Shown in pieces: positions 1 through 64,000 of a DNA stretch of 64,000 nucleotides. Source of the stretch: an uncultured Aquimarina sp. Lineage in GTDB: Bacteria > Bacteroidota > Bacteroidia > Flavobacteriales > Flavobacteriaceae. A model generated the notes under the pieces. The model was not told the DNA's origin and ran no database searches. It saw only the letters and a program-made list of their open reading frames with translations. The stretch is from positions 868,001-932,000 of the forward strand of contig CANLEM010000001.1 in assembly GCA_947489685.1 (NCBI GenBank). Reading direction: 5' to 3'. The position numbers and the translations under genes are program-made. The number at the start of each line of letters is the position of its first letter. Position 1 is the first letter of the stretch.

Positions 1-355
1 TCTTACTGGAGCAAATTTTGTAAATACTTGTATCGGATTAGAAATTGATGGTAATACAGCCACAGCTACTCGCGAAATTGACGGAGGTAAAGAAACATCT
101 ACTACAACGCTACCTTTGGTAGTAGGCGGACAAAAAGGTTTGGTTGAAGAGAGTGATCTTCGTATTCCGAACATGAGAGGTATCATGATGGCTCGTAAAA
201 AACCACTTACAGTGGTTGACCCTGTAGATGTAGCCCAAGAAACTAAAGCGGTACAATTTCAAAAACCAGCTCCAAAAGGAGATGTGAAGTTAGTATCCCC
301 AGACAACGTTCAGGAACTTATAGATTTATTACATAACGAAGCAAAAGCTATTTAA
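1..355 (+). CDS. etfB: Electron transfer flavoprotein beta subunit (5' truncated by window edge)
   Basis: About 117 C-terminal residues of EtfB are present; the frame is open from base 2 and the start lies upstream of the window. Seen: the ending typical of EtfB, with the segment IPNMRGIMMARKKPL, a short linker and a helical tail. EtfB pairs with EtfA to form a soluble AMP/FAD heterodimer that collects electrons from acyl-CoA dehydrogenases and passes them to ETF-quinone oxidoreductase. The stop is 11 bases before etfA, so the two are almost certainly one transcript. The function is well supported by the C-terminal sequence plus the neighbour; nothing can be said about the N-terminal half. 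Confidence 0.93.
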   Translation, partial: LTGANFVNTCIGLEIDGNTATATREIDGGKETSTTTLPLVVGGQKGLVEESDLRIPNMRGIMMARKKPLTVVDPVDVAQETKAVQFQKPAPKGDVKLVSPDNVQELIDLLHNEAKAI

Positions 356-366
356 AAGAAAAAAAT

Positions 367-1335
367 ATGTCAGTTTTAGTATATACAGAAAGTGAAGGAG
401 GGAAGTTTAAAAAAGCGGCTTTCGAAGTAGCATCTTATGCAAAAGAGGTGGCTAATATGTTAGGAACAACCGTTACGGCTGTAAGTATAAATGGAGGAGC
501 GAGTAGTGAGTTAGGTGCTTATGGTGTTGATAAAGTATTAGAGGTTAGTGATGATAAATTATCCGGATTTAGTGCAAAAGCATATGCAGATGTCGTAAAA
601 CAAGCAGCAGAAAAAGAAGGAGCAAAAGTGGTTGTGGTAAGTTCTACAGCAGATAGTAAGTTTTTAGCGCCGTTATTGTCTGTAAATCTTAATGCAGGTT
701 ATGCTTCAAATGTAGTTGGGTTACCCGAAAGTACATCTCCATTTACAGTTAAGCGAACCGCTTTTACAAATAAGGCATTTAATATTACAGAGATGTCTAC
801 TGATGTTAAAGTAATTGGATTGTCAAATAATGCATTTGGATTAAAAGAAAATTCGGGAGCTGCTTCGGCCGAAGCGTTTTCGCCTTCTTTATCTGATGCA
901 GATTTTGGTGTAAGCGTTACCGCTGTAGATAAGGCTACAGATAAGGTTTCTATTGCTGATGCCGATATTGTTGTCTCTGGAGGACGTGGATTAAAAGGAC
1001 CAGAAAACTGGGGATTGATAGAAGATCTAGCCAACGTTTTGGGAGCAGCTACAGCTTGTTCAAAACCAGTGAGTGATATGGGGTGGAGACCTCATAGCGA
1101 ACATGTAGGGCAGACAGGAAAACCTGTGGCTTCAAATCTTTATATTGCAATAGGAGTTTCTGGGGCAATTCAGCACCTTGCAGGGATTAATGCAAGTAAG
1201 GTGAAGGTGGTTATAAACAACGACCCCGAAGCACCTTTCTTTAAAGCTGCAGACTATGGAATTGTAGGAGATGCTTTTGATGTCGTGCCAAAACTTATTG
1301 AAAAATTAAAGGAATTTAAGGCGAATAACGCATAA
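367..1335 (+). CDS. etfA: Electron transfer flavoprotein alpha subunit
   Basis: 322 residues, the usual EtfA length. The N-terminal domain (about 1-190) is the variable ETF fold. The C-terminal FAD domain starts with VVSGGRG (residues 202-208) and contains the ribityl/phosphate-binding stretch around HVGQTGKPV (246-254) and AIGVSGAIQH (261-270). It carries the FAD of the EtfAB heterodimer in fatty-acid and amino-acid oxidation. It follows etfB after 11 bases and is closed by a strong terminator 25 bases after its stop, so etfBA is a two-gene (or longer, upstream) operon. Nothing unusual was seen. Confidence 0.96.
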   Translation: MSVLVYTESEGGKFKKAAFEVASYAKEVANMLGTTVTAVSINGGASSELGAYGVDKVLEVSDDKLSGFSAKAYADVVKQAAEKEGAKVVVVSSTADSKFLAPLLSVNLNAGYASNVVGLPESTSPFTVKRTAFTNKAFNITEMSTDVKVIGLSNNAFGLKENSGAASAEAFSPSLSDADFGVSVTAVDKATDKVSIADADIVVSGGRGLKGPENWGLIEDLANVLGAATACSKPVSDMGWRPHSEHVGQTGKPVASNLYIAIGVSGAIQHLAGINASKVKVVINNDPEAPFFKAADYGIVGDAFDVVPKLIEKLKEFKANNA

Positions 1336-1360
1336 TTTTCATAAATTGTGCCCAATTAAG

Positions 1361-1409
1361 GGCTGTTTGAACCTAGGTAAAAGTCCATTTGTTCAAACAG
1401 CCTTTTTTT
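1361..1409 (+). terminator. Rho-independent terminator of etfBA
   Basis: A perfect 12-bp inverted repeat, GGCTGTTTGAAC (1361-1372) with GTTCAAACAGCC (1391-1402), encloses an 18-base loop and is followed by a run of seven T. This is a textbook intrinsic terminator directly after etfA. Its T-run ends just before a possible TTG start of the next gene, which argues for that gene's later ATG. Confidence 0.93.
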
Positions 1410-1422
1410 ATTGAAAAATGTT

Positions 1423-2040
1423 ATGAGTTTAGTTCGACTGAACATAAAAGGGATATCATATAGTCAAACCCAAAATGGGGCATATGCTCTAATCCTTAGT
1501 GAGATGGATGGAGAAAGAAAGTTACCTATAGTAATAGGTGCTTTTGAAGCACAATCTATAGCAATAGCTTTAGAAAAAGAGATTAAACCTCCTCGTCCGT
1601 TAACACATGATCTTTTTAAAAATTTTGCCGATCGATTTGATGTGGTAGTAAAACAAGTTATCATTCATAAATTAGTGGATGGCGTATTTTACTCTAGTAT
1701 TATCTGTGAGAGAGATAAAATTGAAGAGATTATAGATGCGCGAACAAGTGATGCTATTGCATTGGCGCTTCGTTTTCAGGCTCCCATATTTACCTATAAA
1801 AATATTTTGGATCAGGCAGGGATTTATCTTAAGGTAAACCCTAAGAAAGACGATGAAAATGATCCTGAAAGTTTGTTGGTCGATGAATTAGTTTCTGATG
1901 ATGTTGAAATGGTAGGTAAAGAAACTAGTTATAAGGATTTATCTTTGGAGGAGTTAAATAAAATGCTGGACCAAGCGGTTAACAATGAAGACTATGAATT
2001 GGCAGCAAGGATAAGAGACGAAATTTCTAAACGTGGCTAG
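1423..2040 (+). CDS. Bifunctional nuclease family protein (DUF151 plus UVR motif)
   Basis: 205 residues from the ATG at 1423. An upstream in-frame TTG at 1411 abuts the preceding terminator's T-run, and the family normally begins MSL-[VI]-x-L, so the ATG is preferred. Domains seen: a bifunctional nuclease (DUF151) domain over about residues 5-130 with the typical core ILSEMDGERKLPIVIGAFEA, and a C-terminal UvrB/UvrC-type helical motif (about 165-200, with LEELNKMLDQAVNNEDYELA). The DNase/RNase activity is known only from a few plant and archaeal relatives; the role in flavobacteria is unproven. It stands between a terminator and a nucleoside transporter. Confidence 0.88.
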   Translation: MSLVRLNIKGISYSQTQNGAYALILSEMDGERKLPIVIGAFEAQSIAIALEKEIKPPRPLTHDLFKNFADRFDVVVKQVIIHKLVDGVFYSSIICERDKIEEIIDARTSDAIALALRFQAPIFTYKNILDQAGIYLKVNPKKDDENDPESLLVDELVSDDVEMVGKETSYKDLSLEELNKMLDQAVNNEDYELAARIRDEISKRG

Positions 2041-2094
2041 TTTAATGCATAGCCAGGATAATCTAAATGTATTTTTTTAAATAATTTCAAATTT

Positions 2095-3801
2095 ATGAAA
2101 AGAGCACTGCTTACTTTTCTATTCTCATTTTTTGTTTTTACTTCTTTATTTGCTCAATCTGTAGAAGAAAAGTGGGTTTTAGAAAATATAAAAGATACTT
2201 CAGGAGAAGTCGTTAAAGTAAATGAAGGAGATTATTTTAAATTAGACAAAGGGGAATTTTCCTATTCTTTTAAGAACGAAATTGGATCCCTAAAAGGAGA
2301 TTATTTACGTCAAAATAATATAATATTACTATTTCCCGAAGTTGCAGAAGATTCTATCATAAAATACAAGATAACATCTGTAACAGATTCTACCTTGATG
2401 ATATCAAAAAAAGGAACGCTATACTCGTTTATAGCTCCTTCTAAGGAGGTTGTAATTGCACCGCAGATTTCTGAAACGGAGAAATTAATTCCCAGTCAAG
2501 GATTTTCTTTTAATAGTTTATGGAGAGGTGTTTTGGGAATGGTAGTACTTCTTATCATTGCATTTTTATTTAGCAGTAATAGAAAAGGTATTAATTGGAA
2601 AACAGTTGGATTAGGTGTCGGGTTCCAATTAATAATTGCCATTGGGGTTTTAAGAGTGCCGTTTGTTCAGGCGATATTTGAATGGGTTGGAAGCCTATTT
2701 GTTAGCGTTTTAGACTTTACTAGAGCCGGAAGTAAATTTCTGTTTGAAGGTTTGGTTGTAGACATGGACACCTTCGGTTTTATATTTGCTTTTCAAGTAT
2801 TACCAACTATTATATTCTTTTCGGCTTTAACGTCCTTATTATTTTATTTAGGTATTATTCAAAAAGTAGTAAAAGGCTTGGCATGGTTGTTAACTAAAGC
2901 GCTAAAGATATCTGGAGCAGAAAGTTTGAGTGTTGCTGGTAATATCTTTTTGGGCCAAACAGAAGCGCCTCTATTAATTAAAGCGTATTTAGAAAAGATG
3001 AATAAATCTGAAATGCTATTGGTTATGATAGGAGGTATGGCAACTGTTGCAGGTGCTGTACTGGCAGCTTATATAGGATTTTTGGGAGGAGACGACCCGG
3101 TTTTAAGATTGCAATTTGCAAAACACTTATTAGCAGCATCAGTAATGGCAGCTCCTGGAGCAATTGTTATTTCTAAAATACTATTTCCGCAAACAGAAGA
3201 AATTAATACAGATGTATATGTATCTTCAGAAAAAATAGGATCTAATATTTTAGATGCTATAGCCAACGGAACAACTGAAGGCTTAAAACTAGCTGTAAAT
3301 GTTGGTGCTATGTTATTAGTGTTTGTAGCCTTTATTGCCATGCTAAATGGTATATTAGGTTGGGTGGGAGACATTACATCTATAAACACTTGGATAGCAT
3401 CGAATACAGCTTACCAAAGTTTATCTCTTGAACTTATTTTAGGTTATCTTTTTGCACCATTAATGTGGTTGATTGGGGTCGCCAAGGAAGATATAGCTTT
3501 AATGGGGCAACTCCTGGGGATAAAACTAGCAGCTAGTGAATTTGTCGGCTATATACAATTAGCGGATTTAAAAAATGCAGCCAATGCAACACATTTAACC
3601 TATAACAAATCCGTTATCATGGCTACGTATATGTTGTGCGGGTTTGCCAATTTTGCTTCTATAGGTATTCAGATTGGTGGTATTGGTTCTTTGGCGCCAG
3701 GCCAGCGTAAAACCTTGTCAGAGTTTGGTATGAAAGCGCTTCTTGGAGGAACGATAGCCTCATTATTATCTGCAACGATTGCCGGAATGATCATTGGCTA
3801 G
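2095..3801 (+). CDS. NupC/CNT-family nucleoside transporter with secreted-type N-terminal extension
   Basis: 568 residues, about 150 longer than a standard concentrative nucleoside transporter. A signal-peptide-like start (1-20, ending SLFAQ) is followed by a beta-rich, lipocalin-like segment (about 22-120: WVLENIKDTSGE, then short strands). The CNT core starts with a membrane helix near 143. Core motifs include GGMATVAGAVLAAYIG and the C-terminal CGFANFASIGIQIGGIGSLAPG. CNT proteins import nucleosides with H+ or Na+. The extension would lie in the periplasm if the first hydrophobic stretch is cleaved or anchored; its job is unknown. thyA follows 140 bases later, consistent with nucleotide salvage, but has its own promoter. 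Confidence 0.93.
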   Translation: MKRALLTFLFSFFVFTSLFAQSVEEKWVLENIKDTSGEVVKVNEGDYFKLDKGEFSYSFKNEIGSLKGDYLRQNNIILLFPEVAEDSIIKYKITSVTDSTLMISKKGTLYSFIAPSKEVVIAPQISETEKLIPSQGFSFNSLWRGVLGMVVLLIIAFLFSSNRKGINWKTVGLGVGFQLIIAIGVLRVPFVQAIFEWVGSLFVSVLDFTRAGSKFLFEGLVVDMDTFGFIFAFQVLPTIIFFSALTSLLFYLGIIQKVVKGLAWLLTKALKISGAESLSVAGNIFLGQTEAPLLIKAYLEKMNKSEMLLVMIGGMATVAGAVLAAYIGFLGGDDPVLRLQFAKHLLAASVMAAPGAIVISKILFPQTEEINTDVYVSSEKIGSNILDAIANGTTEGLKLAVNVGAMLLVFVAFIAMLNGILGWVGDITSINTWIASNTAYQSLSLELILGYLFAPLMWLIGVAKEDIALMGQLLGIKLAASEFVGYIQLADLKNAANATHLTYNKSVIMATYMLCGFANFASIGIQIGGIGSLAPGQRKTLSEFGMKALLGGTIASLLSATIAGMIIG

Positions 3802-3865
3802 CATTGTTCAGCTCCCATTGTTAAAAACTATTGTACAACTATCCTTTAATCAACTTATTGATGGT

Positions 3866-3894
3866 TTGCCCGTATGCTATTTTTTGTATATTTG
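3866..3894 (+). promoter_or_regulatory. Flavobacterial-type promoter of thyA
   Basis: TTG at 3866-3868 is followed after 18 bases by TATATTTG at 3887-3894, matching the Bacteroidota pattern TTG-N17-23-TAnnTTTG. It lies 46 bases before the thyA start. Predicted from pattern only. Confidence 0.6.
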
Positions 3895-3940
3895 GATATA
3901 TTTAACATAATGTAGATTAACGTAAATTGTCAGAGAGAGT

Positions 3941-4765
3941 ATGAAGCAATATCTTGATCTTGTTCGTCATGTAAAAGAAAATGGGAATATAAAACAAGAT
4001 CGTACGGGAACAGGCACAAAAAGTGTTTTTGGATATCAGATGCGTTTTGATCTTAGCGAAGGATTTCCTATGGTCACTACCAAAAAACTGCACCTTAAAT
4101 CAATAGTTTATGAGCTATTATGGTTTCTGAAAGGAGATACTAATATAGGATATCTTCAGGAAAATGGAGTTCGTATCTGGAACGAATGGGCGGATGAAAA
4201 TGGAGATTTAGGACCTGTTTATGGCCATCAATGGCGTAACTGGAACGGTGATGAAATTGATCAAATCAAAGAAGTAATAGAAGCACTTAAAAATAATCCA
4301 GATAGCAGACGTATGTTGGTTTCTGCGTGGAACCCTAGTGTTTTACCAGATACTTCAAAATCATTCTCAGAAAATGTAAGTAATGGAAAGGCGGCGTTAC
4401 CTCCCTGCCATGCTTTTTTTCAATTTTATGTCGCCGATGGCAAATTGTCTTGTCAATTATATCAACGAAGTGCTGATATATTTCTGGGAGTTCCTTTTAA
4501 CATTGCGTCATATGCACTTTTTACGATGATGATGGCTCAGGTGTGCGGTTATGAAGCTGGTGAATTTATTCATACATTTGGAGATGCTCATATATACAAC
4601 AATCATATGGAACAACTAGAGCTTCAGCTATCCAGAACACCTCGTAAATTACCTAAAATGGTTATCAATCCGGAGGTTAAAGATATTTTTGGCTTCGTTT
4701 TTGATGATTTCAAGTTAATAGACTACGATCCGCATCCTCATATTAAAGGAGTGGTAGCAGTTTAA
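3941..4765 (+). CDS. thyA: Thymidylate synthase
   Basis: 274 residues. It makes dTMP from dUMP using methylene-tetrahydrofolate and releases dihydrofolate, so it depends on the DHFR encoded about 7 kb downstream. Seen: the N-terminal phosphate-binding RTGTGT (21-26), KKLHLKSI, the active-site cysteine Cys156 in [10 protein letters not shown], and the dUMP-binding [17 protein letters not shown] followed by [12 protein letters not shown]. Length and order match ThyA rather than the flavin enzyme ThyX. It has its own promoter and is followed after 24 bases by a TonB-C protein that probably shares the transcript by chance. Confidence 0.98.
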
Positions 4766-4789
4766 GCCCTAAATTTAAAACAGTATACC

Positions 4790-5215
4790 ATGAAAAAACT
4801 ATTACTAATATGTACGATCCTATTTTCTGGATTTTGTTTTTCTCAGGATGGATTAATTCTGTCTCAAGAAAATGCAAATGAAAAAGGGATAACACCAATA
4901 TGGCCAAAATGTGATCGATCAAGACAAACCCCTACGCAATGCTTTGACGGGAAATTGAGAAATCATATTATTATGAATTTTGAATACCCTGAAATTGCTG
5001 TGGCCGAAGGATTAACGGGAACCGTAACAGTTGAATTTATAATCAATAAAAAAGGAAAAGTAGAAGTCTTAGAAGTTACTGGAGCACATAGATACTTGCA
5101 AAGAGAAGCCATACGAATTATTAGAGCTATCCCAAAGATGGAGCCCGGTAAATGGGGAGATAAGCCAATTGCAATCGCGTATACAGTACCTATTACCTTT
5201 AGAAAACCGCAATAA
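4790..5215 (+). CDS. Secreted TonB C-terminal domain protein
   Basis: 141 residues. A cleavable signal peptide (about 1-19, ending GFCFSQ) is followed by a TonB-C fold at about 60-139, with the typical YPEIAVAEGLTGTVTVEFII, a K-G-K strand turn and a final VPITFRKP. Unlike a true TonB it has no N-terminal membrane anchor and no proline-rich spacer, so it is probably a free periplasmic protein and not an energy transducer. Such stand-alone TonB-C proteins are abundant in Flavobacteriaceae and largely uncharacterised. No ExbB/ExbD genes are nearby. Confidence 0.85.
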   Translation: MKKLLLICTILFSGFCFSQDGLILSQENANEKGITPIWPKCDRSRQTPTQCFDGKLRNHIIMNFEYPEIAVAEGLTGTVTVEFIINKKGKVEVLEVTGAHRYLQREAIRIIRAIPKMEPGKWGDKPIAIAYTVPITFRKPQ

Positions 5216-5226
5216 GAACTTATATT

Positions 5227-5251
5227 TTAACATTGGATTAACCAATGTTAA
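5227..5251. promoter_or_regulatory. Perfect 10-bp palindrome upstream of the ergothioneine cluster
   Basis: TTAACATTGG (5227-5236) and CCAATGTTAA (5242-5251) form a perfect inverted repeat around ATTAA. It lies 11 bases after the TonB-C gene and 24 bases before the -7 box of egtB. No T-run follows, so it may be an operator as well as, or instead of, a terminator. Confidence 0.5.
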
Positions 5252-5275
5252 GCGTATAGACAATATAAAAATCAG

Positions 5276-5283
5276 TAAATTTG
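5276..5283 (+). promoter_or_regulatory. -7 box of the egtB promoter
   Basis: TAAATTTG matches TAnnTTTG and lies 31 bases before the egtB start. No convincing TTG is seen at the -33 distance, so activation by a factor bound at the neighbouring palindrome is possible (inference). Confidence 0.4.
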
Positions 5284-5314
5284 AGTGTATTCGTAAATCG
5301 AATGCACTTTTTTT

Positions 5315-6481
5315 ATGATTATTACAAATAGTATACTTACCTCTTTTTTAAAAACCAGATCCGATACAGAAGAAATTTGCGCACCGCTCCAAATAGAGGA
5401 TTACGTGATTCAACCCATTGTAGATGTATCCCCTCCAAAATGGCATTTGGGACATACTACATGGTTTTTTGAGGAATTTATTTTATCTAAGTACGTTAGT
5501 GGATATAAGCGTTTTCATCCGGAATATGCTTTTGTGTTTAACAGCTATTACGAAAGTGTGGGCAAGAGGGTAGTGCGTACTAATAGAGGTAATCTTTCGC
5601 GACCTACGGTAAGTGAGGTTTACGAGTATAGAGATTATGTTACTTCTAATCTACAAGCTTTTCTTGAAGAAAACGATGATAAGACAATATTACAATTGGT
5701 AGAAATTGGTATTCATCATGAAAAGCAACATCAAGAATTATTACTAACCGATATTAAATTTATATTAGGCAATAATCCATTACTCCCTAAGTATAATGAA
5801 ACTTTTACCGAGAATATCGTTTCCAACGAGGAGTTGACATATATTACCATAGAAGAAGGGATTTATGATATTGGATATGAAGGAAATGGGTTCTGTTACG
5901 ATAATGAATTAGGTAGGCATAAGGTCTTACTTCAAGAGTATTCTATTTGCAATAACATGGTAACCAATAAAGAGTATCTTGATTTTATTGCCGATGGAGG
6001 ATATAAAAATAGTTTGCTTTGGCATGCCGAAGCTTGGGATTGGATACAAAATGAACATATCCACGCCCCTTTGTATTGGCATAAAATAGATGGTGTCTAT
6101 AATCAATACACATTGCAAGGATTGACTGACTTAAATCTCAAGGCTCCGGTAACACATATATCTTATTACGAGGCATTTGCGTTTTCGCAATGGAAAGGAA
6201 AACGTCTTCCTACAGAGTTTGAATGGGAAACTGCTCAACCGTATTTTAAATGGGGGGCTCGTTGGGAGTGGACCGAAAGTGCATACTTACCATATCCAAA
6301 TTATACCAAAGCTCCAGGAGCTCTGGGAGAATATAATGGGAAATTTATGGTTAATCAAAAAGTACTTAGAGGAGGATCCGTTGCAACATCTCAAGAACAT
6401 ACCAGACCAACATATCGCAATTTTTTTCACCCTCATCTAAGATGGCAATTTACTGGTTTCCGACTGGTAAAAGACAAATAA
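5315..6481 (+). CDS. egtB: Ergothioneine biosynthesis sulfoxide synthase EgtB
   Basis: 388 residues. EgtB is an iron enzyme that joins a thiol donor to the C2 of trimethylhistidine (hercynine). Seen: an N-terminal DinB-like domain with the three expected iron histidines, His47 in WHLGHTTWF and His135/His139 in the HxxxHxE motif (HEKQHQE, 135-141). A C-terminal formylglycine-generating-enzyme-like fold follows (about 185-386), with FEWETAQPYF, WEWTESAYLPY and the ending RGGSVATSQEHTRPTYRNFF. The egtD start is 13 bases after its stop, so the two are co-transcribed. Whether the sulfur donor is cysteine or gamma-glutamylcysteine cannot be read from the sequence; no egtA or egtC is in the window. 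Confidence 0.94.
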   Translation: MIITNSILTSFLKTRSDTEEICAPLQIEDYVIQPIVDVSPPKWHLGHTTWFFEEFILSKYVSGYKRFHPEYAFVFNSYYESVGKRVVRTNRGNLSRPTVSEVYEYRDYVTSNLQAFLEENDDKTILQLVEIGIHHEKQHQELLLTDIKFILGNNPLLPKYNETFTENIVSNEELTYITIEEGIYDIGYEGNGFCYDNELGRHKVLLQEYSICNNMVTNKEYLDFIADGGYKNSLLWHAEAWDWIQNEHIHAPLYWHKIDGVYNQYTLQGLTDLNLKAPVTHISYYEAFAFSQWKGKRLPTEFEWETAQPYFKWGARWEWTESAYLPYPNYTKAPGALGEYNGKFMVNQKVLRGGSVATSQEHTRPTYRNFFHPHLRWQFTGFRLVKDK

Positions 6482-6494
6482 TTTAGCTTTTTAT

Positions 6495-7466
6495 ATGAAC
6501 TCCAAAGATCAAAAAGTACTGATTTCTACTTTCGAAAAGGAAGTATATGAAGGATTAACAGCGTTTCCCAAATATTTATCTTCAAAATACTTTTATGATG
6601 AAGTAGGGGATGAGCTTTTTCAACAAATAATGGCATTACCCGAATATTATCTTACGCGTACAGAGTACGAGATTTTTAATAAGCATAGTGAAAAGATTAT
6701 TCAAAGTTTTGACACGATTAAAGAAGGTTTCGATTTGATAGAGCTGGGGGCTGGAGATGGTAAAAAAACTAAAATTTTGTTGAAAGAATTGCTGAAACAA
6801 AAGCTTGATTTTGCATATATGCCCATAGATATAAGTCAAAATGCAGTAGACGGCCTTGTAAGTACATTGCAAAATGAGATGCCAAATGTAGTTGTGCAAG
6901 GACAAGTAGGAGAATATTTTGAGGTTCTGGATCGCTTAAAACAGCTTAGCACTCGTAAAAAAGTGGTTATGGTTCTTGGGTCTAATATTGGTAATTTATT
7001 GCACCCCAGAGCAATCCAGTTCTTGAAAAAACTAGGTAGTGCAATGAATCCTAATGATCTCATTTTTATGGGATTTGATCAAAAGAAACATCCGCAGAAA
7101 GTTTTAGATGCTTATAACGACAAAACAGGAGTAACGGCAGCTTTTAATAAAAATGTGCTAGCGCGTATAAATAAAGAACTTGATGGAAATTTTGATCTTG
7201 ATAAGTTTATGCATTGGGAGACATATGATCCCGAAAGCGGCACTGCAAAAAGTTATTTGGTAAGTAAAGAAAAACAAACTGTAGATATTAATAATTTATC
7301 ATTACAAGTTCATTTTGAAGCATGGGAAAGTGTTCATACCGAAATTTCTCAAAAATACGATGATGATATTGTAAAGTGGTTAACTAAAGAATCTGGTTTG
7401 AAAATTGTAAACTCATTCTCGGATACCAATAATGATTACAAAAATTATCTGCTAGCCAAAGCTTGA
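6495..7466 (+). CDS. egtD: L-histidine N-alpha-methyltransferase EgtD
   Basis: 323 residues, the normal EgtD length. It trimethylates histidine to hercynine with three SAM, the first step of ergothioneine synthesis. Seen: the family signature PEYYLTRTE (49-57), the SAM-binding LIELGAGDGKKT (81-92), MVLGSNIGN for the second half of the cofactor site, and the C-terminal histidine-site region VHTEISQKY. Second gene of the cluster, 33 bases before a DUF427 gene. SAM supply would link it to the methionine region of the same window (inference). Confidence 0.95.
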   Translation: MNSKDQKVLISTFEKEVYEGLTAFPKYLSSKYFYDEVGDELFQQIMALPEYYLTRTEYEIFNKHSEKIIQSFDTIKEGFDLIELGAGDGKKTKILLKELLKQKLDFAYMPIDISQNAVDGLVSTLQNEMPNVVVQGQVGEYFEVLDRLKQLSTRKKVVMVLGSNIGNLLHPRAIQFLKKLGSAMNPNDLIFMGFDQKKHPQKVLDAYNDKTGVTAAFNKNVLARINKELDGNFDLDKFMHWETYDPESGTAKSYLVSKEKQTVDINNLSLQVHFEAWESVHTEISQKYDDDIVKWLTKESGLKIVNSFSDTNNDYKNYLLAKA

Positions 7467-7499
7467 TACAAGAAGTAATAATCCTAAATTATAAACGAA

Positions 7500-7781
7500 A
7501 TGAAAGCAATTTGGAATGGTCAAGTTATTGCTGAGAGCAATGATACTAAAGTGATTGAGAATAACCATTATTTTCCGCCTGAAGCAATAAAAAAAGAATT
7601 CTTTAAATCAAGTGCTACACATACAAATTGCCCTTGGAAAGGAGTAGCTTCATATTATTCTATTGAAGTGGATGGGAAAGAAAACCAGGACGCAGCATGG
7701 TACTACCCAGAGACTAGTGACCTGGCAAAACAGATCAAAGGATATGTGGCCTTTTGGAAAGGTGTTGAGGTTACAGAATAA
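7500..7781 (+). CDS. DUF427 domain protein, third gene of the ergothioneine cluster
   Basis: 93 residues comprising one DUF427 domain: MKAIWNGQVIAES at the start, then PPEAIKKEFF, THTNCPWKGVASYYS and YPETSDLAKQIKGYVAFWKG. The family is a small beta-barrel of unknown function found in bacteria and fungi. The conserved Cys in NCPWKG and the W/Y cluster suggest a small-molecule pocket (inference). It follows egtD by 33 bases on the same strand and ends inside a long hairpin, so it looks like the last gene of an egtB-egtD-DUF427 operon. No catalytic role in ergothioneine synthesis is established for it. Confidence 0.88.
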   Translation: MKAIWNGQVIAESNDTKVIENNHYFPPEAIKKEFFKSSATHTNCPWKGVASYYSIEVDGKENQDAAWYYPETSDLAKQIKGYVAFWKGVEVTE

Positions 7782-7795
7782 AGTAACCCCAACAC
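7762..7795 (+). terminator. Hairpin closing the egt cluster
   Basis: GTGTTGAGGTTAC (7762-7774) pairs with GTAACCCCAACAC (7783-7795), 12 of 13 positions, around an 8-base loop that contains the TAA stop of the DUF427 gene. Only a short T-run follows (TTTT at 7801-7804), so it is a strong stem with a weak tail. It also sits between convergent genes. Confidence 0.6.
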
Positions 7796-7814
7796 TACAC
7801 TTTTGCCAAAAGTA

Positions 7815-8759
7815 TTAATGTCTTTCTAAAACTCTTATTACGGTTGGTGATAGTTCATTACTGTTACCAGAATTTGCAACGCAATTAATGTATATTTTTT
7901 CTCCATCTGGGCTAAAAGCTAAGTCATTAGGAGTGCGTAATCCCGAAGTTCTAGCATCTCCATCAGTATTTGTTGAACTGCCATCACCAGCTATTACTTC
8001 TACAGAGTTTCCGTCTAGACTTACTTTAAAAATCTGCCCTAATGAAGCGGCAGTAAGATATAGCTCTCCGTAAAAAGAGGTAATATGGGCATTTCCTGTT
8101 GAGGTCGGAATAGTAGTGAGGGTAGAAACTTCTCCTGCTGTATCAGCTTCTAATACATTACCATCATTAAAGTTTACTACATAGATACTACCAGTTTCTT
8201 TTACCCAAGTGATTCCATTTGCGCAAGCAAAATTAGTACTCGACGCAAATACTTCGCCATCTCCATTTGGAGTAAATTTTGTAATAGTACCACTAGCGCA
8301 ACTTAACACATATATGTTTCCTGAGTCGTCTATTGTAATTCCGGTTGGTAAAGCAACATCCTGAGTAAAGAGTTCAATATTTCCATCTGGATCAATTCTA
8401 AATACTTTACTTGACCCAAAATTGGACTGGTATAAGTTACCCGAACTATCAAAATGATTCCCTGTAAGTCCTGATGGTTCAAGACTAGCGAAAAGTTCTG
8501 ACTCTCCATCTTCAGGATCAATTTTAAAAATGTCTGAACCATTAATATTGGCTAAACCAACCCCAAAATCTGCAGCATAAATAGTGCCATGGGCATCTAC
8601 ATCTAGACCACCAGTGCCTATTGGTAGCGTCACAAGAGTAGATAATGTGTACTCATCAGATGGATTAGGAGTGCCATCATCATCAGATATAAAATCGTCT
8701 AATTTGCATGAACAAAATAAGATTGAAATAAGTAATAAAAAAGCTGTACATGTTTTCAT
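7815..8759 (-). CDS. SMP-30/NHL-type beta-propeller lipoprotein
   Basis: 314 residues. The N-terminus has a hydrophobic stretch ending ILFCSCKLDDF, a lipoprotein-like signal, then an acidic linker. The rest is a series of about 40-residue propeller blades with recurring GLDVDAHGTIYAAD, HFDSSGNLYQSN, ITIDDSGNIYVLS and DLAFSPDGEKIYIN, typical of SMP-30/gluconolactonase/NHL folds. Lactonase or simple binding functions are both possible, and no catalytic metal residues were assigned. It is convergent with the egt cluster and downstream of an AraC regulator on the same strand, from which about 180 bases separate it. Confidence 0.82.
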   Translation of the reverse strand: MKTCTAFLLLISILFCSCKLDDFISDDDGTPNPSDEYTLSTLVTLPIGTGGLDVDAHGTIYAADFGVGLANINGSDIFKIDPEDGESELFASLEPSGLTGNHFDSSGNLYQSNFGSSKVFRIDPDGNIELFTQDVALPTGITIDDSGNIYVLSCASGTITKFTPNGDGEVFASSTNFACANGITWVKETGSIYVVNFNDGNVLEADTAGEVSTLTTIPTSTGNAHITSFYGELYLTAASLGQIFKVSLDGNSVEVIAGDGSSTNTDGDARTSGLRTPNDLAFSPDGEKIYINCVANSGNSNELSPTVIRVLERH

Positions 8760-8941
8760 TATGTCTATTTTTAATTAATGTTGATTTAGACAAATGAATA
8801 TGTATTTTACATAAAAACAGTTAGCTTTTACAGGGATTTATATATTGCCGATAAAGATTTACACACTTGATTGTATAAATCAAAAGGAGGTTATTAATTT
8901 TGATGTAGAGTTTGTTGTATGGGTCAAAAAAGACTTCTCTT

Positions 8942-10054
8942 TTAGTTAGTAGTTTTTGTACTACTTTTTCGAAATTTATATTCTGAAGGAGTAGTTTTTG
9001 TGAATTTTTTGAAAGCTTTGTAAAATGAAACTCTATTACTAAATCCACTTGAGTATAAAATCTCGGTCATATTAAGGTTATCTTCTTCTAAAAGCATTTT
9101 TTTAGCCTCTTCGATGCGGTATCGATTTATAAAATCGAAAAAACTAGAGTCTAAGTTTTCATTAATAACCTGAGACATATGATGTCTAGAAATATGTAAT
9201 TCTTTTGCCAAGTCCCCAAGTCTTAAATCATGATTTAGATAAGGTTTTTCTTGCTTCATGAAATCTAATAACCTGGATTTTAATTCTGTTGAGGATGCTG
9301 TAGTAAGTCCAGTTTTTCGATATTTTTTGAATGGAATAATTTTATCCATAGACAATCCATCAAAAACTTGCGGTTGCAAAAACGCAAAATAAAATAGTAA
9401 CCCGGTAAAGAACATCATAGAAAAACCAATAAAATAATCAGACCCAGGTTTTAATAGATTAAAGTAAACCAAAACGAAATACGAAGAAAAAGAAATAACA
9501 TAGCCACAAAAAGAATAACTTAACCAGTTTAACCATCTGTTATTATTAAAACTTTTGATGAGATGTCTAAATGAAAAAAACAGTTGACCACAATAAAACA
9601 ACATCAAAGCAATTATAATATGAATGAAATATGGTATATGGAAATAAGAAAAATATCGAATTTCTCCATTTCTTAGAACTTCTATTTTTTCTTGGGCGGA
9701 GAGAAAATAGAACGGAGAATAATTTAGTATAACATATACTAGTGGTATAAAATGAAGAAGGTCTATACTTCTAAATTTATTTTTGTACAGAAGTCTTTTA
9801 AGATACAAGTATACTATAGGACCATATAAAACCCACGGTATTCTATTTGTAAAACTTAAATGTATAAATGGATATGAATTTAAAAGTTGTGACCAATACA
9901 AAACATTATACGCAATATTATAACTGAATAATAAAATATAAATGCCTAATAAGATATTGGCAACTCTATCACCTTTCTTTTTTATAAAGAACAAGATGGC
10001 AAAAACAAAAGCCTGAAAAGCAAAAAACAGAAAAATTGTTTCTAAAAAATTCAT
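8942..10054 (-). CDS. AraC-family regulator with N-terminal membrane domain
   Basis: 370 residues. The first about 230 residues form seven or so membrane helices (for example FLFFAFQAFVFAILFF, FSMMFFTGLLFYFAFL). The C-terminal AraC DNA-binding domain (about 262-363) has the two helix-turn-helix units: LRLGDLAKELHISRHHMSQV, then the second ending SNRVSFYKAFKKFTKTTPSEY. This membrane-7TM-plus-AraC layout is common in Flavobacteriaceae and suggests a membrane-bound sensor-regulator. A paralogue with the same order lies at 24384-25499, sharing a Y-x-K-T-G-L linker before the DNA-binding part. The ligand is unknown; a long inverted repeat lies upstream. Confidence 0.88.
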   Translation of the reverse strand: MNFLETIFLFFAFQAFVFAILFFIKKKGDRVANILLGIYILLFSYNIAYNVLYWSQLLNSYPFIHLSFTNRIPWVLYGPIVYLYLKRLLYKNKFRSIDLLHFIPLVYVILNYSPFYFLSAQEKIEVLRNGEIRYFSYFHIPYFIHIIIALMLFYCGQLFFSFRHLIKSFNNNRWLNWLSYSFCGYVISFSSYFVLVYFNLLKPGSDYFIGFSMMFFTGLLFYFAFLQPQVFDGLSMDKIIPFKKYRKTGLTTASSTELKSRLLDFMKQEKPYLNHDLRLGDLAKELHISRHHMSQVINENLDSSFFDFINRYRIEEAKKMLLEEDNLNMTEILYSSGFSNRVSFYKAFKKFTKTTPSEYKFRKSSTKTTN

Positions 10055-10177
10055 GACCTAAAACTAAGATTATTAATTTAATTTTCAAGGCATGATAATT
10101 TCTATTCAGAAATTCGAAGTGGTGCTAATTATAAAAAACAAAGATTGAATGTAGTTTTTTATAAGCATAGCATGGAT

Positions 10178-10225
10178 TTTTATAAGGTGTTAAGATAATC
10201 GAATATACCTTAACACCTTATAAAA
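10178..10225. repeat. 17-bp perfect inverted repeat (terminator or operator)
   Basis: TTTTATAAGGTGTTAAG (10178-10194) and its exact reverse complement (10209-10225) flank a 14-base spacer. It sits 9 bases past the stop of the leftward E-set gene and about 120 bases upstream of the AraC start. It could end the first transcript, although no extra T-run follows the stem. It could also be a binding site for the AraC gene's own control. Confidence 0.6.
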
Positions 10226-10234
10226 TAAATGAGT

Positions 10235-10531
10235 TTATAAAACGAGTAAACTATTTTCTGCTGAGGCAAAATCATTCCATTGATAACCATCGGCTTCTTG
10301 CTCATTGGTCCATTCGCCATCTACTACATATTTGAACTCGAAATTATTATCTCTAGGGAGATCTAAAGTGCCTTTAAAAGTTCCGTTTTTTAATTTCTTA
10401 AGCATAGTTGCTTCGGTATTCCAATTGTTAAATTCACCTGCGACACATACTGAAGAAGCATTTTTTGCAGGAACGATAAAAGTAACTTTGCAAATAGGTT
10501 TAGTCTTTAAATACTGTTTGGTTATTGCCAT
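10235..10531 (-). CDS. Small isoamylase E-set / CBM48-like protein
   Basis: 98 residues comprising a single early-set (AMPK1/CBM48-like) beta-sandwich: KVTFIVPAKNASSVCVAGEFNNWNT, then GTFKGTLDLPRDNNFEFKYVVDGEW. This resembles the glycogen-binding module of branching enzymes and AMPK, here stand-alone. It has no signal peptide, so it is probably cytoplasmic. Such single-domain proteins occur widely in Flavobacteriia with unknown function; glycogen or oligosaccharide binding is the natural guess. It stands alone between a PLP enzyme and the inverted repeat. Confidence 0.85.
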   Translation of the reverse strand: MAITKQYLKTKPICKVTFIVPAKNASSVCVAGEFNNWNTEATMLKKLKNGTFKGTLDLPRDNNFEFKYVVDGEWTNEQEADGYQWNDFASAENSLLVL

Positions 10532-10654
10532 AATTTTAGTGTATAATTAATTTTTGGTTAATAAAATTTAAGTGAAATTACCACAAAACATCAAGACAGA
10601 AAAGAGTAAACTCACGGATTTCCAATAATTTAATCAACAATTAACATTTAAATA

Positions 10655-11737
10655 TTAACGATAACGATGTAGTATTTTTAAAAACTTGTCAATATCTTCT
10701 TTTGTATTATAAAAGTGTAAACTGATTCGTATACCACTCCCACGAATTGAAGTGATAATATTGTTTTCTTTTAAGTGTTTAAACAATTTTTGATCACCTT
10801 TTATATTAAAAATAGAGCTATGTCTTTTGCGCAATAAGACATCCTCTTCAAGTAAATTAAGTTTGGTTAACTCTTCTTTGGTGTGTTCTACAAGGTGCGT
10901 AATAGTTTGTTCGATAGTATCCATACCAATTTTAGCCAAATATTTCAGAGAATATTGTAAACTTCCAAAATTAAAAGTATCCAAATGACCGCATTCAAAT
11001 CGTGATTGTAAGCTCGTATATGATTCATCGTAATTAGAATTTGCAGCTTCAATATTATAATAAGAAGGGGTTATATTATCAAGAATATGATCTTTAAACA
11101 GCATAAAACCATTTCCATAACCTCCCAATAACCACTTGTATCCGCTACACCCTAAAATATCAATGCCGGATTTTTTAAAATTAAATACTTGAGTACCGCA
11201 AAATTGAGTTGCATCGGCAATGATCAGTATATTTGGGTGGTTAATTTTTAGCTGTTTAATAAAATCAAGATCTATAGCAATGCCATTAATATATTGAATA
11301 AGACTAAAAGCGAATACATCCGGTTTATTTTGTTCTACCGCGTGCTCAATATTTTGTTCTAAAGAAGCATCTACTTGCGCATAGCATACATCAAAACCTT
11401 TACTGGTTACTGCAAAATTGATCGAAGGATAATCCTGCTCAAGTAACAGTACTTTTTGCTCTTTTGGGAGCCCATTTAATATGGTGTTAAAACCTATAGA
11501 AAAATTAGGGCTTAGGATAGTATTCTCAACAGAATTTCCAAAAAAATCAGCAACAGTCTCACGAACAGAATTCAAAATTTGTTGTTGAGGATCTCTAAAT
11601 ATACTACCGCCAATTAAAAAGTCCAAATCATGTTCTTGTCTAAAATCCAGTAGATCATCATAGAGTAATCCTGATGAAGCGGTATTCAAATATGTGTTTT
11701 GACTTAAAACAGGGAATGCATTTCTTAAATTCTTCAT
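10655..11737 (-). CDS. Class V aminotransferase-fold PLP enzyme
   Basis: 360 residues of the cysteine-desulfurase/class V family. Seen: substrate-loop start YLNTASSGLL (16-25), the cofactor aspartate in IADATQFCG (Asp175), and the Schiff-base lysine Lys201 in CSGYKWLLGGYGNG. It lacks the C-terminal catalytic-cysteine loop that defines IscS-type desulfurases, so a lyase or transaminase role is more likely. EgtE, the C-S lyase of ergothioneine synthesis, belongs to this superfamily, and the egt cluster is 3 kb away, but separated by unrelated genes. The link is only an inference. It is divergent from the DHFR gene, 65 bases apart. Confidence 0.82.
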   Translation of the reverse strand: MKNLRNAFPVLSQNTYLNTASSGLLYDDLLDFRQEHDLDFLIGGSIFRDPQQQILNSVRETVADFFGNSVENTILSPNFSIGFNTILNGLPKEQKVLLLEQDYPSINFAVTSKGFDVCYAQVDASLEQNIEHAVEQNKPDVFAFSLIQYINGIAIDLDFIKQLKINHPNILIIADATQFCGTQVFNFKKSGIDILGCSGYKWLLGGYGNGFMLFKDHILDNITPSYYNIEAANSNYDESYTSLQSRFECGHLDTFNFGSLQYSLKYLAKIGMDTIEQTITHLVEHTKEELTKLNLLEEDVLLRKRHSSIFNIKGDQKLFKHLKENNIITSIRGSGIRISLHFYNTKEDIDKFLKILHRYR

Positions 11738-11802
11738 AAGTAATTCGAGGGCTTTTTGGTAAAAACTATATCTTTACTTGGCGATACTAAGTTAGCATTA
11801 AT

Positions 11803-12747
11803 ATGTTTTTAAAGAAGAAAGAAATTCCGCAAATTGATCCGCAACAACGAGAACTATACGAACATGCTCGAAAGAGAGTTGTTCAAAAAAAAAGACTGTT
11901 TCAACATTTTGTGATTTTTCTTATTGGAGCAGTATTTTTTGCTATTCTTAACCTTGTATTTGATTATGGAAAAGACATTACTTTTTTTGGAGTAGACTGG
12001 TATGTAGTAGCTATTTTGTGTTGGGCATTTCTTTTGGTTGTTCATTTTTGTAATGTATGGTTGTTTACAACATTTATGGGGCAGGAGTGGTCTGATAGAC
12101 AGATGGAAAGATTAATAGCAAAACAAAAGGAAGAAATTGCACTTATGCAAAAAGATGTTGACTTAATGTATCCTAAAGATAATCTTAAAAAGAAAAAAGA
12201 AGAATTTATTAAGGGGAAAACATCCGAAATCGTAGAAGAGTTAAAAGAAAAAGAATCAAAGAATATGATTACAATGATTGCGGCTGCAGGAGAAAATAAT
12301 GCTTTAGGAAAGGATAATGATCTGGTATGGCATTTACCTGATGATTTTAAGCGGTTTAAAAACTTAACAACAGGTCATCATATCATAATGGGGCGTAAAA
12401 CTTTTGAATCATTTCCGAAATTGCTTCCTAATAGAATTCATATAGTGATCTCACGTAATGAAGCATATCAAGCAGAAGGAGCCGTGGTGGTGCACTCAAT
12501 GAAGGACGCTTTGGAGATAGCAAAGAATGATACTCAACCTTTTATCATTGGTGGAGGAGAAATATATAAAATAGGGTTAGACTATGCTGATGCTATAGAA
12601 TTAACTCGGGTTCATGGAGATTTTGAGGCTGATGCTTTTTTTCCGGCAATTGATACAGAGATTTGGAAACTTGAAAACGAAGAGTTTCATGATATAGATG
12701 AAAAACATAAATATCCGTTTACTTATTTGACCTATAAAAAGAAGTAA
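11803..12747 (+). CDS. Dihydrofolate reductase fused to an N-terminal 2TM membrane domain
   Basis: 314 residues in two parts. Residues about 14-115 are a 2TM domain: basic start, helices at about 35-52 and 66-90, with YEHARKRVVQKKRLFQHFVI and a following WSDRQMERLI. Residues about 116-152 are a charged, coiled-coil-like linker. Residues 155-313 are a complete DHFR: MIAAAGENNALG, WHLPDDFKRF with the catalytic acid Asp181, IIMGRKTFES and FIIGGGEIY. DHFR regenerates tetrahydrofolate after ThyA. The fusion would tether it to the inner membrane. An internal ATG (12265) sits exactly at the DHFR start, so a free cytosolic form could also be made (inference). Its stop overlaps the next start (TAATG). 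Confidence 0.92.
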   Translation: MFLKKKEIPQIDPQQRELYEHARKRVVQKKRLFQHFVIFLIGAVFFAILNLVFDYGKDITFFGVDWYVVAILCWAFLLVVHFCNVWLFTTFMGQEWSDRQMERLIAKQKEEIALMQKDVDLMYPKDNLKKKKEEFIKGKTSEIVEELKEKESKNMITMIAAAGENNALGKDNDLVWHLPDDFKRFKNLTTGHHIIMGRKTFESFPKLLPNRIHIVISRNEAYQAEGAVVVHSMKDALEIAKNDTQPFIIGGGEIYKIGLDYADAIELTRVHGDFEADAFFPAIDTEIWKLENEEFHDIDEKHKYPFTYLTYKKK

Positions 12748-13598
12748 TGCTATCGCCGAAATTAAAAACTCATTTTGAACAATTACTTTCGGAAAAAATC
12801 AATGCTGTGATTCCACTATCAGGTGGCGATATTAATCAAGTTTATGTATTACATACGGCAGGGCAGAAATTTGTAGTAAAAATAAACAAGAGTTCTGCAT
12901 TTCCCACACTATTTGAAGCTGAAGCAAAAGGACTTGGGCATTTGTATCAAACAAATACATTTAGGATTCCCGATGATGTAAGATGGGGAAAAGTAAATGA
13001 AACAACCTTTTTGATGCTAGAGTTCATTGGTTCAGCTACGCCTATTAAGGGATTTTGGAGTGTTTTTGGAAAAAAATTAGCAAAGCTGCACCAGACGACC
13101 CGGCCTTATTTTGGTTTTGAAGAAGATAATTATATCGGAACTCTGAAACAGTATAATACAAAAAAAAGTATTGCATCAGAATTTTATATTACACAGCGCT
13201 TAGAACCTCAATTTGAACTGGCATTCCAAAAGGGTTTTTCTTTCTCTAACCTAGAACAGTTCTATAAAAATGTGAGTGCCGAAATCCCAAATGAACCTTC
13301 AAGTTTGATTCATGGTGATTTGTGGAGTGGTAATTTTATGGTGGACAACAATGGAATGCCATGTTTAATTGACCCATCTGTGTCGTATGCTTCGAGAGAA
13401 ATGGATATTGCCATGATGCATCTTTTTGGTGGTTTTGATCAGAAACTATTCGAAACTTATAATGAAATCTTTCCTCTGACCCCCAATTGGAGAGATCGAT
13501 TATCTTTATGGCAATTGTATTATTTGTTAGTGCATCTTAATTTATTTGGAAGTTCGTATTACCCAAGAGTAAAAAGTATTGTTAATGGGTACATATAG
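12747..13598 (+). CDS. Fructosamine kinase / phosphotransferase family protein
   Basis: 283 residues of the fructosamine-3-kinase-like fold. Seen: GGDINQVYVLHTAGQKFVVK with the ATP lysine, FLMLEFIGS at the hinge, and the catalytic loop LIHGDLWSGNFMV followed by the metal site LIDPSVSYASREMDIAM. The family phosphorylates sugars bound to protein amines (deglycation) or small ribulosamines. It overlaps the DHFR stop by one base, so it is translationally coupled to it, although no metabolic link is evident. Confidence 0.9.
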   Translation: MLSPKLKTHFEQLLSEKINAVIPLSGGDINQVYVLHTAGQKFVVKINKSSAFPTLFEAEAKGLGHLYQTNTFRIPDDVRWGKVNETTFLMLEFIGSATPIKGFWSVFGKKLAKLHQTTRPYFGFEEDNYIGTLKQYNTKKSIASEFYITQRLEPQFELAFQKGFSFSNLEQFYKNVSAEIPNEPSSLIHGDLWSGNFMVDNNGMPCLIDPSVSYASREMDIAMMHLFGGFDQKLFETYNEIFPLTPNWRDRLSLWQLYYLLVHLNLFGSSYYPRVKSIVNGYI

Positions 13599-13635
13599 GA
13601 TTAGAAACTTTAATACTATATTACTTTTTAATCCT

Positions 13636-13643
13636 TACTTTTG
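13636..13643 (+). promoter_or_regulatory. -7 box of the fabD promoter
   Basis: TACTTTTG matches TAnnTTTG, 26 bases before the fabD ATG. No clear -33 TTG was found. Confidence 0.4.
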
Positions 13644-13669
13644 TCAAAATTTTAAACACATATTAGTAT

Positions 13670-14551
13670 ATGAAAGCATATGTCTTTCCTGGTCAAGGAG
13701 CTCAGTTTTCTGGAATGGGTTTGGATCTATACGAAAACTCAGAATTAGCCAAAGATCTTTTTCATAAGGCGAATGATATTTTAGGTTTTGAGATCACCAA
13801 AATAATGTTTGAAGGAACAGTAGATGAACTCAAACAAACCAAAGTAACACAACCCGCTATCTTTTTACACTCGGTGATTCTTAGTAAAGTATTAGGAGAT
13901 AGTTTTAAGCCTGATATGGTTGCGGGACACTCGTTAGGAGAGTTTTCTGCGCTTGTGGCAAACGGAACTCTTGATTTTGAAGATGCCCTGAAATTAGTTT
14001 CTAAAAGAGCATTGGCAATGCAAAAGGCTTGTGAAGTGCAGCCTTCAACCATGGCTGCTGTGTTGGGACTAGAAGATGGGGTGGTCGAAAATGTTTGTTC
14101 AGAAATAGATGGAGTGGTAGTAGCTGCAAACTATAATTGTCCTGGACAATTGGTAATTTCTGGAGACGTTGCAGCTATAGAACAAGCTTGCGAAATAATG
14201 AAAGAAAAAGGTGCGCGTAGAGCATTGGTATTACCAGTTGGGGGAGCATTTCACTCTCCGCTAATGGAGCCTGCCAGAGAAGAATTGGCGGCGGCAATTG
14301 AAGCTACCACTTTTAACACACCGAATTGTCCAATATATCAAAATGTAACCACAACTGCAGTTACTGATCCCGAAGAAATCAAAAAGAATTTGATTTCTCA
14401 ATTAACAGCACCGGTAAAATGGACACAAAGTGTACAACATATGATTAAAGACGGAGCTACTTCATTTACCGAAGTAGGACCAGGAAAAGTACTTTCTGGT
14501 TTGGTAAAAAAAGTAGATCGATCCATGGAAACTATTTTGGCGTCTATCTAA
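13670..14551 (+). CDS. fabD: Malonyl-CoA:ACP transacylase FabD
   Basis: 293 residues, the standard FabD size. It moves malonyl from CoA to acyl carrier protein, feeding fatty-acid elongation. Seen: the N-terminal FPGQGAQFSGMG, QPAIFLHS, the nucleophile Ser88 in AGHSLGEFSAL, and the catalytic histidine region GGAFHSPLMEPA. It is a monocistronic-looking gene with its own -7 box and a strong terminator 23 bases past the stop. The other fab genes are not in the window. Confidence 0.97.
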   Translation: MKAYVFPGQGAQFSGMGLDLYENSELAKDLFHKANDILGFEITKIMFEGTVDELKQTKVTQPAIFLHSVILSKVLGDSFKPDMVAGHSLGEFSALVANGTLDFEDALKLVSKRALAMQKACEVQPSTMAAVLGLEDGVVENVCSEIDGVVVAANYNCPGQLVISGDVAAIEQACEIMKEKGARRALVLPVGGAFHSPLMEPAREELAAAIEATTFNTPNCPIYQNVTTTAVTDPEEIKKNLISQLTAPVKWTQSVQHMIKDGATSFTEVGPGKVLSGLVKKVDRSMETILASI

Positions 14552-14574
14552 TACTAATCAAAATTATACATTAT

Positions 14575-14610
14575 ATAAAACCCTCAAAACTTATGTTTTG
14601 AGGGTTTTAT
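14575..14610. terminator. Bidirectional terminator between fabD and the dehalogenase-like gene
   Basis: A perfect 16-bp inverted repeat: ATAAAACCCTCAAAAC (14575-14590) and GTTTTGAGGGTTTTAT (14595-14610) around TTAT. T-rich on both strands, so it can serve the convergent genes on either side. Confidence 0.92.
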
Positions 14611-14635
14611 ATGTTATATGATCAGTACTAATTTT

Positions 14636-15526
14636 TTATTTGGCGATCTTCAATTCATCTCTCATGAATTTATCGATGTATTTTGCAATTTCTTCACCTT
14701 TTTCTTCTTGCAAAAAGTGACCTGCATTTTTAATAATAATTTTCTGCTGTTCTTGGGTAGATGGGATAAGTTTATAAAAGAATTTTTCTAACCCTCCTAA
14801 TATTTTATCCTTATCAGAAAATAATACCAAAGCAGGTTTATTCCATTTAGAAAGTACATCCCTTGCATTTTGAATAGGTTTAACAGCCGGATCTTTACGA
14901 TTTGCAGGTACCAAAAGCGGAAATGCAACAGCTCCACCTTTATGTTTTTTATTTGGAAAAGGTGCATTGTAAGCATCCATTACCTCTTTCGGTAGTTTTT
15001 GATAGGAGCCTCTTTGTACAATCCCCGCTATTGGCAAAGAAGGATGAAATTTGGCAAACATTCTCCATATTTTGAATGGAAAGGACATTTTTTTACCAAC
15101 AGGCAAAAACGTATTCAAAATTACTACTCTTTTGAATTTCTCTGGATATTTACCTAATAAAGATAAGCCTAATAGGCCTCCCCAGTCTTGTACTATAAGA
15201 GTAATATCGTTAAGATCTAATTTCTGAATTAGGTTTTCTAAGGATCTAAAATGTAAATCGAAAGAATAGTTTTTTCTACCTACTATTTTGTCAGATTTAC
15301 CAAAACCTATAAAATCTGGAGCTATAAATCGATAGTTTTTTAAAACAGGAATAAATTTCCTATACAAATAAGACCAAGTAGGTTCACCGTGCAGCGCCAG
15401 AACAGTTTCACCTTGACCTTCATCTATATAATGCATTTGAAGATCTTCAAAATCAATAAAATTTTCTTTGTATTGAAAATCTGTAATAGATTCGAAACGG
15501 CTGAAATCAGGTTTTACGATTTGCAT
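14636..15526 (-). CDS. Haloalkane dehalogenase-like alpha/beta hydrolase
   Basis: 296 residues. The sequence follows haloalkane dehalogenase subfamily I: LALHGEPTWSYLYRKF (oxyanion/halide region, 43-58), the nucleophile Asp114 followed by halide-binding Trp115 in VQDWGG, an acid at Asp240 in FSDKDKILGG and the base His270 in NAGHFLQEEKGEE. These enzymes hydrolyse carbon-halogen bonds to alcohols. The full triad plus QDWGG makes dehalogenase much more likely than epoxide hydrolase (which lacks the HGEPTW and QDWGG pair). Known relatives occur in marine bacteria; the substrate is unknown. No signal peptide is present. Convergent with fabD. Confidence 0.88.
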   Translation of the reverse strand: MQIVKPDFSRFESITDFQYKENFIDFEDLQMHYIDEGQGETVLALHGEPTWSYLYRKFIPVLKNYRFIAPDFIGFGKSDKIVGRKNYSFDLHFRSLENLIQKLDLNDITLIVQDWGGLLGLSLLGKYPEKFKRVVILNTFLPVGKKMSFPFKIWRMFAKFHPSLPIAGIVQRGSYQKLPKEVMDAYNAPFPNKKHKGGAVAFPLLVPANRKDPAVKPIQNARDVLSKWNKPALVLFSDKDKILGGLEKFFYKLIPSTQEQQKIIIKNAGHFLQEEKGEEIAKYIDKFMRDELKIAK

Positions 15527-15583
15527 GATAGTCTTTTTAAGTATTTTTAGTCGTAAACATTATGAAGAAACTTTCAGCCTATA

Positions 15584-16090
15584 TTAATTACTCATCTTCT
15601 TTGCTTTAAATTGAGTTTCTAAATAAAGTTGTTTCCATGTACCATTCTCGTAATTTCCAACTTTAAAATTATAAGTATTTTGATCAACATACTCCCACAT
15701 ATCGGTTACTATCGTTTCTCCATATTGATATTGATACAAAATATTTTTGCCCACTACCTTTACTTCACCTTTAGTTAGTCCTCCAAACACATCAAACTCC
15801 CAGAATTTGATAGTTTTAGTATTTGTATCAAATTTTCGGATGCCGTGATTTCTCGCTCCATATTGGGTTTGTTCTTTATTGGTAAATCCTTTAGATTTTG
15901 TGATGACAAGAGTATTATTCAAATCAAATGAGAAAACGATTTCTTGTTTAAATACGCTGCCATCTCCCCAAGTGCCCTCCGCTTTCCAGACTTTGTCGGT
16001 AAGTGATTTAAAAATTGAAAGACTAGACTCCTGACTCCAAGCAGAAATTGAAATTAGTACTAATGCTAAATGTATTATAATAGTTCTCAT
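15584..16090 (-). CDS. Secreted hypothetical protein, lipocalin-like
   Basis: 168 residues. A signal peptide (about 1-19, ending ISAWSQ) is followed by about eight predicted beta strands: KVWKAEGTWGDGSVFKQEIV, then IKFWEFDVFGGLTKGEVKVV and TQFKAKKM at the end. The pattern resembles small lipocalin/DUF1579-like barrels, but I do not recognise a defined family. It is probably periplasmic. It lies between the dehalogenase-like gene and a DUF3667 gene, all on the minus strand; spacing (57 and 47 bases) allows but does not prove co-transcription. Confidence 0.65.
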   Translation of the reverse strand: MRTIIIHLALVLISISAWSQESSLSIFKSLTDKVWKAEGTWGDGSVFKQEIVFSFDLNNTLVITKSKGFTNKEQTQYGARNHGIRKFDTNTKTIKFWEFDVFGGLTKGEVKVVGKNILYQYQYGETIVTDMWEYVDQNTYNFKVGNYENGTWKQLYLETQFKAKKMSN

Positions 16091-16137
16091 TATTCATGTT
16101 TTTTGTAATTAGTATAAGATATGAAAGTCATGCATAA

Positions 16138-16932
16138 TTAGAAAATAGCTTTAAATATAAGAGCTAAAATAAGGGCAATGACAGTAACAATTGTTATAAA
16201 AATTATAAAAAACAGGTATCCCATTAAATATATGACTAGCCCTAGAAAGAAGCCTTTAACATACCTTATGCTAAATAAATGATGAAACATTTTACTATAG
16301 ACAAGAGCGGCAATAAGGATACCTAAAACAAAAATAAAACTTATATAATCAGGAAGAAAGTATATCGATATTGAAACAAGAACGCCATACAAGGTGGCTT
16401 GCCCCAATAAGAGCGTATTCATGATAAAATGCTCAGCATAGTACAACTTATATCGTTCTAAAAACAATTTGGAGCTAAGCGAAATAAATGGAATCATGAA
16501 AAAAGGAAGAAAATTCATGAATTTGGTACCTATTCCCATTCTCTCGCGCATCACAAGTTCATCGGCATCATTTTGAATTATTCCTAAATTTCGATACATC
16601 TCGACCATACCATCTACTTGTAAATCCCATACACCAAGTGTGAAAATAAAAAAGATACTTACCGCAATGCCAATTAATGCATATCTAAAAGGGTTGGAGT
16701 ACTTAACTGTATTACCGTCTAAATAGTTTTCTACAACTTCTCCTGGATTTACAAGAAGTCTATAAAATGTATAGAAATATCCTTTTTCTAGATTAAGAAC
16801 AGCCGTAAGAGCATTATTAAATAGTTTTTTTATCGTCCATCTATCGATAATTCTTTTTTGCCCACATTGATTACAAAATTCTCCTTGATACTCATGATTA
16901 CAGTTTTTGCATTGATGATTGAGTTCTGTCAT
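16138..16932 (-). CDS. DUF3667 membrane protein with N-terminal zinc ribbon
   Basis: 264 residues. The N-terminus carries a rubredoxin-like zinc ribbon, with Cys8, Cys11, Cys20 and Cys23 (CKNC and CNQCGQK). An amphipathic region follows (WTIKKLFNNALTAVLNLEKG) and then five or so membrane helices (about 87-105, 140-155, 170-190, 195-215, 225-262). This is the DUF3667 architecture typical of Bacteroidota. No function is known. The ribbon would lie in the cytoplasm if the topology starts inside. Confidence 0.85.
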   Translation of the reverse strand: MTELNHQCKNCNHEYQGEFCNQCGQKRIIDRWTIKKLFNNALTAVLNLEKGYFYTFYRLLVNPGEVVENYLDGNTVKYSNPFRYALIGIAVSIFFIFTLGVWDLQVDGMVEMYRNLGIIQNDADELVMRERMGIGTKFMNFLPFFMIPFISLSSKLFLERYKLYYAEHFIMNTLLLGQATLYGVLVSISIYFLPDYISFIFVLGILIAALVYSKMFHHLFSIRYVKGFFLGLVIYLMGYLFFIIFITIVTVIALILALIFKAIF

Positions 16933-16977
16933 AAATATTCCAAATTGATTAATCCCTACACCCTTAACTAGACTAAT

Positions 16978-18255
16978 CTATTGCTTATAGATTTTTCCCT
17001 CTTTCATAACAAAAACAATATTTTCCATCGTATCAATCTTTTGAGTAGGATCATCGTTTACGGCAACTATATCTGCTAGAAAACCTGCAGTGATTTGCCC
17101 TAATTCATTTTCCATGCCCAGTATTTTAGCGTTGGTAGTGGTAGCGCTTTGGATTGCTTCGATAGCGGGCATGCCAGCTTCTACCATAAAACCAAATTCT
17201 TTCCCATTTTGACCATGTTTAAATACTCCTGCATCAGTTCCAAATGCTATACCTACACCACGGTCATACGCTTTTTTAAAGGTATTCTGGATTTTTGGAC
17301 CAATATCCAACGCCTTAGGAACAATAATCGCAGGATAATATCCATCGATTTTTGCTTTTTCGGTCACTTCTTTCCCTGCGGTAATCGTAGGTACTAGATA
17401 AGCATCATATTGTTTCATAAGATCCATGGTTTTTTCACTCATAAGCGTACCATGCTCAATAGTTTTTACACCACCAAGAACGGCGCGCCGCATACCTTCA
17501 TCGCCATGAGCGTGGGCAGCTACATGAAAACCATAATCTTTGGCTGTTTCACAAATAGCCTTAATTTCTTCGATAGTAAATTGGGGGTTGGATCCGCTTT
17601 TCGCTACGCTTAACACTCCTCCTGTTGCGGTAATTTTAATAAGATCAGCACCGTTTTTATAACGCTGTCTTACCGCTTTTCTGGCATCTTCAACACTATT
17701 AACTACACCTTCTTTTGGTCCAGGATCTCCGATTAATGATCTTTTACCACCATTTGTAGGATCACCATGTCCACCGGTAGTTGATAATATTTTTCCGGCT
17801 GTAAACACTCTTGGTCCTACAATTTTTCCTTGCGCAATTGCTTTTCTTAATGCAATATTTACACCGCTGCCACCAAGATCACGAACTGTAGTAAAACCGG
17901 CCATGAGTGATGTTTTGGCAAATCCAACAGCATCAAAAGCCAAATCAGCTTCGTTATCTGTATATCGTTTTAAATATGCCTTTGGATTTGTTTCACCTTC
18001 GATATGCACATGCATGTCGATTAGACCGGGCATAACTGTTTTATTTTTAAGATCAATAGTAGTTTCACCCTTTTTACCAGAGATGTACCCATCTTGGATT
18101 TTAGAAATTTTATTACCAGAAACAACAATGGTTTTTTCGGTAAGTACTTTTCCAGTTTTGGTGTCTATTACCTTTCCGCATTGTAAATAGATATCTTGTG
18201 CATTCGAAAAAAACGTACAGATGAATACGAAAATAAGAATATGTAATTTTTGCAT
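16978..18255 (-). CDS. Secreted amidohydrolase (imidazolonepropionase-like / Xaa-Pro dipeptidase type)
   Basis: 425 residues. A signal peptide (about 1-20, ending FFSNAQ) targets it to the periplasm. The TIM-barrel metal site is visible: HVH at residues 82-84 in MPGLIDMHVHIEGE, then HAHGDEGMRRAV and IEHGTLM, with the conserved Asp in AFGTDAGVF. This matches the periplasmic branch of the amidohydrolase superfamily often annotated as Xaa-Pro or Xaa-Arg dipeptidase. The N-terminal and C-terminal strands form the usual small composite domain (IVAVNDDPTQKID). The exact substrate cannot be assigned. Confidence 0.92.
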   Translation of the reverse strand: MQKLHILIFVFICTFFSNAQDIYLQCGKVIDTKTGKVLTEKTIVVSGNKISKIQDGYISGKKGETTIDLKNKTVMPGLIDMHVHIEGETNPKAYLKRYTDNEADLAFDAVGFAKTSLMAGFTTVRDLGGSGVNIALRKAIAQGKIVGPRVFTAGKILSTTGGHGDPTNGGKRSLIGDPGPKEGVVNSVEDARKAVRQRYKNGADLIKITATGGVLSVAKSGSNPQFTIEEIKAICETAKDYGFHVAAHAHGDEGMRRAVLGGVKTIEHGTLMSEKTMDLMKQYDAYLVPTITAGKEVTEKAKIDGYYPAIIVPKALDIGPKIQNTFKKAYDRGVGIAFGTDAGVFKHGQNGKEFGFMVEAGMPAIEAIQSATTTNAKILGMENELGQITAGFLADIVAVNDDPTQKIDTMENIVFVMKEGKIYKQ

Positions 18256-18278
18256 GATGTGAAGAATTTGTGTGAAAC

Positions 18279-19448
18279 TTATGAATTTACAAAATCAATA
18301 ATTGTTTTAGTAATAAAATCAATCTGCTCATCATCCAATTCTGTATGCATTGGTAGAGAGATTACTTCTTTAATTAATTGATTTGTAACGGGGAAATCGG
18401 CTTCATTATAGCGATCATCCCGATATGCCTTTTGACTGTGTAGTGGTATGGGGTAATATACACCACAAGGAATCCCATTTTCATTAAGGTGTTTTACTAA
18501 TGCATCACGATCTGTACGAACTACCCTTAGTGTATATTGGTGAAATACATGACAATTACAAGTATCGCAAATCACATCCTTATGAGTATTACATGTATTT
18601 CCTGAAATCTTTGGGGTAATTATGTTTTCTATGTCTTTAAAAGCATGATTATATTTTCTGGCGGCTGCCCTTCTTGCATTATTGTACCGATCCAGATTAG
18701 GGAGTTTAGCTCTTAAAACTGCTGCTTGTATAGAGTCTAACCTAGAGTTAACACCTACAACATCATGATGATATCTTTTATACATACCGTGATTTACAAT
18801 ACCTCTAATGGTGTGAGCTAAGTCATCATCATTAGTAAAAATAGCACCACCATCTCCGTAGCATCCTAAATTTTTGGATGGGAAAAATGAAGTTGAAGCT
18901 ACATGACCAATGGTACCTGTTTTGGCAACTGTACCATTAGAAGATTTATAGTCTGCACCTATTCCTTGAGCGTTATCTTCAATTACATACAAGTTGTGTT
19001 CTTTCGCAATTTCCATGATTTCATCCATGTTTGCACTTTGCCCAAATAAATGTACGGGCACAATGGCTTTTGTTTTTGGAGTAATGGCTTTGCGAATGGC
19101 GTCTAAATCAATGTTAAAAGTATCGGGGTCAACATCAACCAAAACAGGAGTGAGTTGCAATAAAGCTATAACCTCTACCGTGGCAGCAAAAGTAAAATCG
19201 GCGGTAATTACTTCGTCACCGGGTTTTAAACCCAATCCCATCATTGCTATCTGTAGTGCATCTGTACCATTTGCGCAAGGGATTACATGTTTTACGTTTA
19301 AATAATCTTCTAATTCTTTTTGAAAACTATGAACCTCTGGGCCATTTATAAAAGCTGTTGAATCTATAACATTAAGGACAGATGAATCTACTTGTTCTTT
19401 AATTTGCTCATATTGACCCTTAAGATCAACCATTTGTATTTTCTTCAT
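18279..19448 (-). CDS. DegT/DnrJ/EryC1 sugar aminotransferase with cysteine-rich insertion
   Basis: 389 residues from the ATG at 19448. A longer frame (to 19481) would begin upstream of the apparent -10-type box, so the shorter start is preferred. PLP-dependent aminotransferase acting on nucleotide-linked keto-sugars for surface polysaccharides. Seen: MVDLKGQYEQI, IPCANGTDALQIAM, VIEDNAQGIGA and the Schiff-base lysine Lys192 in FFPSKNLGCYGDGG. Odd: residues 286-300 carry four cysteines (Cys286, 294, 297, 299) and histidines just before the usual FHQYTLRV, which looks like a metal-binding loop. It stands alone; no other sugar-pathway gene adjoins it. Confidence 0.92.
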   Translation of the reverse strand: MKKIQMVDLKGQYEQIKEQVDSSVLNVIDSTAFINGPEVHSFQKELEDYLNVKHVIPCANGTDALQIAMMGLGLKPGDEVITADFTFAATVEVIALLQLTPVLVDVDPDTFNIDLDAIRKAITPKTKAIVPVHLFGQSANMDEIMEIAKEHNLYVIEDNAQGIGADYKSSNGTVAKTGTIGHVASTSFFPSKNLGCYGDGGAIFTNDDDLAHTIRGIVNHGMYKRYHHDVVGVNSRLDSIQAAVLRAKLPNLDRYNNARRAAARKYNHAFKDIENIITPKISGNTCNTHKDVICDTCNCHVFHQYTLRVVRTDRDALVKHLNENGIPCGVYYPIPLHSQKAYRDDRYNEADFPVTNQLIKEVISLPMHTELDDEQIDFITKTIIDFVNS

Positions 19449-19470
19449 GTATGTGTGTATTGTAACCTCA

Positions 19471-19501
19471 CGAAAGTACAAAATAATGACACTATCGCCA
19501 A
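19471..19501 (-). promoter_or_regulatory. Promoter of the DegT aminotransferase gene
   Basis: On the minus strand TTG (19501-19499) is followed after 20 bases by TACTTTCG (19478-19471), one mismatch from TAnnTTTG. It lies 22 bases upstream of the ATG at 19448 and inside the longer reading frame, supporting the shorter start. Confidence 0.45.
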
Positions 19502-19570
19502 TGCAATATTTAGTTTTGATAAATTTTGTTATTAAAAACTGGTTTGCTTTAAAAGAGCAATGAACTTTTA

Positions 19571-21379
19571 CTATTTTTTCATAAACTTTATAGTTTTAGA
19601 ATTATTTGCTTTAAGTAAATATATACCGGGGCTAATTGATTGAAGATAGGATGAGATATCGTATCGACTGCTTAGCATTGTTTTGATCTTGAAATTTTTA
19701 ATACGTTTCCCTGTAATATCATATATGGTGATCGCAAGATCATTATCGAATACCTTATGGTCAAAAATAATAGTCGCTTTATCCTTAACAGAGTTAGGGA
19801 CTATTTTAATTGGGTTTTCTAGAACGGGATTAATATTTGATCGCTCTACAGAAGATAAACCATTTTTTATGTCACCCACTACAAATCCTGAAATGATACT
19901 TCTTCTGAAATTATCTTTATGTTCAGAGTTTAAAAACAAACTATATACCCCTTCTTCTAAATTTGATGTATTGAAATAAAAACCATCCTCTTTTTTGTCA
20001 AACATAACTACTTTGGTTTCGTTTTGAGCTGGTGTTCCATCAATTTTTGAAGTTTTTATAAGTACTGCTCTTACTTCAGTGTTATGCATTAGTTTTTCAT
20101 TTGTAGGATACCTTTCAGTATATACATCTACTTTTAAGAGCGGATGATTACCGTTAGGAATTTGTTCTAATGACATTTTTATATTGCTTTTCTGCCTTAT
20201 GAAAGCGGCGAATTTTGTGTTACTTTTTAGTGCAATATTATTTTCAGAAATAGGAATAACTGTTTTATGATTTTCAATAGAGCTTTCATCGATATGTATA
20301 CTGTTTTGATTTTTGTCTAAGGCATGAAAAGTAGCATAAGGATTTTCATGAAGTATTTCGGCAACGGCATATGTTGAGTTTTTGTCTAATTGAACTAGGT
20401 CATATTGATTTTCTGAATGAAGAATATAATAATTGCTTACTATCTTAGAAGTTGTATGCTCATATGTAGTTGAGGATGTGTTGTTTTTATAAGCTCGATT
20501 CTCGATATATGGCTTAATGTATGGCCAACTAAATTTCCCAAGTGAGACGTCTAAATGATCAAAAATAGCTCTTGAATCATTTTTTCTAAAAACATATTCT
20601 GCACCGGGTCTTAGTGTACTTTTATATGGGGCAACTCCATCATTAGCACCTTGTACAGGTAGCAAAATTCCACCGGTAACCAAAAAAGCCGGTGCTGCAA
20701 TGGTAGATCCTTTATAAAAACCTGAAGCCCCAAGTACCACAAATTTTTCGGGTTGATTATTAGGGTGATTATCCAAAATGGGGCGTACAACATCTCTACA
20801 GTAATAAGTGGTCGATGTTCTTGCTCCTTCATTTAGACCAGTTAATTTCCATGCCCAGTTGAACCATGGCATTTGTGATATATCGGCAAGATACGTTCCC
20901 CAAAAGGGAGTACCCAAAGCAAAAGCTCTGGTTACTTTGTTATTTTTATTGTATTGAAACATGGCAGCTTCAGAAGCTTTCCCGCCATTACTGTGTGCAA
21001 CCAGATATATTTGTTCGACGTTATACTTTTCTGTAATAATATCGATAGATTCTGCCAACAATTCACCGTTGACCCAAATCCCTTTTCCTCTCGTGGTAGC
21101 TACAAAAACAGCTTGATATCCTTCGTTATATGTATCTTGATAGAACGAATTATCGAATAAAAATTGGCTTTGATTAAGATCGATATACCCGTGGTTAAAT
21201 ACAATAACTTTTCCATTATAATTAGGAGGTGTTACGCCATAGTGGATAGTGGATTTTACCAATGGACCAATAAAAAAAGGGCTTAATTTATCTGGCTTAG
21301 GAAGCTGAACTTCTAAGAAGCTTTGAGAAAACAAAAGTGCACATGAAAATAATGCAATTAAAGTAGTTTTTAATTTCAT
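19571..21379 (-). CDS. Secreted alpha/beta hydrolase with type IX secretion sorting domain
   Basis: 602 residues. Signal peptide about 1-18 (ALLFSQS). An alpha/beta-hydrolase/lipase domain covers about 55-290, with the nucleophile elbow Ser130 in LVAHSNGG and an earlier oxyanion region VIVFNHGYID. A beta-rich middle (about 300-510) follows. The last about 80 residues form a Por-secretion (type A) C-terminal domain: IKIVPNSVKDKATIIF, then ITIYDITGKRIKNF and GIYLLKANNSKTIKFMKK. The product is expected to cross the outer membrane through the type IX system and be surface-attached or released. Substrate (ester or lipid) is unknown. Confidence 0.88.
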   Translation of the reverse strand: MKLKTTLIALFSCALLFSQSFLEVQLPKPDKLSPFFIGPLVKSTIHYGVTPPNYNGKVIVFNHGYIDLNQSQFLFDNSFYQDTYNEGYQAVFVATTRGKGIWVNGELLAESIDIITEKYNVEQIYLVAHSNGGKASEAAMFQYNKNNKVTRAFALGTPFWGTYLADISQMPWFNWAWKLTGLNEGARTSTTYYCRDVVRPILDNHPNNQPEKFVVLGASGFYKGSTIAAPAFLVTGGILLPVQGANDGVAPYKSTLRPGAEYVFRKNDSRAIFDHLDVSLGKFSWPYIKPYIENRAYKNNTSSTTYEHTTSKIVSNYYILHSENQYDLVQLDKNSTYAVAEILHENPYATFHALDKNQNSIHIDESSIENHKTVIPISENNIALKSNTKFAAFIRQKSNIKMSLEQIPNGNHPLLKVDVYTERYPTNEKLMHNTEVRAVLIKTSKIDGTPAQNETKVVMFDKKEDGFYFNTSNLEEGVYSLFLNSEHKDNFRRSIISGFVVGDIKNGLSSVERSNINPVLENPIKIVPNSVKDKATIIFDHKVFDNDLAITIYDITGKRIKNFKIKTMLSSRYDISSYLQSISPGIYLLKANNSKTIKFMKK

Positions 21380-21405
21380 AAGTAGTGAGTTTGTGTGTTA
21401 TTAGT

Positions 21406-21430
21406 TGTTAAAATAATAATTATTTAACAA
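21406..21430. repeat. AT-rich imperfect palindrome upstream of the secreted hydrolase
   Basis: The arms TTGTTAAAATAAT and ATTATTTAACAA face each other with one unpaired A, about 26 bases upstream of the leftward hydrolase start, in the divergent region shared with waaA. The pure A/T content lowers its significance. Confidence 0.3.
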
Positions 21431-21565
21431 AAAATATAAGAATAATTTGTTTTAAGTGAGTTTTGTTTAGGTTATTGATATAATAAAAAACAACTTCTTT
21501 TACCGCTTAAAGTGACGTTTTATAGTAAAAGAGCTGTATTTTAGCATTTCATAAAATCATTATTC

Positions 21566-22816
21566 TTGAGCATTTTATATAACATCCTCATAACTATATT
21601 TAGCAAATTACTTCCTGTTGCGGGTCTGTTTACTCCAAAACTTAAGTTATTTGTTAATGGCCGAAAGAATGTTTTTAAAATAATAGAAGATAAAATAACT
21701 ACCTCAGATAGAGTTTTATGGTTTCATTGTGCTTCTTTGGGAGAGTATGAGCAAGGAGTACCGGTGATGGAGGAATTGAAAAAAAAATATCCTAATCATA
21801 AACTAGTAATTACTTTTTTTTCACCATCGGGATATGAAGCTAAGAAAAATAGTACATTGGCAGATTTGATTATTTATCTTCCTATAGACACAAAGGCGAA
21901 TGCTAAGAAATTTATCCGATTGCTTAATCCTGAGTTAGCAGTCTTTGTAAAGTATGAATTTTGGCCTAATTATCTTGAAGTTTTAAAAAATAATAAGATT
22001 CCGACCGTTTTTATATCAACGACTTTTCGAGAGGATCAAGCTTTTTTTAAGTGGTATGGCGGTTTTATGCGTAAATCATTGCACGCAATAGATCATTTTT
22101 TTGTGCAAGACTCTATTTCAAAAACACTTATAGAAAAACAAGGTTTTAAGAATGTGACGCTAAGTGGTGATACACGATTTGATCGAGTGAGTCATCAAAT
22201 TGAAATGGATAACCACGTTGATTTTATTTCTGAATTTGTTAATGAAAGGATCTGTATTGTGATTGGTAGTTCTTGGCCAGAGGATGAAGAGATTTTTGTT
22301 GATTTTGTGAATAAGGCTTCGGATAAGGTATGTTTTATCATTGCGCCACACGAAATAAAGGATAGTAAGACTAGTTCGCTACAACAAAAAATTAAAAGAA
22401 ATACAGTAGTATACTCCCAAAAAAAGGATGTAAAACTTAAGGATCAGGATGTTTTTATAATGAATACTATCGGATACCTCTCTCGTGTATATAGTTATGG
22501 TGATATTGCCTATGTTGGTGGCGCCATGGGAACCGGAGGATTGCATAATATACTAGAGCCGGCTACTTTTGGTATTCCGATAATTATAGGGAAGAATTTT
22601 GAAAATTTTAGAGAAGCAAAACAACTGCAAAAATTAGCAGGATTATATTCAATATCTACAGCCGAAGAGTTTTCTGTACTAATGAATAAGCTGGTGAAGG
22701 ATAAAAGATTTAGAGAAAAAACCGGAATGATAGCTGGGCATTTTATAAATAGTAATACTGGTGCTACTGTAATGATTGTAGATTATTTACAATCTAAAAT
22801 AGATACGATTCCTTAA
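21566..22816 (+). CDS. waaA: 3-deoxy-D-manno-octulosonic acid (Kdo) transferase
   Basis: 416 residues from a TTG at 21566; no in-frame ATG exists near the start, and the first residues (MSILYNILITIFSKLLPVAGLF) are the expected membrane anchor. It adds Kdo to lipid IVA on the inner leaflet of the inner membrane. Seen: the N-terminal glycosyltransferase domain with WFHCASLGEYEQGVPVMEEL and ITFFSPSGYEAKK, then the nucleotide-binding half with IGSSWPEDE, YVGGAMGTGGLHNILEPATF and FENFREA. Full length, no frame problem. It is divergent from the secreted hydrolase. Confidence 0.94.
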   Translation: MSILYNILITIFSKLLPVAGLFTPKLKLFVNGRKNVFKIIEDKITTSDRVLWFHCASLGEYEQGVPVMEELKKKYPNHKLVITFFSPSGYEAKKNSTLADLIIYLPIDTKANAKKFIRLLNPELAVFVKYEFWPNYLEVLKNNKIPTVFISTTFREDQAFFKWYGGFMRKSLHAIDHFFVQDSISKTLIEKQGFKNVTLSGDTRFDRVSHQIEMDNHVDFISEFVNERICIVIGSSWPEDEEIFVDFVNKASDKVCFIIAPHEIKDSKTSSLQQKIKRNTVVYSQKKDVKLKDQDVFIMNTIGYLSRVYSYGDIAYVGGAMGTGGLHNILEPATFGIPIIIGKNFENFREAKQLQKLAGLYSISTAEEFSVLMNKLVKDKRFREKTGMIAGHFINSNTGATVMIVDYLQSKIDTIP

Positions 22817-22824
22817 TAGTTGAT

Positions 22825-22858
22825 CTATTCTGCGCTCACTTTACGAATAGTGTTTTTT
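22825..22858 (+). terminator. Weak terminator after waaA
   Basis: A short stem CTATTC (22825-22830) / GAATAG (22845-22850), with an alternative CACT/AGTG inside it, precedes six T (22853-22858). It lies in the 60-base gap before the convergent DUF2461 gene. Confidence 0.35.
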
Positions 22859-22876
22859 GAATATTGCTTAAAAAAA

Positions 22877-23533
22877 CTATACTGTTACTGCTTGTCTTAG
22901 ATATCTTCTAAAAGGAAGCATTTCTTTGTAGATTTCAATAATCTTATCTACAAAATCATCTTTGAGAATATCTTCTTTTTTTAAATCATAAGTAACTGCA
23001 AACGTACGATAACGAAGTAAATCTATATGTTCATGATCTTTGCTATACCCTTTGGGGGCAGATTTGAGCATATCATCTTGTGCATATAGACTCCCAAAAG
23101 TATTTTTAAAGCTTTTTTTGTTTATGATTTTAACAAGCTCTTCGCCATTATAATCTATGGCTTCTCTAATACTTTGTAATGTTTTATTTTCTGGTCTCCA
23201 ATACCCACCTGCCAATGCACCTTTAGAGATGCCAATTTCGATATAAAAGTCTCCCTGTTTAGTGAGTTGATCCAGTCCTGCTCCCAAATGATCTTTATAT
23301 ATTGGTTTATTGGGATGAAAAAGAAGGTTGTTATTAATACGGTTAATGCCTTTTTTACCTGGTGTTGGATAATAATCAGAATCAATTTGTGCTATTCGTG
23401 TATCTAACTCATCCAACCATAGTACGAAAGAACTTCTTAAGTTTTGATAACGCTTTCTGTTAGCGTCCATCCATTCTTTATGATTATTGTCTTGTAACTC
23501 TTCAAGAAATTGAAATAAAGCATTAAAATCCAT
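22877..23533 (-). CDS. DUF2461 family protein
   Basis: 218 residues spanning the whole DUF2461 (TIGR02453) domain. Seen: the opening LFQFLEELQDNNHKEWMDAN, the internal INRINNNLLFHPNKPIYKDH, GGYWRPENKTLQSIREAID and the ending FVDKIIEIYKEMLPFRRYLR. The family is widespread in bacteria and fungi; its function is not known. It has no signal peptide or membrane segment. A monocistronic gene, convergent with waaA. Confidence 0.88.
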   Translation of the reverse strand: MDFNALFQFLEELQDNNHKEWMDANRKRYQNLRSSFVLWLDELDTRIAQIDSDYYPTPGKKGINRINNNLLFHPNKPIYKDHLGAGLDQLTKQGDFYIEIGISKGALAGGYWRPENKTLQSIREAIDYNGEELVKIINKKSFKNTFGSLYAQDDMLKSAPKGYSKDHEHIDLLRYRTFAVTYDLKKEDILKDDFVDKIIEIYKEMLPFRRYLRQAVTV

Positions 23534-23630
23534 TCTGATAAAGTGTAATAGTATAAATACAGCTTGCTAAGGTAAAAGAAATGACGAATTAAAAATAATA
23601 AGAATGAATTTGATTATCCTTAATATGTTT

Positions 23631-24308
23631 TTATACAACGCCAAAATATAATGCTACCATGCTAATCGTATCGATAGATCCATGTACAATTATGTTTAAC
23701 CATAGATTCTTTTTTCCGTTTAAAATGTAGATTATACCTAGAAAGAAACCCGCAAGTCCGGTTTGAATTATACCTATCATCCCTTGATAATAATGGATAC
23801 AACCAAATAGCAACGAGGTGATTATCAAACTTAGCACCCAGGAAGTTTTTTTATTACCAAATAGTATAGCCAGATTTTTTAAGATATACCCCCTCCAGAT
23901 CAATTCTTCTGCAAATCCAGCAGTCACCCAAGAACTAATAATAGCAACAAACAACATAAATTCATTCCCTCTGATTGAATTAAATCGGCTTAGGTCTTTG
24001 ACTTGGCTAGGAGCTAATTGTGATAGTAATGGATTAATAATAGTAAAAAAGAGTAAAATGATAATGGTAAGGGTAATACCAAATGCGATAGTTTTTGTCC
24101 ATGATTTAGGGGCGTTCAACCCTAGTTCGTGCCTAGAGCTACGCATTAACCAATGAATGATAAGTACCAATAGTATTGATAGTATAAAACCTAATTGACC
24201 CAAAGCTGTTAAACCTATAAAAAAAAGGATTAAAGCCCCAGTAATTAAAGGTTGGTTTCTTAATTGATAACGTATTTCATCCCTTGAAAATAATTTGTTT
24301 TGATCCAT
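23631..24308 (-). CDS. CPBP-family intramembrane metalloprotease
   Basis: 225 residues from the ATG at 24308; an earlier in-frame ATG at 24380 would add a 24-residue unconserved tail lying almost against the upstream gene's stop. About six to seven membrane helices are visible. The CPBP (Abi/Rce1-like) signature is AGFAEELIWRGYIL, giving the paired glutamates and arginine, followed by FGCIHYYQGMIG and NIIVHGSIDTISM for the two histidine motifs. These enzymes process membrane peptides or play accessory roles; the target is unknown. It follows an AraC membrane regulator on the same strand by 75 bases, which may control it. Confidence 0.88.
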   Translation of the reverse strand: MDQNKLFSRDEIRYQLRNQPLITGALILFFIGLTALGQLGFILSILLVLIIHWLMRSSRHELGLNAPKSWTKTIAFGITLTIIILLFFTIINPLLSQLAPSQVKDLSRFNSIRGNEFMLFVAIISSWVTAGFAEELIWRGYILKNLAILFGNKKTSWVLSLIITSLLFGCIHYYQGMIGIIQTGLAGFFLGIIYILNGKKNLWLNIIVHGSIDTISMVALYFGVV

Positions 24309-24383
24309 AATATTAAAATTTATGGGAGTAAGATCAATAAAAAGAAAATGAAAATCGACCTTGCGGATAGGTACGTACAACCA

Positions 24384-25499
24384 TTAAGAAATACTATTGG
24401 ATTTTCTGAACTGAGAAGGCGTCATGCCATAATGTTTTTTAAATAATTCATTAAAAACGGACTTTGATTTAAAGCCAGAATCATTTGCAATAGCCAGAAT
24501 AGTATAATGATTAGAGGTTTTTTTTTGAAGAATAGTTTTAGCTTCTTTTATTCTAAACTCATTTACGAAAGCGTAAAAATTCTGATTTGTTTGTTGATTA
24601 ATTATTTGAGACAAATGATTTGAAGATATACCCATCTCTGACGCCAATGTGTTTCGATTAAGATCTGGGTCCAAGTATGGTTTATTATTCTCCATATGAT
24701 CGGTTAGAATTTTGAAATATTTCTCAGAAGCCCCTTTGTTTAAACCTGTTTTTTGATATTTTGTTAAAGGATTTTTTTGATTCTCGATATTGGAAGAGAA
24801 TATATAGGTGTGCTTAATTCCTAAATACCCAAGAGTAGCTTGAAATATACATATGTTAATAATACTAATTTTGCTAAAAAATGTAGTAGACAAAAAATCA
24901 GTCGATAGATAAAAAAAGTAAATAACAAAATTTATACCTATTACAAGACAAGCGCCGATGATTATCTTTTCTAACCAAAAGGAATTTACCACCTCGGTTT
25001 TTGAATGTTTTTTGGAGATCTTTTGATTATATTTCTTTAATGAAATAATTAACCAGGGAAAATATATAAAGAATTGTATTAAAACCAGTAAATCAACAAA
25101 TGAGTATACTTTTTTGCCAGAAAACCTCTCTAAAAATAGGGTTAGTTTTTCATCTCCAGTAATAAAATAAAACGAGAATAAAAGTCCAATATTCACCAAT
25201 AAAAAAGGTAATAGATGAATTATATAATTACGATAATTTTGTTTTTTGCTTAGGATAGAAAAGGAGTAAAAGAAAATAAAAGGAATATAAAGTAACGTAA
25301 ACGAAGTATCGGTTCCTATAAAATGAGGGTAAGTGTATATTATGTTAGAGTGCCTAATATATAATAGTGAAAAATGAAGAACCAAAAGAATTTGCCAAGC
25401 TCCGAATATTTTATCGCTAGGAGATAGTGTTTTTTTGCTAAATATAAGTAGTGCTAATAAAGAGCTAATTGCTATACCGATAAAAAAGAAAACCTCCAT
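24384..25499 (-). CDS. AraC-family regulator with N-terminal membrane domain (second copy of this layout)
   Basis: 371 residues. Residues 1-235 hold about seven membrane helices (FFIGIAISSLLALLIFS at the start). Residues about 270-367 hold the AraC DNA-binding domain with NRNTLASEMGISSNHLSQII and the second helix-turn-helix ending SVFNELFKKHYGMTPSQF. It has the same layout and linker (YQKTGL) as the protein at 8942-10054, so the two are distant paralogues. It lies directly upstream of the CPBP protease and is likely to share or control its transcript (inference). The signal sensed by the membrane part is unknown. Confidence 0.88.
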   Translation of the reverse strand: MEVFFFIGIAISSLLALLIFSKKTLSPSDKIFGAWQILLVLHFSLLYIRHSNIIYTYPHFIGTDTSFTLLYIPFIFFYSFSILSKKQNYRNYIIHLLPFLLVNIGLLFSFYFITGDEKLTLFLERFSGKKVYSFVDLLVLIQFFIYFPWLIISLKKYNQKISKKHSKTEVVNSFWLEKIIIGACLVIGINFVIYFFYLSTDFLSTTFFSKISIINICIFQATLGYLGIKHTYIFSSNIENQKNPLTKYQKTGLNKGASEKYFKILTDHMENNKPYLDPDLNRNTLASEMGISSNHLSQIINQQTNQNFYAFVNEFRIKEAKTILQKKTSNHYTILAIANDSGFKSKSVFNELFKKHYGMTPSQFRKSNSIS

Positions 25500-25591
25500 C
25501 GAGTTGAATTGTAATACAATTTATGGAATACAATATAGGTTTTTTAAAGAAGTGTTCCTTTTAAATTGTAGCGTATTACTTAGCTTCGGTT

Positions 25592-26206
25592 TTAAAACAA
25601 ACCATTAAGCTCGGCATCTATTCGATTAATGATATTACCTAAATCCTCTGGATTGTCGACAAAATTAAGATGGTCTACATCTACGATAAGAAGATTGCCT
25701 TTATCATAGTCATGTGCCCAGGCTTCATATCTCTCGTTCAACCTACTTAAATAATCAATACTGATAGTGTTTTCATATTCACGACCTCTCTTGTGAATTT
25801 GCGCTACCAAGTTAGGAATACTGCTTCTAAGATATATTAATAAATCTGGACCTTCTACCACTCCTTCCATAAGATCAAATAATGATTTGTAATTTTCAAA
25901 ATCACGATTTGTCATTAAGCCCATGGCATGCAAGTTAGGTGCAAAGATGTATGCATCCTCATAGATAGTTCTATCTTGAATAATATCTTTTCCGCTTTCT
26001 CGAATATCCAGAATTTGTCTAAAACGGCTGTTAAGAAAATAAATCTGGAGATTAAATGACCATCGTTCCATTTTGTTATAAAAATCCTCTAAATAGGGAT
26101 TCTCTAACACATCCTCAAAATGGGCTTCCCATTTATAATGTTTAGCAAGTAATCGGGTTAATGTGGTTTTTCCGGCACCGATGTTTCCAGCTATCGCTAT
26201 ATGCAT
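25592..26206 (-). CDS. Deoxynucleoside kinase
   Basis: 204 residues. Seen: the P-loop AGNIGAGKTTLTRLL (6-20), the substrate region EDVLENPYLEDFYNKMERWS with the ED/W pair, the ERS-like stretch IIQDRTIYEDAYIFA, and the lid RIHKRGREYENT-type stretch (here QIHKRGREYENTISIDYL). It phosphorylates deoxynucleosides for salvage; specificity cannot be told from sequence (dAK/dGK or multi-substrate). It fits with the NupC-type transporter and thyA in the same window, but is not in an operon with them. Confidence 0.93.
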   Translation of the reverse strand: MHIAIAGNIGAGKTTLTRLLAKHYKWEAHFEDVLENPYLEDFYNKMERWSFNLQIYFLNSRFRQILDIRESGKDIIQDRTIYEDAYIFAPNLHAMGLMTNRDFENYKSLFDLMEGVVEGPDLLIYLRSSIPNLVAQIHKRGREYENTISIDYLSRLNERYEAWAHDYDKGNLLIVDVDHLNFVDNPEDLGNIINRIDAELNGLF

Positions 26207-26373
26207 AGTTGATCGTTTTTTTCCAGGGGGATATTTCTGTTAAAACAGTTGGTTATAGTTTGCGGTAAATATAATGGATTTTATGAGGAAGATGAAAGGG
26301 ATATAAAAAAGAATTTATAAAGACAACAATTTTTACGATTTTCACATTTTTACTAAGAAATCAAATACGAGTG

Positions 26374-27054
26374 TTAAACTACTAGTTTATAGCCGTATCC
26401 GCGTACGTTAATGATTTGTATAGACTCATCTTTTTTCAATTTTTTTCTAAGTTTGGTTATAAAAACATCCATACTTCGACCATTAAAAAAATCATCATCT
26501 CCCCATAATTTTTTAAGAATTAGAGAACGATCCAATACTTGATTTTGGTTTTTAACCAAATGAAATAATAAATGCGCCTCTCTATGTGTAAGTTGTTGTG
26601 TTTCTTCCTTAAAAGTTAGTAATTGTTTCTGGAAATCAAAAGTATACTTACCTATTACAGTTGTATTGGTGCCTGCTTGTATTTTAGTTCTTTGTAGTAA
26701 ATTATTAATTCGTACAATTAATTCTTCAATACTAAAAGGCTTTTTGAGATAATCATTACCTCCTATAGTAAATCCTTCTACCACATCTTGCGTTTGCGAT
26801 TTTGCAGTCAAAAAAATAATTGGGATAGCGTTGTCTTCATCTCTAATTTCTTTGGCTAACGTAAATCCATCTTTTTTGGGCATCATAACATCCAGAACAA
26901 GAAGTTTAGGTTGTTTACTTTTGTAAAGGGTATATGCTTCTTCACCATTTTTTGCTAAATGCACAACAAAATTGCGAGTTTCTAAACTTTCTTTAATAAT
27001 TTGACCTAAGGATGGCTCATCTTCAGCCAATAGTATTTCGATAATTTTAGCCAT
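26374..27054 (-). CDS. OmpR-family response regulator
   Basis: 226 residues. The receiver domain (1-120) has the acidic pair in LAEDEPS, phospho-acceptor Asp55 in LLVLDVMMPKKDG, the switch Thr in IIFLTAKSQTQDVV and the lysine in NDYLKKPFS. The winged-helix output domain (about 128-225) has LTHREAHLLFHLVKN and the wing GRSMDVFITKLRKKLKKD..RGYGYKLV. The gene overlaps the histidine-kinase gene by 8 bases and is downstream of it, so the two form one operon. The likely targets are the operon itself and the divergent GLPGLI genes, through the phased repeats at 28602-28630. Confidence 0.95.
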   Translation of the reverse strand: MAKIIEILLAEDEPSLGQIIKESLETRNFVVHLAKNGEEAYTLYKSKQPKLLVLDVMMPKKDGFTLAKEIRDEDNAIPIIFLTAKSQTQDVVEGFTIGGNDYLKKPFSIEELIVRINNLLQRTKIQAGTNTTVIGKYTFDFQKQLLTFKEETQQLTHREAHLLFHLVKNQNQVLDRSLILKKLWGDDDFFNGRSMDVFITKLRKKLKKDESIQIINVRGYGYKLVV

Positions 27055-28561
27055 TGGGTAAATTAATTTTAAAGTTTGTTTGTTCCTGTTCTAATATCAA
27101 TTGGATTGTTCCTTTGTGTTTTTCAATAATAGTTTTGGTATAAAACAAACCAATTCCAAAACCTTTAATATCATGGGTGTTACCTTTTGGCACACGATAA
27201 AATTTATCAAAAACCCGCTCGCGATGTGTTTTGTTTAATGAAACACCATTATCTGTAATTTCGATACTAATACCTGATTTTTCATTCTTTATGATCACTT
27301 TTATAATATCTCCGCCATATTTGATGGCATTATCGATAATGTTGTTAATGGCATTTTCAAAATGAAAGAGATCTACTTTTTTTGATATACTTTCTTGAGA
27401 GTGATCCAGAGTGATTTTTTTGCCCGAAGAATTTCCTTGATGTTTTTTAACCACAGCATCTATCATTTGTACCAGATTTGTTTCTTCAAAATCAAGCTGA
27501 AGCTCTTCACTATCTAGAGTAGCTGTTTCTAATATTTTCTCCACCATAGTGTTTAATTTACCTAAATGATCTGTGGAGATTTCAACATACTTTTTTGTCT
27601 TTTCAGGATCATTGGTTTTATTAAAACTTTGAATGCTTTCTAGAGCTGCGCTAATTGTGGCAATAGGAGTTTTAAATTCATGAGTAATATTACTAATTAA
27701 GTCATTTTTTAACTCAGCAAGTTGTTTTTGTTGATAAATGATTCTCAATAAAAATAATAAACACCCAATCACAGCAGCTACCAATGTAAAGGATAAAAGG
27801 ATACCGAGGAGATTTTTCCTAAAAATAGTCAACTTTTCGTTGGTAAAAAATAGCTCTAAAGAACTAAGGCGAGGTAAAAAAGAAGACTTTGATTTGGTGC
27901 GTAATAATGCAGACTTGATAGCTTTTTTACCAATCTCTTCTTTGATCCCAAAGGGGTTGGTAAATCGCAATCCATAATCTACATTAATATTTTTTCTGGA
28001 TAACTCTTGTTGTAAATAGGAATGTATTTTATTGAGTTTTAATGAATCTTGTGTAATGGATACTATTGCTTTGGTAGCTAGATTACCAAAAATTTCGTTT
28101 ATGCTATCCACATTATGCTGTTTAATTTGATCTTTTTCTAGGCAAAGCATAATATCTAGAACTTTTTGATTTGCTTCTGTTCTACTTAAATTTGGACTTC
28201 TTACAATATGAATACCTTGAGTAGTTGAATCCTTTATTATTGAAATATTAGTATTCTCATTGAGTTTAAAGGAGTCAAGACGTTTGAAATTGGCACTAGC
28301 AACTATGTTTTTTCGCATGTGATGCATTTGCTTTGCGGCCCTGGTCATTATACTATCTGGCATAATGAATACAGCATTTTCTTTGGCCAACTCGGTAAAA
28401 TATTCATCCACAGCATTATCCAGACTAATTTGTACTTCATTGATTAATTGCTGTTTTCCGGTTTTATAATTTTTATAGTTCCAATATGCCTGTATGGCTA
28501 GCGTAATTATGATAACCGCGGTTATAAAGTATAGTATGTTCTTGTAGCTTCCTTTTCTCAT
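27047..28561 (-). CDS. Sensor histidine kinase
   Basis: 504 residues. Two membrane helices (about 8-26 and 250-273) flank a periplasmic sensor domain of about 220 residues with no recognisable family. The kinase core begins at DLISNITHEFKTPI with phospho-acceptor His294, continues through the N box (HFENAINNIIDNAIKYG) and ends with the G boxes (ITDNGVSLN, GFGIGLFYTK). It feeds the response regulator immediately downstream (8-base overlap). Divergent from two GLPGLI genes and a large outer-membrane barrel, which suggests envelope-stress or outer-membrane sensing (inference). Confidence 0.94.
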   Translation of the reverse strand: MRKGSYKNILYFITAVIIITLAIQAYWNYKNYKTGKQQLINEVQISLDNAVDEYFTELAKENAVFIMPDSIMTRAAKQMHHMRKNIVASANFKRLDSFKLNENTNISIIKDSTTQGIHIVRSPNLSRTEANQKVLDIMLCLEKDQIKQHNVDSINEIFGNLATKAIVSITQDSLKLNKIHSYLQQELSRKNINVDYGLRFTNPFGIKEEIGKKAIKSALLRTKSKSSFLPRLSSLELFFTNEKLTIFRKNLLGILLSFTLVAAVIGCLLFLLRIIYQQKQLAELKNDLISNITHEFKTPIATISAALESIQSFNKTNDPEKTKKYVEISTDHLGKLNTMVEKILETATLDSEELQLDFEETNLVQMIDAVVKKHQGNSSGKKITLDHSQESISKKVDLFHFENAINNIIDNAIKYGGDIIKVIIKNEKSGISIEITDNGVSLNKTHRERVFDKFYRVPKGNTHDIKGFGIGLFYTKTIIEKHKGTIQLILEQEQTNFKINLPNG

Positions 28562-28601
28562 ATATCAAAAGTAAGTTTCTTATTAGACATAAAGCTAATC
28601 G

Positions 28602-28630
28602 GTTAACACTCGTTAACACTACTTAACTCA
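28602..28630. promoter_or_regulatory. Three 10-bp-phased repeats in the two-component/GLPGLI divergent promoter
   Basis: GTTAACACTC, GTTAACACTA and CTTAACTCAG follow one another at exact 10-base intervals between the kinase gene (start 28561, leftward) and the first GLPGLI gene (start 28686, rightward). OmpR-family regulators bind direct repeats phased by 10-11 bp. The last unit also forms a small palindrome with AGTTAAAG (28633-28640). A near -7 box, CATATTTG (28650-28657), follows on the plus strand, 29 bases before the GLPGLI start. Probably the operator for the neighbouring response regulator (inference). Confidence 0.6.
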
Positions 28631-28685
28631 GGAGTTAAAGCTTAGTTGTCATATTTGCAGAAGTATTAATCAAAAAACGAATGTT

Positions 28686-29504
28686 ATGTTAAGAATTATA
28701 GTGTTGATTATATTTTTTATAGCTGAAAGTATCAGTGCTCAGGATTTTCAAGGGGTAGTAACCTATCAAACTAATAGAAAAGTAGATTTCAAAGTTGGTG
28801 ATTCTAAAACAAGTCCAGAAATGCAAAAGCAAATTCAAGAAATGCTTAAAAAGCAGTTTCAAAAAGAATTTACGCTAAGTTTTAATGCATCAGAATCTAT
28901 GTATAAAGAAATAGAAAGCCTTGGCGCTCCTCAACCAGCATCTGGAGTACGAATTATGGTTGCTGGCGGAGGGGGCGATTTGCTGTATAAAAATGTCAAA
29001 GAAGAGCGTTTTTCCGATAAGCGCGATATGTTTGGTAAAATTTTTCTTGTTAAAGATAAATTAGAAAAATTGGAGTGGAAACTCGAAAACGAAACCAAAA
29101 AAATAGGCAATTATACGTGTTATAAAGCTACATCGAAACGGATGGTTGAGCGTATGCGAAGTGTTACGATTAATAATGAAGAGAAAAAAGAAATGGAAGC
29201 CGAAGAAGAAGAGCTAACAATAACGGCATGGTATACTCCAGAAATACCTGTAGCACAAGGTCCAGGTAATTTTTGGGGATTACCAGGATTGATCCTAGAG
29301 GTTAATGATGGAGAACAGAACATGCTATGTAGCAAAATTGTACTTAATCCCAAAAAGAAAATAGAAATTAAAGAACCCGAAAAGGGAAAAGTGGTTACTC
29401 AAGAAAAATTTGAAACGGTGATGCGCAAAAAAATGAAAGAAATGCAAGATCGAATGCCTAGAAGGAATGGTGGGCAAAGTGTTCGCATTAGAATGGGTGG
29501 CTAA
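28686..29504 (+). CDS. GLPGLI-family protein (first of two)
   Basis: 272 residues. Signal peptide about 1-18 (AESISAQ). The family name motif is present exactly: GNFWGLPGLILEVNDG (about 196-211). Other shared features are KIGNYTCYKATSKR, ITAWYTPEIPVAQGPG and a Gly/Arg-rich basic C-terminus (RMPRRNGGQSVRIRMGG). Function unknown; GLPGLI proteins are restricted to Bacteroidota and often sit beside TonB-receptor-like barrels, as here. The second GLPGLI gene follows after 82 bases. The first gene right of the divergent two-component promoter, so it is probably controlled by that system. Confidence 0.93.
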   Translation: MLRIIVLIIFFIAESISAQDFQGVVTYQTNRKVDFKVGDSKTSPEMQKQIQEMLKKQFQKEFTLSFNASESMYKEIESLGAPQPASGVRIMVAGGGGDLLYKNVKEERFSDKRDMFGKIFLVKDKLEKLEWKLENETKKIGNYTCYKATSKRMVERMRSVTINNEEKKEMEAEEEELTITAWYTPEIPVAQGPGNFWGLPGLILEVNDGEQNMLCSKIVLNPKKKIEIKEPEKGKVVTQEKFETVMRKKMKEMQDRMPRRNGGQSVRIRMGG

Positions 29505-29586
29505 ATTTAAGATAAGATTAACTTTTTTGAATTAAACCAAGGTGTAATTCTATGGTCTTACTTATTTTCAAATAAATAAGGATCAC

Positions 29587-30462
29587 ATGAAAAAGATCAT
29601 AGTAGTACTTCTGCTCACAACAACAACATGGGGCACTGCCCAAGAATTTCAAGGCAAAGCCTATTATTTTAGTAAAACAAGTGTAGATGCAAATTTTGGA
29701 GGAAGACAAATGTCTGAAAACCAAAAAAAGGCAATTGCTGAACGTTTGAAATCGGCCTTTGAGAAAACTTTTATACTCACTTTTAATCAGGAAGCATCAG
29801 TGTATAAAGAAGAAGCGCAATTAGAAAAATCTAATAATACTGGAAGATGGAGTGCGATGATGTCAGGCTTCACTTCTAATAATTATTATAAAAACATCAA
29901 AGAGAAAGAATATTTTGATCAGCGCGAATTTTACGGTAAAAATTTTCTTATTCGGGATTCTTTAGATCAATATACTTGGACAATGCATAATGAAACTAAG
30001 AAAATAGGCAATTATACATGTTTTAAGGCAACAACTACTAAAAAAGTAAACGAGCTCATGGACTGGAGAGAGATGAGAAGAAAAGCCAGGCAGCAAAGAG
30101 AACAAAGAGAAAATGGTATTAATGATCAAAAGAAGATACAAAATACCTTTGAGCAAGAAGAAGCCGAAGTACCAAAAGAAATAGAAGTGATAGCTTGGTA
30201 TACCCCTGAAATACCGGTTAATCAAGGTCCAGGATCATACTGGGGGTTGCCAGGTTTAATTCTAGAAATTCAAGAAGACAGAAATACATTATTGTGTAAT
30301 AAAATAGTATTGAACACTAAAGATGACACGATTAAAACACCAACAAAAGGAAAAGAAGTTTCACAAGATGAATTTGATAAAATATCGAAAAAGAAAATCG
30401 AAGAAATGATCGAACAATTTAGTACACGCCGTAGAGGTGGTTTTGGTGGTAGAAGAAATTAA
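29587..30462 (+). CDS. GLPGLI-family protein (second of two)
   Basis: 291 residues, a clear paralogue of the gene upstream. Signal peptide about 1-18 (TTWGTAQ). Shared blocks are KKIGNYTCFKATTTK, VIAWYTPEIPVNQGPG and SYWGLPGLILEIQED. It differs by a highly charged insertion (about 160-190: RRKARQQREQRENG) and ends with a Gly/Arg tail (RRRGGFGGRRN). Both tails may bind an acidic surface or be processed. It lies 109 bases before the outer-membrane barrel gene. Tandem duplication followed by divergence is the simplest origin. Confidence 0.93.
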   Translation: MKKIIVVLLLTTTTWGTAQEFQGKAYYFSKTSVDANFGGRQMSENQKKAIAERLKSAFEKTFILTFNQEASVYKEEAQLEKSNNTGRWSAMMSGFTSNNYYKNIKEKEYFDQREFYGKNFLIRDSLDQYTWTMHNETKKIGNYTCFKATTTKKVNELMDWREMRRKARQQREQRENGINDQKKIQNTFEQEEAEVPKEIEVIAWYTPEIPVNQGPGSYWGLPGLILEIQEDRNTLLCNKIVLNTKDDTIKTPTKGKEVSQDEFDKISKKKIEEMIEQFSTRRRGGFGGRRN

Positions 30463-30571
30463 TTTCTGCAAGAAATACACCACTTATAGTTTTACATATC
30501 AATGAATCACACCTTTAAAACATATAAGGGTTAGGATGATTTTGCGATCAATTAAATAGCAATCAATCCAT

Positions 30572-33310
30572 ATGAACAAGTTTATACAACTTATAATAAT
30601 TTTAATCACAATAACAACATCTGCTCAGAATGTTCAGATATCTGGTTTTGTAAAGGACTCGTTAGGAAATCCACTAGAAATGGCAAATGTTATTGCTTAT
30701 AAAAAAGGAGATAATGCAATGATGGGTTACGGAATCACTAATAGTCAAGGGAAATACAAAATATCGGTGCCCGTAAATCAAACGTATAATTTGAAAGTAA
30801 GCTTTATTGGTTTATCGGTCAATCCTAAATCTGTTTCTGTAACCACTACAGATGTTGTGGCTGATTTTGTGATGAACTCGCAAGAAAATAGTTTAGACGA
30901 AGTAGAAATTGTATATGAGATACCCGTTGTGGTAAAAGGAGATACTTTGGTGTATAATACAGATTCTTTTACAACAGGTACAGAAAAAAAACTAGAAGAT
31001 GTGCTGGAAAAACTACCTGGTATTGAGGTCAATGATGATGGAGAAATCGAGGTTGAAGGTAAAACAGTCTCTAAGGTTATGGTAGAAGGGAAGGATTTTT
31101 TTGATGGAGATTCTAAGTTGGCAACCAAAAATATTCCTGCCGATGCATTGGATAAAGTAGAAGTATTGAGAAACTACGAAGATGTAAACCAAATGCGAGG
31201 TCTTCGTAATTCTCAGGATCAAGTGGCGATTAATATTAAGTTAAAAGAAGGTAAGAAGAATTTTTGGTTTGGAGATATAACTGCTGGTGCAGGTGTTGGC
31301 GAGACAGAACGATATCTGATCAAACCAAAGTTGTTTTATTATAGTCCGAAATATAGTGTTAATATCATCACAGATTTTAATGATATTGGCGAAGTTCCTT
31401 TTACACGGCGAGATTATTTTAATTTTACGGGAGGTTTTAGAAACTTAGGTCGTGGTGGTACCTCATTTACAGTATCTAGTGATGATTTGGCTTTTGCAAC
31501 ACTCCAGAATAATAGGGCAAACGAAATTAACACCAAATTTGGCGCAGCTAACTTTAGTTTGGCTGCTAATAAAAAACTCGATATTAGCGGGTATGGAATT
31601 GTAAGTGATACCAAAACAGATTTAATCACAAATACACGCAGGGTTTACATAGATGACACCTCTGATCCTACAGATAATACGATCGAAGAAACCTCGGATA
31701 TTGTGGAACAAAAAAGTAGGCTGGGATTGCTAAAATTAAGTGCGAGTTATAGACCTAACACAAATTTTAGATTAGACTACGATATTTTTGGTAAGCTTTC
31801 AAAACAAGAAGAAAATGATGCGTTTTTATCCGTACGTAGTGATATTTCTGAAAATATCAACGAGAGATTAGAAAATACACCTTTCTCGATTCAGCAAAAT
31901 GCGAATGTGTATTATACATTAGATGAGAAAAATATATTTTCTTTTGAGGCGCAGCACCTATTTCAAAACGAAGATCCTTTTTATAATGCTATTCGGGATG
32001 AAATTCCGTTTAGAGGAATTTTTACAGAAGTAAATAACCCTGCAGACCCAAGTTTGGACACGTTTGATCCTCTTGAAGAGTCAGAACGATATAATGTTAA
32101 CCAAACAAAAGAGGTGCAAACCAATAAAATTGACGCTAAACTGGATTATTATTATGTACTGAATAAAAAAAGTAACCTTAATTTTTCTTTAGGGACCATC
32201 TCAAGTACTCAAAATTTTGATTCTAGCATTTTTCAGATATTAGACAATGGGGATCAAAATGATTTTGAAAACGAGGAGTTCAATAATAATGTGAAGTATA
32301 ACTTTAATGATGTATTTGCAGGTGTACATTACAAATTTATTACAGGTATTTTTACATTTAACCCTGGGATAAGTATCCATAATTATGATCTAAAAGATCA
32401 ACAATTAGGCACCACAATAAATCAAAACGAATGGCAGGTGTTACCAGATTTTTTTGCACTTGCTCAATTTAAAAAAACCGAAAGTTTACGATTTAATTAT
32501 GCTATTACTGCAGAGTATACAGATATTAATAGGTTAGCCTCTGGATATGTTTTTAATAATTATAACTCACTGTCACAAGGTAACCGAAATCTAGAAAATG
32601 CATTGTACGACAATTACTCTCTCAATTATTTCAGTTTTAATATGTTTAATTATACCAATATCTTTGCTAGACTAAGTTATACTAATAGACGTAATCCTAT
32701 TAAAAACACTAGTATAATTGAAGGAATTAATAGAGTGAATACGCCTATTAATTCTAACCTAGCGGATCAAGTACTTTCTGGAAATGGTAGGTTTAGTAGA
32801 ACCTTCGGGAAGATTAAAGGAGAGTTAAATGCCAATCTAAGTTGGTCAAGTTTCAACAATATTGTTAATAATCAACCTAGTGAAAGTATTAGCCTTACAC
32901 AAACCTATAGAACCGAATGGTCAACAAATTTTAAAAAAGGACCAAATTTTGACTTAGGATATAGTATTACGGTGAATGATTATGATAATAATGGAGCCAA
33001 AAGCACCTTTTATACAAGCAGGCCATTTGCCAGATTAGATTGGTCCTTTGCAAAAGGGTTTTTACTTAAATCTTCTTATAGTTATTATAATTATAGAGAT
33101 ACAGAGACCACATTGAATGAATACAGTTTCTGGGATGCCGATCTGTTTTACCAAAAACCGGATAGTAAATGGGAATATAAGTTTTCTGTAACCAATCTAT
33201 TAGATACCAAAAATATTAATCGAGATAGTTTTAATGAACTGTATAATAGCACTTCTAGTTATGCAGTGCAACCTAGATATTGGATACTTAGTATAAAATA
33301 TAATCTGTAG
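30572..33310 (+). CDS. TonB-dependent-receptor-like outer-membrane beta-barrel protein
   Basis: 912 residues. Signal peptide about 1-18 (ITITTSAQ), then a CarboxypepD_reg-like domain (about 22-100: SGFVKDSLGNPLEMANVIAY and KVSFIGL), a plug-like domain (about 110-215: LEDVLEKLPGIEVNDDGEIE, then PADALDKVEVLRNY) and an outer-membrane barrel of repeated aromatic strands to the C-terminal YWILSIKYNL. No N-terminal TonB box is obvious, so TonB use is uncertain. Such barrels adjoin GLPGLI genes in many flavobacteria. With the two-component system across the promoter this forms a four-to-five-gene envelope module. Substrate unknown. Confidence 0.92.
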   Translation: MNKFIQLIIILITITTSAQNVQISGFVKDSLGNPLEMANVIAYKKGDNAMMGYGITNSQGKYKISVPVNQTYNLKVSFIGLSVNPKSVSVTTTDVVADFVMNSQENSLDEVEIVYEIPVVVKGDTLVYNTDSFTTGTEKKLEDVLEKLPGIEVNDDGEIEVEGKTVSKVMVEGKDFFDGDSKLATKNIPADALDKVEVLRNYEDVNQMRGLRNSQDQVAINIKLKEGKKNFWFGDITAGAGVGETERYLIKPKLFYYSPKYSVNIITDFNDIGEVPFTRRDYFNFTGGFRNLGRGGTSFTVSSDDLAFATLQNNRANEINTKFGAANFSLAANKKLDISGYGIVSDTKTDLITNTRRVYIDDTSDPTDNTIEETSDIVEQKSRLGLLKLSASYRPNTNFRLDYDIFGKLSKQEENDAFLSVRSDISENINERLENTPFSIQQNANVYYTLDEKNIFSFEAQHLFQNEDPFYNAIRDEIPFRGIFTEVNNPADPSLDTFDPLEESERYNVNQTKEVQTNKIDAKLDYYYVLNKKSNLNFSLGTISSTQNFDSSIFQILDNGDQNDFENEEFNNNVKYNFNDVFAGVHYKFITGIFTFNPGISIHNYDLKDQQLGTTINQNEWQVLPDFFALAQFKKTESLRFNYAITAEYTDINRLASGYVFNNYNSLSQGNRNLENALYDNYSLNYFSFNMFNYTNIFARLSYTNRRNPIKNTSIIEGINRVNTPINSNLADQVLSGNGRFSRTFGKIKGELNANLSWSSFNNIVNNQPSESISLTQTYRTEWSTNFKKGPNFDLGYSITVNDYDNNGAKSTFYTSRPFARLDWSFAKGFLLKSSYSYYNYRDTETTLNEYSFWDADLFYQKPDSKWEYKFSVTNLLDTKNINRDSFNELYNSTSSYAVQPRYWILSIKYNL

Positions 33311-33464
33311 CTTGACAAGGTTTATAATGTAGAATATAAATCGAATGATGTAGTTATACCTCGTTTTTATGTTGGATATAAATTGTGCTTTACTAAATTC
33401 TTAATAAGAAGATATTTTCGCGCCTAAACTTATCATTACTTAATTAATAAACGTACACAAGCAC

Positions 33465-34886
33465 ATGAAAGAAAAGGGGGCATTATACAGATTTTTATTA
33501 TTTTCTTTACTTCTACTTTTTACAAGTTGTGGAGGTGATGACGCTGGAGAAGAAAATACTCCGGTAAATTCTGAAAAAATATTAGTTTTTCAATTTTTGG
33601 CGGTCGATAATGATGAGTTGACTAGTGATATTACGGCAGATATTGATGATAATACTAAGGTAATAACTGTTGTAGTGCCAGAGGACACGAATATGAGAGA
33701 ATTGATTCCTACAATTCGAATTTCTTCGGAAGCAGAAATTCTTCCAAGTAGCGGGGTTCCAAGAAATTTTGAGAATGAACAAGTCTATGAAATAATTACA
33801 AGTACAGGTGAACTTATTGAGTACACCGTAAATGTTTCTTTGGCTGAAAGTTCAAACAATAGAATGACTAGTTTTGGTTTTTTAGCCTCTAGTAATGCAG
33901 CATTAGCTAGCAATGTTTCCGGAGTTATCGATGAGCAAAACAAAATTGTTACGGTCCTGTTTGAACCCGAAACAAATATCACTGCCTTGCAACCTGCTAT
34001 TGGAGTCGCTAATACCGCAACAATAGTACCTTCGGTGGTAGATATTCTGGATTTTAGTGATAATGTGGATTATACTATTACAGCAGAAAATGGTGATACA
34101 GCCACCTACACAATTTTGTCCTCATTTAAACAAAGGGATGAAAAAGAGATATTGAAATTTGAATTTTTAGCAGATGATAATTCTGGAAATCTTTCAAACG
34201 ATTACGAAGCAACTATATTAAATGAAAACAAAGAGATAAAATTAGAGTTACCAGAGGGTGTTGATTTGAGTATTTTAGTGCCTAGCATAACAATTTCTGA
34301 AGGCGCAATTATTACTCCAAATAATGATATAGCAACTAATTTCAATACCATTTTGGATTTTACAGTAACTGCTGAAGATGGTGGCACTGAAATCTATAAA
34401 GTTAACGTTTATACCAGTAACTCATTAAGAAGCGATAGAGAAGTGCTTATCGACTTTTATAATGCAAGGTTTCAAGGGAATAGTGCATTACAGCAATGGG
34501 ATATAGAATCACAAGATATTAGTGCCTGGGAAGGTGTTACTGTTGAAGAAGGACGAGTAACGTCTTTGGCACCAAGTGATCTTCAATTAAGAATAGAATC
34601 GCTTCCTTCAAGTTTGGGAAAATTAACGGGGCTTAAAATTTTGATTCTTACTAATGATGGAATTAAAGAAATTCCTAAAGAACTTTCAGAGTTAACAGAG
34701 CTGAGATGGTTAATACTTCAAGATAATTTGTTAGAAGAAATTCCGGCAGAGATAGGGAACTTAAACGATCTATTAACGCTTAACTTAACAGGCAATCCTA
34801 TCACAAGTATTCCTAAAGAGATATGTGATTTAAGAGGTGGGGTTACAGAGGTGTTTTTGGATACAGATGATGTTTGTGAAGAATAG
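33465..34886 (+). CDS. Lipoprotein with repeated beta domains and C-terminal leucine-rich repeats
   Basis: 473 residues. The N-terminus is a lipoprotein signal with Cys22 (LLLFTSCGGDD). Three similar DUF5018-like/IgG-type modules follow (about 38-108, 118-185, 212-290), each with a pattern of FxFLAxxN, I(D/N)xxNKxIxxxxP and an ending x-F-T-V-T/xYTVN. The C-terminal about 150 residues contain an LRR cap (DREVLIDFYNARF..WDIES..W) and about four repeats of the form LTGLKILILTNDGIKEIP, ending in a disulfide-like Cys pair. Expected to be a surface-exposed binding protein. It may be an adhesin; partners are unknown. Monocistronic, on the same strand as the barrel gene but 154 bases away. Confidence 0.85.
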   Translation: MKEKGALYRFLLFSLLLLFTSCGGDDAGEENTPVNSEKILVFQFLAVDNDELTSDITADIDDNTKVITVVVPEDTNMRELIPTIRISSEAEILPSSGVPRNFENEQVYEIITSTGELIEYTVNVSLAESSNNRMTSFGFLASSNAALASNVSGVIDEQNKIVTVLFEPETNITALQPAIGVANTATIVPSVVDILDFSDNVDYTITAENGDTATYTILSSFKQRDEKEILKFEFLADDNSGNLSNDYEATILNENKEIKLELPEGVDLSILVPSITISEGAIITPNNDIATNFNTILDFTVTAEDGGTEIYKVNVYTSNSLRSDREVLIDFYNARFQGNSALQQWDIESQDISAWEGVTVEEGRVTSLAPSDLQLRIESLPSSLGKLTGLKILILTNDGIKEIPKELSELTELRWLILQDNLLEEIPAEIGNLNDLLTLNLTGNPITSIPKEICDLRGGVTEVFLDTDDVCEE

Positions 34887-34974
34887 CATCTTAAAAGTCC
34901 ATTTTAATGCTTGATCATTATTCATTTCTAAAGTTGTTTTTAAGGCTTTGTTAATCCTATGATAAATATGTAGT

Positions 34975-35001
34975 TGAGGCCTTTTTATTCATCTATCTTT
35001 A
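34975..35001 (+). promoter_or_regulatory. Possible promoter of the DUF302 gene
   Basis: TTG (34975-34977), 16-base spacer, TATCTTTA (34994-35001), which differs from TAnnTTTG in the last base. It is 20 bases before the ATG. Confidence 0.35.
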
Positions 35002-35021
35002 CCCAAAAACCGTAAATAACA

Positions 35022-35537
35022 ATGAGTTTATATAAAGTTTATGGAGTTGTGTTAATATTGACATTTATTTCCTGTAATCAAACTTCTAATGATACGTCTA
35101 AGACATCACAAACTGAATCTAAAGACGATATGGAAATTACTGCTCAACAAGGTGTGATTACAAAAAGAAGCACAAAAAACTTTGAAGATACTTATGCCGC
35201 ATTGGTAGAATTAATTCAGAATAACCCTAATTTAAAAATTGTTGCGCAGTTGGATCATCAGGCTAATGCCGCTTCGGTTGGTCTAACTTTAAACCCGACA
35301 AAGATTATTATGTTTGGGAACCCCAGATTAGGAACCCCTCTAATGCAAAGTTCTCAAACTACCGGATTAGATTTACCTCAAAAAATGTTAGTTTGGGAAA
35401 ATGATAAAGGAGAAGTATATGTATCATATAATGATCCTGCTTATTTAAAAAACAGACATGCTTTTGAGAAAAATGAAGTTTTAGAAAAAATGAAAGGAGC
35501 ATTAGATAAAATATCAAATGTGGCCGCAGGATTGTAA
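35022..35537 (+). CDS. DUF302 lipoprotein
   Basis: 171 residues. The N-terminus is a lipoprotein signal (ILTFISCNQTSN, Cys19 as the likely lipid site). The rest is one DUF302 domain (about 50-170): FEDTYAALVELIQNNPNLKIVA, MFGNPRLGTPLMQSSQTTGLDLPQKMLVW and VSYNDPAYLKNRH. DUF302 is a small alpha-beta fold of unknown function, sometimes found near redox or sulfur genes. Ends in a clear terminator. No functional partner adjoins it. Confidence 0.9.
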   Translation: MSLYKVYGVVLILTFISCNQTSNDTSKTSQTESKDDMEITAQQGVITKRSTKNFEDTYAALVELIQNNPNLKIVAQLDHQANAASVGLTLNPTKIIMFGNPRLGTPLMQSSQTTGLDLPQKMLVWENDKGEVYVSYNDPAYLKNRHAFEKNEVLEKMKGALDKISNVAAGL

Positions 35538-35564
35538 ATTAGATTCTATAACTTCAAAAGATAA

Positions 35565-35595
35565 CCAGATAACCGAAATAGTTATCTGGATTTTT
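35565..35595 (+). terminator. Terminator after the DUF302 gene
   Basis: Nine-bp perfect stem CCAGATAAC (35565-35573) / GTTATCTGG (35581-35589), 7-base loop, then ATTTTTAA. A good intrinsic terminator between convergent genes. Confidence 0.85.
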
Positions 35596-35616
35596 AAGTC
35601 TCGCTAGTGTTGTGGG

Positions 35617-35958
35617 TTAATTCTGCACTTTTACTTTTATAGGCCCTCCACTGGATACATAACTCCCTCCAATTTCGTCAATATTGATATCCAATTCATC
35701 ACGTGTACTGATTTCGTTAAGGTTCACTTTAAGTTTATCATAGGTATCGATACTTTTTATATTAACATCAATCTCATCTGTATTGCTTATGCGCACAGTA
35801 ATAGTACCATCTTCGTTAATAGGTAAATTACTAAGCATACCATGAGATGAACCATTGGCATGAGCTTTAGGGATAATTTCAATATCGCGTACTACTATAA
35901 TTACTAAGCAAACGGTAATTACTGTAAACAAAAATCTAGTGTATCTATCGGTTTTCAT
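35617..35958 (-). CDS. Small membrane-anchored or secreted protein, unknown
   Basis: 113 residues. A single hydrophobic helix (about 8-24) follows a basic start. The rest is hydrophilic with short internal quasi-repeats, of the kind NTDEIDVNIKSI, TYDKLKVNLNEI and TRDELDINIDEI, about 16 residues apart, ending GGPIKVKVQN. This looks like a small periplasmic beta-repeat protein. I do not recognise a family, although comparable Asp/Ile-rich short proteins occur in flavobacteria. It is convergent with the DUF302 gene and has 260 bases of non-coding sequence upstream. Confidence 0.65.
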   Translation of the reverse strand: MKTDRYTRFLFTVITVCLVIIVVRDIEIIPKAHANGSSHGMLSNLPINEDGTITVRISNTDEIDVNIKSIDTYDKLKVNLNEISTRDELDINIDEIGGSYVSSGGPIKVKVQN

Positions 35959-36139
35959 AATATTTGATTTATAGTTATTAAATAGGCACCAATTAAGATG
36001 CCAGAAAGAATGATTCGTACTTATATTTTAATTAGTTAGCTCAATCTTAGAGCAAAAAAAATGAACTTAAGAATTTAAGGGTAATATGTAAGGTGATTTT
36101 AAATGCCTTATTATCAATGCTAAAACTAAAAAAAATGAC

Positions 36140-36147
36140 TAGATTTG
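36140..36147 (+). promoter_or_regulatory. -7 box upstream of the acyltransferase-like membrane gene
   Basis: TAGATTTG matches TAnnTTTG, 71 bases before the ATG. The rest of the 260-base gap 35959-36218 shows no further structure that I can support. Confidence 0.35.
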
Positions 36148-36218
36148 CACTTTTTTTAAGCAATATTAGCCCCCGAAACTCGTTTTTTGGGTAACTAAAC
36201 TAACCAAAGACCTCAATT

Positions 36219-37406
36219 ATGACTAAACCTGCTAGTCGATTGCATTTTCTGGATGCAATTCGTGCATTTGCTATTATAATGATGCTTCAAGGACATTTTG
36301 TTCATGCATTATTAGATGATTTTTATAGAGACAAAAGCAATATCTTTTATAGTACTTGGGAATATTTGAGAGGGATGACCGCTCCGACCTTTTTTACCAT
36401 TACTGGTTTTATTTTTACATATTTATTATTAAAACAAGAAACCGTTGGTTTGGACAACCCAAGAGTGTTAAAAGGAATAAAAAGGGCTATAAAAGTTATT
36501 TTGTGGGGCTACCTATTACGGATAAGCTTTTTTGCAATTTTCAGTGGTACAGTAAATCCTTCTTTTTTTTATGTCGATGTTCTACAATGTAGTGGTACCT
36601 CTTTATTACTGTTAATAGGGCTATATCTTATTTCTTATCGTAATCCTCACAAAGCGTTGTTTCAAAAAATTGTGTTAGGTGCGGGGGTAGTAATTTTTTT
36701 ATTACAACCTATTTATAGTAGTTGTATTCTGGAGTTTTTACCACAGACCATAGCAAATTACTTTACCAATAAAAATGGATCAGTTTTTACCTTATTTCCA
36801 TGGTTTGGATATGTCTGTTTTGGCAGTTTTATGGCAACTCTATTTTTGAAATATGGTAAGCAGAAAATGTTTCAAAAATATGCAATTACCTTATTTTTAC
36901 TTATAGGGTTACTGTTGATTTTTTATTCTTCGAGTATGTTGATGTTGCTTCATGGTTTTACAGGTGCAGGAATTTTTAAGGCCGTTGCGTATAATAATTT
37001 CTTGTTTATTAGATTAGGTAATGTATGTGTTTTGTTTGCTATTTTCATGCTAATCAAAGATTATCTCGCTCATCCAGTAATCACAAAAATAGGAGGTAAG
37101 ACCCTGTCGATATACATCATTCATTTTTTTGTATTGTATGGTAGTTGGTTTGGTTTAGGGTTGAGTCGTTTCTTTTATCATGATTTATCTCCTACTCAAG
37201 TAATAATAGGTGCTCTACTTTTTGTTATGAGTATTTGTTCATTAGTCTTGTATTATTATAAATACGAAAAAGAAATAAAAGAAAATGCTCAAGTATTATT
37301 GGGTTTTTCTATGAAAAAGATCTCAGTACATCTACCAGAAATTATCTCTGAAATAAGGAATGTAATTATCCGGGCTTATAATAATATTAAATATGCCAGG
37401 CGTTAA
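36219..37406 (+). CDS. Heparan-alpha-glucosaminide N-acetyltransferase-like membrane protein (DUF1624)
   Basis: 395 residues with about ten membrane helices. The opening SRLHFLDAIRAFAIIMMLQGHFVHALLD and then RGMTAPTFFTITGFIFTYLL are typical of the DUF1624/HGSNAT-like family, which carries acetyl groups across the membrane in its best-studied members. The conserved histidine is His27 or His30 in QGHFVHA. The C-terminal tail (about 345-395) is basic and cytoplasmic. The substrate in flavobacteria is not known; a cell-envelope sugar is plausible. A DoxX gene follows after 72 bases. Confidence 0.85.
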   Translation: MTKPASRLHFLDAIRAFAIIMMLQGHFVHALLDDFYRDKSNIFYSTWEYLRGMTAPTFFTITGFIFTYLLLKQETVGLDNPRVLKGIKRAIKVILWGYLLRISFFAIFSGTVNPSFFYVDVLQCSGTSLLLLIGLYLISYRNPHKALFQKIVLGAGVVIFLLQPIYSSCILEFLPQTIANYFTNKNGSVFTLFPWFGYVCFGSFMATLFLKYGKQKMFQKYAITLFLLIGLLLIFYSSSMLMLLHGFTGAGIFKAVAYNNFLFIRLGNVCVLFAIFMLIKDYLAHPVITKIGGKTLSIYIIHFFVLYGSWFGLGLSRFFYHDLSPTQVIIGALLFVMSICSLVLYYYKYEKEIKENAQVLLGFSMKKISVHLPEIISEIRNVIIRAYNNIKYARR

Positions 37407-37478
37407 TAGAGGTTGATGGCTTTTTTATTGTGTTAAAAATCAGTATCTTATAGTGGTTTAACCAATACATGTTTTATC

Positions 37479-37901
37479 ATGCCAACAATAAAGTCATTAA
37501 ATAAATGGGCTAATGCGCATTCGTATTACCCATTAGATCTATTAAGAATAGCTTTAGGTGTATTTCTATTCATTAAGGGCATAAATTTTATAAGTAATAG
37601 TCAGGTTTTGGTAGATTTAATTAAACCAGTTCAAAACCTTGCTGGTTCGATGATTGTTATTCATTATGTTGCACCAGCGCATTTGGTAGGGGGAGTTCTG
37701 ATTGCGTTTGGTTTATTAACTCGATGGTCTGTTACCGCGCAATTACCTTTGCTGATAGGAGCAGTTCTTATAAATTTTTTAGGAGAAATGAATGCAGCAA
37801 ACCTTATTATAGCTAGCGTTATATTAGTGTTGTGTATATTCTTTTTGTTTTACGGATCTGGAAAACATTCTGTAGATTATTACTTAAAAATGCAACAATA
37901 G
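37479..37901 (+). CDS. DoxX family membrane protein
   Basis: 140 residues with four membrane helices: LDLLRIALGVFLFIKGINFI, MIVIHYVAPAHLVGGVLIAF, LLTRWSVTAQLPLLIGAVL and LIIASVILVLCIFFLFYGSG. This matches the DoxX/DoxD-like small quinol-associated family. Several relatives take part in redox or thiosulfate metabolism, but this branch has no assigned function. It ends in a terminator and may be co-transcribed with the DUF1624 gene. Confidence 0.88.
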   Translation: MPTIKSLNKWANAHSYYPLDLLRIALGVFLFIKGINFISNSQVLVDLIKPVQNLAGSMIVIHYVAPAHLVGGVLIAFGLLTRWSVTAQLPLLIGAVLINFLGEMNAANLIIASVILVLCIFFLFYGSGKHSVDYYLKMQQ

Positions 37902-37940
37902 CATTTGGAAATAATTGGATACCGAATTTATTACAAAATA

Positions 37941-37969
37941 AAAAACCACTCCCTTTGGAGTGGTTTTTT
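37941..37969. terminator. Terminator after the DoxX gene
   Basis: Stem AAAAACCACTCC (37941-37952) / GGAGTGGTTTTT (37957-37968) around CTTT, followed by further T. Symmetric, so it can also end the leftward gene at 37988. Confidence 0.9.
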
Positions 37970-37987
37970 AATGCTTTTTAAAAATGT

Positions 37988-38353
37988 TTACCATCCGGAT
38001 AAGCGAGATTCTCCTCCTTGGGTAGGTACATTAAAATAAATCGTATCCATTACTTTAGAAGTATGAATACTATTTTTTTCTCCAATAATTCTCTTTTTAT
38101 TTTTTTGAAGCTGTTTTTTAATCTTTCTCCATTCTCTTCGGCTAAAAAACTGTTTGTCGCTACGAGATACATTCTCCATAGGTGTAGTTAATAATAACCT
38201 GTCTACTTCTGAAACTTTATCCGTACTATACTGTTCTTCCTGAATTTGATTATCAATAGTTTTTACCGACGTTAGATCATTTTTGTAATCTTGACCAAAC
38301 GAAACACCAAAAACACAGAAAAAAGCGATGGTGATTATTGTTCTTAATTTCAT
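37988..38353 (-). CDS. Small secreted hypothetical protein
   Basis: 121 residues. Signal peptide about 1-20 (FGVSFGQ), then a charged, helical stretch with WRKIKKQLQKNKKRII. No family is recognised. It is likely periplasmic or secreted. It stands alone behind the metK gene on the same strand, 207 bases away. That gap contains an 8-base CCTACGGA element and AT-rich sequence, but no promoter that I could assign. Confidence 0.6.
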   Translation of the reverse strand: MKLRTIITIAFFCVFGVSFGQDYKNDLTSVKTIDNQIQEEQYSTDKVSEVDRLLLTTPMENVSRSDKQFFSRREWRKIKKQLQKNKKRIIGEKNSIHTSKVMDTIYFNVPTQGGESRLSGW

Positions 38354-38560
38354 CTCCCTAAAATTTTAATAATTGCGTGTAATTCTAATACTTAAATATT
38401 CCTAAAAATTAATATTCTTTTTCCCCCGAAATGATACATTATGTATCTAAATATTAACGATATAAAAATAACAATATTACTTGAGTTAGACCTACGGAAA
38501 AACCGCAATTTTTCAGTGTAAAACTATAAATTCGACAAAGCACTATAAAAGCCGATAAAA

Positions 38561-39817
38561 CTATATGTTAAAGGCTGCCTTTACGGCATCTACATGATCC
38601 AATTTCTCCCATGTAAACAATTCTACTTCTCGTTCTATTTTACCAGAATAAGGACTGTTAAAGACTTTGGTAACAGTTTTAGGTTCTTTACCCATGTGGC
38701 CATAAGCAGCGGTTTCCAAATATATAGGATTGCGCAATTTAAGACGTTGTTCTATCGCCGCTGGACGCATGTCAAAAATTTTGCTAACTTTTTCAGCGAT
38801 TTCACCATCTGTTAAGTTCAAATTGCTACTTCCATAGGTATCTACGAAAATTGAAGTAGGTTCAACAACTCCAATTGCATATGATACTTGCACCAATACT
38901 TCGCTAGCTACACCTGCGGCAACTAAGTTTTTGGCAATATGTCTAGAAGCATATGCGGCAGAACGATCCACCTTGCTAGGATCTTTTCCAGAAAAAGCTC
39001 CACCTCCATGTGCACCTTTACCTCCATACGTATCTACAATGATTTTTCTTCCTGTAAGACCAGTGTCTCCATGAGGACCCCCAATTACAAATTTGCCAGT
39101 TGGATTAATATGGTATGTTATTTTATCATTGAATAATTTTTGAACATATTCTGGTAATTGAGCAATTACTCTAGGTATCAAAATAGAAACAATGTCGTTT
39201 TTTATTTTGGTAAGCATTACTTCATCATTACTATCAAAATCATCATGTTGCGTAGATACCACAATAGCAACAATTCTTTGAGGAATATTATCATCGCTAT
39301 ACTCTATCGTAACCTGACTTTTAGAATCTGGACGTAAATAAGGAATTTCTGTTCCTTCTCGTCTCAACGCTGCCAGTTCCATCAAAATTTTATGAGAAAT
39401 ATCAAGAGCCAAAGGCATGTAATTTGCAGTTTCTTTAGAAGCATAACCAAACATCATTCCTTGATCTCCGGCACCTTGTTCCTCTTTAGTTTCTCTATCA
39501 ACACCTTGGTTAATGTCCTGCGATTGTTCATGAATCAAAGAGATTACACCACACGAATCTCCACTAAACTGATATGCTCCCTTGGTATACCCAATTTTAT
39601 TTATTACTTCTCGAGCAATCTGTTGTACGTCTAGATACGTTTGAGACTTTACTTCTCCGGCAAGAACTACTTGACCAGTAGTAACTAGTGTTTCACATGC
39701 TACTTTTGAGTCAGGGTCAAAAGCTAAAAAATTATCTAATAAAGCGTCACTTATTTGATCTGCTACTTTATCTGGATGTCCTTCAGATACACTTTCTGAA
39801 GTAAATAAATATGCCAT
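38561..39817 (-). CDS. metK: S-adenosylmethionine synthetase
   Basis: 418 residues. It makes SAM from methionine and ATP. Seen: the N-terminal [17 protein letters not shown], the catalytic loop region [12 protein letters not shown], the glycine-rich [20 protein letters not shown] and [19 protein letters not shown]. The family's usual length is about 384-420. The gene is read leftward with a roughly 145-base leader that contains the SAM-II-like element at 39885-39957 and a promoter at 39969-39996. SAM made here is used by EgtD, by CobA and by other methyltransferases. It closes the methionine cycle of the neighbouring operons. Confidence 0.97.
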
Positions 39818-39836
39818 TGTTTTTGTTTTATAGAGA

Positions 39837-39881
39837 CTAATAAGACGGGATTACAACACAAAGCTTTCGATGATTAGTCAT
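39837..39881 (-). other. Short upstream ORF in the metK leader
   Basis: A 14-codon frame starting ATG at 39881 encodes [14 protein letters not shown] and stops 19 bases before the metK start. It begins just past the 3' edge of the SAM-II-like element. No ribosome site is visible; coding is unproven. Confidence 0.2.
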
Positions 39882-39884
39882 TTA

Positions 39885-39957
39885 TCGAACTGCTTTAGCA
39901 TTTTTAACATTGAAAAACATAATGTTTCGGGTTGCAATCAGTCAAATCTATCCCTGA
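39885..39957 (-). promoter_or_regulatory. SAM-II-like riboswitch in the metK leader (long-loop type)
   Basis: On the minus strand the leader reads GATTTGACTGATTGCA (39948-39933), then ACCCG, then a 6-bp hairpin AACATT/AATGTT (39926-39921 with 39911-39906), then TTAAAAATGCTAAAG. The blocks GATTTGAC, TTGCA and GCTAAAG match the conserved core of SAM-II. The defining pseudoknot is present: GACTG (39943-39939) pairs with CAGTT (39892-39888) directly after GCTAAAG. P1 is short (GGG with CCC) and the inserted hairpin is atypical. Known SAM-II RNAs switch off methionine genes when SAM is abundant. Assignment is from pattern, not from a covariance model. Confidence 0.7.
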
Positions 39958-39968
39958 AAATATGTGGG

Positions 39969-39996
39969 CAAAGGTAAAAAAAATGATAATATGCAA
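39969..39996 (-). promoter_or_regulatory. metK promoter
   Basis: On the minus strand TTG (39996-39994), 17-base spacer, TACCTTTG (39976-39969), an exact match to TTG-N17-TAnnTTTG. It precedes the SAM-II-like element, so the element would be fully transcribed. Confidence 0.7.
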
Positions 39997-40112
39997 AAGT
40001 TTTTAACGTATCATTATTTTTTTGCTAGAGATGACCTTAATTATGTTATGGTTTTTTAGGACTAAGTAATTTTTTAATGAAACATGTTATGGTTTAAAAA
40101 TAATTACTAGTT

Positions 40113-40138
40113 TTGTCTTCAAGTTTCTTATACATTTT
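40113..40138 (+). promoter_or_regulatory. Possible promoter of the metX operon
   Basis: TTG (40113-40115), 15-base spacer, TACATTTT (40131-40138). The spacer is short and the last base differs from TAnnTTTG, but it lies just upstream of the SAM-I riboswitch as expected. The region 39997-40112 between the two promoters contains a 12-base direct repeat (ATGTTATGGTTT at 40043-40054 and 40084-40095). Confidence 0.35.
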
Positions 40139-40147
40139 AGTAAGTTA

Positions 40148-40290
40148 TTAAGAAAGGTGGAGGGAGTAGACCCTGTGAAACCTTAGCAACCCTTTATACG
40201 TAAAGAAGGTGCTAAATTCTATCTCGATTGATATTCGGGAAAAGATAACTCGATGTAATTACTATTCAGTAATTTTCATTCCCTTTCTTT
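40148..40290 (+). promoter_or_regulatory. SAM-I (S-box) riboswitch of the metX operon
   Basis: The diagnostic S-box core is present: AAGAAAGGTGGAGGGA, then CCTGTGAAACCTTAGCAACC and AAGGTGCTAAATTC. P1 closes as AAGAAAGG (40150-40157) with CCTTTCTT (40282-40289). S-box RNAs bind SAM and repress downstream methionine genes. A U-rich stretch follows P1, but a separate terminator hairpin is not evident. It lies 84 bases before the truncated metY start and controls metX, thrA, osmC-like and metZ. A second copy is at 55457. Confidence 0.93.
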
Positions 40291-40374
40291 TTAATTTTCT
40301 ATGTCCAATCGCAATATAATATGCGTTTGATGTATTTGAATTTTAGCAATTATTAAAATTTAAATTAGAAAATT

Positions 40375-40536
40375 ATGAGTACTCAAAAATTTACCGCAGA
40401 AGCTTTACATGCCGGTCATGATTTAAGAAAGAAGGCTACGGATTTATCTACTCGTCGTGCGATATCTTCCATTTTTAATTTGTTAGTATCAAGTGTAAGG
40501 GGAGTTTTTGCAACTGTTGATCAAACGGTAAAGTAA
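40375..40536 (+). pseudogene. Truncated metY start (53-codon ORF behind the SAM-I riboswitch)
   Basis: A 53-residue frame that begins MSTQKFTAEALHAGHD, matching the usual flavobacterial O-acetylhomoserine sulfhydrylase (MetY) N-terminus. The match stops at residue 16; no PLP-enzyme core follows, and no other frame restores it. The stop at 40534-40536 is 19 bases before metX. The place is where metY normally stands, directly after the S-box. The simplest reading is a remnant left by deletion of metY, with the metZ-type enzyme downstream taking over. Alternatively the short peptide may have been kept as a leader peptide. It is too short to be judged by codon use. Confidence 0.6.
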
Positions 40537-40555
40537 GTTTATAATATCTTTTTAT

Positions 40556-41530
40556 ATGCTTCAAAAAATAAACATCTCCAATTTTGCCACAGAAAAAGGT
40601 GGGTATGTAGATAAGGTTACTTTGACCTATGAGGTTTTTGGCCCTTCTTTGGGTCAGGCACCTATAGTTCTTGTTAATCATGCCCTAACAGGTAACTCTA
40701 CCGTATGTGGTGATAATGGGTGGTGGAATGGCATGATAGGAGAAGGCAGATGTATTGATACAGAGGTGTACTCGGTACTTTCTTTTAATATTCCGGGTAA
40801 TGGTTATGATGGTGTGGAGGGAAATTTGATTCAGGAATATGATGTATTTAATGCTCGTGACATTGCCGCTATTTTTCTAAAGGGATTAGAGCAGTTACGG
40901 ATTACGGAGCTATATGCAGTTATTGGTGGTTCTGTTGGGGGTGGAATTGCTTGGGAGTTAGCGGCTTTGAAACCTACATTAATTCAACATTTAATTCCTA
41001 TTGCTACCGATTGGAAATCTACCGATTGGTTAAAAGCAAATTGCTTAGTTCAAGAACAAATTTTATTGAACTCTACAAACCCGGTTCATGATGCCCGATT
41101 ACACGCTATGCTAATGTATAGAACTCCCGAATCCTTTAAACTAAAATTCAATAGAACATTTAACAAGGATGAAAATATGTTCAATATAGAGAGTTGGTTA
41201 TTTCATCACGGCAAAAAATTGAATGAGCGATTTACACTTTCTGCGTATAAAGAGCTCAATTATATCCTGGCAAATATTGATATTACCGAAGGTAGAGAGG
41301 GGAGATTCCCGGAAATAGCAGGCACTATACAATCCGAGATTCATATTATTAGTGTTAATTCGGATGTTTTTTTTACCGAAAATGAAGATAAAATTACATA
41401 TCAAGAACTTAAGAAAGTAAAACAGAATGTAACTCATCAAGTAATTGATTCTGTGCATGGACATGATGCTTTTTTAATAGAATTCGAGCAATTAAGCGAG
41501 TTGTTAAAGGAGGTTTTTAAAAGAAATTAA
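40556..41530 (+). CDS. metX: Homoserine O-acetyltransferase (MetX-type alpha/beta hydrolase)
   Basis: 324 residues, shorter than typical MetX (about 350-380). Seen: IVLVNHALTGNSTVCGDNGWW, LSFNIPGNGYDG, the nucleophile Ser126 in AVIGGSVGGGIAWELA and the C-terminal acid/His in HIISVNSDVFF and VHGHDAFL. It activates homoserine by acetylation (or succinylation; specificity is decided by a few residues and not read here). It is the first intact gene after the SAM-I riboswitch and is 12 bases before thrA. Confidence 0.92.
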   Translation: MLQKINISNFATEKGGYVDKVTLTYEVFGPSLGQAPIVLVNHALTGNSTVCGDNGWWNGMIGEGRCIDTEVYSVLSFNIPGNGYDGVEGNLIQEYDVFNARDIAAIFLKGLEQLRITELYAVIGGSVGGGIAWELAALKPTLIQHLIPIATDWKSTDWLKANCLVQEQILLNSTNPVHDARLHAMLMYRTPESFKLKFNRTFNKDENMFNIESWLFHHGKKLNERFTLSAYKELNYILANIDITEGREGRFPEIAGTIQSEIHIISVNSDVFFTENEDKITYQELKKVKQNVTHQVIDSVHGHDAFLIEFEQLSELLKEVFKRN

Positions 41531-41542
41531 AATTTTAGATAA

Positions 41543-43957
41543 ATGAAAATTTTAAAATTTGGCGGAAAATCATTAGCCAATGGAAAAGGTATCCATACAG
41601 TAGTTGATATTATTGAGGATAAAATTAAGAATCGAGAAAAAATCACTGTTGTGTTATCTGCAAGAGGTAATACTACCAACGAATTAGAGGGTATTCTTGA
41701 AAAAGCTAGAGAGAATAAAAGTTACACAGAACAATTGTCTGCATTTAAAAAATACCAGTTATCAGATTTTAAAAATGTGTGCTTTGATAAGGAGTTCTCG
41801 ACTTTGGATAAGCTTTTCGAAGGAGTTTCTCTTTTGGGTGATTATAGTAAGAGAATTAAAGATCAGGTTTTGTCTCAAGGAGAGGTTATTTCGGCAAAAC
41901 TATTAACGCAATTACTTCAGGAGAAAAATATCAAGGCTCATTTTACCGATAGTAGAGATCTTATCGTAACCGATGCACAATTTGGAGACGCACAACCTTT
42001 GGATCAGTTATCTAAAGAAAATATTCTAGCGCATTTTCAAAAATACAATGGTAACACGGTTAATGTTGTTACAGGTTTTATCGCATCAAACACAAAAAAT
42101 GAAACTACAACTCTTGGAAGAAATGGAAGTAATTATACAGCCGCATTACTTGCAAATTATTTAGATGCCGAAGAACTTCAAAATTTCACTCACGTAAATG
42201 GAATTTATACTGCTAATCCAGATTTGGTTCCTAATGCTCAGAAAATAGAAAAATTATCTTTTACAGAGGCTAATGAATTGGCTTCCTTTGGAGCTAATAT
42301 TTTACATGCAAAAACTATTATTCCTCTCATAGAAAAAAGTATACCATTAAGAATTTTAAACACATTTGATTATAAAAATAAAGGAACATTAATTACTTCT
42401 GAAACTAGCGAAAAAGGAATTAAATCACTTTCTGTATTAGAAAATGTAGCATTAATTCATCTCGAAGGCCGTGGTCTTTTGGGCAAAGCCGGGATAGACG
42501 CTAGGATATTTAATGCCTTAGGATATAAAAATATAAGTGTTAGTATTATCTCTCAAGGATCTTCAGAACGAGGAATAGGTTTTGTGGTAGCCTTAGACAG
42601 AGCAAAAGAAGCCAAAGCGATATTAGAACAAGAATTTGAAGCAGATTTTTATAAACGTGATGTAAGCGCTATTTCAATAGAAAGTGAAGTGGCTGTGATA
42701 TCAATTATAGGGCAAGATTTAAGTACTTTTCATAAACCGTATAATGCATTGATTAAGAATCAAGTGACCCCATTATTGTTTAATAATACAATTACAGGAA
42801 AAAATGTGAGTCTGGTCGTAAGAAGAAACCATTTACATAGAGCACTAAATGTTATTCATGGTGAAATTTTTGAGATTTCAAAAAAAATAAACATTGCTGT
42901 ATTTGGACATGGTTTAGTAGGTGGGACTTTAATCGATCAAATATTAAAATCTGCTAAACAAATAGAGAGACGAAAACATATTAACCTTACTATTTTTGCA
43001 GTTGCCAACTCAAAAAAAATAGTGCTTGATAAAGATGGCATACAAGATGATTGGAAAATTAAAATAGAACAAAATAATGCTTCATATAGCATTAAAGATG
43101 TTATAGCATATGCCGAGACGAATCATTTAGAGAACTTGATTGCTATCGATAATACAGCTAGTAGCTCGTTTACCCAAAATTATATTAAACTAGTAGAACA
43201 TGGTTTTGATTTAGTTTCGTCTAATAAAATTGCCAATACATTGGATTTTGGATTTTATAAACAATTACGATCTAAGTTAGAAGAAAATCAGAAACAATAC
43301 TTATACGAAACAAATGTAGGAGCTGGTCTTCCTTTGATTGATACCATTAAATTGTTGCATTTATCTGGAGAAAACATAACCCGTATTAAAGGAGTCTTTT
43401 CAGGATCTTTGAGTTATTTGTTTAATACCTTTTCTAGTCAAGAACGATCATTTGATGAGGTATTACAAGAGGCAATTGATAAGGGCTATACAGAACCAGA
43501 TCCTCGAGAAGATTTGTGTGGTAATGATGTGGGTAGAAAACTATTAATTCTGGCAAGAGAATTAGATCTAAGTAATGAATTTGAAGATATTAATATCCAT
43601 AATCTAATCCCTGAATATCTTAGAGAAGGCGAAGCTACAACGTTTTTGAAAAGACTGTCAGAGTTAAATGATGTATATAAAAAAGTTAAAGAAGACCAAA
43701 AGCCTAATCATGTATTGCGATATATTGGTGATCTTTGGGGGGATTTATCAAAAGAGAAAGGAAATCTGGATGTCAAACTTGTTTCTGTGCCTCAAACCAG
43801 TGCTTTGGGGCAAGTAAAAGGATCAGATTCTATATTTGAGATTTATACAGAATCATACGGGGATCAACCTATTGTTATCCAAGGAGCCGGTGCTGGTGCA
43901 GCGGTTACAGCAAGGGGAGTGTTTGGAGATATATTAAGATTAGCAGATCGCGAATAA
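41543..43957 (+). CDS. thrA: Bifunctional aspartokinase / homoserine dehydrogenase
   Basis: 804 residues. The N-terminal aspartokinase domain (about 1-290) opens MKILKFGGKSLANG and has TLGRNGSNYTAALLANYL. An ACT regulatory region (about 300-450) follows, including KNISVSIISQGSSERGIGF. The homoserine dehydrogenase part starts at NIAVFGHGLVGG (about 450-461) and ends with SLSYLFNTFSS, GYTEPDPREDLCGNDVGRKLLIL and VIQGAGAGAAVTARGVF. It commits aspartate to homoserine. It is the second gene of the SAM-I-controlled operon, so SAM may limit the whole homoserine branch, including threonine (inference). Confidence 0.96.
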   Translation: MKILKFGGKSLANGKGIHTVVDIIEDKIKNREKITVVLSARGNTTNELEGILEKARENKSYTEQLSAFKKYQLSDFKNVCFDKEFSTLDKLFEGVSLLGDYSKRIKDQVLSQGEVISAKLLTQLLQEKNIKAHFTDSRDLIVTDAQFGDAQPLDQLSKENILAHFQKYNGNTVNVVTGFIASNTKNETTTLGRNGSNYTAALLANYLDAEELQNFTHVNGIYTANPDLVPNAQKIEKLSFTEANELASFGANILHAKTIIPLIEKSIPLRILNTFDYKNKGTLITSETSEKGIKSLSVLENVALIHLEGRGLLGKAGIDARIFNALGYKNISVSIISQGSSERGIGFVVALDRAKEAKAILEQEFEADFYKRDVSAISIESEVAVISIIGQDLSTFHKPYNALIKNQVTPLLFNNTITGKNVSLVVRRNHLHRALNVIHGEIFEISKKINIAVFGHGLVGGTLIDQILKSAKQIERRKHINLTIFAVANSKKIVLDKDGIQDDWKIKIEQNNASYSIKDVIAYAETNHLENLIAIDNTASSSFTQNYIKLVEHGFDLVSSNKIANTLDFGFYKQLRSKLEENQKQYLYETNVGAGLPLIDTIKLLHLSGENITRIKGVFSGSLSYLFNTFSSQERSFDEVLQEAIDKGYTEPDPREDLCGNDVGRKLLILARELDLSNEFEDINIHNLIPEYLREGEATTFLKRLSELNDVYKKVKEDQKPNHVLRYIGDLWGDLSKEKGNLDVKLVSVPQTSALGQVKGSDSIFEIYTESYGDQPIVIQGAGAGAAVTARGVFGDILRLADRE

Positions 43958-43975
43958 AAATAAATAAAATAACTC

Positions 43976-44401
43976 ATGAAAGTACAATTAAAACGAATAG
44001 ATAATGACTATCATTTTGAATTAAAAAATGAAAGAGGTCACATAACGCACATCGATAGTACACCGGCAGTTGGAGGTCACGATCTGGCTCCTAGCCCAAT
44101 GGAGTATGTGCTTATGGGAGTAGCTGGTTGTAGTGCAATTGATGTAATTTCTATTCTTAAAAAGCAACGACAAGAAATAACAGATTATAGAGCAGAGGTA
44201 GATGGAAGTCGTGTCGAAATAGATGGAGCAAAACCTTTTAAAGAAATTAATGTTACTGTATATCTAGAGGGAGATATTGCTCCCGAAAAAGCAAAAAGAG
44301 CAGCGCAATTATCTTTTGAGAAATATTGTTCAGTATCCAAAACTTTGGAGCCCACTGCTACTATCAACTATAAAGTAGTGCTTAATAATAAAGAGTTATG
44401 A
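43976..44401 (+). CDS. OsmC-family protein
   Basis: 141 residues, an OsmC/Ohr-fold domain. Seen: SPMEYVLMGVAGCSAIDVISILKKQR with the N-terminal redox-type cysteine, then FEKYCSVSKTLEPTATINYKV with the second. OsmC-like proteins reduce organic hydroperoxides or act in sulfur chemistry. It lies between thrA and metZ in the SAM-I operon, overlapping metZ by 4 bases (ATGA), so it is translationally coupled. A role in the sulfhydrylation step is possible but unproven. Confidence 0.92.
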   Translation: MKVQLKRIDNDYHFELKNERGHITHIDSTPAVGGHDLAPSPMEYVLMGVAGCSAIDVISILKKQRQEITDYRAEVDGSRVEIDGAKPFKEINVTVYLEGDIAPEKAKRAAQLSFEKYCSVSKTLEPTATINYKVVLNNKEL

Positions 44402-45576
44402 TCGATAAGAATCAACATTTTGAAACACAAGCGGTAAGAACACAAACTGAGAAAACGCAATTTTTAGAGCATTCTACACCGATGTATCTAACCTCGGGTT
44501 TTGTTTTTGAAGATTCTGAAGAAATGAGAGCGGCTTTTGCCGAGGAAAAAGACCGTAATTTATACAGTCGGTTTAGTAATCCTAATACCACAGAGTTTGT
44601 AGACAAAATTTGTAAGCTCGAAGGAGCAGAAGATGGATATGCCTTTGCAACAGGCATGGCTGCTGTTTTTTCTACATTTGCCGCCTTATTAGATGCAGGA
44701 GATCACATTGTTTCTGCGCGTTCAGTATTTGGATCTACACATACTTTGTTTACTAAGTATTTCCCAAAATGGAATATAGAGACAAGTTATTTTAGAGTAG
44801 ATGAGGTCGATAAAATCGAAAGTTTAATTAAACCGAATACAAAAATTATATATGCAGAATCCCCTACCAATCCGGGAGTAGATGTATTGGATCTGGAGTT
44901 GTTAGGAGAAATCGCAAAAAAACATAACGTATTATTGATTATTGATAATTGTTTTGCAACACCATATCTACAAAATCCTATTAAGTTTGGCGCAGATTTG
45001 GTAATTCATTCTGCTACCAAATTAATTGATGGGCAAGGAAGAGTTTTGGGAGGCGTTACGGTTGGTAAAAAAGAACTGATAAGAGAAATTTACTTATTTT
45101 CTCGTAATACGGGGCCCGCATTATCTCCTTTTAATGCATGGGTATTATCTAAAAGTTTAGAAACTTTAGCTGTTAGAGTAGAAAAACACTGTGAAAATGC
45201 CATGAAATTAGCTGTTTTTTTAGAAGCACATCCTAAAGTAAATTGGGTGAAATATCCATTTTTGAAATCCCACCCGAAATATGAAGTTGCGAAAAAACAA
45301 ATGAGATTGGGAGGTAATATTGTAGCTTTCGAGGTAAAAGGAGGGGTAAAAGCAGGAAAAACGTTTTTTGATCAATTAAAAATGTGTTCTTTGTCTGCAA
45401 ATCTTGGAGATACAAGAACTATTGTAACTCATCCAGCCTCTACAACTCATAGTAAATTAGCAACCGAAGATAAATTGGTAGTTGGTATTACAGATGGCAT
45501 GGTAAGATGTTCTGTAGGACTTGAATATATTGATGATATTATTCAAGATATAGAACAGGCATTAGAACAATTATAA
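44398..45576 (+). CDS. metZ: Trans-sulfuration PLP enzyme, O-acyl-homoserine sulfhydrylase type
   Basis: 392 residues of the Cys/Met metabolism PLP family. Seen: YSRFSNPNTTEF, the phosphate-binding GYAFATGMAAVF, IYAESPTNPG, IIDNCFATPYLQ and the PLP lysine Lys208 in HSATKLIDGQGRVLGG; then SLSANLGDTRTIVTHPASTTH. The fold and NPG/NCF features are typical of MetZ (O-succinylhomoserine sulfhydrylase), which joins sulfide to activated homoserine. Sulfide would come from the sulfite reductase 4 kb downstream. Whether it takes acetyl- or succinyl-homoserine is unclear. It is the last gene of the SAM-I operon, before a terminator. Confidence 0.92.
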   Translation: MIDKNQHFETQAVRTQTEKTQFLEHSTPMYLTSGFVFEDSEEMRAAFAEEKDRNLYSRFSNPNTTEFVDKICKLEGAEDGYAFATGMAAVFSTFAALLDAGDHIVSARSVFGSTHTLFTKYFPKWNIETSYFRVDEVDKIESLIKPNTKIIYAESPTNPGVDVLDLELLGEIAKKHNVLLIIDNCFATPYLQNPIKFGADLVIHSATKLIDGQGRVLGGVTVGKKELIREIYLFSRNTGPALSPFNAWVLSKSLETLAVRVEKHCENAMKLAVFLEAHPKVNWVKYPFLKSHPKYEVAKKQMRLGGNIVAFEVKGGVKAGKTFFDQLKMCSLSANLGDTRTIVTHPASTTHSKLATEDKLVVGITDGMVRCSVGLEYIDDIIQDIEQALEQL

Positions 45577-45577
45577 T

Positions 45578-45611
45578 AAAAAAAGCAGTGAAAATTTCAC
45601 TGCTTTTTTTA
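45578..45611. terminator. Terminator of the metX-thrA-osmC-metZ operon
   Basis: AAAAAAGCAGTGAAA and TTTCACTGCTTTTTT form a near-perfect stem with almost no loop, T-rich on both strands. It also serves the convergent lipoprotein gene. Confidence 0.9.
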
Positions 45612-45629
45612 TAAAATTGGATGTTCTTT

Positions 45630-46187
45630 TTACTGCTTGGTAAGTACAAAAAATTGACTTCCCGTAATCGTAACAGAAAGATTGTTAAGTTGCTCTATTG
45701 TAGTTTCTTCGTCAATGGCAACTTTTAGGGTCATAGTTTGTTCGGTTAACCCTACAATCTCGTATGTCAAGGTTTCTCCCTGAATGATTGTAGTTAGTAT
45801 ATTACCTTCAACTGTCCATTCTCCTGAGCCAATTACACTTGGAACAACTTCTTCAACCTCTACAGGGTCTTGTGTTGGTAAAGTAACTGTTGCTACCAAA
45901 GTGAAACCGCCAGTGCTTGATAGCGTATTAGGGTCATTTTCAGAAGCACCCGTAGCAAACGTAACAGATGCGGTATAATCTTTACCACTTACACTATAAT
46001 CTCCTGTAACAGGAATACCTTGGATAGTTGCAGAAATTTTTCCATCTTCAGATCTTACTTCTGTTAGATTCCATTCTCCTGGAATCAGTGATTCATCAGC
46101 AGTAAACGGAGCATCATCATCACTACTACAAGATATAAACAAAGCAGTGGCAACTAGAAATAGAAATAAATTAAGTTTTTTCATCAT
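45630..46187 (-). CDS. Lipocalin-like lipoprotein
   Basis: 185 residues. Lipoprotein signal with Cys20 (ATALFISCSSDDDA). The body is a beta-rich domain: WNLTEVRSEDGKISATIQG, then a series of short strands with GEWTVEGNILTTIIQGETLTYEIVGL and an ending VTITGSQFFVLTK. It resembles the lipocalin-like lipoproteins (DUF4923/lipocalin_4-like) frequent in flavobacteria. Function unknown. Convergent with metZ. Confidence 0.82.
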   Translation of the reverse strand: MMKKLNLFLFLVATALFISCSSDDDAPFTADESLIPGEWNLTEVRSEDGKISATIQGIPVTGDYSVSGKDYTASVTFATGASENDPNTLSSTGGFTLVATVTLPTQDPVEVEEVVPSVIGSGEWTVEGNILTTIIQGETLTYEIVGLTEQTMTLKVAIDEETTIEQLNNLSVTITGSQFFVLTKQ

Positions 46188-46401
46188 TATTAAGATTTGA
46201 GTTTATAATATACATAATACAAATAATAAACGATAATTGGGATGTCATATTGCCTGGTTATAACCAATAACAATGGGGGTAGAGATTTTGTATTTTGCAT
46301 AATTAGGATTGAGTATTGCTAATATTCGTGATATTATTTGGGCTTTGTTAGTAATTTCATAAAAATCGACTATACGTAGGTCGTATTTAAAATTTTATAT
46401 A

Positions 46402-46409
46402 TACATTTG
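46402..46409 (+). promoter_or_regulatory. -7 box of the sulfate-assimilation operon promoter
   Basis: TACATTTG matches TAnnTTTG, 49 bases before the DUF2061 start. No -33 TTG is seen at the right distance. The rest of the gap 46188-46401 shows no other supported feature. Confidence 0.45.
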
Positions 46410-46421
46410 TTCATTATCCTA

Positions 46422-46441
46422 CTATTCCGATAGGGTAATAG
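46422..46441. promoter_or_regulatory. Palindromic operator candidate at the start of the sulfate-assimilation transcript
   Basis: CTATTCCGATAGGGTAATAG is a 20-base imperfect palindrome: 14 of 20 positions are symmetric, with perfect ends CTATT/AATAG. It lies directly after the -7 box, over the expected transcription start, where a repressor would block. The half-site form is reminiscent of Rrf2-family operators (as in CymR or IscR), but no such regulator is in the window. Confidence 0.45.
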
Positions 46442-46458
46442 ATTTTAAAAACAGGAGT

Positions 46459-46725
46459 ATGATATTAGATCAAATGATATTAGATAAAGTAGCTTCGAAG
46501 AAAACAACTTTTGAGGATGATAAAACCTCAGAAAAACCAATACGCAGTATTGTAAAAGCAGTTAGTTGGAGAGTAATAGGAACTCTTGATACTTTGGTGG
46601 TATCCTATATATTAACTGGCGAGATAGCTTTAGCGACTTCTATTGCATCGGTTGATTTTATAACAAAAATGATTTTGTATTTTTTTCATGAAAGAATATG
46701 GAATCGAGTGAAATGGGGAAAATAA
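46459..46725 (+). CDS. DUF2061 membrane protein at the head of the cys operon
   Basis: 88 residues with two short membrane helices (about 38-55 and 58-78). It has the DUF2061 pattern RSIVKAVSWRVIGTLDTLVVSYIL followed by FITKMILYFFHERIWNRVKWG. The start is 2 bases after an AGGAG and is tandemly duplicated (two ATGATATTAGAT units 15 bases apart). The function of DUF2061 is not known; it is often found as the first gene of flavobacterial cys clusters. No sulfate permease is in this cluster, so a transport-related role is conceivable (inference). cysH follows after 48 bases. Confidence 0.9.
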   Translation: MILDQMILDKVASKKTTFEDDKTSEKPIRSIVKAVSWRVIGTLDTLVVSYILTGEIALATSIASVDFITKMILYFFHERIWNRVKWGK

Positions 46726-46773
46726 TTGCGATTTTGAAAAAGAAATAATAAAGTCCAGAATCTAAATTTTGAA

Positions 46774-47400
46774 ATGAGCTTTACAGAAAAAGAAATAGAA
46801 AATTTGAATAAAGAGCTGAGAGAAAAAACTCCGCTCGAGGTTGTGCAATGGGCAATACGTCAAGCAAAAAAACCTTTGGTAACAACTAATTTTAGACCTT
46901 ATGAAGCTGCAATTCTTAATGTTTGTGTAGCAGCACAAAAAGATATTCCGGTGATATGGTGTGACTCTGGTTATAACACTCCTAATACATACAAGCATGC
47001 CGAAGAGGTAATCGCGCAATTAGGATTAAATATCAAACTATACGTACCTCGACAAACGACTGCCCATCGAGATGTTGTAATGGGCATTCCTGGTGTTGAT
47101 GATCCAAAGCACAAAACTTTTACAGAACAGGTAAAATTGGAACCTTTTAAAAGAGCAATGTCTGATTTTACACCAGATGTTTGGTTTACAAATTTGAGAA
47201 AAGGTCAAACAGCATTAAGAGATTCATTAGATATTTTAAGTTTAGGTAATGATGGTGTTTTAAAAGTAAGCCCTTTTTATTACTACAGTGATGCAGCACT
47301 GGATGTGTATTTAAGTGACAATGCGTTACCAAATGAATTCAAATATTTTGACCCAACAAAGGTGTTAGAGAATAGAGAATGTGGGTTGCATACTAACTAA
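46774..47400 (+). CDS. cysH: Phosphoadenylyl/adenylyl-sulfate reductase family protein
   Basis: 208 residues. The PAPS-reductase fold is visible in VVQWAIRQAKKPLVTTNFRPYEAAIL, PVIWCDSGYNTPNTYKHAEEV and the C-terminal catalytic ECGLH (Cys in ENRECGLHTN). It reduces activated sulfate to sulfite with thioredoxin or glutaredoxin. It lacks the CC...CxxC cysteines that hold the 4Fe-4S cluster in assimilatory APS reductases, so it looks like the cluster-free type. No APS kinase (cysC) is in the window and CysN is not fused to one. Operon with DUF2061 and cysD (19 bases). Confidence 0.9.
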   Translation: MSFTEKEIENLNKELREKTPLEVVQWAIRQAKKPLVTTNFRPYEAAILNVCVAAQKDIPVIWCDSGYNTPNTYKHAEEVIAQLGLNIKLYVPRQTTAHRDVVMGIPGVDDPKHKTFTEQVKLEPFKRAMSDFTPDVWFTNLRKGQTALRDSLDILSLGNDGVLKVSPFYYYSDAALDVYLSDNALPNEFKYFDPTKVLENRECGLHTN

Positions 47401-47419
47401 TAAATGACGAGAAAATAAC

Positions 47420-48379
47420 ATGGAGATATTAGAAAAGAAAGTAGAACAACTAAACGAAACAGTGGGTAATCTGGCTGGTACTTCGGTGCTTAAGGTAAAC
47501 CCTCTAGAGAGTGAGGCAATCTACATTTTTAGAGAAGTGGTTGCTCAGTTTGAAAAACCTGTGCTGCTTTTTTCAGGGGGTAAAGATTCTATTACTTTGG
47601 TGAGATTAGCACAAAAGGCTTTTTATCCGGGTAAAATCCCTTTCCCGTTATTACATATTGATACAGGGCATAATTTTCCAGAAACTATCGAATTTAGAGA
47701 TAAGCTAGTTGAAGAATTGGGCGTAGAGTTAATTGTGCGCAATGTTCAGGATTCGATAGATCAAGGAAAAGTAATTGAAGAAAAAGGGAAGTATGCAAGT
47801 CGTAATAGTTTGCAAACTACTACACTACTTGATGCTTTAGAAGAATTTAAGTTTGATGCGGCTATTGGCGGTGCTCGAAGAGATGAAGAAAAAGCAAGAG
47901 CCAAAGAACGTATTTTTTCTGTAAGGGATGATTTTGGACAGTGGGATGAAAAAAACCAACGTCCAGAATTATTTGATCATCTTAACGGAAAGATTGACTT
48001 AGGTCAAAATGTAAGAGTATTTCCTATTAGTAATTGGACAGAACTAGATGTTTGGAGTTATATCGAAAAGGAAAAAATAGAAATTCCGTCTATATATTTT
48101 GCACACAAGCGTAAGATATTTGTAAGAGACGGGATGATCTGGTCGGCAGAAGATGATGTAGTATACCGTGAAGATGATGAGGTGGTAGAAGAGAGAATGG
48201 TTCGTTTTCGAACTGTTGGGGATATGTCTTGTACAGCGGCAGTATTATCAGATGCCATAACTATTGATAAAGTAGTGGCCGAAATTAGAGAATCCAAAAT
48301 TTCAGAACGAGGTGCGCGTATCGATGATAAAAGATCCGAAGCGGCCATGGAAAAAAGAAAACAACAAGGATACTTTTAA
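47420..48379 (+). CDS. cysD: Sulfate adenylyltransferase small subunit
   Basis: 319 residues. Seen: the N-type pyrophosphatase P-loop LLFSGGKDSITLVRLAQKAF, HIDTGHNFPETIEFRD and GGARRDEEKARAKER, with NWTELDVWSYIEKEKIEIPSIYFAHKR. CysD forms APS from ATP and sulfate together with the GTPase CysN. The order cysH-cysD-cysN is conserved. It lies 19 bases after cysH and 84 bases before cysN; the sequence between has no terminator. Confidence 0.96.
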   Translation: MEILEKKVEQLNETVGNLAGTSVLKVNPLESEAIYIFREVVAQFEKPVLLFSGGKDSITLVRLAQKAFYPGKIPFPLLHIDTGHNFPETIEFRDKLVEELGVELIVRNVQDSIDQGKVIEEKGKYASRNSLQTTTLLDALEEFKFDAAIGGARRDEEKARAKERIFSVRDDFGQWDEKNQRPELFDHLNGKIDLGQNVRVFPISNWTELDVWSYIEKEKIEIPSIYFAHKRKIFVRDGMIWSAEDDVVYREDDEVVEERMVRFRTVGDMSCTAAVLSDAITIDKVVAEIRESKISERGARIDDKRSEAAMEKRKQQGYF

Positions 48380-48463
48380 ATTTGATGATTTTCTTAAGTA
48401 GGGGAATCATAATTCAGAATAAAAACTAAAATAAACTCTTTAAAAGAGAAATAATAGATAGCT

Positions 48464-49711
48464 ATGGATGTATTAAAAATAGCAACTGCAGGAAGTGTTG
48501 ATGATGGTAAAAGTACCTTGATAGGTAGAATTTTGTATGATACAAAATCGCTTACCACAGATAAACTTGAGGCGATCGAAACCAAGAGTAAAGCAAATGG
48601 ATTTGATTATCTTGATTTTTCGTTAGCAACAGATGGTTTGGTGGCAGAACGTGAACAAGGAATTACAATAGATGTAGCGCATATTTATTTTTCTACCAAA
48701 ACAAAGAGTTATATCATTGCAGATACACCAGGTCATATAGAGTATACAAGAAATATGGTGACAGGAGCTTCGACTTCGCAGGCTTCGATTATTCTGGTAG
48801 ATGCAAGAAAAGGAGTGGTCGAACAAACGTATCGTCATTTTTTTATTAACAACCTCTTAAGAGTAAAAGATGTAATTGTAGCCATTAATAAAATGGATTT
48901 AGTTGATTTTTCTGAAGAGATATATGAGTCTGTAAAATCTGATTTTCAGGCCTTGATTGATAAAAGCGAATATAAAGAACAAAATATCACTTTTATTCCT
49001 GTAAGTGCTTTACAAGGTGATAATGTTGTTGATAGTTCTAAAAATACACCATGGTACGAAGGGCAAACACTGCTTGAGCATTTAGAGAAATTAGATGCAC
49101 AAGATGTGTTCGAAAAATCCCAAGCACGCTTTCCGGTGCAAACCGTGATACGTCCTAAAAAAGATGAATTTCATGACTTTAGAGGATATGCGGGTAAATT
49201 GTACGGAGGTGATATTTCGATAGGAGATGAAGTAACTATCTTACCTTCATTAACAACATCCAAGGTAAAAGAAATATATTTCTTCGACCAAAAATTTGAA
49301 ACTGCGGGTAGAGGAAGTTCTTTTACATTAACCTTAGATGATGATGTAAATATTAGTAGGGGGGATATGATCGTAAAATCTTCAGAAAAACCGATTGTAG
49401 CAAAACAACTTACTGCAACAATTTGTTGGATGGATAGTAAAAACCTGAATCCTGGAACTAATTATTTTGTGCAAAGTGGAAGTAGTCGTATCCTGGCCAA
49501 GGTTAAAAGTGTAGAAGGTACCGTGGCGACCGATTTTTCTGGAGAAGATACCGCTAAGAATTCATTGCAGTTAAATGAAATTGGAAAAGTACAAATACAA
49601 TTAAGTAAACCATTAGCTTTTGATGCTTATAAAAACAATAGGGCATCAGGGTCATTTATATTAATAGATTCTCAAACCAATACTACTTCGGGAGTAGGTT
49701 TTATTGAATAA
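48464..49711 (+). CDS. cysN: Sulfate adenylyltransferase large subunit (GTPase)
   Basis: 415 residues. EF-Tu-like GTPase with P-loop GSVDDGKSTLIGRILYD, the switch region AEREQGITIDVAHIYF, DTPGH (G3) and NKMD (G4), then two beta-barrel domains to residue 415. It drives CysD by GTP hydrolysis. The length is that of stand-alone CysN: there is no C-terminal APS kinase domain as in CysNC fusions. Followed after 117 bases by the sulfite reductase gene, same strand. Confidence 0.96.
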   Translation: MDVLKIATAGSVDDGKSTLIGRILYDTKSLTTDKLEAIETKSKANGFDYLDFSLATDGLVAEREQGITIDVAHIYFSTKTKSYIIADTPGHIEYTRNMVTGASTSQASIILVDARKGVVEQTYRHFFINNLLRVKDVIVAINKMDLVDFSEEIYESVKSDFQALIDKSEYKEQNITFIPVSALQGDNVVDSSKNTPWYEGQTLLEHLEKLDAQDVFEKSQARFPVQTVIRPKKDEFHDFRGYAGKLYGGDISIGDEVTILPSLTTSKVKEIYFFDQKFETAGRGSSFTLTLDDDVNISRGDMIVKSSEKPIVAKQLTATICWMDSKNLNPGTNYFVQSGSSRILAKVKSVEGTVATDFSGEDTAKNSLQLNEIGKVQIQLSKPLAFDAYKNNRASGSFILIDSQTNTTSGVGFIE

Positions 49712-49828
49712 AAATAAGATCTGATTCTCAAAAAAAACAAGAAGAAAAAAGCAAGTTTTTTAAAGTAAAAAGATAGTACACAAAAGTCATAATTATGTCC
49801 TTTTTTAAAGGATTGAAATACGAAAAAG

Positions 49829-51919
49829 ATGCAAAGTTTTAGAACGGAAATAGAAAACCCAATTGTCGAAAAAGACATTATTGAATTAGCCAATAAAATT
49901 GAGCAATTTCATAAGGGTAAAATTGATGAGGAAAAGTTTCGTAGCCTTCGTTTGGCACGTGGAGTATACGGTCAACGTCAAGAAGGTGTGCAGATGATTC
50001 GTATTAAACTGCCTTACGGTAAGGTGTTGAGCAATCAACTACGTCGTATATGCGATGTGTCTGATGAGTATTCAAGAGGTAGACTACATATCACTACCCG
50101 TCAGGATATTCAAATTCATTATGTGGATTTAAATAGAACTCCCGAGCTTTGGGCAGAGTTAGAACGTGATGATGTAACACTTAGGGAAGCTTGTGGTAAT
50201 ACAGTGCGTAATGTTACAGCTTCAGAAACAGCAGGGATTGATCCAAAAGAACCCTTTGATGTATCCCCATATGCAGATGCATTATTCAGGTTCTTTTTAA
50301 GAAATCCTATTTGCCAAGAAATGGGTAGAAAGTTTAAGGTCTCTTTTTCAGGAACAGAAGAAGATACGGGGTTGTCTTATATGCATGATTTGGGTTTTAT
50401 AGCTAAAATTGAAAATGGAGTGCGAGGATTTAAAGTCATGTTAGGAGGTGGATTAGGTTCACAACCAAGACATGCAGATGAGCTGTATAGTTTTTTGCCT
50501 TCAGATAAAATCATTCCTTTAATGGAAGGAGTGTTGCGTATTTTTGACCGCCATGGAGAACGTAAAAGTAGAGCCAAAGCAAGAATGAAATTCCTTCTGA
50601 AGGATATAGGCTTAGAAGCTTTCAAAAAATTGGTAGAAGCAGAACAAAATGCGATTACACAAAAAACAGTTGTAATTGATGCTGATGCTTATAAAGTATC
50701 CACACCTGTTACTATTGAAGCACCAAAAGTAGAAATCAAAGACCAAAAAGCTTTTGATTTATGGAAATCAACGAATGTAATTCCTCAAAAACAAGAGGGA
50801 TATGTTGCTATAGGTGTTAAAGTGCTTTTAGGTGATTTTTATACTGATAAAGCAAGGTTATTAGCCACCTTGGTCGAGAAATATGCTGCGGGAGAAATTC
50901 GTTTGTCGTTACGACAAAATATTTTGATCCCTTTTGTAAAAGAAGATCTACTAGCGTTCTTTTATCAAGAGTTAGAAAAACTAGGATTTGTAGAGGCTGG
51001 ATATAATAAAGCTATAGATATTACTGCTTGTCCAGGTACAGATACTTGTAATCTGGGAATTGCAAGTAGCACTGGTATCGCCGAAGAGTTAGAAAGAGTA
51101 ATCAAAACAGAATATCCTCAATATTTGGAACAGGAAGACCTTGTGATTAAAATTAGTGGATGTATGAATGCTTGTGGGCAACATAATATGGCAAATATTG
51201 GTTTTCAAGGCATGTCTGTTCGTACAAAAGATAAATTAGTAGCGCCTGCACTCCAAGTTTTGTTGGGAGGCGGTAATCTTGGTAATGGAAACGGAAGATT
51301 TGCCGATAAAGTAGTAAAAATACCAAGTAGAAGAGGTCCTGAGGCATTGCGAAGAATTCTTGATGATTTTGAAGCAAATGCAAATGGTAGGCTTTTTGTA
51401 GATTATTATGCAGAAAAAGGTGAGAAATACTTCTACAATTTCCTTACTGATTTGTCTAATGTGGATAATTTAACCCAAGAAGATTTTATTGATTGGGGAA
51501 CCGAAGACAACTATGTTAAAGCGATCGGAATAGGAGAATGTGCTGGTGTAGTGATAGATTTGATAGCTACATTGTTTTTAGAAAGTGAAGAAAAAATAGA
51601 AAATGCAAAACTTTCTTTTGATAACGCCGTGTATTCTGATGCTGTGTATCATGCGTATAGTTCTTTAATAAACTCTGCAAAGGCCCTGTTGCTTGCTGAG
51701 AATAAAAAGACAAATACACATGCTGGTATAATTAATCAATTTGATGAAGAATTTGTGTCTAATAATAAAATTAATCTGGAAGGAACTTTTGCAGATTTAG
51801 TATATCAGCTTCAGAAAAATGCACCGAGCAAAGATTTTGCTTTGGATTATATCAAAAAAGCAGAGCGATTTTTACAAAAAGTGCAAGAGTTTAGAGCAGT
51901 CGAAGTAGAAAATGTATAA
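49829..51919 (+). CDS. Ferredoxin-type sulfite (nitrite/sulfite) reductase with C-terminal HEPN-like domain
   Basis: 696 residues. The nitrite/sulfite reductase half-repeats are visible: RGVYGQRQEGVQMIRIKLPY (about 45-64), LHITTRQDIQIHYV, and the siroheme/4Fe-4S cysteines Cys401, Cys407, Cys445 and Cys449 (CPGTDTC...GCMNAC). It reduces sulfite to sulfide, probably with electrons from the 2Fe-2S ferredoxin and FNR-like enzyme downstream. A helical tail (about 590-690: AVYHAYSSLINSAKALLLAENKK-like stretch and LDYIKKAERFLQKVQEF) resembles a HEPN domain, which is unusual in enzymes of this class. Siroheme is supplied by cobA and the next gene. Confidence 0.92.
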   Translation: MQSFRTEIENPIVEKDIIELANKIEQFHKGKIDEEKFRSLRLARGVYGQRQEGVQMIRIKLPYGKVLSNQLRRICDVSDEYSRGRLHITTRQDIQIHYVDLNRTPELWAELERDDVTLREACGNTVRNVTASETAGIDPKEPFDVSPYADALFRFFLRNPICQEMGRKFKVSFSGTEEDTGLSYMHDLGFIAKIENGVRGFKVMLGGGLGSQPRHADELYSFLPSDKIIPLMEGVLRIFDRHGERKSRAKARMKFLLKDIGLEAFKKLVEAEQNAITQKTVVIDADAYKVSTPVTIEAPKVEIKDQKAFDLWKSTNVIPQKQEGYVAIGVKVLLGDFYTDKARLLATLVEKYAAGEIRLSLRQNILIPFVKEDLLAFFYQELEKLGFVEAGYNKAIDITACPGTDTCNLGIASSTGIAEELERVIKTEYPQYLEQEDLVIKISGCMNACGQHNMANIGFQGMSVRTKDKLVAPALQVLLGGGNLGNGNGRFADKVVKIPSRRGPEALRRILDDFEANANGRLFVDYYAEKGEKYFYNFLTDLSNVDNLTQEDFIDWGTEDNYVKAIGIGECAGVVIDLIATLFLESEEKIENAKLSFDNAVYSDAVYHAYSSLINSAKALLLAENKKTNTHAGIINQFDEEFVSNNKINLEGTFADLVYQLQKNAPSKDFALDYIKKAERFLQKVQEFRAVEVENV

Positions 51920-51972
51920 TATCTTTGATAATACATAAAAGTAGAAAGAAAAGAAGTATTAAGATAACAAAT

Positions 51973-52743
51973 ATGAGTACTAAAACACCAAAATTAACAG
52001 TAGTGGGAGCTGGACCCGGAGACCCGGATTTGATCACACTAAAAGCGATAAAAGCTATAGAGTCTGCTGATGTGGTGTTATACGATGCACTTATAAATGA
52101 AACGCTACTAGATTATGCAAGTGATGATGCAGAAAAGATTTTTGTTGGTAAAAGAAAAGGATGTTACGCCTATCAACAAGAACAAATCAATGAGTTAATA
52201 GTTAGTAGAGCCAAAAGTCATGGGCATGTAGTAAGGCTTAAAGGGGGAGATCCTTTTATTTTTGGTCGAGGAGCAGAGGAGATCGATTATGTTCAGCAAT
52301 ATGGAATAGAATCATATATGGTTCCAGGGATATCATCATCTTTAGCGGTACCTGCTTATCAAGGGATACCGTTAACAAAAAGAGGTTCGTCCGAAAGCTT
52401 TTGGGTGATCACCGGAACTACGAAATCCCATAAATTATCACAGGATGTGTGCCTGGCAGCAAAATCAAATGCAACTGTGGTAATTTTAATGGGAATGAGT
52501 AAGTTAAGTGAAATAGTTAGTATCTTTGCAGCCGAAAATAAACAGGACATTCCGGTAGCAATAATTCAAAACGGAACAACAGTTAATGAACGAGTTGGAA
52601 TGGGTTCGATAAATACAATTGAACAAGTTGTAAAAGAGAAAAACTTATCTTCTCCTGCAATTATTGTGATTGGAGAAGTAGTAAGACAAAGGACTAAACT
52701 GGCATCTATCTATAAAGAAGTCCAAGAAGAAATCGTATCTTGA
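51973..52743 (+). CDS. cobA: Uroporphyrinogen-III C-methyltransferase
   Basis: 256 residues from the ATG at 51973; the longer frame from a TTG at 51925 adds a basic, unconserved tail. It methylates uroporphyrinogen III twice with SAM to give precorrin-2 for siroheme. Seen: LTVVGAGPGDPDLITLKAIKAI, DVVLYDALI, VRLKGGDPFIFGRGAEE and VPGISSSLAVPAYQGIPLTKR. The stop overlaps the next frame's upstream start codons by a few bases; the siroheme synthase follows directly, so the two are one siroheme-making unit for the sulfite reductase upstream. Confidence 0.95.
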   Translation: MSTKTPKLTVVGAGPGDPDLITLKAIKAIESADVVLYDALINETLLDYASDDAEKIFVGKRKGCYAYQQEQINELIVSRAKSHGHVVRLKGGDPFIFGRGAEEIDYVQQYGIESYMVPGISSSLAVPAYQGIPLTKRGSSESFWVITGTTKSHKLSQDVCLAAKSNATVVILMGMSKLSEIVSIFAAENKQDIPVAIIQNGTTVNERVGMGSINTIEQVVKEKNLSSPAIIVIGEVVRQRTKLASIYKEVQEEIVS

Positions 52744-52763
52744 TAGTTCAGGATAGCTATAAG

Positions 52764-53357
52764 ATGGAAGAAAGAAATAATTTATATCCGATTTTTTTGA
52801 AAGCTAAAAACCTTAGTATCCTAATCGTTGGAGGGGGTAATGTAGCTGAAGAAAAATTAACGTTCTTACTAAAATCTAGTCCAGATGCAAGTGTAACAAT
52901 GGTATCGCCTATGTATAGAGAAGATACGATTACGCTGGCAAATAAGTTTGGAATAGAAATGATTAAAAAGAAATATCATAAACGTTTTCTGAAAGGAAAA
53001 CACATTGTGATTGCTACAACAGATGTTCCTGGTGTTAATATACAAGTGTATAAAGATTGCAGGAAAAGAAGTAAGTTGGTTAATGTAGCAGATAATCCAC
53101 CATATTGTGATTTTTATATGGGAGGTATAGTAACCAAAGGTAATGTGAAAGTGGCTATTTCGACTAACGGAAAGTCGCCTACAACAGCCAAAAGACTACG
53201 TCAGTTTTTTGAGGAAGTAATTCCTGAAAATATAGATGACTTGGTCAAAAATTTAAATGAATATAGAAAAACGATAAAAGGTGATTTCGAAGAAAAAGTG
53301 GAAACATTAAATGAATTCACCAAAGGATTAATAGGAAAAAAAGAAGTTGAAAAATGA
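52764..53357 (+). CDS. Siroheme synthase N-terminal-type protein (precorrin-2 dehydrogenase/ferrochelatase)
   Basis: 197 residues from the ATG at 52764 (the frame could start at a TTG at 52740 overlapping the cobA stop). Homologous to the Met8p/CysG N-terminal domain: SILIVGGGNVAEEKL gives the NAD site, followed by STNGKSPTTAKRLRQFFEE with the conserved Ser/Lys. It oxidises precorrin-2 and inserts iron to make siroheme. It overlaps the next gene by 4 bases. It complements cobA, so the two together replace the fused CysG. Confidence 0.9.
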   Translation: MEERNNLYPIFLKAKNLSILIVGGGNVAEEKLTFLLKSSPDASVTMVSPMYREDTITLANKFGIEMIKKKYHKRFLKGKHIVIATTDVPGVNIQVYKDCRKRSKLVNVADNPPYCDFYMGGIVTKGNVKVAISTNGKSPTTAKRLRQFFEEVIPENIDDLVKNLNEYRKTIKGDFEEKVETLNEFTKGLIGKKEVEK

Positions 53358-54409
53358 TCAAGACTGATATTTTAATCATCGGAGCAGGACCAACAGGTTT
53401 ATTCACTGTTTTTGAAGCAGGATTACTAAAGTTAAAAACACATCTAATTGATGCGCTACCTCAACCAGGAGGGCAGTGCTCAGAGATATATCCTAAAAAA
53501 CCAATTTATGATATTCCTGGGTTTCCAGAAATTTTGGCTGGGCAATTAGTAGATAACCTTATGGAACAAATAAAGCCTTTTAATCCAGGTTTTACGCTAG
53601 GTGAAAGAGCAGAAACTATTGAGAAATTAGAAGATGATACGTTTTTGGTGACTACAAACAAAGGAACACAACACAATGCGCCTGTAGTTGCAATTGCCGG
53701 AGGATTAGGTTCTTTTGAACCGCGTAAGCCTCCTATTCCAAATATTACTGATTTTGAAGATAAAGGAGTAGCATATATCATTCGTGATCCCGAAGTGTAT
53801 AGAGATAAAAGAGTAGTGATAGCTGGTGGGGGTGATTCTGCATTAGACTGGACTATCTTTTTGGCAGATGTAGCTAGTGAAGTCACTTTGGTGCATAGAA
53901 GAAATGAATTCAGAGGAGCTTTAGACTCTGTTGAAAGAGTTGCCGAACTAACCAAGTTAGGAAAAGTAAACTTAATTACTGAAGCAGAAGTTAAAGAGTT
54001 AAAAGGTGATGGTCATATCGAAGCGGTTGGGATTAAACACAAAACCGAGGGTGATATTACAGTAGATACAGATTACTTTATTCCGTTATTTGGGTTATCT
54101 CCAAAATTGGGTCCAATAGGAAATTGGGGATTAGAAATCGAAAAGAATGCTATCAAAGTTGATAACTCTTATGATTACCAGACTAATATCCCTGGTATAT
54201 ATGCTATTGGAGATGTGAATACCTATAAAGGAAAGTTGAAATTAATACTTTCTGGTTTCCATGAAGCGGCTATTATGTGCCAGAGTGCTTATCAACGAAT
54301 ATTTCCTGACAAAAAGTATGTGATGAAATATACCACGGTAGGTGGAGTTGAAGGTTTTGATGGAACCAAAAAAGAAGCCAAAAAAGAAGTTGTTAAGGCT
54401 ATCATATAA
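53354..54409 (+). CDS. NAD(P)/FAD oxidoreductase, ferredoxin-NADP reductase type
   Basis: 351 residues, thioredoxin-reductase fold. FAD site IIGAGPTGLFTVFEAGLLKL (8-27), LPQPGGQCSEIYPKKPIYDI, NAD(P) site VVIAGGGDSALDWTIFL and a C-terminal YAIGDVNTYKGKLKLI. There is no CxxC redox pair near the NAD(P) domain, which separates it from thioredoxin reductase and points to a TrxR-like ferredoxin/flavodoxin reductase. It would feed electrons to the ferredoxin that follows and thence to the sulfite reductase (inference). It overlaps the siroheme gene by 4 bases and ends in a terminator hairpin. Confidence 0.9.
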   Translation: MIKTDILIIGAGPTGLFTVFEAGLLKLKTHLIDALPQPGGQCSEIYPKKPIYDIPGFPEILAGQLVDNLMEQIKPFNPGFTLGERAETIEKLEDDTFLVTTNKGTQHNAPVVAIAGGLGSFEPRKPPIPNITDFEDKGVAYIIRDPEVYRDKRVVIAGGGDSALDWTIFLADVASEVTLVHRRNEFRGALDSVERVAELTKLGKVNLITEAEVKELKGDGHIEAVGIKHKTEGDITVDTDYFIPLFGLSPKLGPIGNWGLEIEKNAIKVDNSYDYQTNIPGIYAIGDVNTYKGKLKLILSGFHEAAIMCQSAYQRIFPDKKYVMKYTTVGGVEGFDGTKKEAKKEVVKAII

Positions 54410-54422
54410 TTTTAGAATACCC

Positions 54423-54474
54423 AAAAATCCTCGCAAAAAATACTAATTACTTAAGTATATTTGTGAGGATTTTT
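54423..54474 (+). terminator. Terminator hairpin after the FNR-like gene, overlapping the ferredoxin promoter
   Basis: AAAAATCCTCGCAAA (54423-54437) pairs with TTTGTGAGGATTTTT (54460-54474), with one G-U, and an inner ATACT/AGTAT helix. The downstream arm begins inside TATATTTG (54456-54463), a perfect -7 box, so transcription stops and restarts at the same place. Confidence 0.75.
54456..54463 (+). promoter_or_regulatory. -7 box of the ferredoxin gene
   Basis: TATATTTG matches TAnnTTTG exactly, 31 bases before the ferredoxin ATG. It lies within the preceding terminator hairpin. No good -33 TTG is visible. Confidence 0.5.
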
Positions 54475-54494
54475 ATATCATAAAGGCACGAATT

Positions 54495-54815
54495 ATGTCA
54501 GACGTTACCATAAAAATAAAAGATAGAGAAGGAGAAATACACGAAGTTCAAGCTCCGACCGACATGGCAATGAATCTTATGGAGGTATGCAAAGCATATG
54601 AGCTTCCTGTAGAAGGAACTTGCGGAGGGATGGCAATGTGCGCATCATGTCAGTGTTATGTTTTATCAGATCATCAATTGCCAGAAATGAGCCAGGATGA
54701 GGATTTAATGTTAGCAGAAGCCTTTTATGTAGAGGATAATAGTCGATTAGGATGTCAAATTGCAATTACTCCTGAGTTGGATGGACTAGAAATCGAATTA
54801 GCTCCGGAGTCTTAA
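54495..54815 (+). CDS. 2Fe-2S ferredoxin (adrenodoxin/ISC type)
   Basis: 106 residues. The cluster ligands are Cys43, Cys49, Cys52 and Cys87, in GTCGGMAMCASC and LGCQIAITPELDGL. This matches adrenodoxin-type ferredoxins rather than plant-type. It is a likely electron carrier between the FNR-like enzyme and the sulfite reductase, judged only from position. It can also be made independently of the cys operon because it has its own -7 box. Convergent with a Coa1-like gene, 10 bases away. Confidence 0.93.
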   Translation: MSDVTIKIKDREGEIHEVQAPTDMAMNLMEVCKAYELPVEGTCGGMAMCASCQCYVLSDHQLPEMSQDEDLMLAEAFYVEDNSRLGCQIAITPELDGLEIELAPES

Positions 54816-54825
54816 ATTAATTTTC

Positions 54826-55254
54826 TTATTCGAGAATTTTTATAGTCTTTTTCACAGGCTTTTTGATTCTTACAGTGATTTTTTGATATTCCCATTGCTT
54901 ATCAACTTTTTTTGCCAAAATATTTAATTTGGCCCGTTTACCATTTTCTCCCCTTAACCCAACAGTAACAGCGATTAAAGAATTATTGTTTGGGTATGTC
55001 ACTTCTCCTTCAAGAAGTCTAAAAAAATCCGTTGGTTGTAACTGCCCAAGTTCGCTGGTTACTTCATTATTTTGATTTGCTTTATCAATAGCAGTATTTA
55101 TCAATTTAGGTTGAAGATAAACAGATCCATATCTAAATGTAGCATCGCCCGTTAATGAAAAAAATAGTATAATCGGGATAAGTATGATTCCGAAAAAAGA
55201 AACCCATTTCCAATTGCGGTACCACCAACTTTTTGGATTAACTTTTTTATTCAT
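54826..55254 (-). CDS. Coa1/Tim21-like membrane-anchored protein
   Basis: 142 residues. Basic start (KKVNPKSWWYRNWKW), one membrane helix at about 18-36 (FFGIILIPIILFFS), and a C-terminal soluble domain of about 95 residues, LINTAIDKANQNNEVTSELGQ and LIAVTVGLRGENGKRAKLNI, which looks like the Coa1/cytochrome-oxidase-assembly fold. In eukaryotes such proteins assist oxidase assembly; the bacterial role is unknown. It is convergent with the ferredoxin and divergent from the riboswitch ahead of metH. Confidence 0.75.
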   Translation of the reverse strand: MNKKVNPKSWWYRNWKWVSFFGIILIPIILFFSLTGDATFRYGSVYLQPKLINTAIDKANQNNEVTSELGQLQPTDFFRLLEGEVTYPNNNSLIAVTVGLRGENGKRAKLNILAKKVDKQWEYQKITVRIKKPVKKTIKILE

Positions 55255-55456
55255 AAAGAATAGCGTTAAATGATTAGAATGTATATTAAAAACGTGTAAT
55301 AGTTTTGCCTGTTACAAAATATATAAGTTTACAACGATTGAATTTAATTTATGTATATAAAAAAGCTAATAAACTTGCAAAACAAAAGGCTATGCCGTTT
55401 ATTTGTATACGAATTAACAGCCTAGCTGTTTTAGCTCATTACTTTATTTATAATGT

Positions 55457-55600
55457 TATCAAGAAAGGTGGAGGGATTAGACCCTATGAAACCTTAGCAA
55501 CCCTTTATTTGTTAAAGAAGGTGCTACATTCTATCCTGTATTTGGGAATAGATAACGAAGATGCATAGCTTGTCTGTGTTTTCCACTATTTTTCTTGATA
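55457..55600 (+). promoter_or_regulatory. SAM-I (S-box) riboswitch of the metH-metF operon
   Basis: Closing helix TATCAAGAAA (55457-55466) with TTTCTTGATA (55591-55600). The core GGTGGAGGGATTAGACC, TGAAACCTTAGCAACC and GAAGGTGCTACATTC matches the first S-box at 40148. It lies 124 bases before metH. After it a weak stem TTCCT/AGGAA (55614-55629) precedes TTTTTT (55635-55640), which may be the terminator of the expression platform. The remaining sequence of the 470-base gap 55255-55724 shows nothing else supported. Confidence 0.93.
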
Positions 55601-55724
55601 TATATTTTAATAATTCCTATTTAAAGGAAATTGATTTTTTGATAACCTGATCACCAAATTTGTTGAGGTGTTTTTGATTATTCTAAGTCTAAATAGGTGT
55701 AAATTTAGTTTGGTTTAATAGTAT

Positions 55725-56726
55725 ATGAAAAAGATAGAAGAAATATTACAAGAAAGGATCCTGGTACTCGATGGAGCTATGGGAACAATGTTGCAGCGTC
55801 ATAAATTTACAGAAGAAGATTTTAGAGGCGAGCGTTTTAAAGATTGGCCAATTCCGGTTCAGGGAAATAATGATTTATTAAGTATCACTCAACCCGAAGC
55901 AATCAAAGAAGTACATCGATTGTATTTTGAGGCAGGTGCAGATATTATAGAAACAAATACATTCTCGGGAACCACGATTGCCATGGCAGATTATGAAATG
56001 GAAGAATTGGTATATGAACTAAATTATCAATCTGCAAAAATCGCCAAAGAAGTAGCACAAGAATTCACCCAGAATGAACCAGATAAACCTCGTTTTGTAG
56101 CAGGCTCCATAGGGCCAACAAACAGAACAGCCAGTATGTCTCCAGATGTAAATGACCCTGGGTATAGGGCTGTAACTTTCGACGAATTAAGAATAGCCTA
56201 TAAACAACAGGTAGAAGCATTATTAGACGGTGGTGCAGACATTCTGTTAGTAGAGACCATTTTCGATACCTTAAATGCTAAAGCGGCATTATTTGCTATC
56301 GAAGAGGTTAAAGATGAAAGAGATATTGATGTCCCCATTATGATTAGTGGGACAATTACAGATGCTAGTGGCCGAACATTATCAGGACAAACAGCAGAGG
56401 CTTTTTTGATATCGGTATCACATATCCCAATGCTATCTGTTGGGTTTAATTGTGCTTTGGGAGCAAATCAATTAACTCCGCATTTAGAAGTGTTAGCCAA
56501 AAAAACGGATTTTGGAATATCTGCACATCCCAATGCAGGCTTGCCTAATGCTTTTGGTGAATATGATGAAACTCCGGAGCAAATGGCAACCCAAATAAAA
56601 GAATATATGGACAAAAGTTTGGTAAATATTATTGGGGGGTGTTGTGGTACTACCCCAGAGCATATTAAAGCCATTGCGGATTTGGCCAAAAATTATAAAC
56701 CTAGAGTAACTGGAGTGGCAGTATAG
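55725..56726 (+). CDS. Methionine synthase, homocysteine-binding half
   Basis: 333 residues comprising only the zinc-dependent homocysteine S-methyltransferase domain, equivalent to MetH residues 1-330. Seen: [32 protein letters not shown], and the zinc cysteines in [11 protein letters not shown] and [16 protein letters not shown]. The protein stops at 56726 and the rest of MetH starts 9 bases later in a separate frame, so methionine synthase here is encoded as two chains. This split is known in several Bacteroidota. First gene after the second SAM-I riboswitch. Confidence 0.94.
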
Positions 56727-56735
56727 TATGTAGAT

Positions 56736-59429
56736 ATGAAAACTAAAACAGAAAGAAAATATCTAAAGCTATCGGGTCTCGAACCTATGATTGTTTCTGC
56801 GGATACAAATTTTATAAACGTAGGAGAGCGAACCAATGTAGCGGGATCACGTAAGTTTTTACGTTTAGTGAAGGAAGAGAAGTTTGACGAAGCTTTGGAT
56901 ATTGCAAGACATCAAGTCGAAGGGGGAGCGCAAGTTATCGATATTAATATGGATGACGGTTTGATCGATGGTAAAGAAGCGATGGTAAGGTTTTTGAACC
57001 TCATTATGGCAGAACCAGATATCGCAAGAGTTCCGATAATGATCGATAGTTCTAAATGGGATATTATAGAGGCTGGTTTACAAGTGGTTCAAGGTAAATG
57101 TGTAGTGAATTCGATTAGCCTTAAAGAAGGTGAGGCTGAGTTTATTGCGCATGCCAAAAAAATAAAAAGATACGGTGCTGCGGTTATTATTATGGCATTT
57201 GATGAGGTGGGTCAGGCAGATAATTATGACCGACGTATAGAAATTTCAAAAAGGTCTTATGATATTCTTGTGAATGAGGTGGGTTTTCCGCCAGAAGATA
57301 TCATATTCGATCTTAATATATTTCCTGTAGCTACAGGGATGGAAGAGCATCGCAAAAATGCTGTTGATTTTATTGAGGCAACCAGATGGGTTAGAGAAAA
57401 CCTTCCTCATTGTAGTGTAAGTGGTGGGGTAAGTAATGTTTCTTTTTCGTTTCGAGGGAATAATACTGTAAGAGAAGCAATGCATTCTGTTTTCTTGTAT
57501 CACGCTATTAAAGCAGGAATGAATATGGGGATTGTAAACCCTGCTATGTTAGAGGTCTATGATGATATTCCCAAAGATTTACTCGAACATGTAGAAGATG
57601 TAATCTTAGATAGACGAGATGATGCCACAGAGCGTTTACTGGATTTTGCTGAAACGGTTAAAGGATCAAAAAAAGAGCAAACTGTCGACTTGTCGTGGAG
57701 AGAAGAGCCTCTGCAAGATAGAATTACTCGAGCATTAGTAAAAGGAATAGATCAATATGTAGTAGAAGATGTAGAAGAAGCCAGGCAAAGCGTAGCTAAA
57801 CCTATAGAAGTTATAGAGGGGCATTTGATGTCGGGGATGAATGTTGTTGGAGATCTTTTTGGATCGGGTAAGATGTTTTTACCGCAGGTAGTGAAATCGG
57901 CCAGAGTAATGAAAAAAGCTGTTGCCTATCTTTTACCATTTATAGAAGAAGAAAAAAAGAAAAATCCTAAATCTTCGAATGGTACAAGTAATGCCGGGAA
58001 AGTTCTTATGGCAACAGTAAAAGGAGATGTACATGATATCGGTAAGAATATAGTTTCTGTGGTATTAGGGTGCAATAATTACGAAATCGTGGATCTTGGC
58101 GTAATGGTACCACCCGAGAAAATAATTCAAACTGCAATCGATGAGCAAGTGGATATTATTGGATTAAGTGGTTTGATTACCCCGTCATTAGATGAGATGG
58201 TGCACCTTGCTAAAGAAATGGAACGTAAAAATTTTAATATTCCATTATTAATAGGAGGGGCGACAACATCCAAGGCACATACCGCAGTAAAAATTGATCC
58301 TCAATATAAAAATGCAGTAGTTCATGTAAATGATGCCTCAAGGGCCGTTACTGTTGTAGGAGATTTGTTGAACAAAAGAAGTAACCAGAAATATGTAGGG
58401 GATCTAAAAGAAGATTATGAAAAATTTAGAGAAGGCTTTCTTAAACGAACAAAGAAAAAGGAATACTTGTCTATTGAGGATGCTAGGGCAAATAAATATG
58501 CCATAGATTGGTCATCTTCTCAGATAATCAAACCAAATAAATTGGGAATACAAGTTATAGAGAATTTTAATTTACAAAAATTAGAACCCTATATAGATTG
58601 GACTCCCTTCTTTAGATCTTGGGATTTACACGGTAAATATCCAGCAATCTTAACAGATGATGTAGTAGGCGAACAAGCTCAATCATTATTTAAAGATGCT
58701 CAGGAGTTATTACAACGGGTGTTTGCCGAAAAATTACTGGGGGCAAAAGCTATTTATGGATTGTTTGAGGCAAATACCATAAATGATGATGATATTGAAA
58801 TCACCTCCAAAAATGAAACTTTTCAATTTCGAACTTTAAGACAACAATTAAAGAAACATGCAGGTAAACCTAATTTTGCTTTAGCAGATTTTGTAGCTCC
58901 TAAACAATCAGGTATTCAGGATTATATGGGTTGTTTTTGTGTGACTACTGGATTTGGAACCAAGGAACTGGCACAGGCATTCGAAGAAGATCATGATGAT
59001 TATAATTCGATTATGATTAAGGCGCTAGCGGATCGTCTTGCAGAAGCATTCGCAGAATATTTACACGAACAAATCCGAAAAGAAGATTGGGGTTATGCTA
59101 CTGAGGAGCGGTTTACAAATGAAGAATTGATTAAAGAATCCTATAACGGAATAAGACCAGCACCAGGATACCCCGCCTGTCCTGATCATCTTGAAAAACT
59201 TACTATTTGGGAATTACTTGAAGTAAACGAAAAAATCGGCGTAGAGCTTACCGAAGGCTTAGCTATGTGGCCCGCTGCTTCAGTGTCAGGGTATTATTTT
59301 GCGAATCAGGAAGCAAGATATTTTGGATTAGGAAAAATAAAAGAAGATCAAGTTAAAGATTTTGCAAGAAGAAAAGATATGGCTCTTGATGATGCCAAAA
59401 AATGGCTAAGCCCTAATTTAATAGAATAA
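56736..59429 (+). CDS. metH: Cobalamin-dependent methionine synthase, folate/B12/activation half
   Basis: 897 residues. Domain order: pterin-binding (about 1-290: [20 protein letters not shown] and [10 protein letters not shown]), B12 cap helices (about 320-420), the cobalamin domain with His433 in [13 protein letters not shown] as the cobalt ligand, and the AdoMet reactivation domain (about 570-897, with [19 protein letters not shown] and [12 protein letters not shown]). It transfers the methyl of methyl-THF to homocysteine held on the other chain. Cobalamin is needed, so the organism must make or import B12. Nine bases after the first half; metF follows after 21 bases. Confidence 0.97.
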
Positions 59430-59450
59430 TTATTAACCATAAACTTAAGA

Positions 59451-60404
59451 ATGAAAGTTACCGACCATATCAAAAAGTCAAAAGGAAAAACATTGTTTTC
59501 TTTTGAACTTATACCACCACAAAAAGGAAGAAGTATTCAAGAGTTGTATAATAATATAGATCCTTTGATGGAGTTTAACCCTCCATTTATAGATGTTACT
59601 ACTTCGAGAGAAGAATTTATATATATTGATAGAGATGGACTTTTGGACAAAAAGCTTACACGTATGCGTCCTGGTACTGTAGGAATATGTGCTTCAATAA
59701 AACATAAATACAATGTAGATACAATTCCTCATGTATTGTGTGGTGGGTTTACCAAAGAAGAAACAGAATACCTTTTAGTAGATTGTCATTATTTAGGGAT
59801 TGATAATATAATGGCGCTGAGAGGAGATGCCATGAAGGAAGAAAAATATTTTACACCTACAAAAGGAGGGCATTGCTATGCAAATGAATTGGTAGAGCAA
59901 ATTGTGAGTATGAATCAAGGGCAATTTTTACATGAAGTGATAGAGAGTGATAATCAATCTGATTTTTGTATCGGAGTTGCTGGCTATCCCGAGAAACATA
60001 TGGAAGCTCCTTCTATGGATGCTGATATCCGTAGATTAAGAGATAAAGTCGATGCAGGTGCTAATTATGTAGTGACTCAAATGTTTTTTGATAATAAAAG
60101 ATATTTCAAATTTGTAGAGAAAGCGAGAGAAGCAGGCATAGATGTACCTATAATTCCGGGTATAAAACCAGTGGCCGTAAAACGACATCTTCAATTGTTG
60201 CCTCAGGTATTTAAACTAGATATGCCGGATGAATTGGTTAGAGCAGTAGAGCAATGTAAAACCAATAAAGAGGTTAGAGCAGTAGGTGTTGAGTTTGCAA
60301 TTCAGCAATCCAAAGAATTGATGGACTCTGGTGTGCCCGTATTACATTACTATTCTATGGGGAAATCAGATAATATTAAAAAAATAGCTTCAGCAATTTT
60401 TTGA
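59451..60404 (+). CDS. metF: Methylenetetrahydrofolate reductase
   Basis: 317 residues. Seen: FSFELIPPQKGRSIQEL, FIDVTTSREE, GIDNIMALRGDAMKE, and KVDAGANYVVTQMFFDNKRYFKFV, matching the MetF TIM barrel, with GVPVLHYYSM at the end. It reduces methylene-THF to methyl-THF, the methyl donor for MetH. Same transcript as the split metH and the SAM-I riboswitch, so its supply is coordinated. The next gene starts 73 bases later without a terminator. Confidence 0.96.
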   Translation: MKVTDHIKKSKGKTLFSFELIPPQKGRSIQELYNNIDPLMEFNPPFIDVTTSREEFIYIDRDGLLDKKLTRMRPGTVGICASIKHKYNVDTIPHVLCGGFTKEETEYLLVDCHYLGIDNIMALRGDAMKEEKYFTPTKGGHCYANELVEQIVSMNQGQFLHEVIESDNQSDFCIGVAGYPEKHMEAPSMDADIRRLRDKVDAGANYVVTQMFFDNKRYFKFVEKAREAGIDVPIIPGIKPVAVKRHLQLLPQVFKLDMPDELVRAVEQCKTNKEVRAVGVEFAIQQSKELMDSGVPVLHYYSMGKSDNIKKIASAIF

Positions 60405-60477
60405 CCATTGCATACGTTCTTGACTTTATGTGTGTAAACCAAGTTGGTTATTTTACCATTATTATTACTTTTGCCGG

Positions 60478-61575
60478 ATGATAAAAAGGATATGTTTACT
60501 ATTGTGTATTGTTTTTTTTCAAAGCTATGCACAAGATAAGCCCAAAGCTTCATATACTTTGGATGTAAATAATTTTTACGGCACTATACTTAAACATAAC
60601 CCAGACATTTCTCATTTGATTACTGGGCATCCTTCGGGAGTTATCCTTTCTTTTCAAAAAAAAACTTTTGGAAACCAAGAATGGCAAAGACTTTATAATT
60701 ACCCTGAGTATGGTGTTTCTTTTATTTATAATAATTTGGATAATCGCTATCTAGGAGAACATTATAGTATCTATGCGCATTACAATTTTTATTTTTTAAA
60801 AAGACATTTAATGTTGCGTCTGGGTCAAGGTATGGCATATATTACAACACCTTATGATGAAGATACTAACTTTAGGAATATTGCTCATGGATCGCACTTA
60901 ACCAGTGCTACTTATTTTTTATTAAATTTTAAAAAAGAAAACCTCCTAAAAGGATTAGGAATTCAAGCTGGTTTGGGTATTGTTCACTATTCTAATGGTA
61001 ATGCAAAAGCGCCTAATAAGAGTACTAATACTTTGTTTTTTAATGCCGGTATAACTTATGCTTTGGATCAAGATAGTCCAGAATATATTGAAAAAGAAAA
61101 GGGATTGATTAAAGGAACAGAACCTTTTGGTTATGGTTTTTTGTTACGTAGTGGTGTCAACGAAAGTGATGTTGTAGGATCTGGTCAGTTTCCATTTTAT
61201 ACATTAGGAGCCTTTATTGATAAAAGAATAAATAAGAAAAGTGCTTTCCAGTTAGGAGCAGAACTGTTTTTCTCTAAGGCACTTAAGCGGTTTATTGACT
61301 TTAGGGCAAGTGGAGCCTTTAATGATGGCACAACGGGCGATGAGGATGCTAAACGAGTAGGGATGTATTTGGGTCACGAATTACGTGTGAGCAGAGTTTC
61401 TGTATTAACTCAATATGGGTATTATGTGTATTACCCGTACGATTTTGAAGGTCAAACATATGTTAGAGCAGGGCTTCGGTACTATTTTACAAAAAATATA
61501 GTAGGAGAATTTACAGTAAGAGCCCATGCTGCAAAAGCTGAAGCTATGGAGTTTACAATTGGATATCGATTATGA
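60478..61575 (+). CDS. Acyloxyacyl hydrolase / PagL-like outer-membrane protein
   Basis: 365 residues from the ATG at 60478; the longer frame from a GTG at 60430 adds an unlikely Tyr-rich start. Signal peptide about 1-19 (FFQSYAQ). The C-terminal two-thirds form amphipathic barrel strands. A PagL-type catalytic motif is visible as GIVHYSNGNAKAPNKSTNT, with the His and Ser. Lipid A 3-O-deacylase activity is the known role of PagL. It ends overlapping the next gene (ATGA). It is on the same strand as metF but not obviously related to it. Confidence 0.82.
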   Translation: MIKRICLLLCIVFFQSYAQDKPKASYTLDVNNFYGTILKHNPDISHLITGHPSGVILSFQKKTFGNQEWQRLYNYPEYGVSFIYNNLDNRYLGEHYSIYAHYNFYFLKRHLMLRLGQGMAYITTPYDEDTNFRNIAHGSHLTSATYFLLNFKKENLLKGLGIQAGLGIVHYSNGNAKAPNKSTNTLFFNAGITYALDQDSPEYIEKEKGLIKGTEPFGYGFLLRSGVNESDVVGSGQFPFYTLGAFIDKRINKKSAFQLGAELFFSKALKRFIDFRASGAFNDGTTGDEDAKRVGMYLGHELRVSRVSVLTQYGYYVYYPYDFEGQTYVRAGLRYYFTKNIVGEFTVRAHAAKAEAMEFTIGYRL

Positions 61576-62318
61576 AGAAATTATTTTACATAATAGCAAT
61601 GATTCTTGTTTCGGCATGTGATACCGAAAATGCTCCGGATTGTTTTCAGCGCACGGGCAATATAGTTAGAATAGAAGTTGATGTTCCTGATTTTACCAGA
61701 ATTCTGGTAAATCCTAATGTAGAATTAGTTATTAAAGATGATGATGAGATTTCTGTTGTTATCGAAACTGGTGATAATCTCTTAGATGAGGTTTCAGCTG
61801 TGGTTAAAGAAGATCGATTAGAACTTAATGATACAAACGACTGTGCTTTTTTTAGAGATTTTAATCAGACTAAAATATTTGTAAGTGCACCAAATATTAC
61901 CGAAATAAGAAGTGCTACGCAATTTGATATTTCTTCTGATGGAATATTAAACTATCCATCTTTAAATTTGTTCTCTGAAGATTTTTTTGAAAATACAGGA
62001 AACACTACAGGGACATTTCATTTAGAAGTAAATAGCGGTACTCTGAAAGTCTTAGGAAATAATATCGGTTCTTTTTTCATTGAAGGAATAGTAAATACTT
62101 TGGACGTGAATTTTGCTTCAGGCACGGGTAGATTCGAGGGAGGCGATTTAATAGCTGAGAATGTTCGGGTTTTTCACAGGGGTACAAACAAGATAATTGT
62201 AAATCCGCTAGATGCATTACGAGGCGAAATTCGAAGTACAGGAGATGTGATTTCGGTAAATAGACCACCAATAGTTGAGGTTGAACAATTTTTTACGGGA
62301 AAATTAATCTTTCAATAA
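61572..62318 (+). CDS. DUF2807 (head GIN) lipoprotein
   Basis: 248 residues. Lipoprotein signal with Cys16 (ILVSACDTENAPD). The remainder is a right-handed beta-helix-like DUF2807 repeat: FTRILVNPNVELVIKDDDE, LLDEVSAVVKEDRLEL, APNITEIRSATQFDIS and further short repeats. A common, uncharacterised Bacteroidota surface or periplasmic protein. It overlaps the PagL-like gene by 4 bases, so the two are probably co-translated. Convergent with gldA, whose stop is 5 bases away. Confidence 0.85.
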   Translation: MKKLFYIIAMILVSACDTENAPDCFQRTGNIVRIEVDVPDFTRILVNPNVELVIKDDDEISVVIETGDNLLDEVSAVVKEDRLELNDTNDCAFFRDFNQTKIFVSAPNITEIRSATQFDISSDGILNYPSLNLFSEDFFENTGNTTGTFHLEVNSGTLKVLGNNIGSFFIEGIVNTLDVNFASGTGRFEGGDLIAENVRVFHRGTNKIIVNPLDALRGEIRSTGDVISVNRPPIVEVEQFFTGKLIFQ

Positions 62319-62323
62319 AAAAA

Positions 62324-63247
62324 TTAATTCTCATCATCTTTACTTGATGTTGTTGTATTCGTTAATTCTCTAAACAAACTTTCAAGGTTTTTGCTCTTTC
62401 TCGATAATTGTAAAATTTTTAATTCATTATCATGCGCAAAATCAAAAACTTTAGGCCGCATATCTACCGATGTTTCAAATGTGATTTGATATATAAATCC
62501 ATGTATGTTTTTTACGTCAGAAACATTTGGAAGTTTTAATAAAAAAGGCTCCTCTACTCTATAATCAAACTCAACTTCAATAATTTGTTCAGTTTCGTTT
62601 AATATGTCATTCAGGTTTTTATCACTTACGATTTGTCCTTTATTAATAATAATAACACGATCACACATGGCTTCGACTTCTTGCATGATATGTGTCGACA
62701 AAAAAACGGTCTTTTCTTTACCTATTGATCGAATTAATTCTCGTATCTCGAGCAACTGATTGGGGTCTAAACCTGTCGTTGGTTCATCTAAAATAAGCAC
62801 TTGTGGATCGTGAAGCAGCGCACAAGCTAATCCAACACGTTGTCGATATCCTTTAGAAAGTTGACTGATTTTTTTATTTGATTCTGGAGCGAGACCAGTA
62901 AGTTCTATAACTTCTTCGATCCGTGAATTACTAGTTTTGTAAACTTTGGCATTAAATCTAAGATATTCTCGTACATACATATCCAGATATAAGGGATTGT
63001 GTTCTGGGAGATAACCGATACTTCGTTGCACATCTATGGGTTGACTACTAATGTCATAGCCATTAACAACTGCATTACCTTCATTTGGATCTAAATAAGT
63101 AGTCAGAATTCTCATCATAGTCGATTTTCCAGCACCATTTGGACCTAAAAAACCAACAATTTCTCCTTGTTTAATTTCAAAAGAAATATTGTTTAGTGCT
63201 TTTTGATTGTCGTAAGACTTAGAAAGGTTGGATACTGTTATTGACAT
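62324..63247 (-). CDS. gldA: Gliding-motility ABC transporter ATPase GldA
   Basis: 307 residues. Walker A GPNGAGKST (35-43), Q-loop RSIGYLPEHNPLY, signature LSKGYRQRVGLACALL, Walker B VLILDEPTTGLDP and the H-loop THIMQEVEAMCD. The length and C-terminal tail fit GldA, the ATPase that works with GldF and GldG in gliding of flavobacteria, rather than a simple transporter. gldF/gldG are not seen here, so they must lie elsewhere. Convergent with the DUF2807 gene. Confidence 0.9.
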   Translation of the reverse strand: MSITVSNLSKSYDNQKALNNISFEIKQGEIVGFLGPNGAGKSTMMRILTTYLDPNEGNAVVNGYDISSQPIDVQRSIGYLPEHNPLYLDMYVREYLRFNAKVYKTSNSRIEEVIELTGLAPESNKKISQLSKGYRQRVGLACALLHDPQVLILDEPTTGLDPNQLLEIRELIRSIGKEKTVFLSTHIMQEVEAMCDRVIIINKGQIVSDKNLNDILNETEQIIEVEFDYRVEEPFLLKLPNVSDVKNIHGFIYQITFETSVDMRPKVFDFAHDNELKILQLSRKSKNLESLFRELTNTTTSSKDDEN

Positions 63248-63444
63248 ATGCGCGAAAATCTATCTGTACTATTCAAAAGTACATAATTCATTATTTATTG
63301 TGTAGGTAACTTATAAAAAATCATTAAAGTTGATTACTGGTATGCTAAGTAGTGTTATAAGATTGTAAGGATCACCAAAATACGAAGCATATTATCAAAA
63401 AAGTAAAAGGTATAAAATCTGCTTTATAATTAGGAGAATGCCTA

Positions 63445-63906
63445 TTAGATATAGAACTCCGAAGTATGCTTTATGTCTTTCAATACAAAAGTACTATTCA
63501 AAACACCAATGTTTTCAATTTTTGACAATTTAGATTTTACGAAATCGTGATATTCTTCTAAGCTTTTGGTGTGAATTTTTAGAATAAAATCTACTTGCCC
63601 TGCCATATGATAACACTCTTGCACCTCTTGTAAGTTTTGAATTTGTTCTTCAAATTTTTCAATAAATGCTTCATTATGATATCGCATAGATACTTGGCAT
63701 ATTGTAGTAATAGAACGGTCAATTAATTTTTTGTCAAGAATAGCTACATACTTTTTAATAAACCCTTGCTTTTCTAATCGCCTAATTCGTTCGTATACAG
63801 GAGAAGCCGTTAGATTTAGGATTTTAGCAATTTCTTTGGCGGTTTTCTTAGCATCTTCCTGAAGAATCCTAAGTATTGTAATGTCCGTTTGGTCTAATTG
63901 TTCCAT
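63445..63906 (-). CDS. Lrp/AsnC-family transcriptional regulator
   Basis: 153 residues. N-terminal helix-turn-helix (about 4-60): LDQTDITILRILQEDAKKTAKEIA and TASPVYERIRRLEKQGFIKKYVAI. C-terminal RAM/ligand domain (about 65-150) with CQVSMRYHNEAFIEKFEEQI and ECYHMAGQVDFILKI. It likely senses an amino acid. Its gene ends 197 bases upstream of gldA on the same strand, and its own upstream region runs off the window, so the target is not visible. Confidence 0.95.
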   Translation of the reverse strand: MEQLDQTDITILRILQEDAKKTAKEIAKILNLTASPVYERIRRLEKQGFIKKYVAILDKKLIDRSITTICQVSMRYHNEAFIEKFEEQIQNLQEVQECYHMAGQVDFILKIHTKSLEEYHDFVKSKLSKIENIGVLNSTFVLKDIKHTSEFYI

Positions 63907-64000
63907 TGATAGTCAAAAAAATTACTTTTAGAAATATGTTTTTAACATGCAAAAAGTAAATATAGCTTTAATATTGATTAATAACAGTAAAAACAACTTA

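Follow-up and report, generated by a model that had tools for sequence, protein, structure and literature searches.

A SAM-II long-loop riboswitch before metK in an uncultured Aquimarina, with a candidate anti-aptamer strand downstream

The metK leader and its aptamer

We analysed a window of 64,000 nt from an uncultured Aquimarina sp. (Flavobacteriaceae), in which metK is preceded by a SAM-II long-loop aptamer (Table 1). The closest relative of the encoded MetK (92%) comes from a MAG named Bacteroidia bacterium, and the nearest named relatives are those of Flagellimonas flava (84%) and Euzebyella saccharophila (82%). The aptamer match ends 67 nt before metK, and the end of P2 lies 70 nt before the AUG in the window.

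Table 1. Positions of features at the metK locus, of the SAM-I aptamers in the window, and of SAM-II aptamers that lie before other genes in relatives.
Feature	Position	Strand	Evidence
metK, methionine adenosyltransferase, 418 aa	39817-38561	-	TIGR01034, 505 bits (cut-off 309)
Likely metK promoter: TTTG 39997-39994, 17 nt, TACCTTTG 39976-39969	39997-39969	-	exact TAnnTTTG
SAM-II long-loop aptamer (RF01726)	39961-39885	-	Infernal, 47.1 bits (cut-off 44)
P1: GGG 39954-39952 / CCC 39931-39929, closing GATTTGAC/GATTGCAAC	39954-39929	-	compensatory changes in relatives
GATTTGAC	39948-39941	-	exact string
P2 pseudoknot: GACTG 39943-39939 / CAGTT 39892-39888	39943-39888	-	small covariation
TTGCA	39937-39933	-	exact string
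Inserted hairpin: AACATT 39926-39921 / AATGTT 39911-39906	39926-39906	-	weak alone, z -0.3
GCTAAAG	39899-39893	-	exact string
Second competing hairpin: CTAAAGC 39898-39892 / GCTTTG 39864-39859; TTCGAT 39889-39884 / ATCGAA 39871-39866	39898-39859	-	
Possible start-site helix: GCTTTGTGTTGT 39864-39853 with ACAAAAACAATGGC 39826-39813	39864-39813	-	duplex, -8.0 kcal/mol
Anti-aptamer strand, pairing with 39956-39930 (5' half of aptamer)	39858-39831	-	duplex, -22.1 kcal/mol
Best anti-aptamer part: GTTGTAATC with GATTGCAAC	39857-39849 with 39939-39931	-	duplex
Divergent SAM-I aptamer (RF00162)	40142-40251	+	85.3 bits
Second SAM-I aptamer	55453-55558	+	84.9 bits
SAM-II long-loop aptamers not before metK	L263 1501-1561, L264 1498-1558, L265 1548-1607, L268 1474-1533, L261 1501-1559		69-76 bits

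The RF01726 match has an E-value of 7.4e-6 in a search of the whole window (both strands) and of 5.2e-8 in a search of the 451 bases from 39700 to 40150. The remaining six matches in the shorter search (E up to 10) have E-values of 0.1 or worse and lie far under their own cut-offs. The classical SAM-II model (RF00521) is absent from these seven and from the whole-window matches. The initial annotation had proposed a SAM-II-type riboswitch of the long-loop variant before metK, and both the Infernal score over the RF01726 cut-off and the TIGR01034 gene downstream bear this out. The motifs that it had named were found on the minus strand exactly where it had placed them. Its 5' limit of 39957 has to be moved, as the match begins at 39961. 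Its statement that a long-loop variant occurs in Bacteroidota agrees with an excerpt of PMC2864571, which names 'SAM-II long loops, Bacteroidetes, marine, RF01726'.

The leader shares with that family the core GATTTGACTGATTGCAACC, an A-rich loop, GCTAAAGCAG, P1, a downstream metK and an origin in Bacteroidetes. We found no difference that would exclude it; the anti-aptamer strand described below lies outside the Rfam model. RF01726 matches (E<=0.001) were obtained in 283 of the 299 family genomes and passed the cut-off in 275, and the element is therefore an ordinary member of the known SAM-II long-loop family, a placement confirmed at the level of sequence. Within the genus, a match is present in 20 of 21 genomes (our own included) and passes the cut-off in 13; G310, a near-complete genome of this genus, is without a match. 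The score is low here compared with about 59-80 bits among the approximately 150 best family matches, presumably because of the loop insert and the weak P1.

For comparison we collected 260 loci, the window among them, of which 226 could be parsed. The 34 unparsed loci comprise 31 of 80 named metK loci (mostly from other Bacteroidota) and three further ones (L238, L241, L257). Three of the 226 leaders are without a metK start, and 210 have a start within 110 nt. Similarity filtering left 147 leaders at 0.85 and, on the downstream stretch, 102 at 0.7. Loci from family genomes consist of the 30 best hits and of 120 low-scoring genomes picked by hand. The first parse ended some leaders at an early CTAAA and was then refined; the counts for anti-aptamer duplexes, promoters and groups given here use the unrefined parse.

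The helix P1 (GGG/CCC) is weak in the window. Among the 226 leaders it occurs as GAGG/CCTC (155), GTGG/CCAC (24) and AGGG/CCCT (19), which are compensatory changes. The pseudoknot that the initial annotation had put in the P2 register has both strands in place, and its covariation in relatives is slight: the longest paired run averages 3.57 bp, compared with 3.37 bp when strands are shuffled (128 distinct strand combinations; none of 2000 shuffles as high). The effect is small because the core hardly varies. The Rfam alignment of the match leaves P2 unscored.

The hairpin described earlier as inserted in the loop holds up as an idea, and less so in its exact form. Inserts of at least 16 nt fold strongly in relatives (mean fold z -3.21, with 88% under -1.5); they occur in 131 of 210 leaders, which is not a family frequency because the low-scoring genomes were hand-picked and insert-bearing leaders are over-represented. 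Loop inserts within the genus vary in sequence and length among species, yet tend to fold on themselves. The exact 6-bp hairpin is weak in the window, whose own insert folds no better than chance and stands at the weak end among relatives. In the minimum-energy fold of the whole leader another hairpin (GAAACA/UGUUUU) replaces it, and the centroid has neither. In these fold models, support for an inserted hairpin stems from the relatives and not from the window's own fold.

A promoter-like element stops just 5' of the aptamer match. In 217 of 226 leaders TAnnTTTG occurs no more than 45 nt upstream of the core, compared with a mean of 8.7 in mononucleotide shuffles, and we take this type of element to be the Bacteroidota -33/-7 promoter consensus. 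Its placement in relatives makes the 5' edge of P1 the very probable start of the metK transcript. An excerpt describing the classical SAM-II element of metA (PMC1273637) gives a similar arrangement, with one stem plus a pseudoknot and the promoter a few nucleotides before P1.

A downstream strand complementary to the aptamer

Between the aptamer and metK we identified a strand able to form a duplex with the aptamer's 5' half. The predicted duplex in the window (-22.1 kcal/mol) is better than that of shuffled strands (-13.6 kcal/mol, p 0.03), and the leader as a whole folds into it (z -2.63; 3 of 200 shuffles as good). Of the 226 leaders, 139 have such a duplex at p<=0.05, and the mean z is -2.28. 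Exact GTCAAATC is present in 70 of 226 downstream stretches, as against 0.55 in shuffles, and the anti-aptamer of other genera is often GTCAAATC with variable bases; CAAATC or GCAATC is found in 126 of 226 (13.6 in shuffles). The base adjoining the core pairs with its anti-aptamer partner in 69 of 90 cases (A-T 45, G-C 14, G-T 9, T-A 1), and whether it is A or G depends on whether the partner is T or C (Fisher p 4e-6). The second base before the core shows no such match with its partner (an aptamer T faces T in 7 of 10).

Conceivably, the aptamer works without this platform, and the downstream complementarity has arisen as a by-product, through composition or shared descent. Singly, 87 of 226 leaders miss p 0.05, and the coevolution statistic ignores descent. 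Against this stands a two-way swap test on 102 leaders, in which a leader's own downstream strand pairs 2.33 kcal/mol better than would follow from row and column means (z -9.4, none of 5000 permutations as good, at mutual similarity under 0.7 and with kinship ignored). The reversed strand, which has the same composition, is null (z 0.1), as are the metK codons (z 0.8) and the upstream DNA (z -0.8). The preference for native pairing persists when the set is cut to 67 leaders with mutual similarity below 0.65, and also among 102 leaders from the family alone, with none of 10000 permutations as good in either set. We regard the by-product explanation as very improbable.

The anti-aptamer is weak in Bacteroidales (assigned by record title), where 6 of 23 leaders reach p<=0.05 (mean z -1.27), compared with 112 of 167 in the family. 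In the 223 leaders that have a metK start, at least 45 nt separate CTAAA from it. A second competing hairpin, involving the 3' part of the aptamer, belongs to the minimum-energy fold of the leader in the window; the centroid has one pair fewer, and like strings were seen by eye in relatives. We also considered whether the P2 3' strand coevolves with the downstream strand and rejected this, as the swap test is null (z 0.3). The duplex test for the same strand is weak (8% of 210 leaders at p<=0.05), and CT[TC]TAG is enriched (26 of 147 leaders vs 5.3).

The aptamer is routine, and what merits further attention is the anti-aptamer platform. It goes beyond the initial annotation, which mentioned neither this strand nor the divergent SAM-I aptamer. 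Among the papers searched on the family, its platform and its place in flavobacteria we found no description of an anti-aptamer platform; the excerpt of PMC2864571 refers to its Additional file 1 for details of SAM-II representatives, and that file may hold one. Through the anti-aptamer, the output step of these SAM-II switches would become open to test with only a few mutants.

Proposed switching and the output step

With the aptamer, the promoter motif and a coevolving anti-aptamer shown at the level of sequence, we propose that the metK leader acts as a SAM-II long-loop riboswitch in which SAM, by holding the aptamer against strand exchange with the anti-aptamer, lowers metK expression, most likely through translation initiation (probability about 0.68). 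Transcription would begin at the P1 edge, and the nascent aptamer would be able to adopt P1 and the P2 pseudoknot and to bind SAM. The anti-aptamer, a complement of the aptamer's 5' half, would emerge some 30 nt further on. Without SAM it would invade and open the aptamer; the resulting long nested duplex would stop 14 nt short of the AUG, and the A-rich start region would remain accessible (metK ON). When SAM is bound, the aptamer would withstand invasion and the downstream strand would stay free (metK OFF), and we infer that SAM in this way represses metK. The inserted hairpin may be a spacer that fits inside both folds. The aptamer and anti-aptamer folds are mutually exclusive, as is usual in the logic of an expression platform. 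The last step is most likely reduced translation initiation, and in some relatives the start site may be covered by a hairpin.

Terminator-like sites (a hairpin with a U-run) number zero in 38400-40700, where 1.1 are expected by chance, and an intrinsic terminator as the output was rejected on this ground. No Shine-Dalgarno-like string was seen by eye before metK, and Flavobacteriaceae rely little on such signals. In both respects the leader differs from excerpted accounts of classical SAM-II elements, where many members have putative intrinsic terminators (PMC1273637) and Sinorhizobium metA needs a Shine-Dalgarno sequence (PMC9373788).

The fold calculations ignored pseudoknots and ligand, and as a stand-in for SAM the aptamer was barred from pairing. 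Under this constraint the predicted unpaired fraction of the region -45..-20 rises from 0.33 to 0.54, and is not lower in 187 of 210 leaders. At the start codon the change is slight, from 0.586 to 0.553 (a decrease in 131 of 210 leaders), and native downstream strands have no advantage over shuffled ones in concealing the start (p 0.13). That the freed strand hides the start codon is thus unsupported as a family-wide rule, and we keep the idea for a subset.

This subset comprises 17 of 102 leaders in which pairing with the start site is at least 3 kcal/mol better than expected (a count given without a chance expectation); therefore SAM would have a repressing sense there. The clearest helices are those of L003, L004, L007, L009, L017, L034 and L059, and in the first four the freed strand can build a helix of 9-12 pairs beside the AUG. 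Over the 102 leaders the start-site helix has a coevolution z of -4.3. This result depends on the choice of stretch, because the variable-length version alone reached -3.8 to -4.5 (four spans). With a fixed stretch of 30 or 40 nt, three spans at the start codon give z -2.0, -1.1 and -2.4; 0..20 gives -0.4 and 20..45 gives -1.9. In the window the possible start-site helix is not the minimum-energy fold, and for the stretch behind the aptamer no structure beyond what its composition would give is predicted (z +0.95). By these models, start-site hiding is unsupported outside the subset, the window included.

The predicted release of -45..-20 could also be read in the opposite sense, with SAM raising metK expression by freeing the sequence ahead of the start. 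A leader that has no Shine-Dalgarno signal should benefit from an open region there. Such activation would be contrary to feedback logic and sits poorly with the helices that can form beside the AUG in the four leaders named above, and we judge it improbable.

The main rival to reduced translation initiation keeps the same aptamer and anti-aptamer and makes the output transcriptional: SAM would free a C-rich, G-poor strand on which Rho loads, and transcription would stop. The block on the aptamer is predicted to expose -45..-20 instead of hiding the start, terminator-like sites are missing from the interval searched above, and the downstream strand has C 0.232 and G 0.117, compared with 0.198 and 0.141 in 270 background leaders. 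The excess of C is modest, the background set itself contains metK leaders, and the pyrimidine richness is partly due to complementarity with the purine-rich aptamer. We think Rho loading unlikely, while giving it more weight than activation by SAM. Returning to the anti-aptamer exchange itself, we tentatively entertain, with some doubt, that the SAM-II long-loop switches of Flavobacteriaceae have a platform of their own. In these the coevolving anti-aptamer would strip the aptamer's whole 5' half, and the output would be set by the release of some 30 nt of C-rich strand ahead of the start, with neither start hiding nor a terminator.

SAM-I neighbours and other genes behind SAM-II aptamers

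Two SAM-I (S box, RF00162) aptamers are present in the window. SAM-I has by family the same ligand as SAM-II, but another fold and model, and the nearer copy lies on the other strand, pointing away from metK. Of 20 other loci in the genus, 17 have a SAM-I aptamer on the opposite strand, divergent and within 1.5 kb of SAM-II. Among the 299 family genomes, 283 have SAM-II and 234 have SAM-I riboswitches. Both types stand side by side in this genome and are common in the family, unlike the picture in an excerpt of a 2007 survey (PMC2258182), which gives no single species with both.

The first ORF behind the divergent SAM-I aptamer (40375-40536, plus strand) is a 53-codon remnant with a metY-like start (MSTQKFTAEALHAGHD) that then departs. 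At its place, 16 of the 17 genus loci with a divergent SAM-I have a long ORF that is metY-like by eye. Our own genome has zero matches over the TIGR01326 (metY) cut-off. The remnant is followed by an ORF whose best NCBIfam matches name MetX, at scores under their cut-offs (177 bits against 500), and then by a bifunctional aspartate kinase/homoserine dehydrogenase. The second SAM-I aptamer precedes two ORFs (333 and 897 aa) that by eye resemble a split methionine synthase.

Seven genomes have two SAM-II copies (G004, G052, G081, G239, G281, G290 and G298; completeness 66 to 93%). All seven are without SAM-I, three being listed as lacking it and four missing among the matches (Fisher p 2e-5).

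Some SAM-II copies do not precede metK. The downstream gene is metY at L267 (by TIGR01326) and at L027 (by eye); other copies have queF-II and DUF6580 downstream. The gene queF-II follows the aptamer at L268 and L263 (over the TIGR03139 cut-off) and at L264 and L265 (by eye). Literature on SAM-II with queF returned preQ1 riboswitch papers only, as judged by their titles. A DUF6580 membrane protein is encoded behind queF-II at L263 (by Pfam) and at L268 (by eye), and at L261 the aptamer precedes DUF6580 alone.
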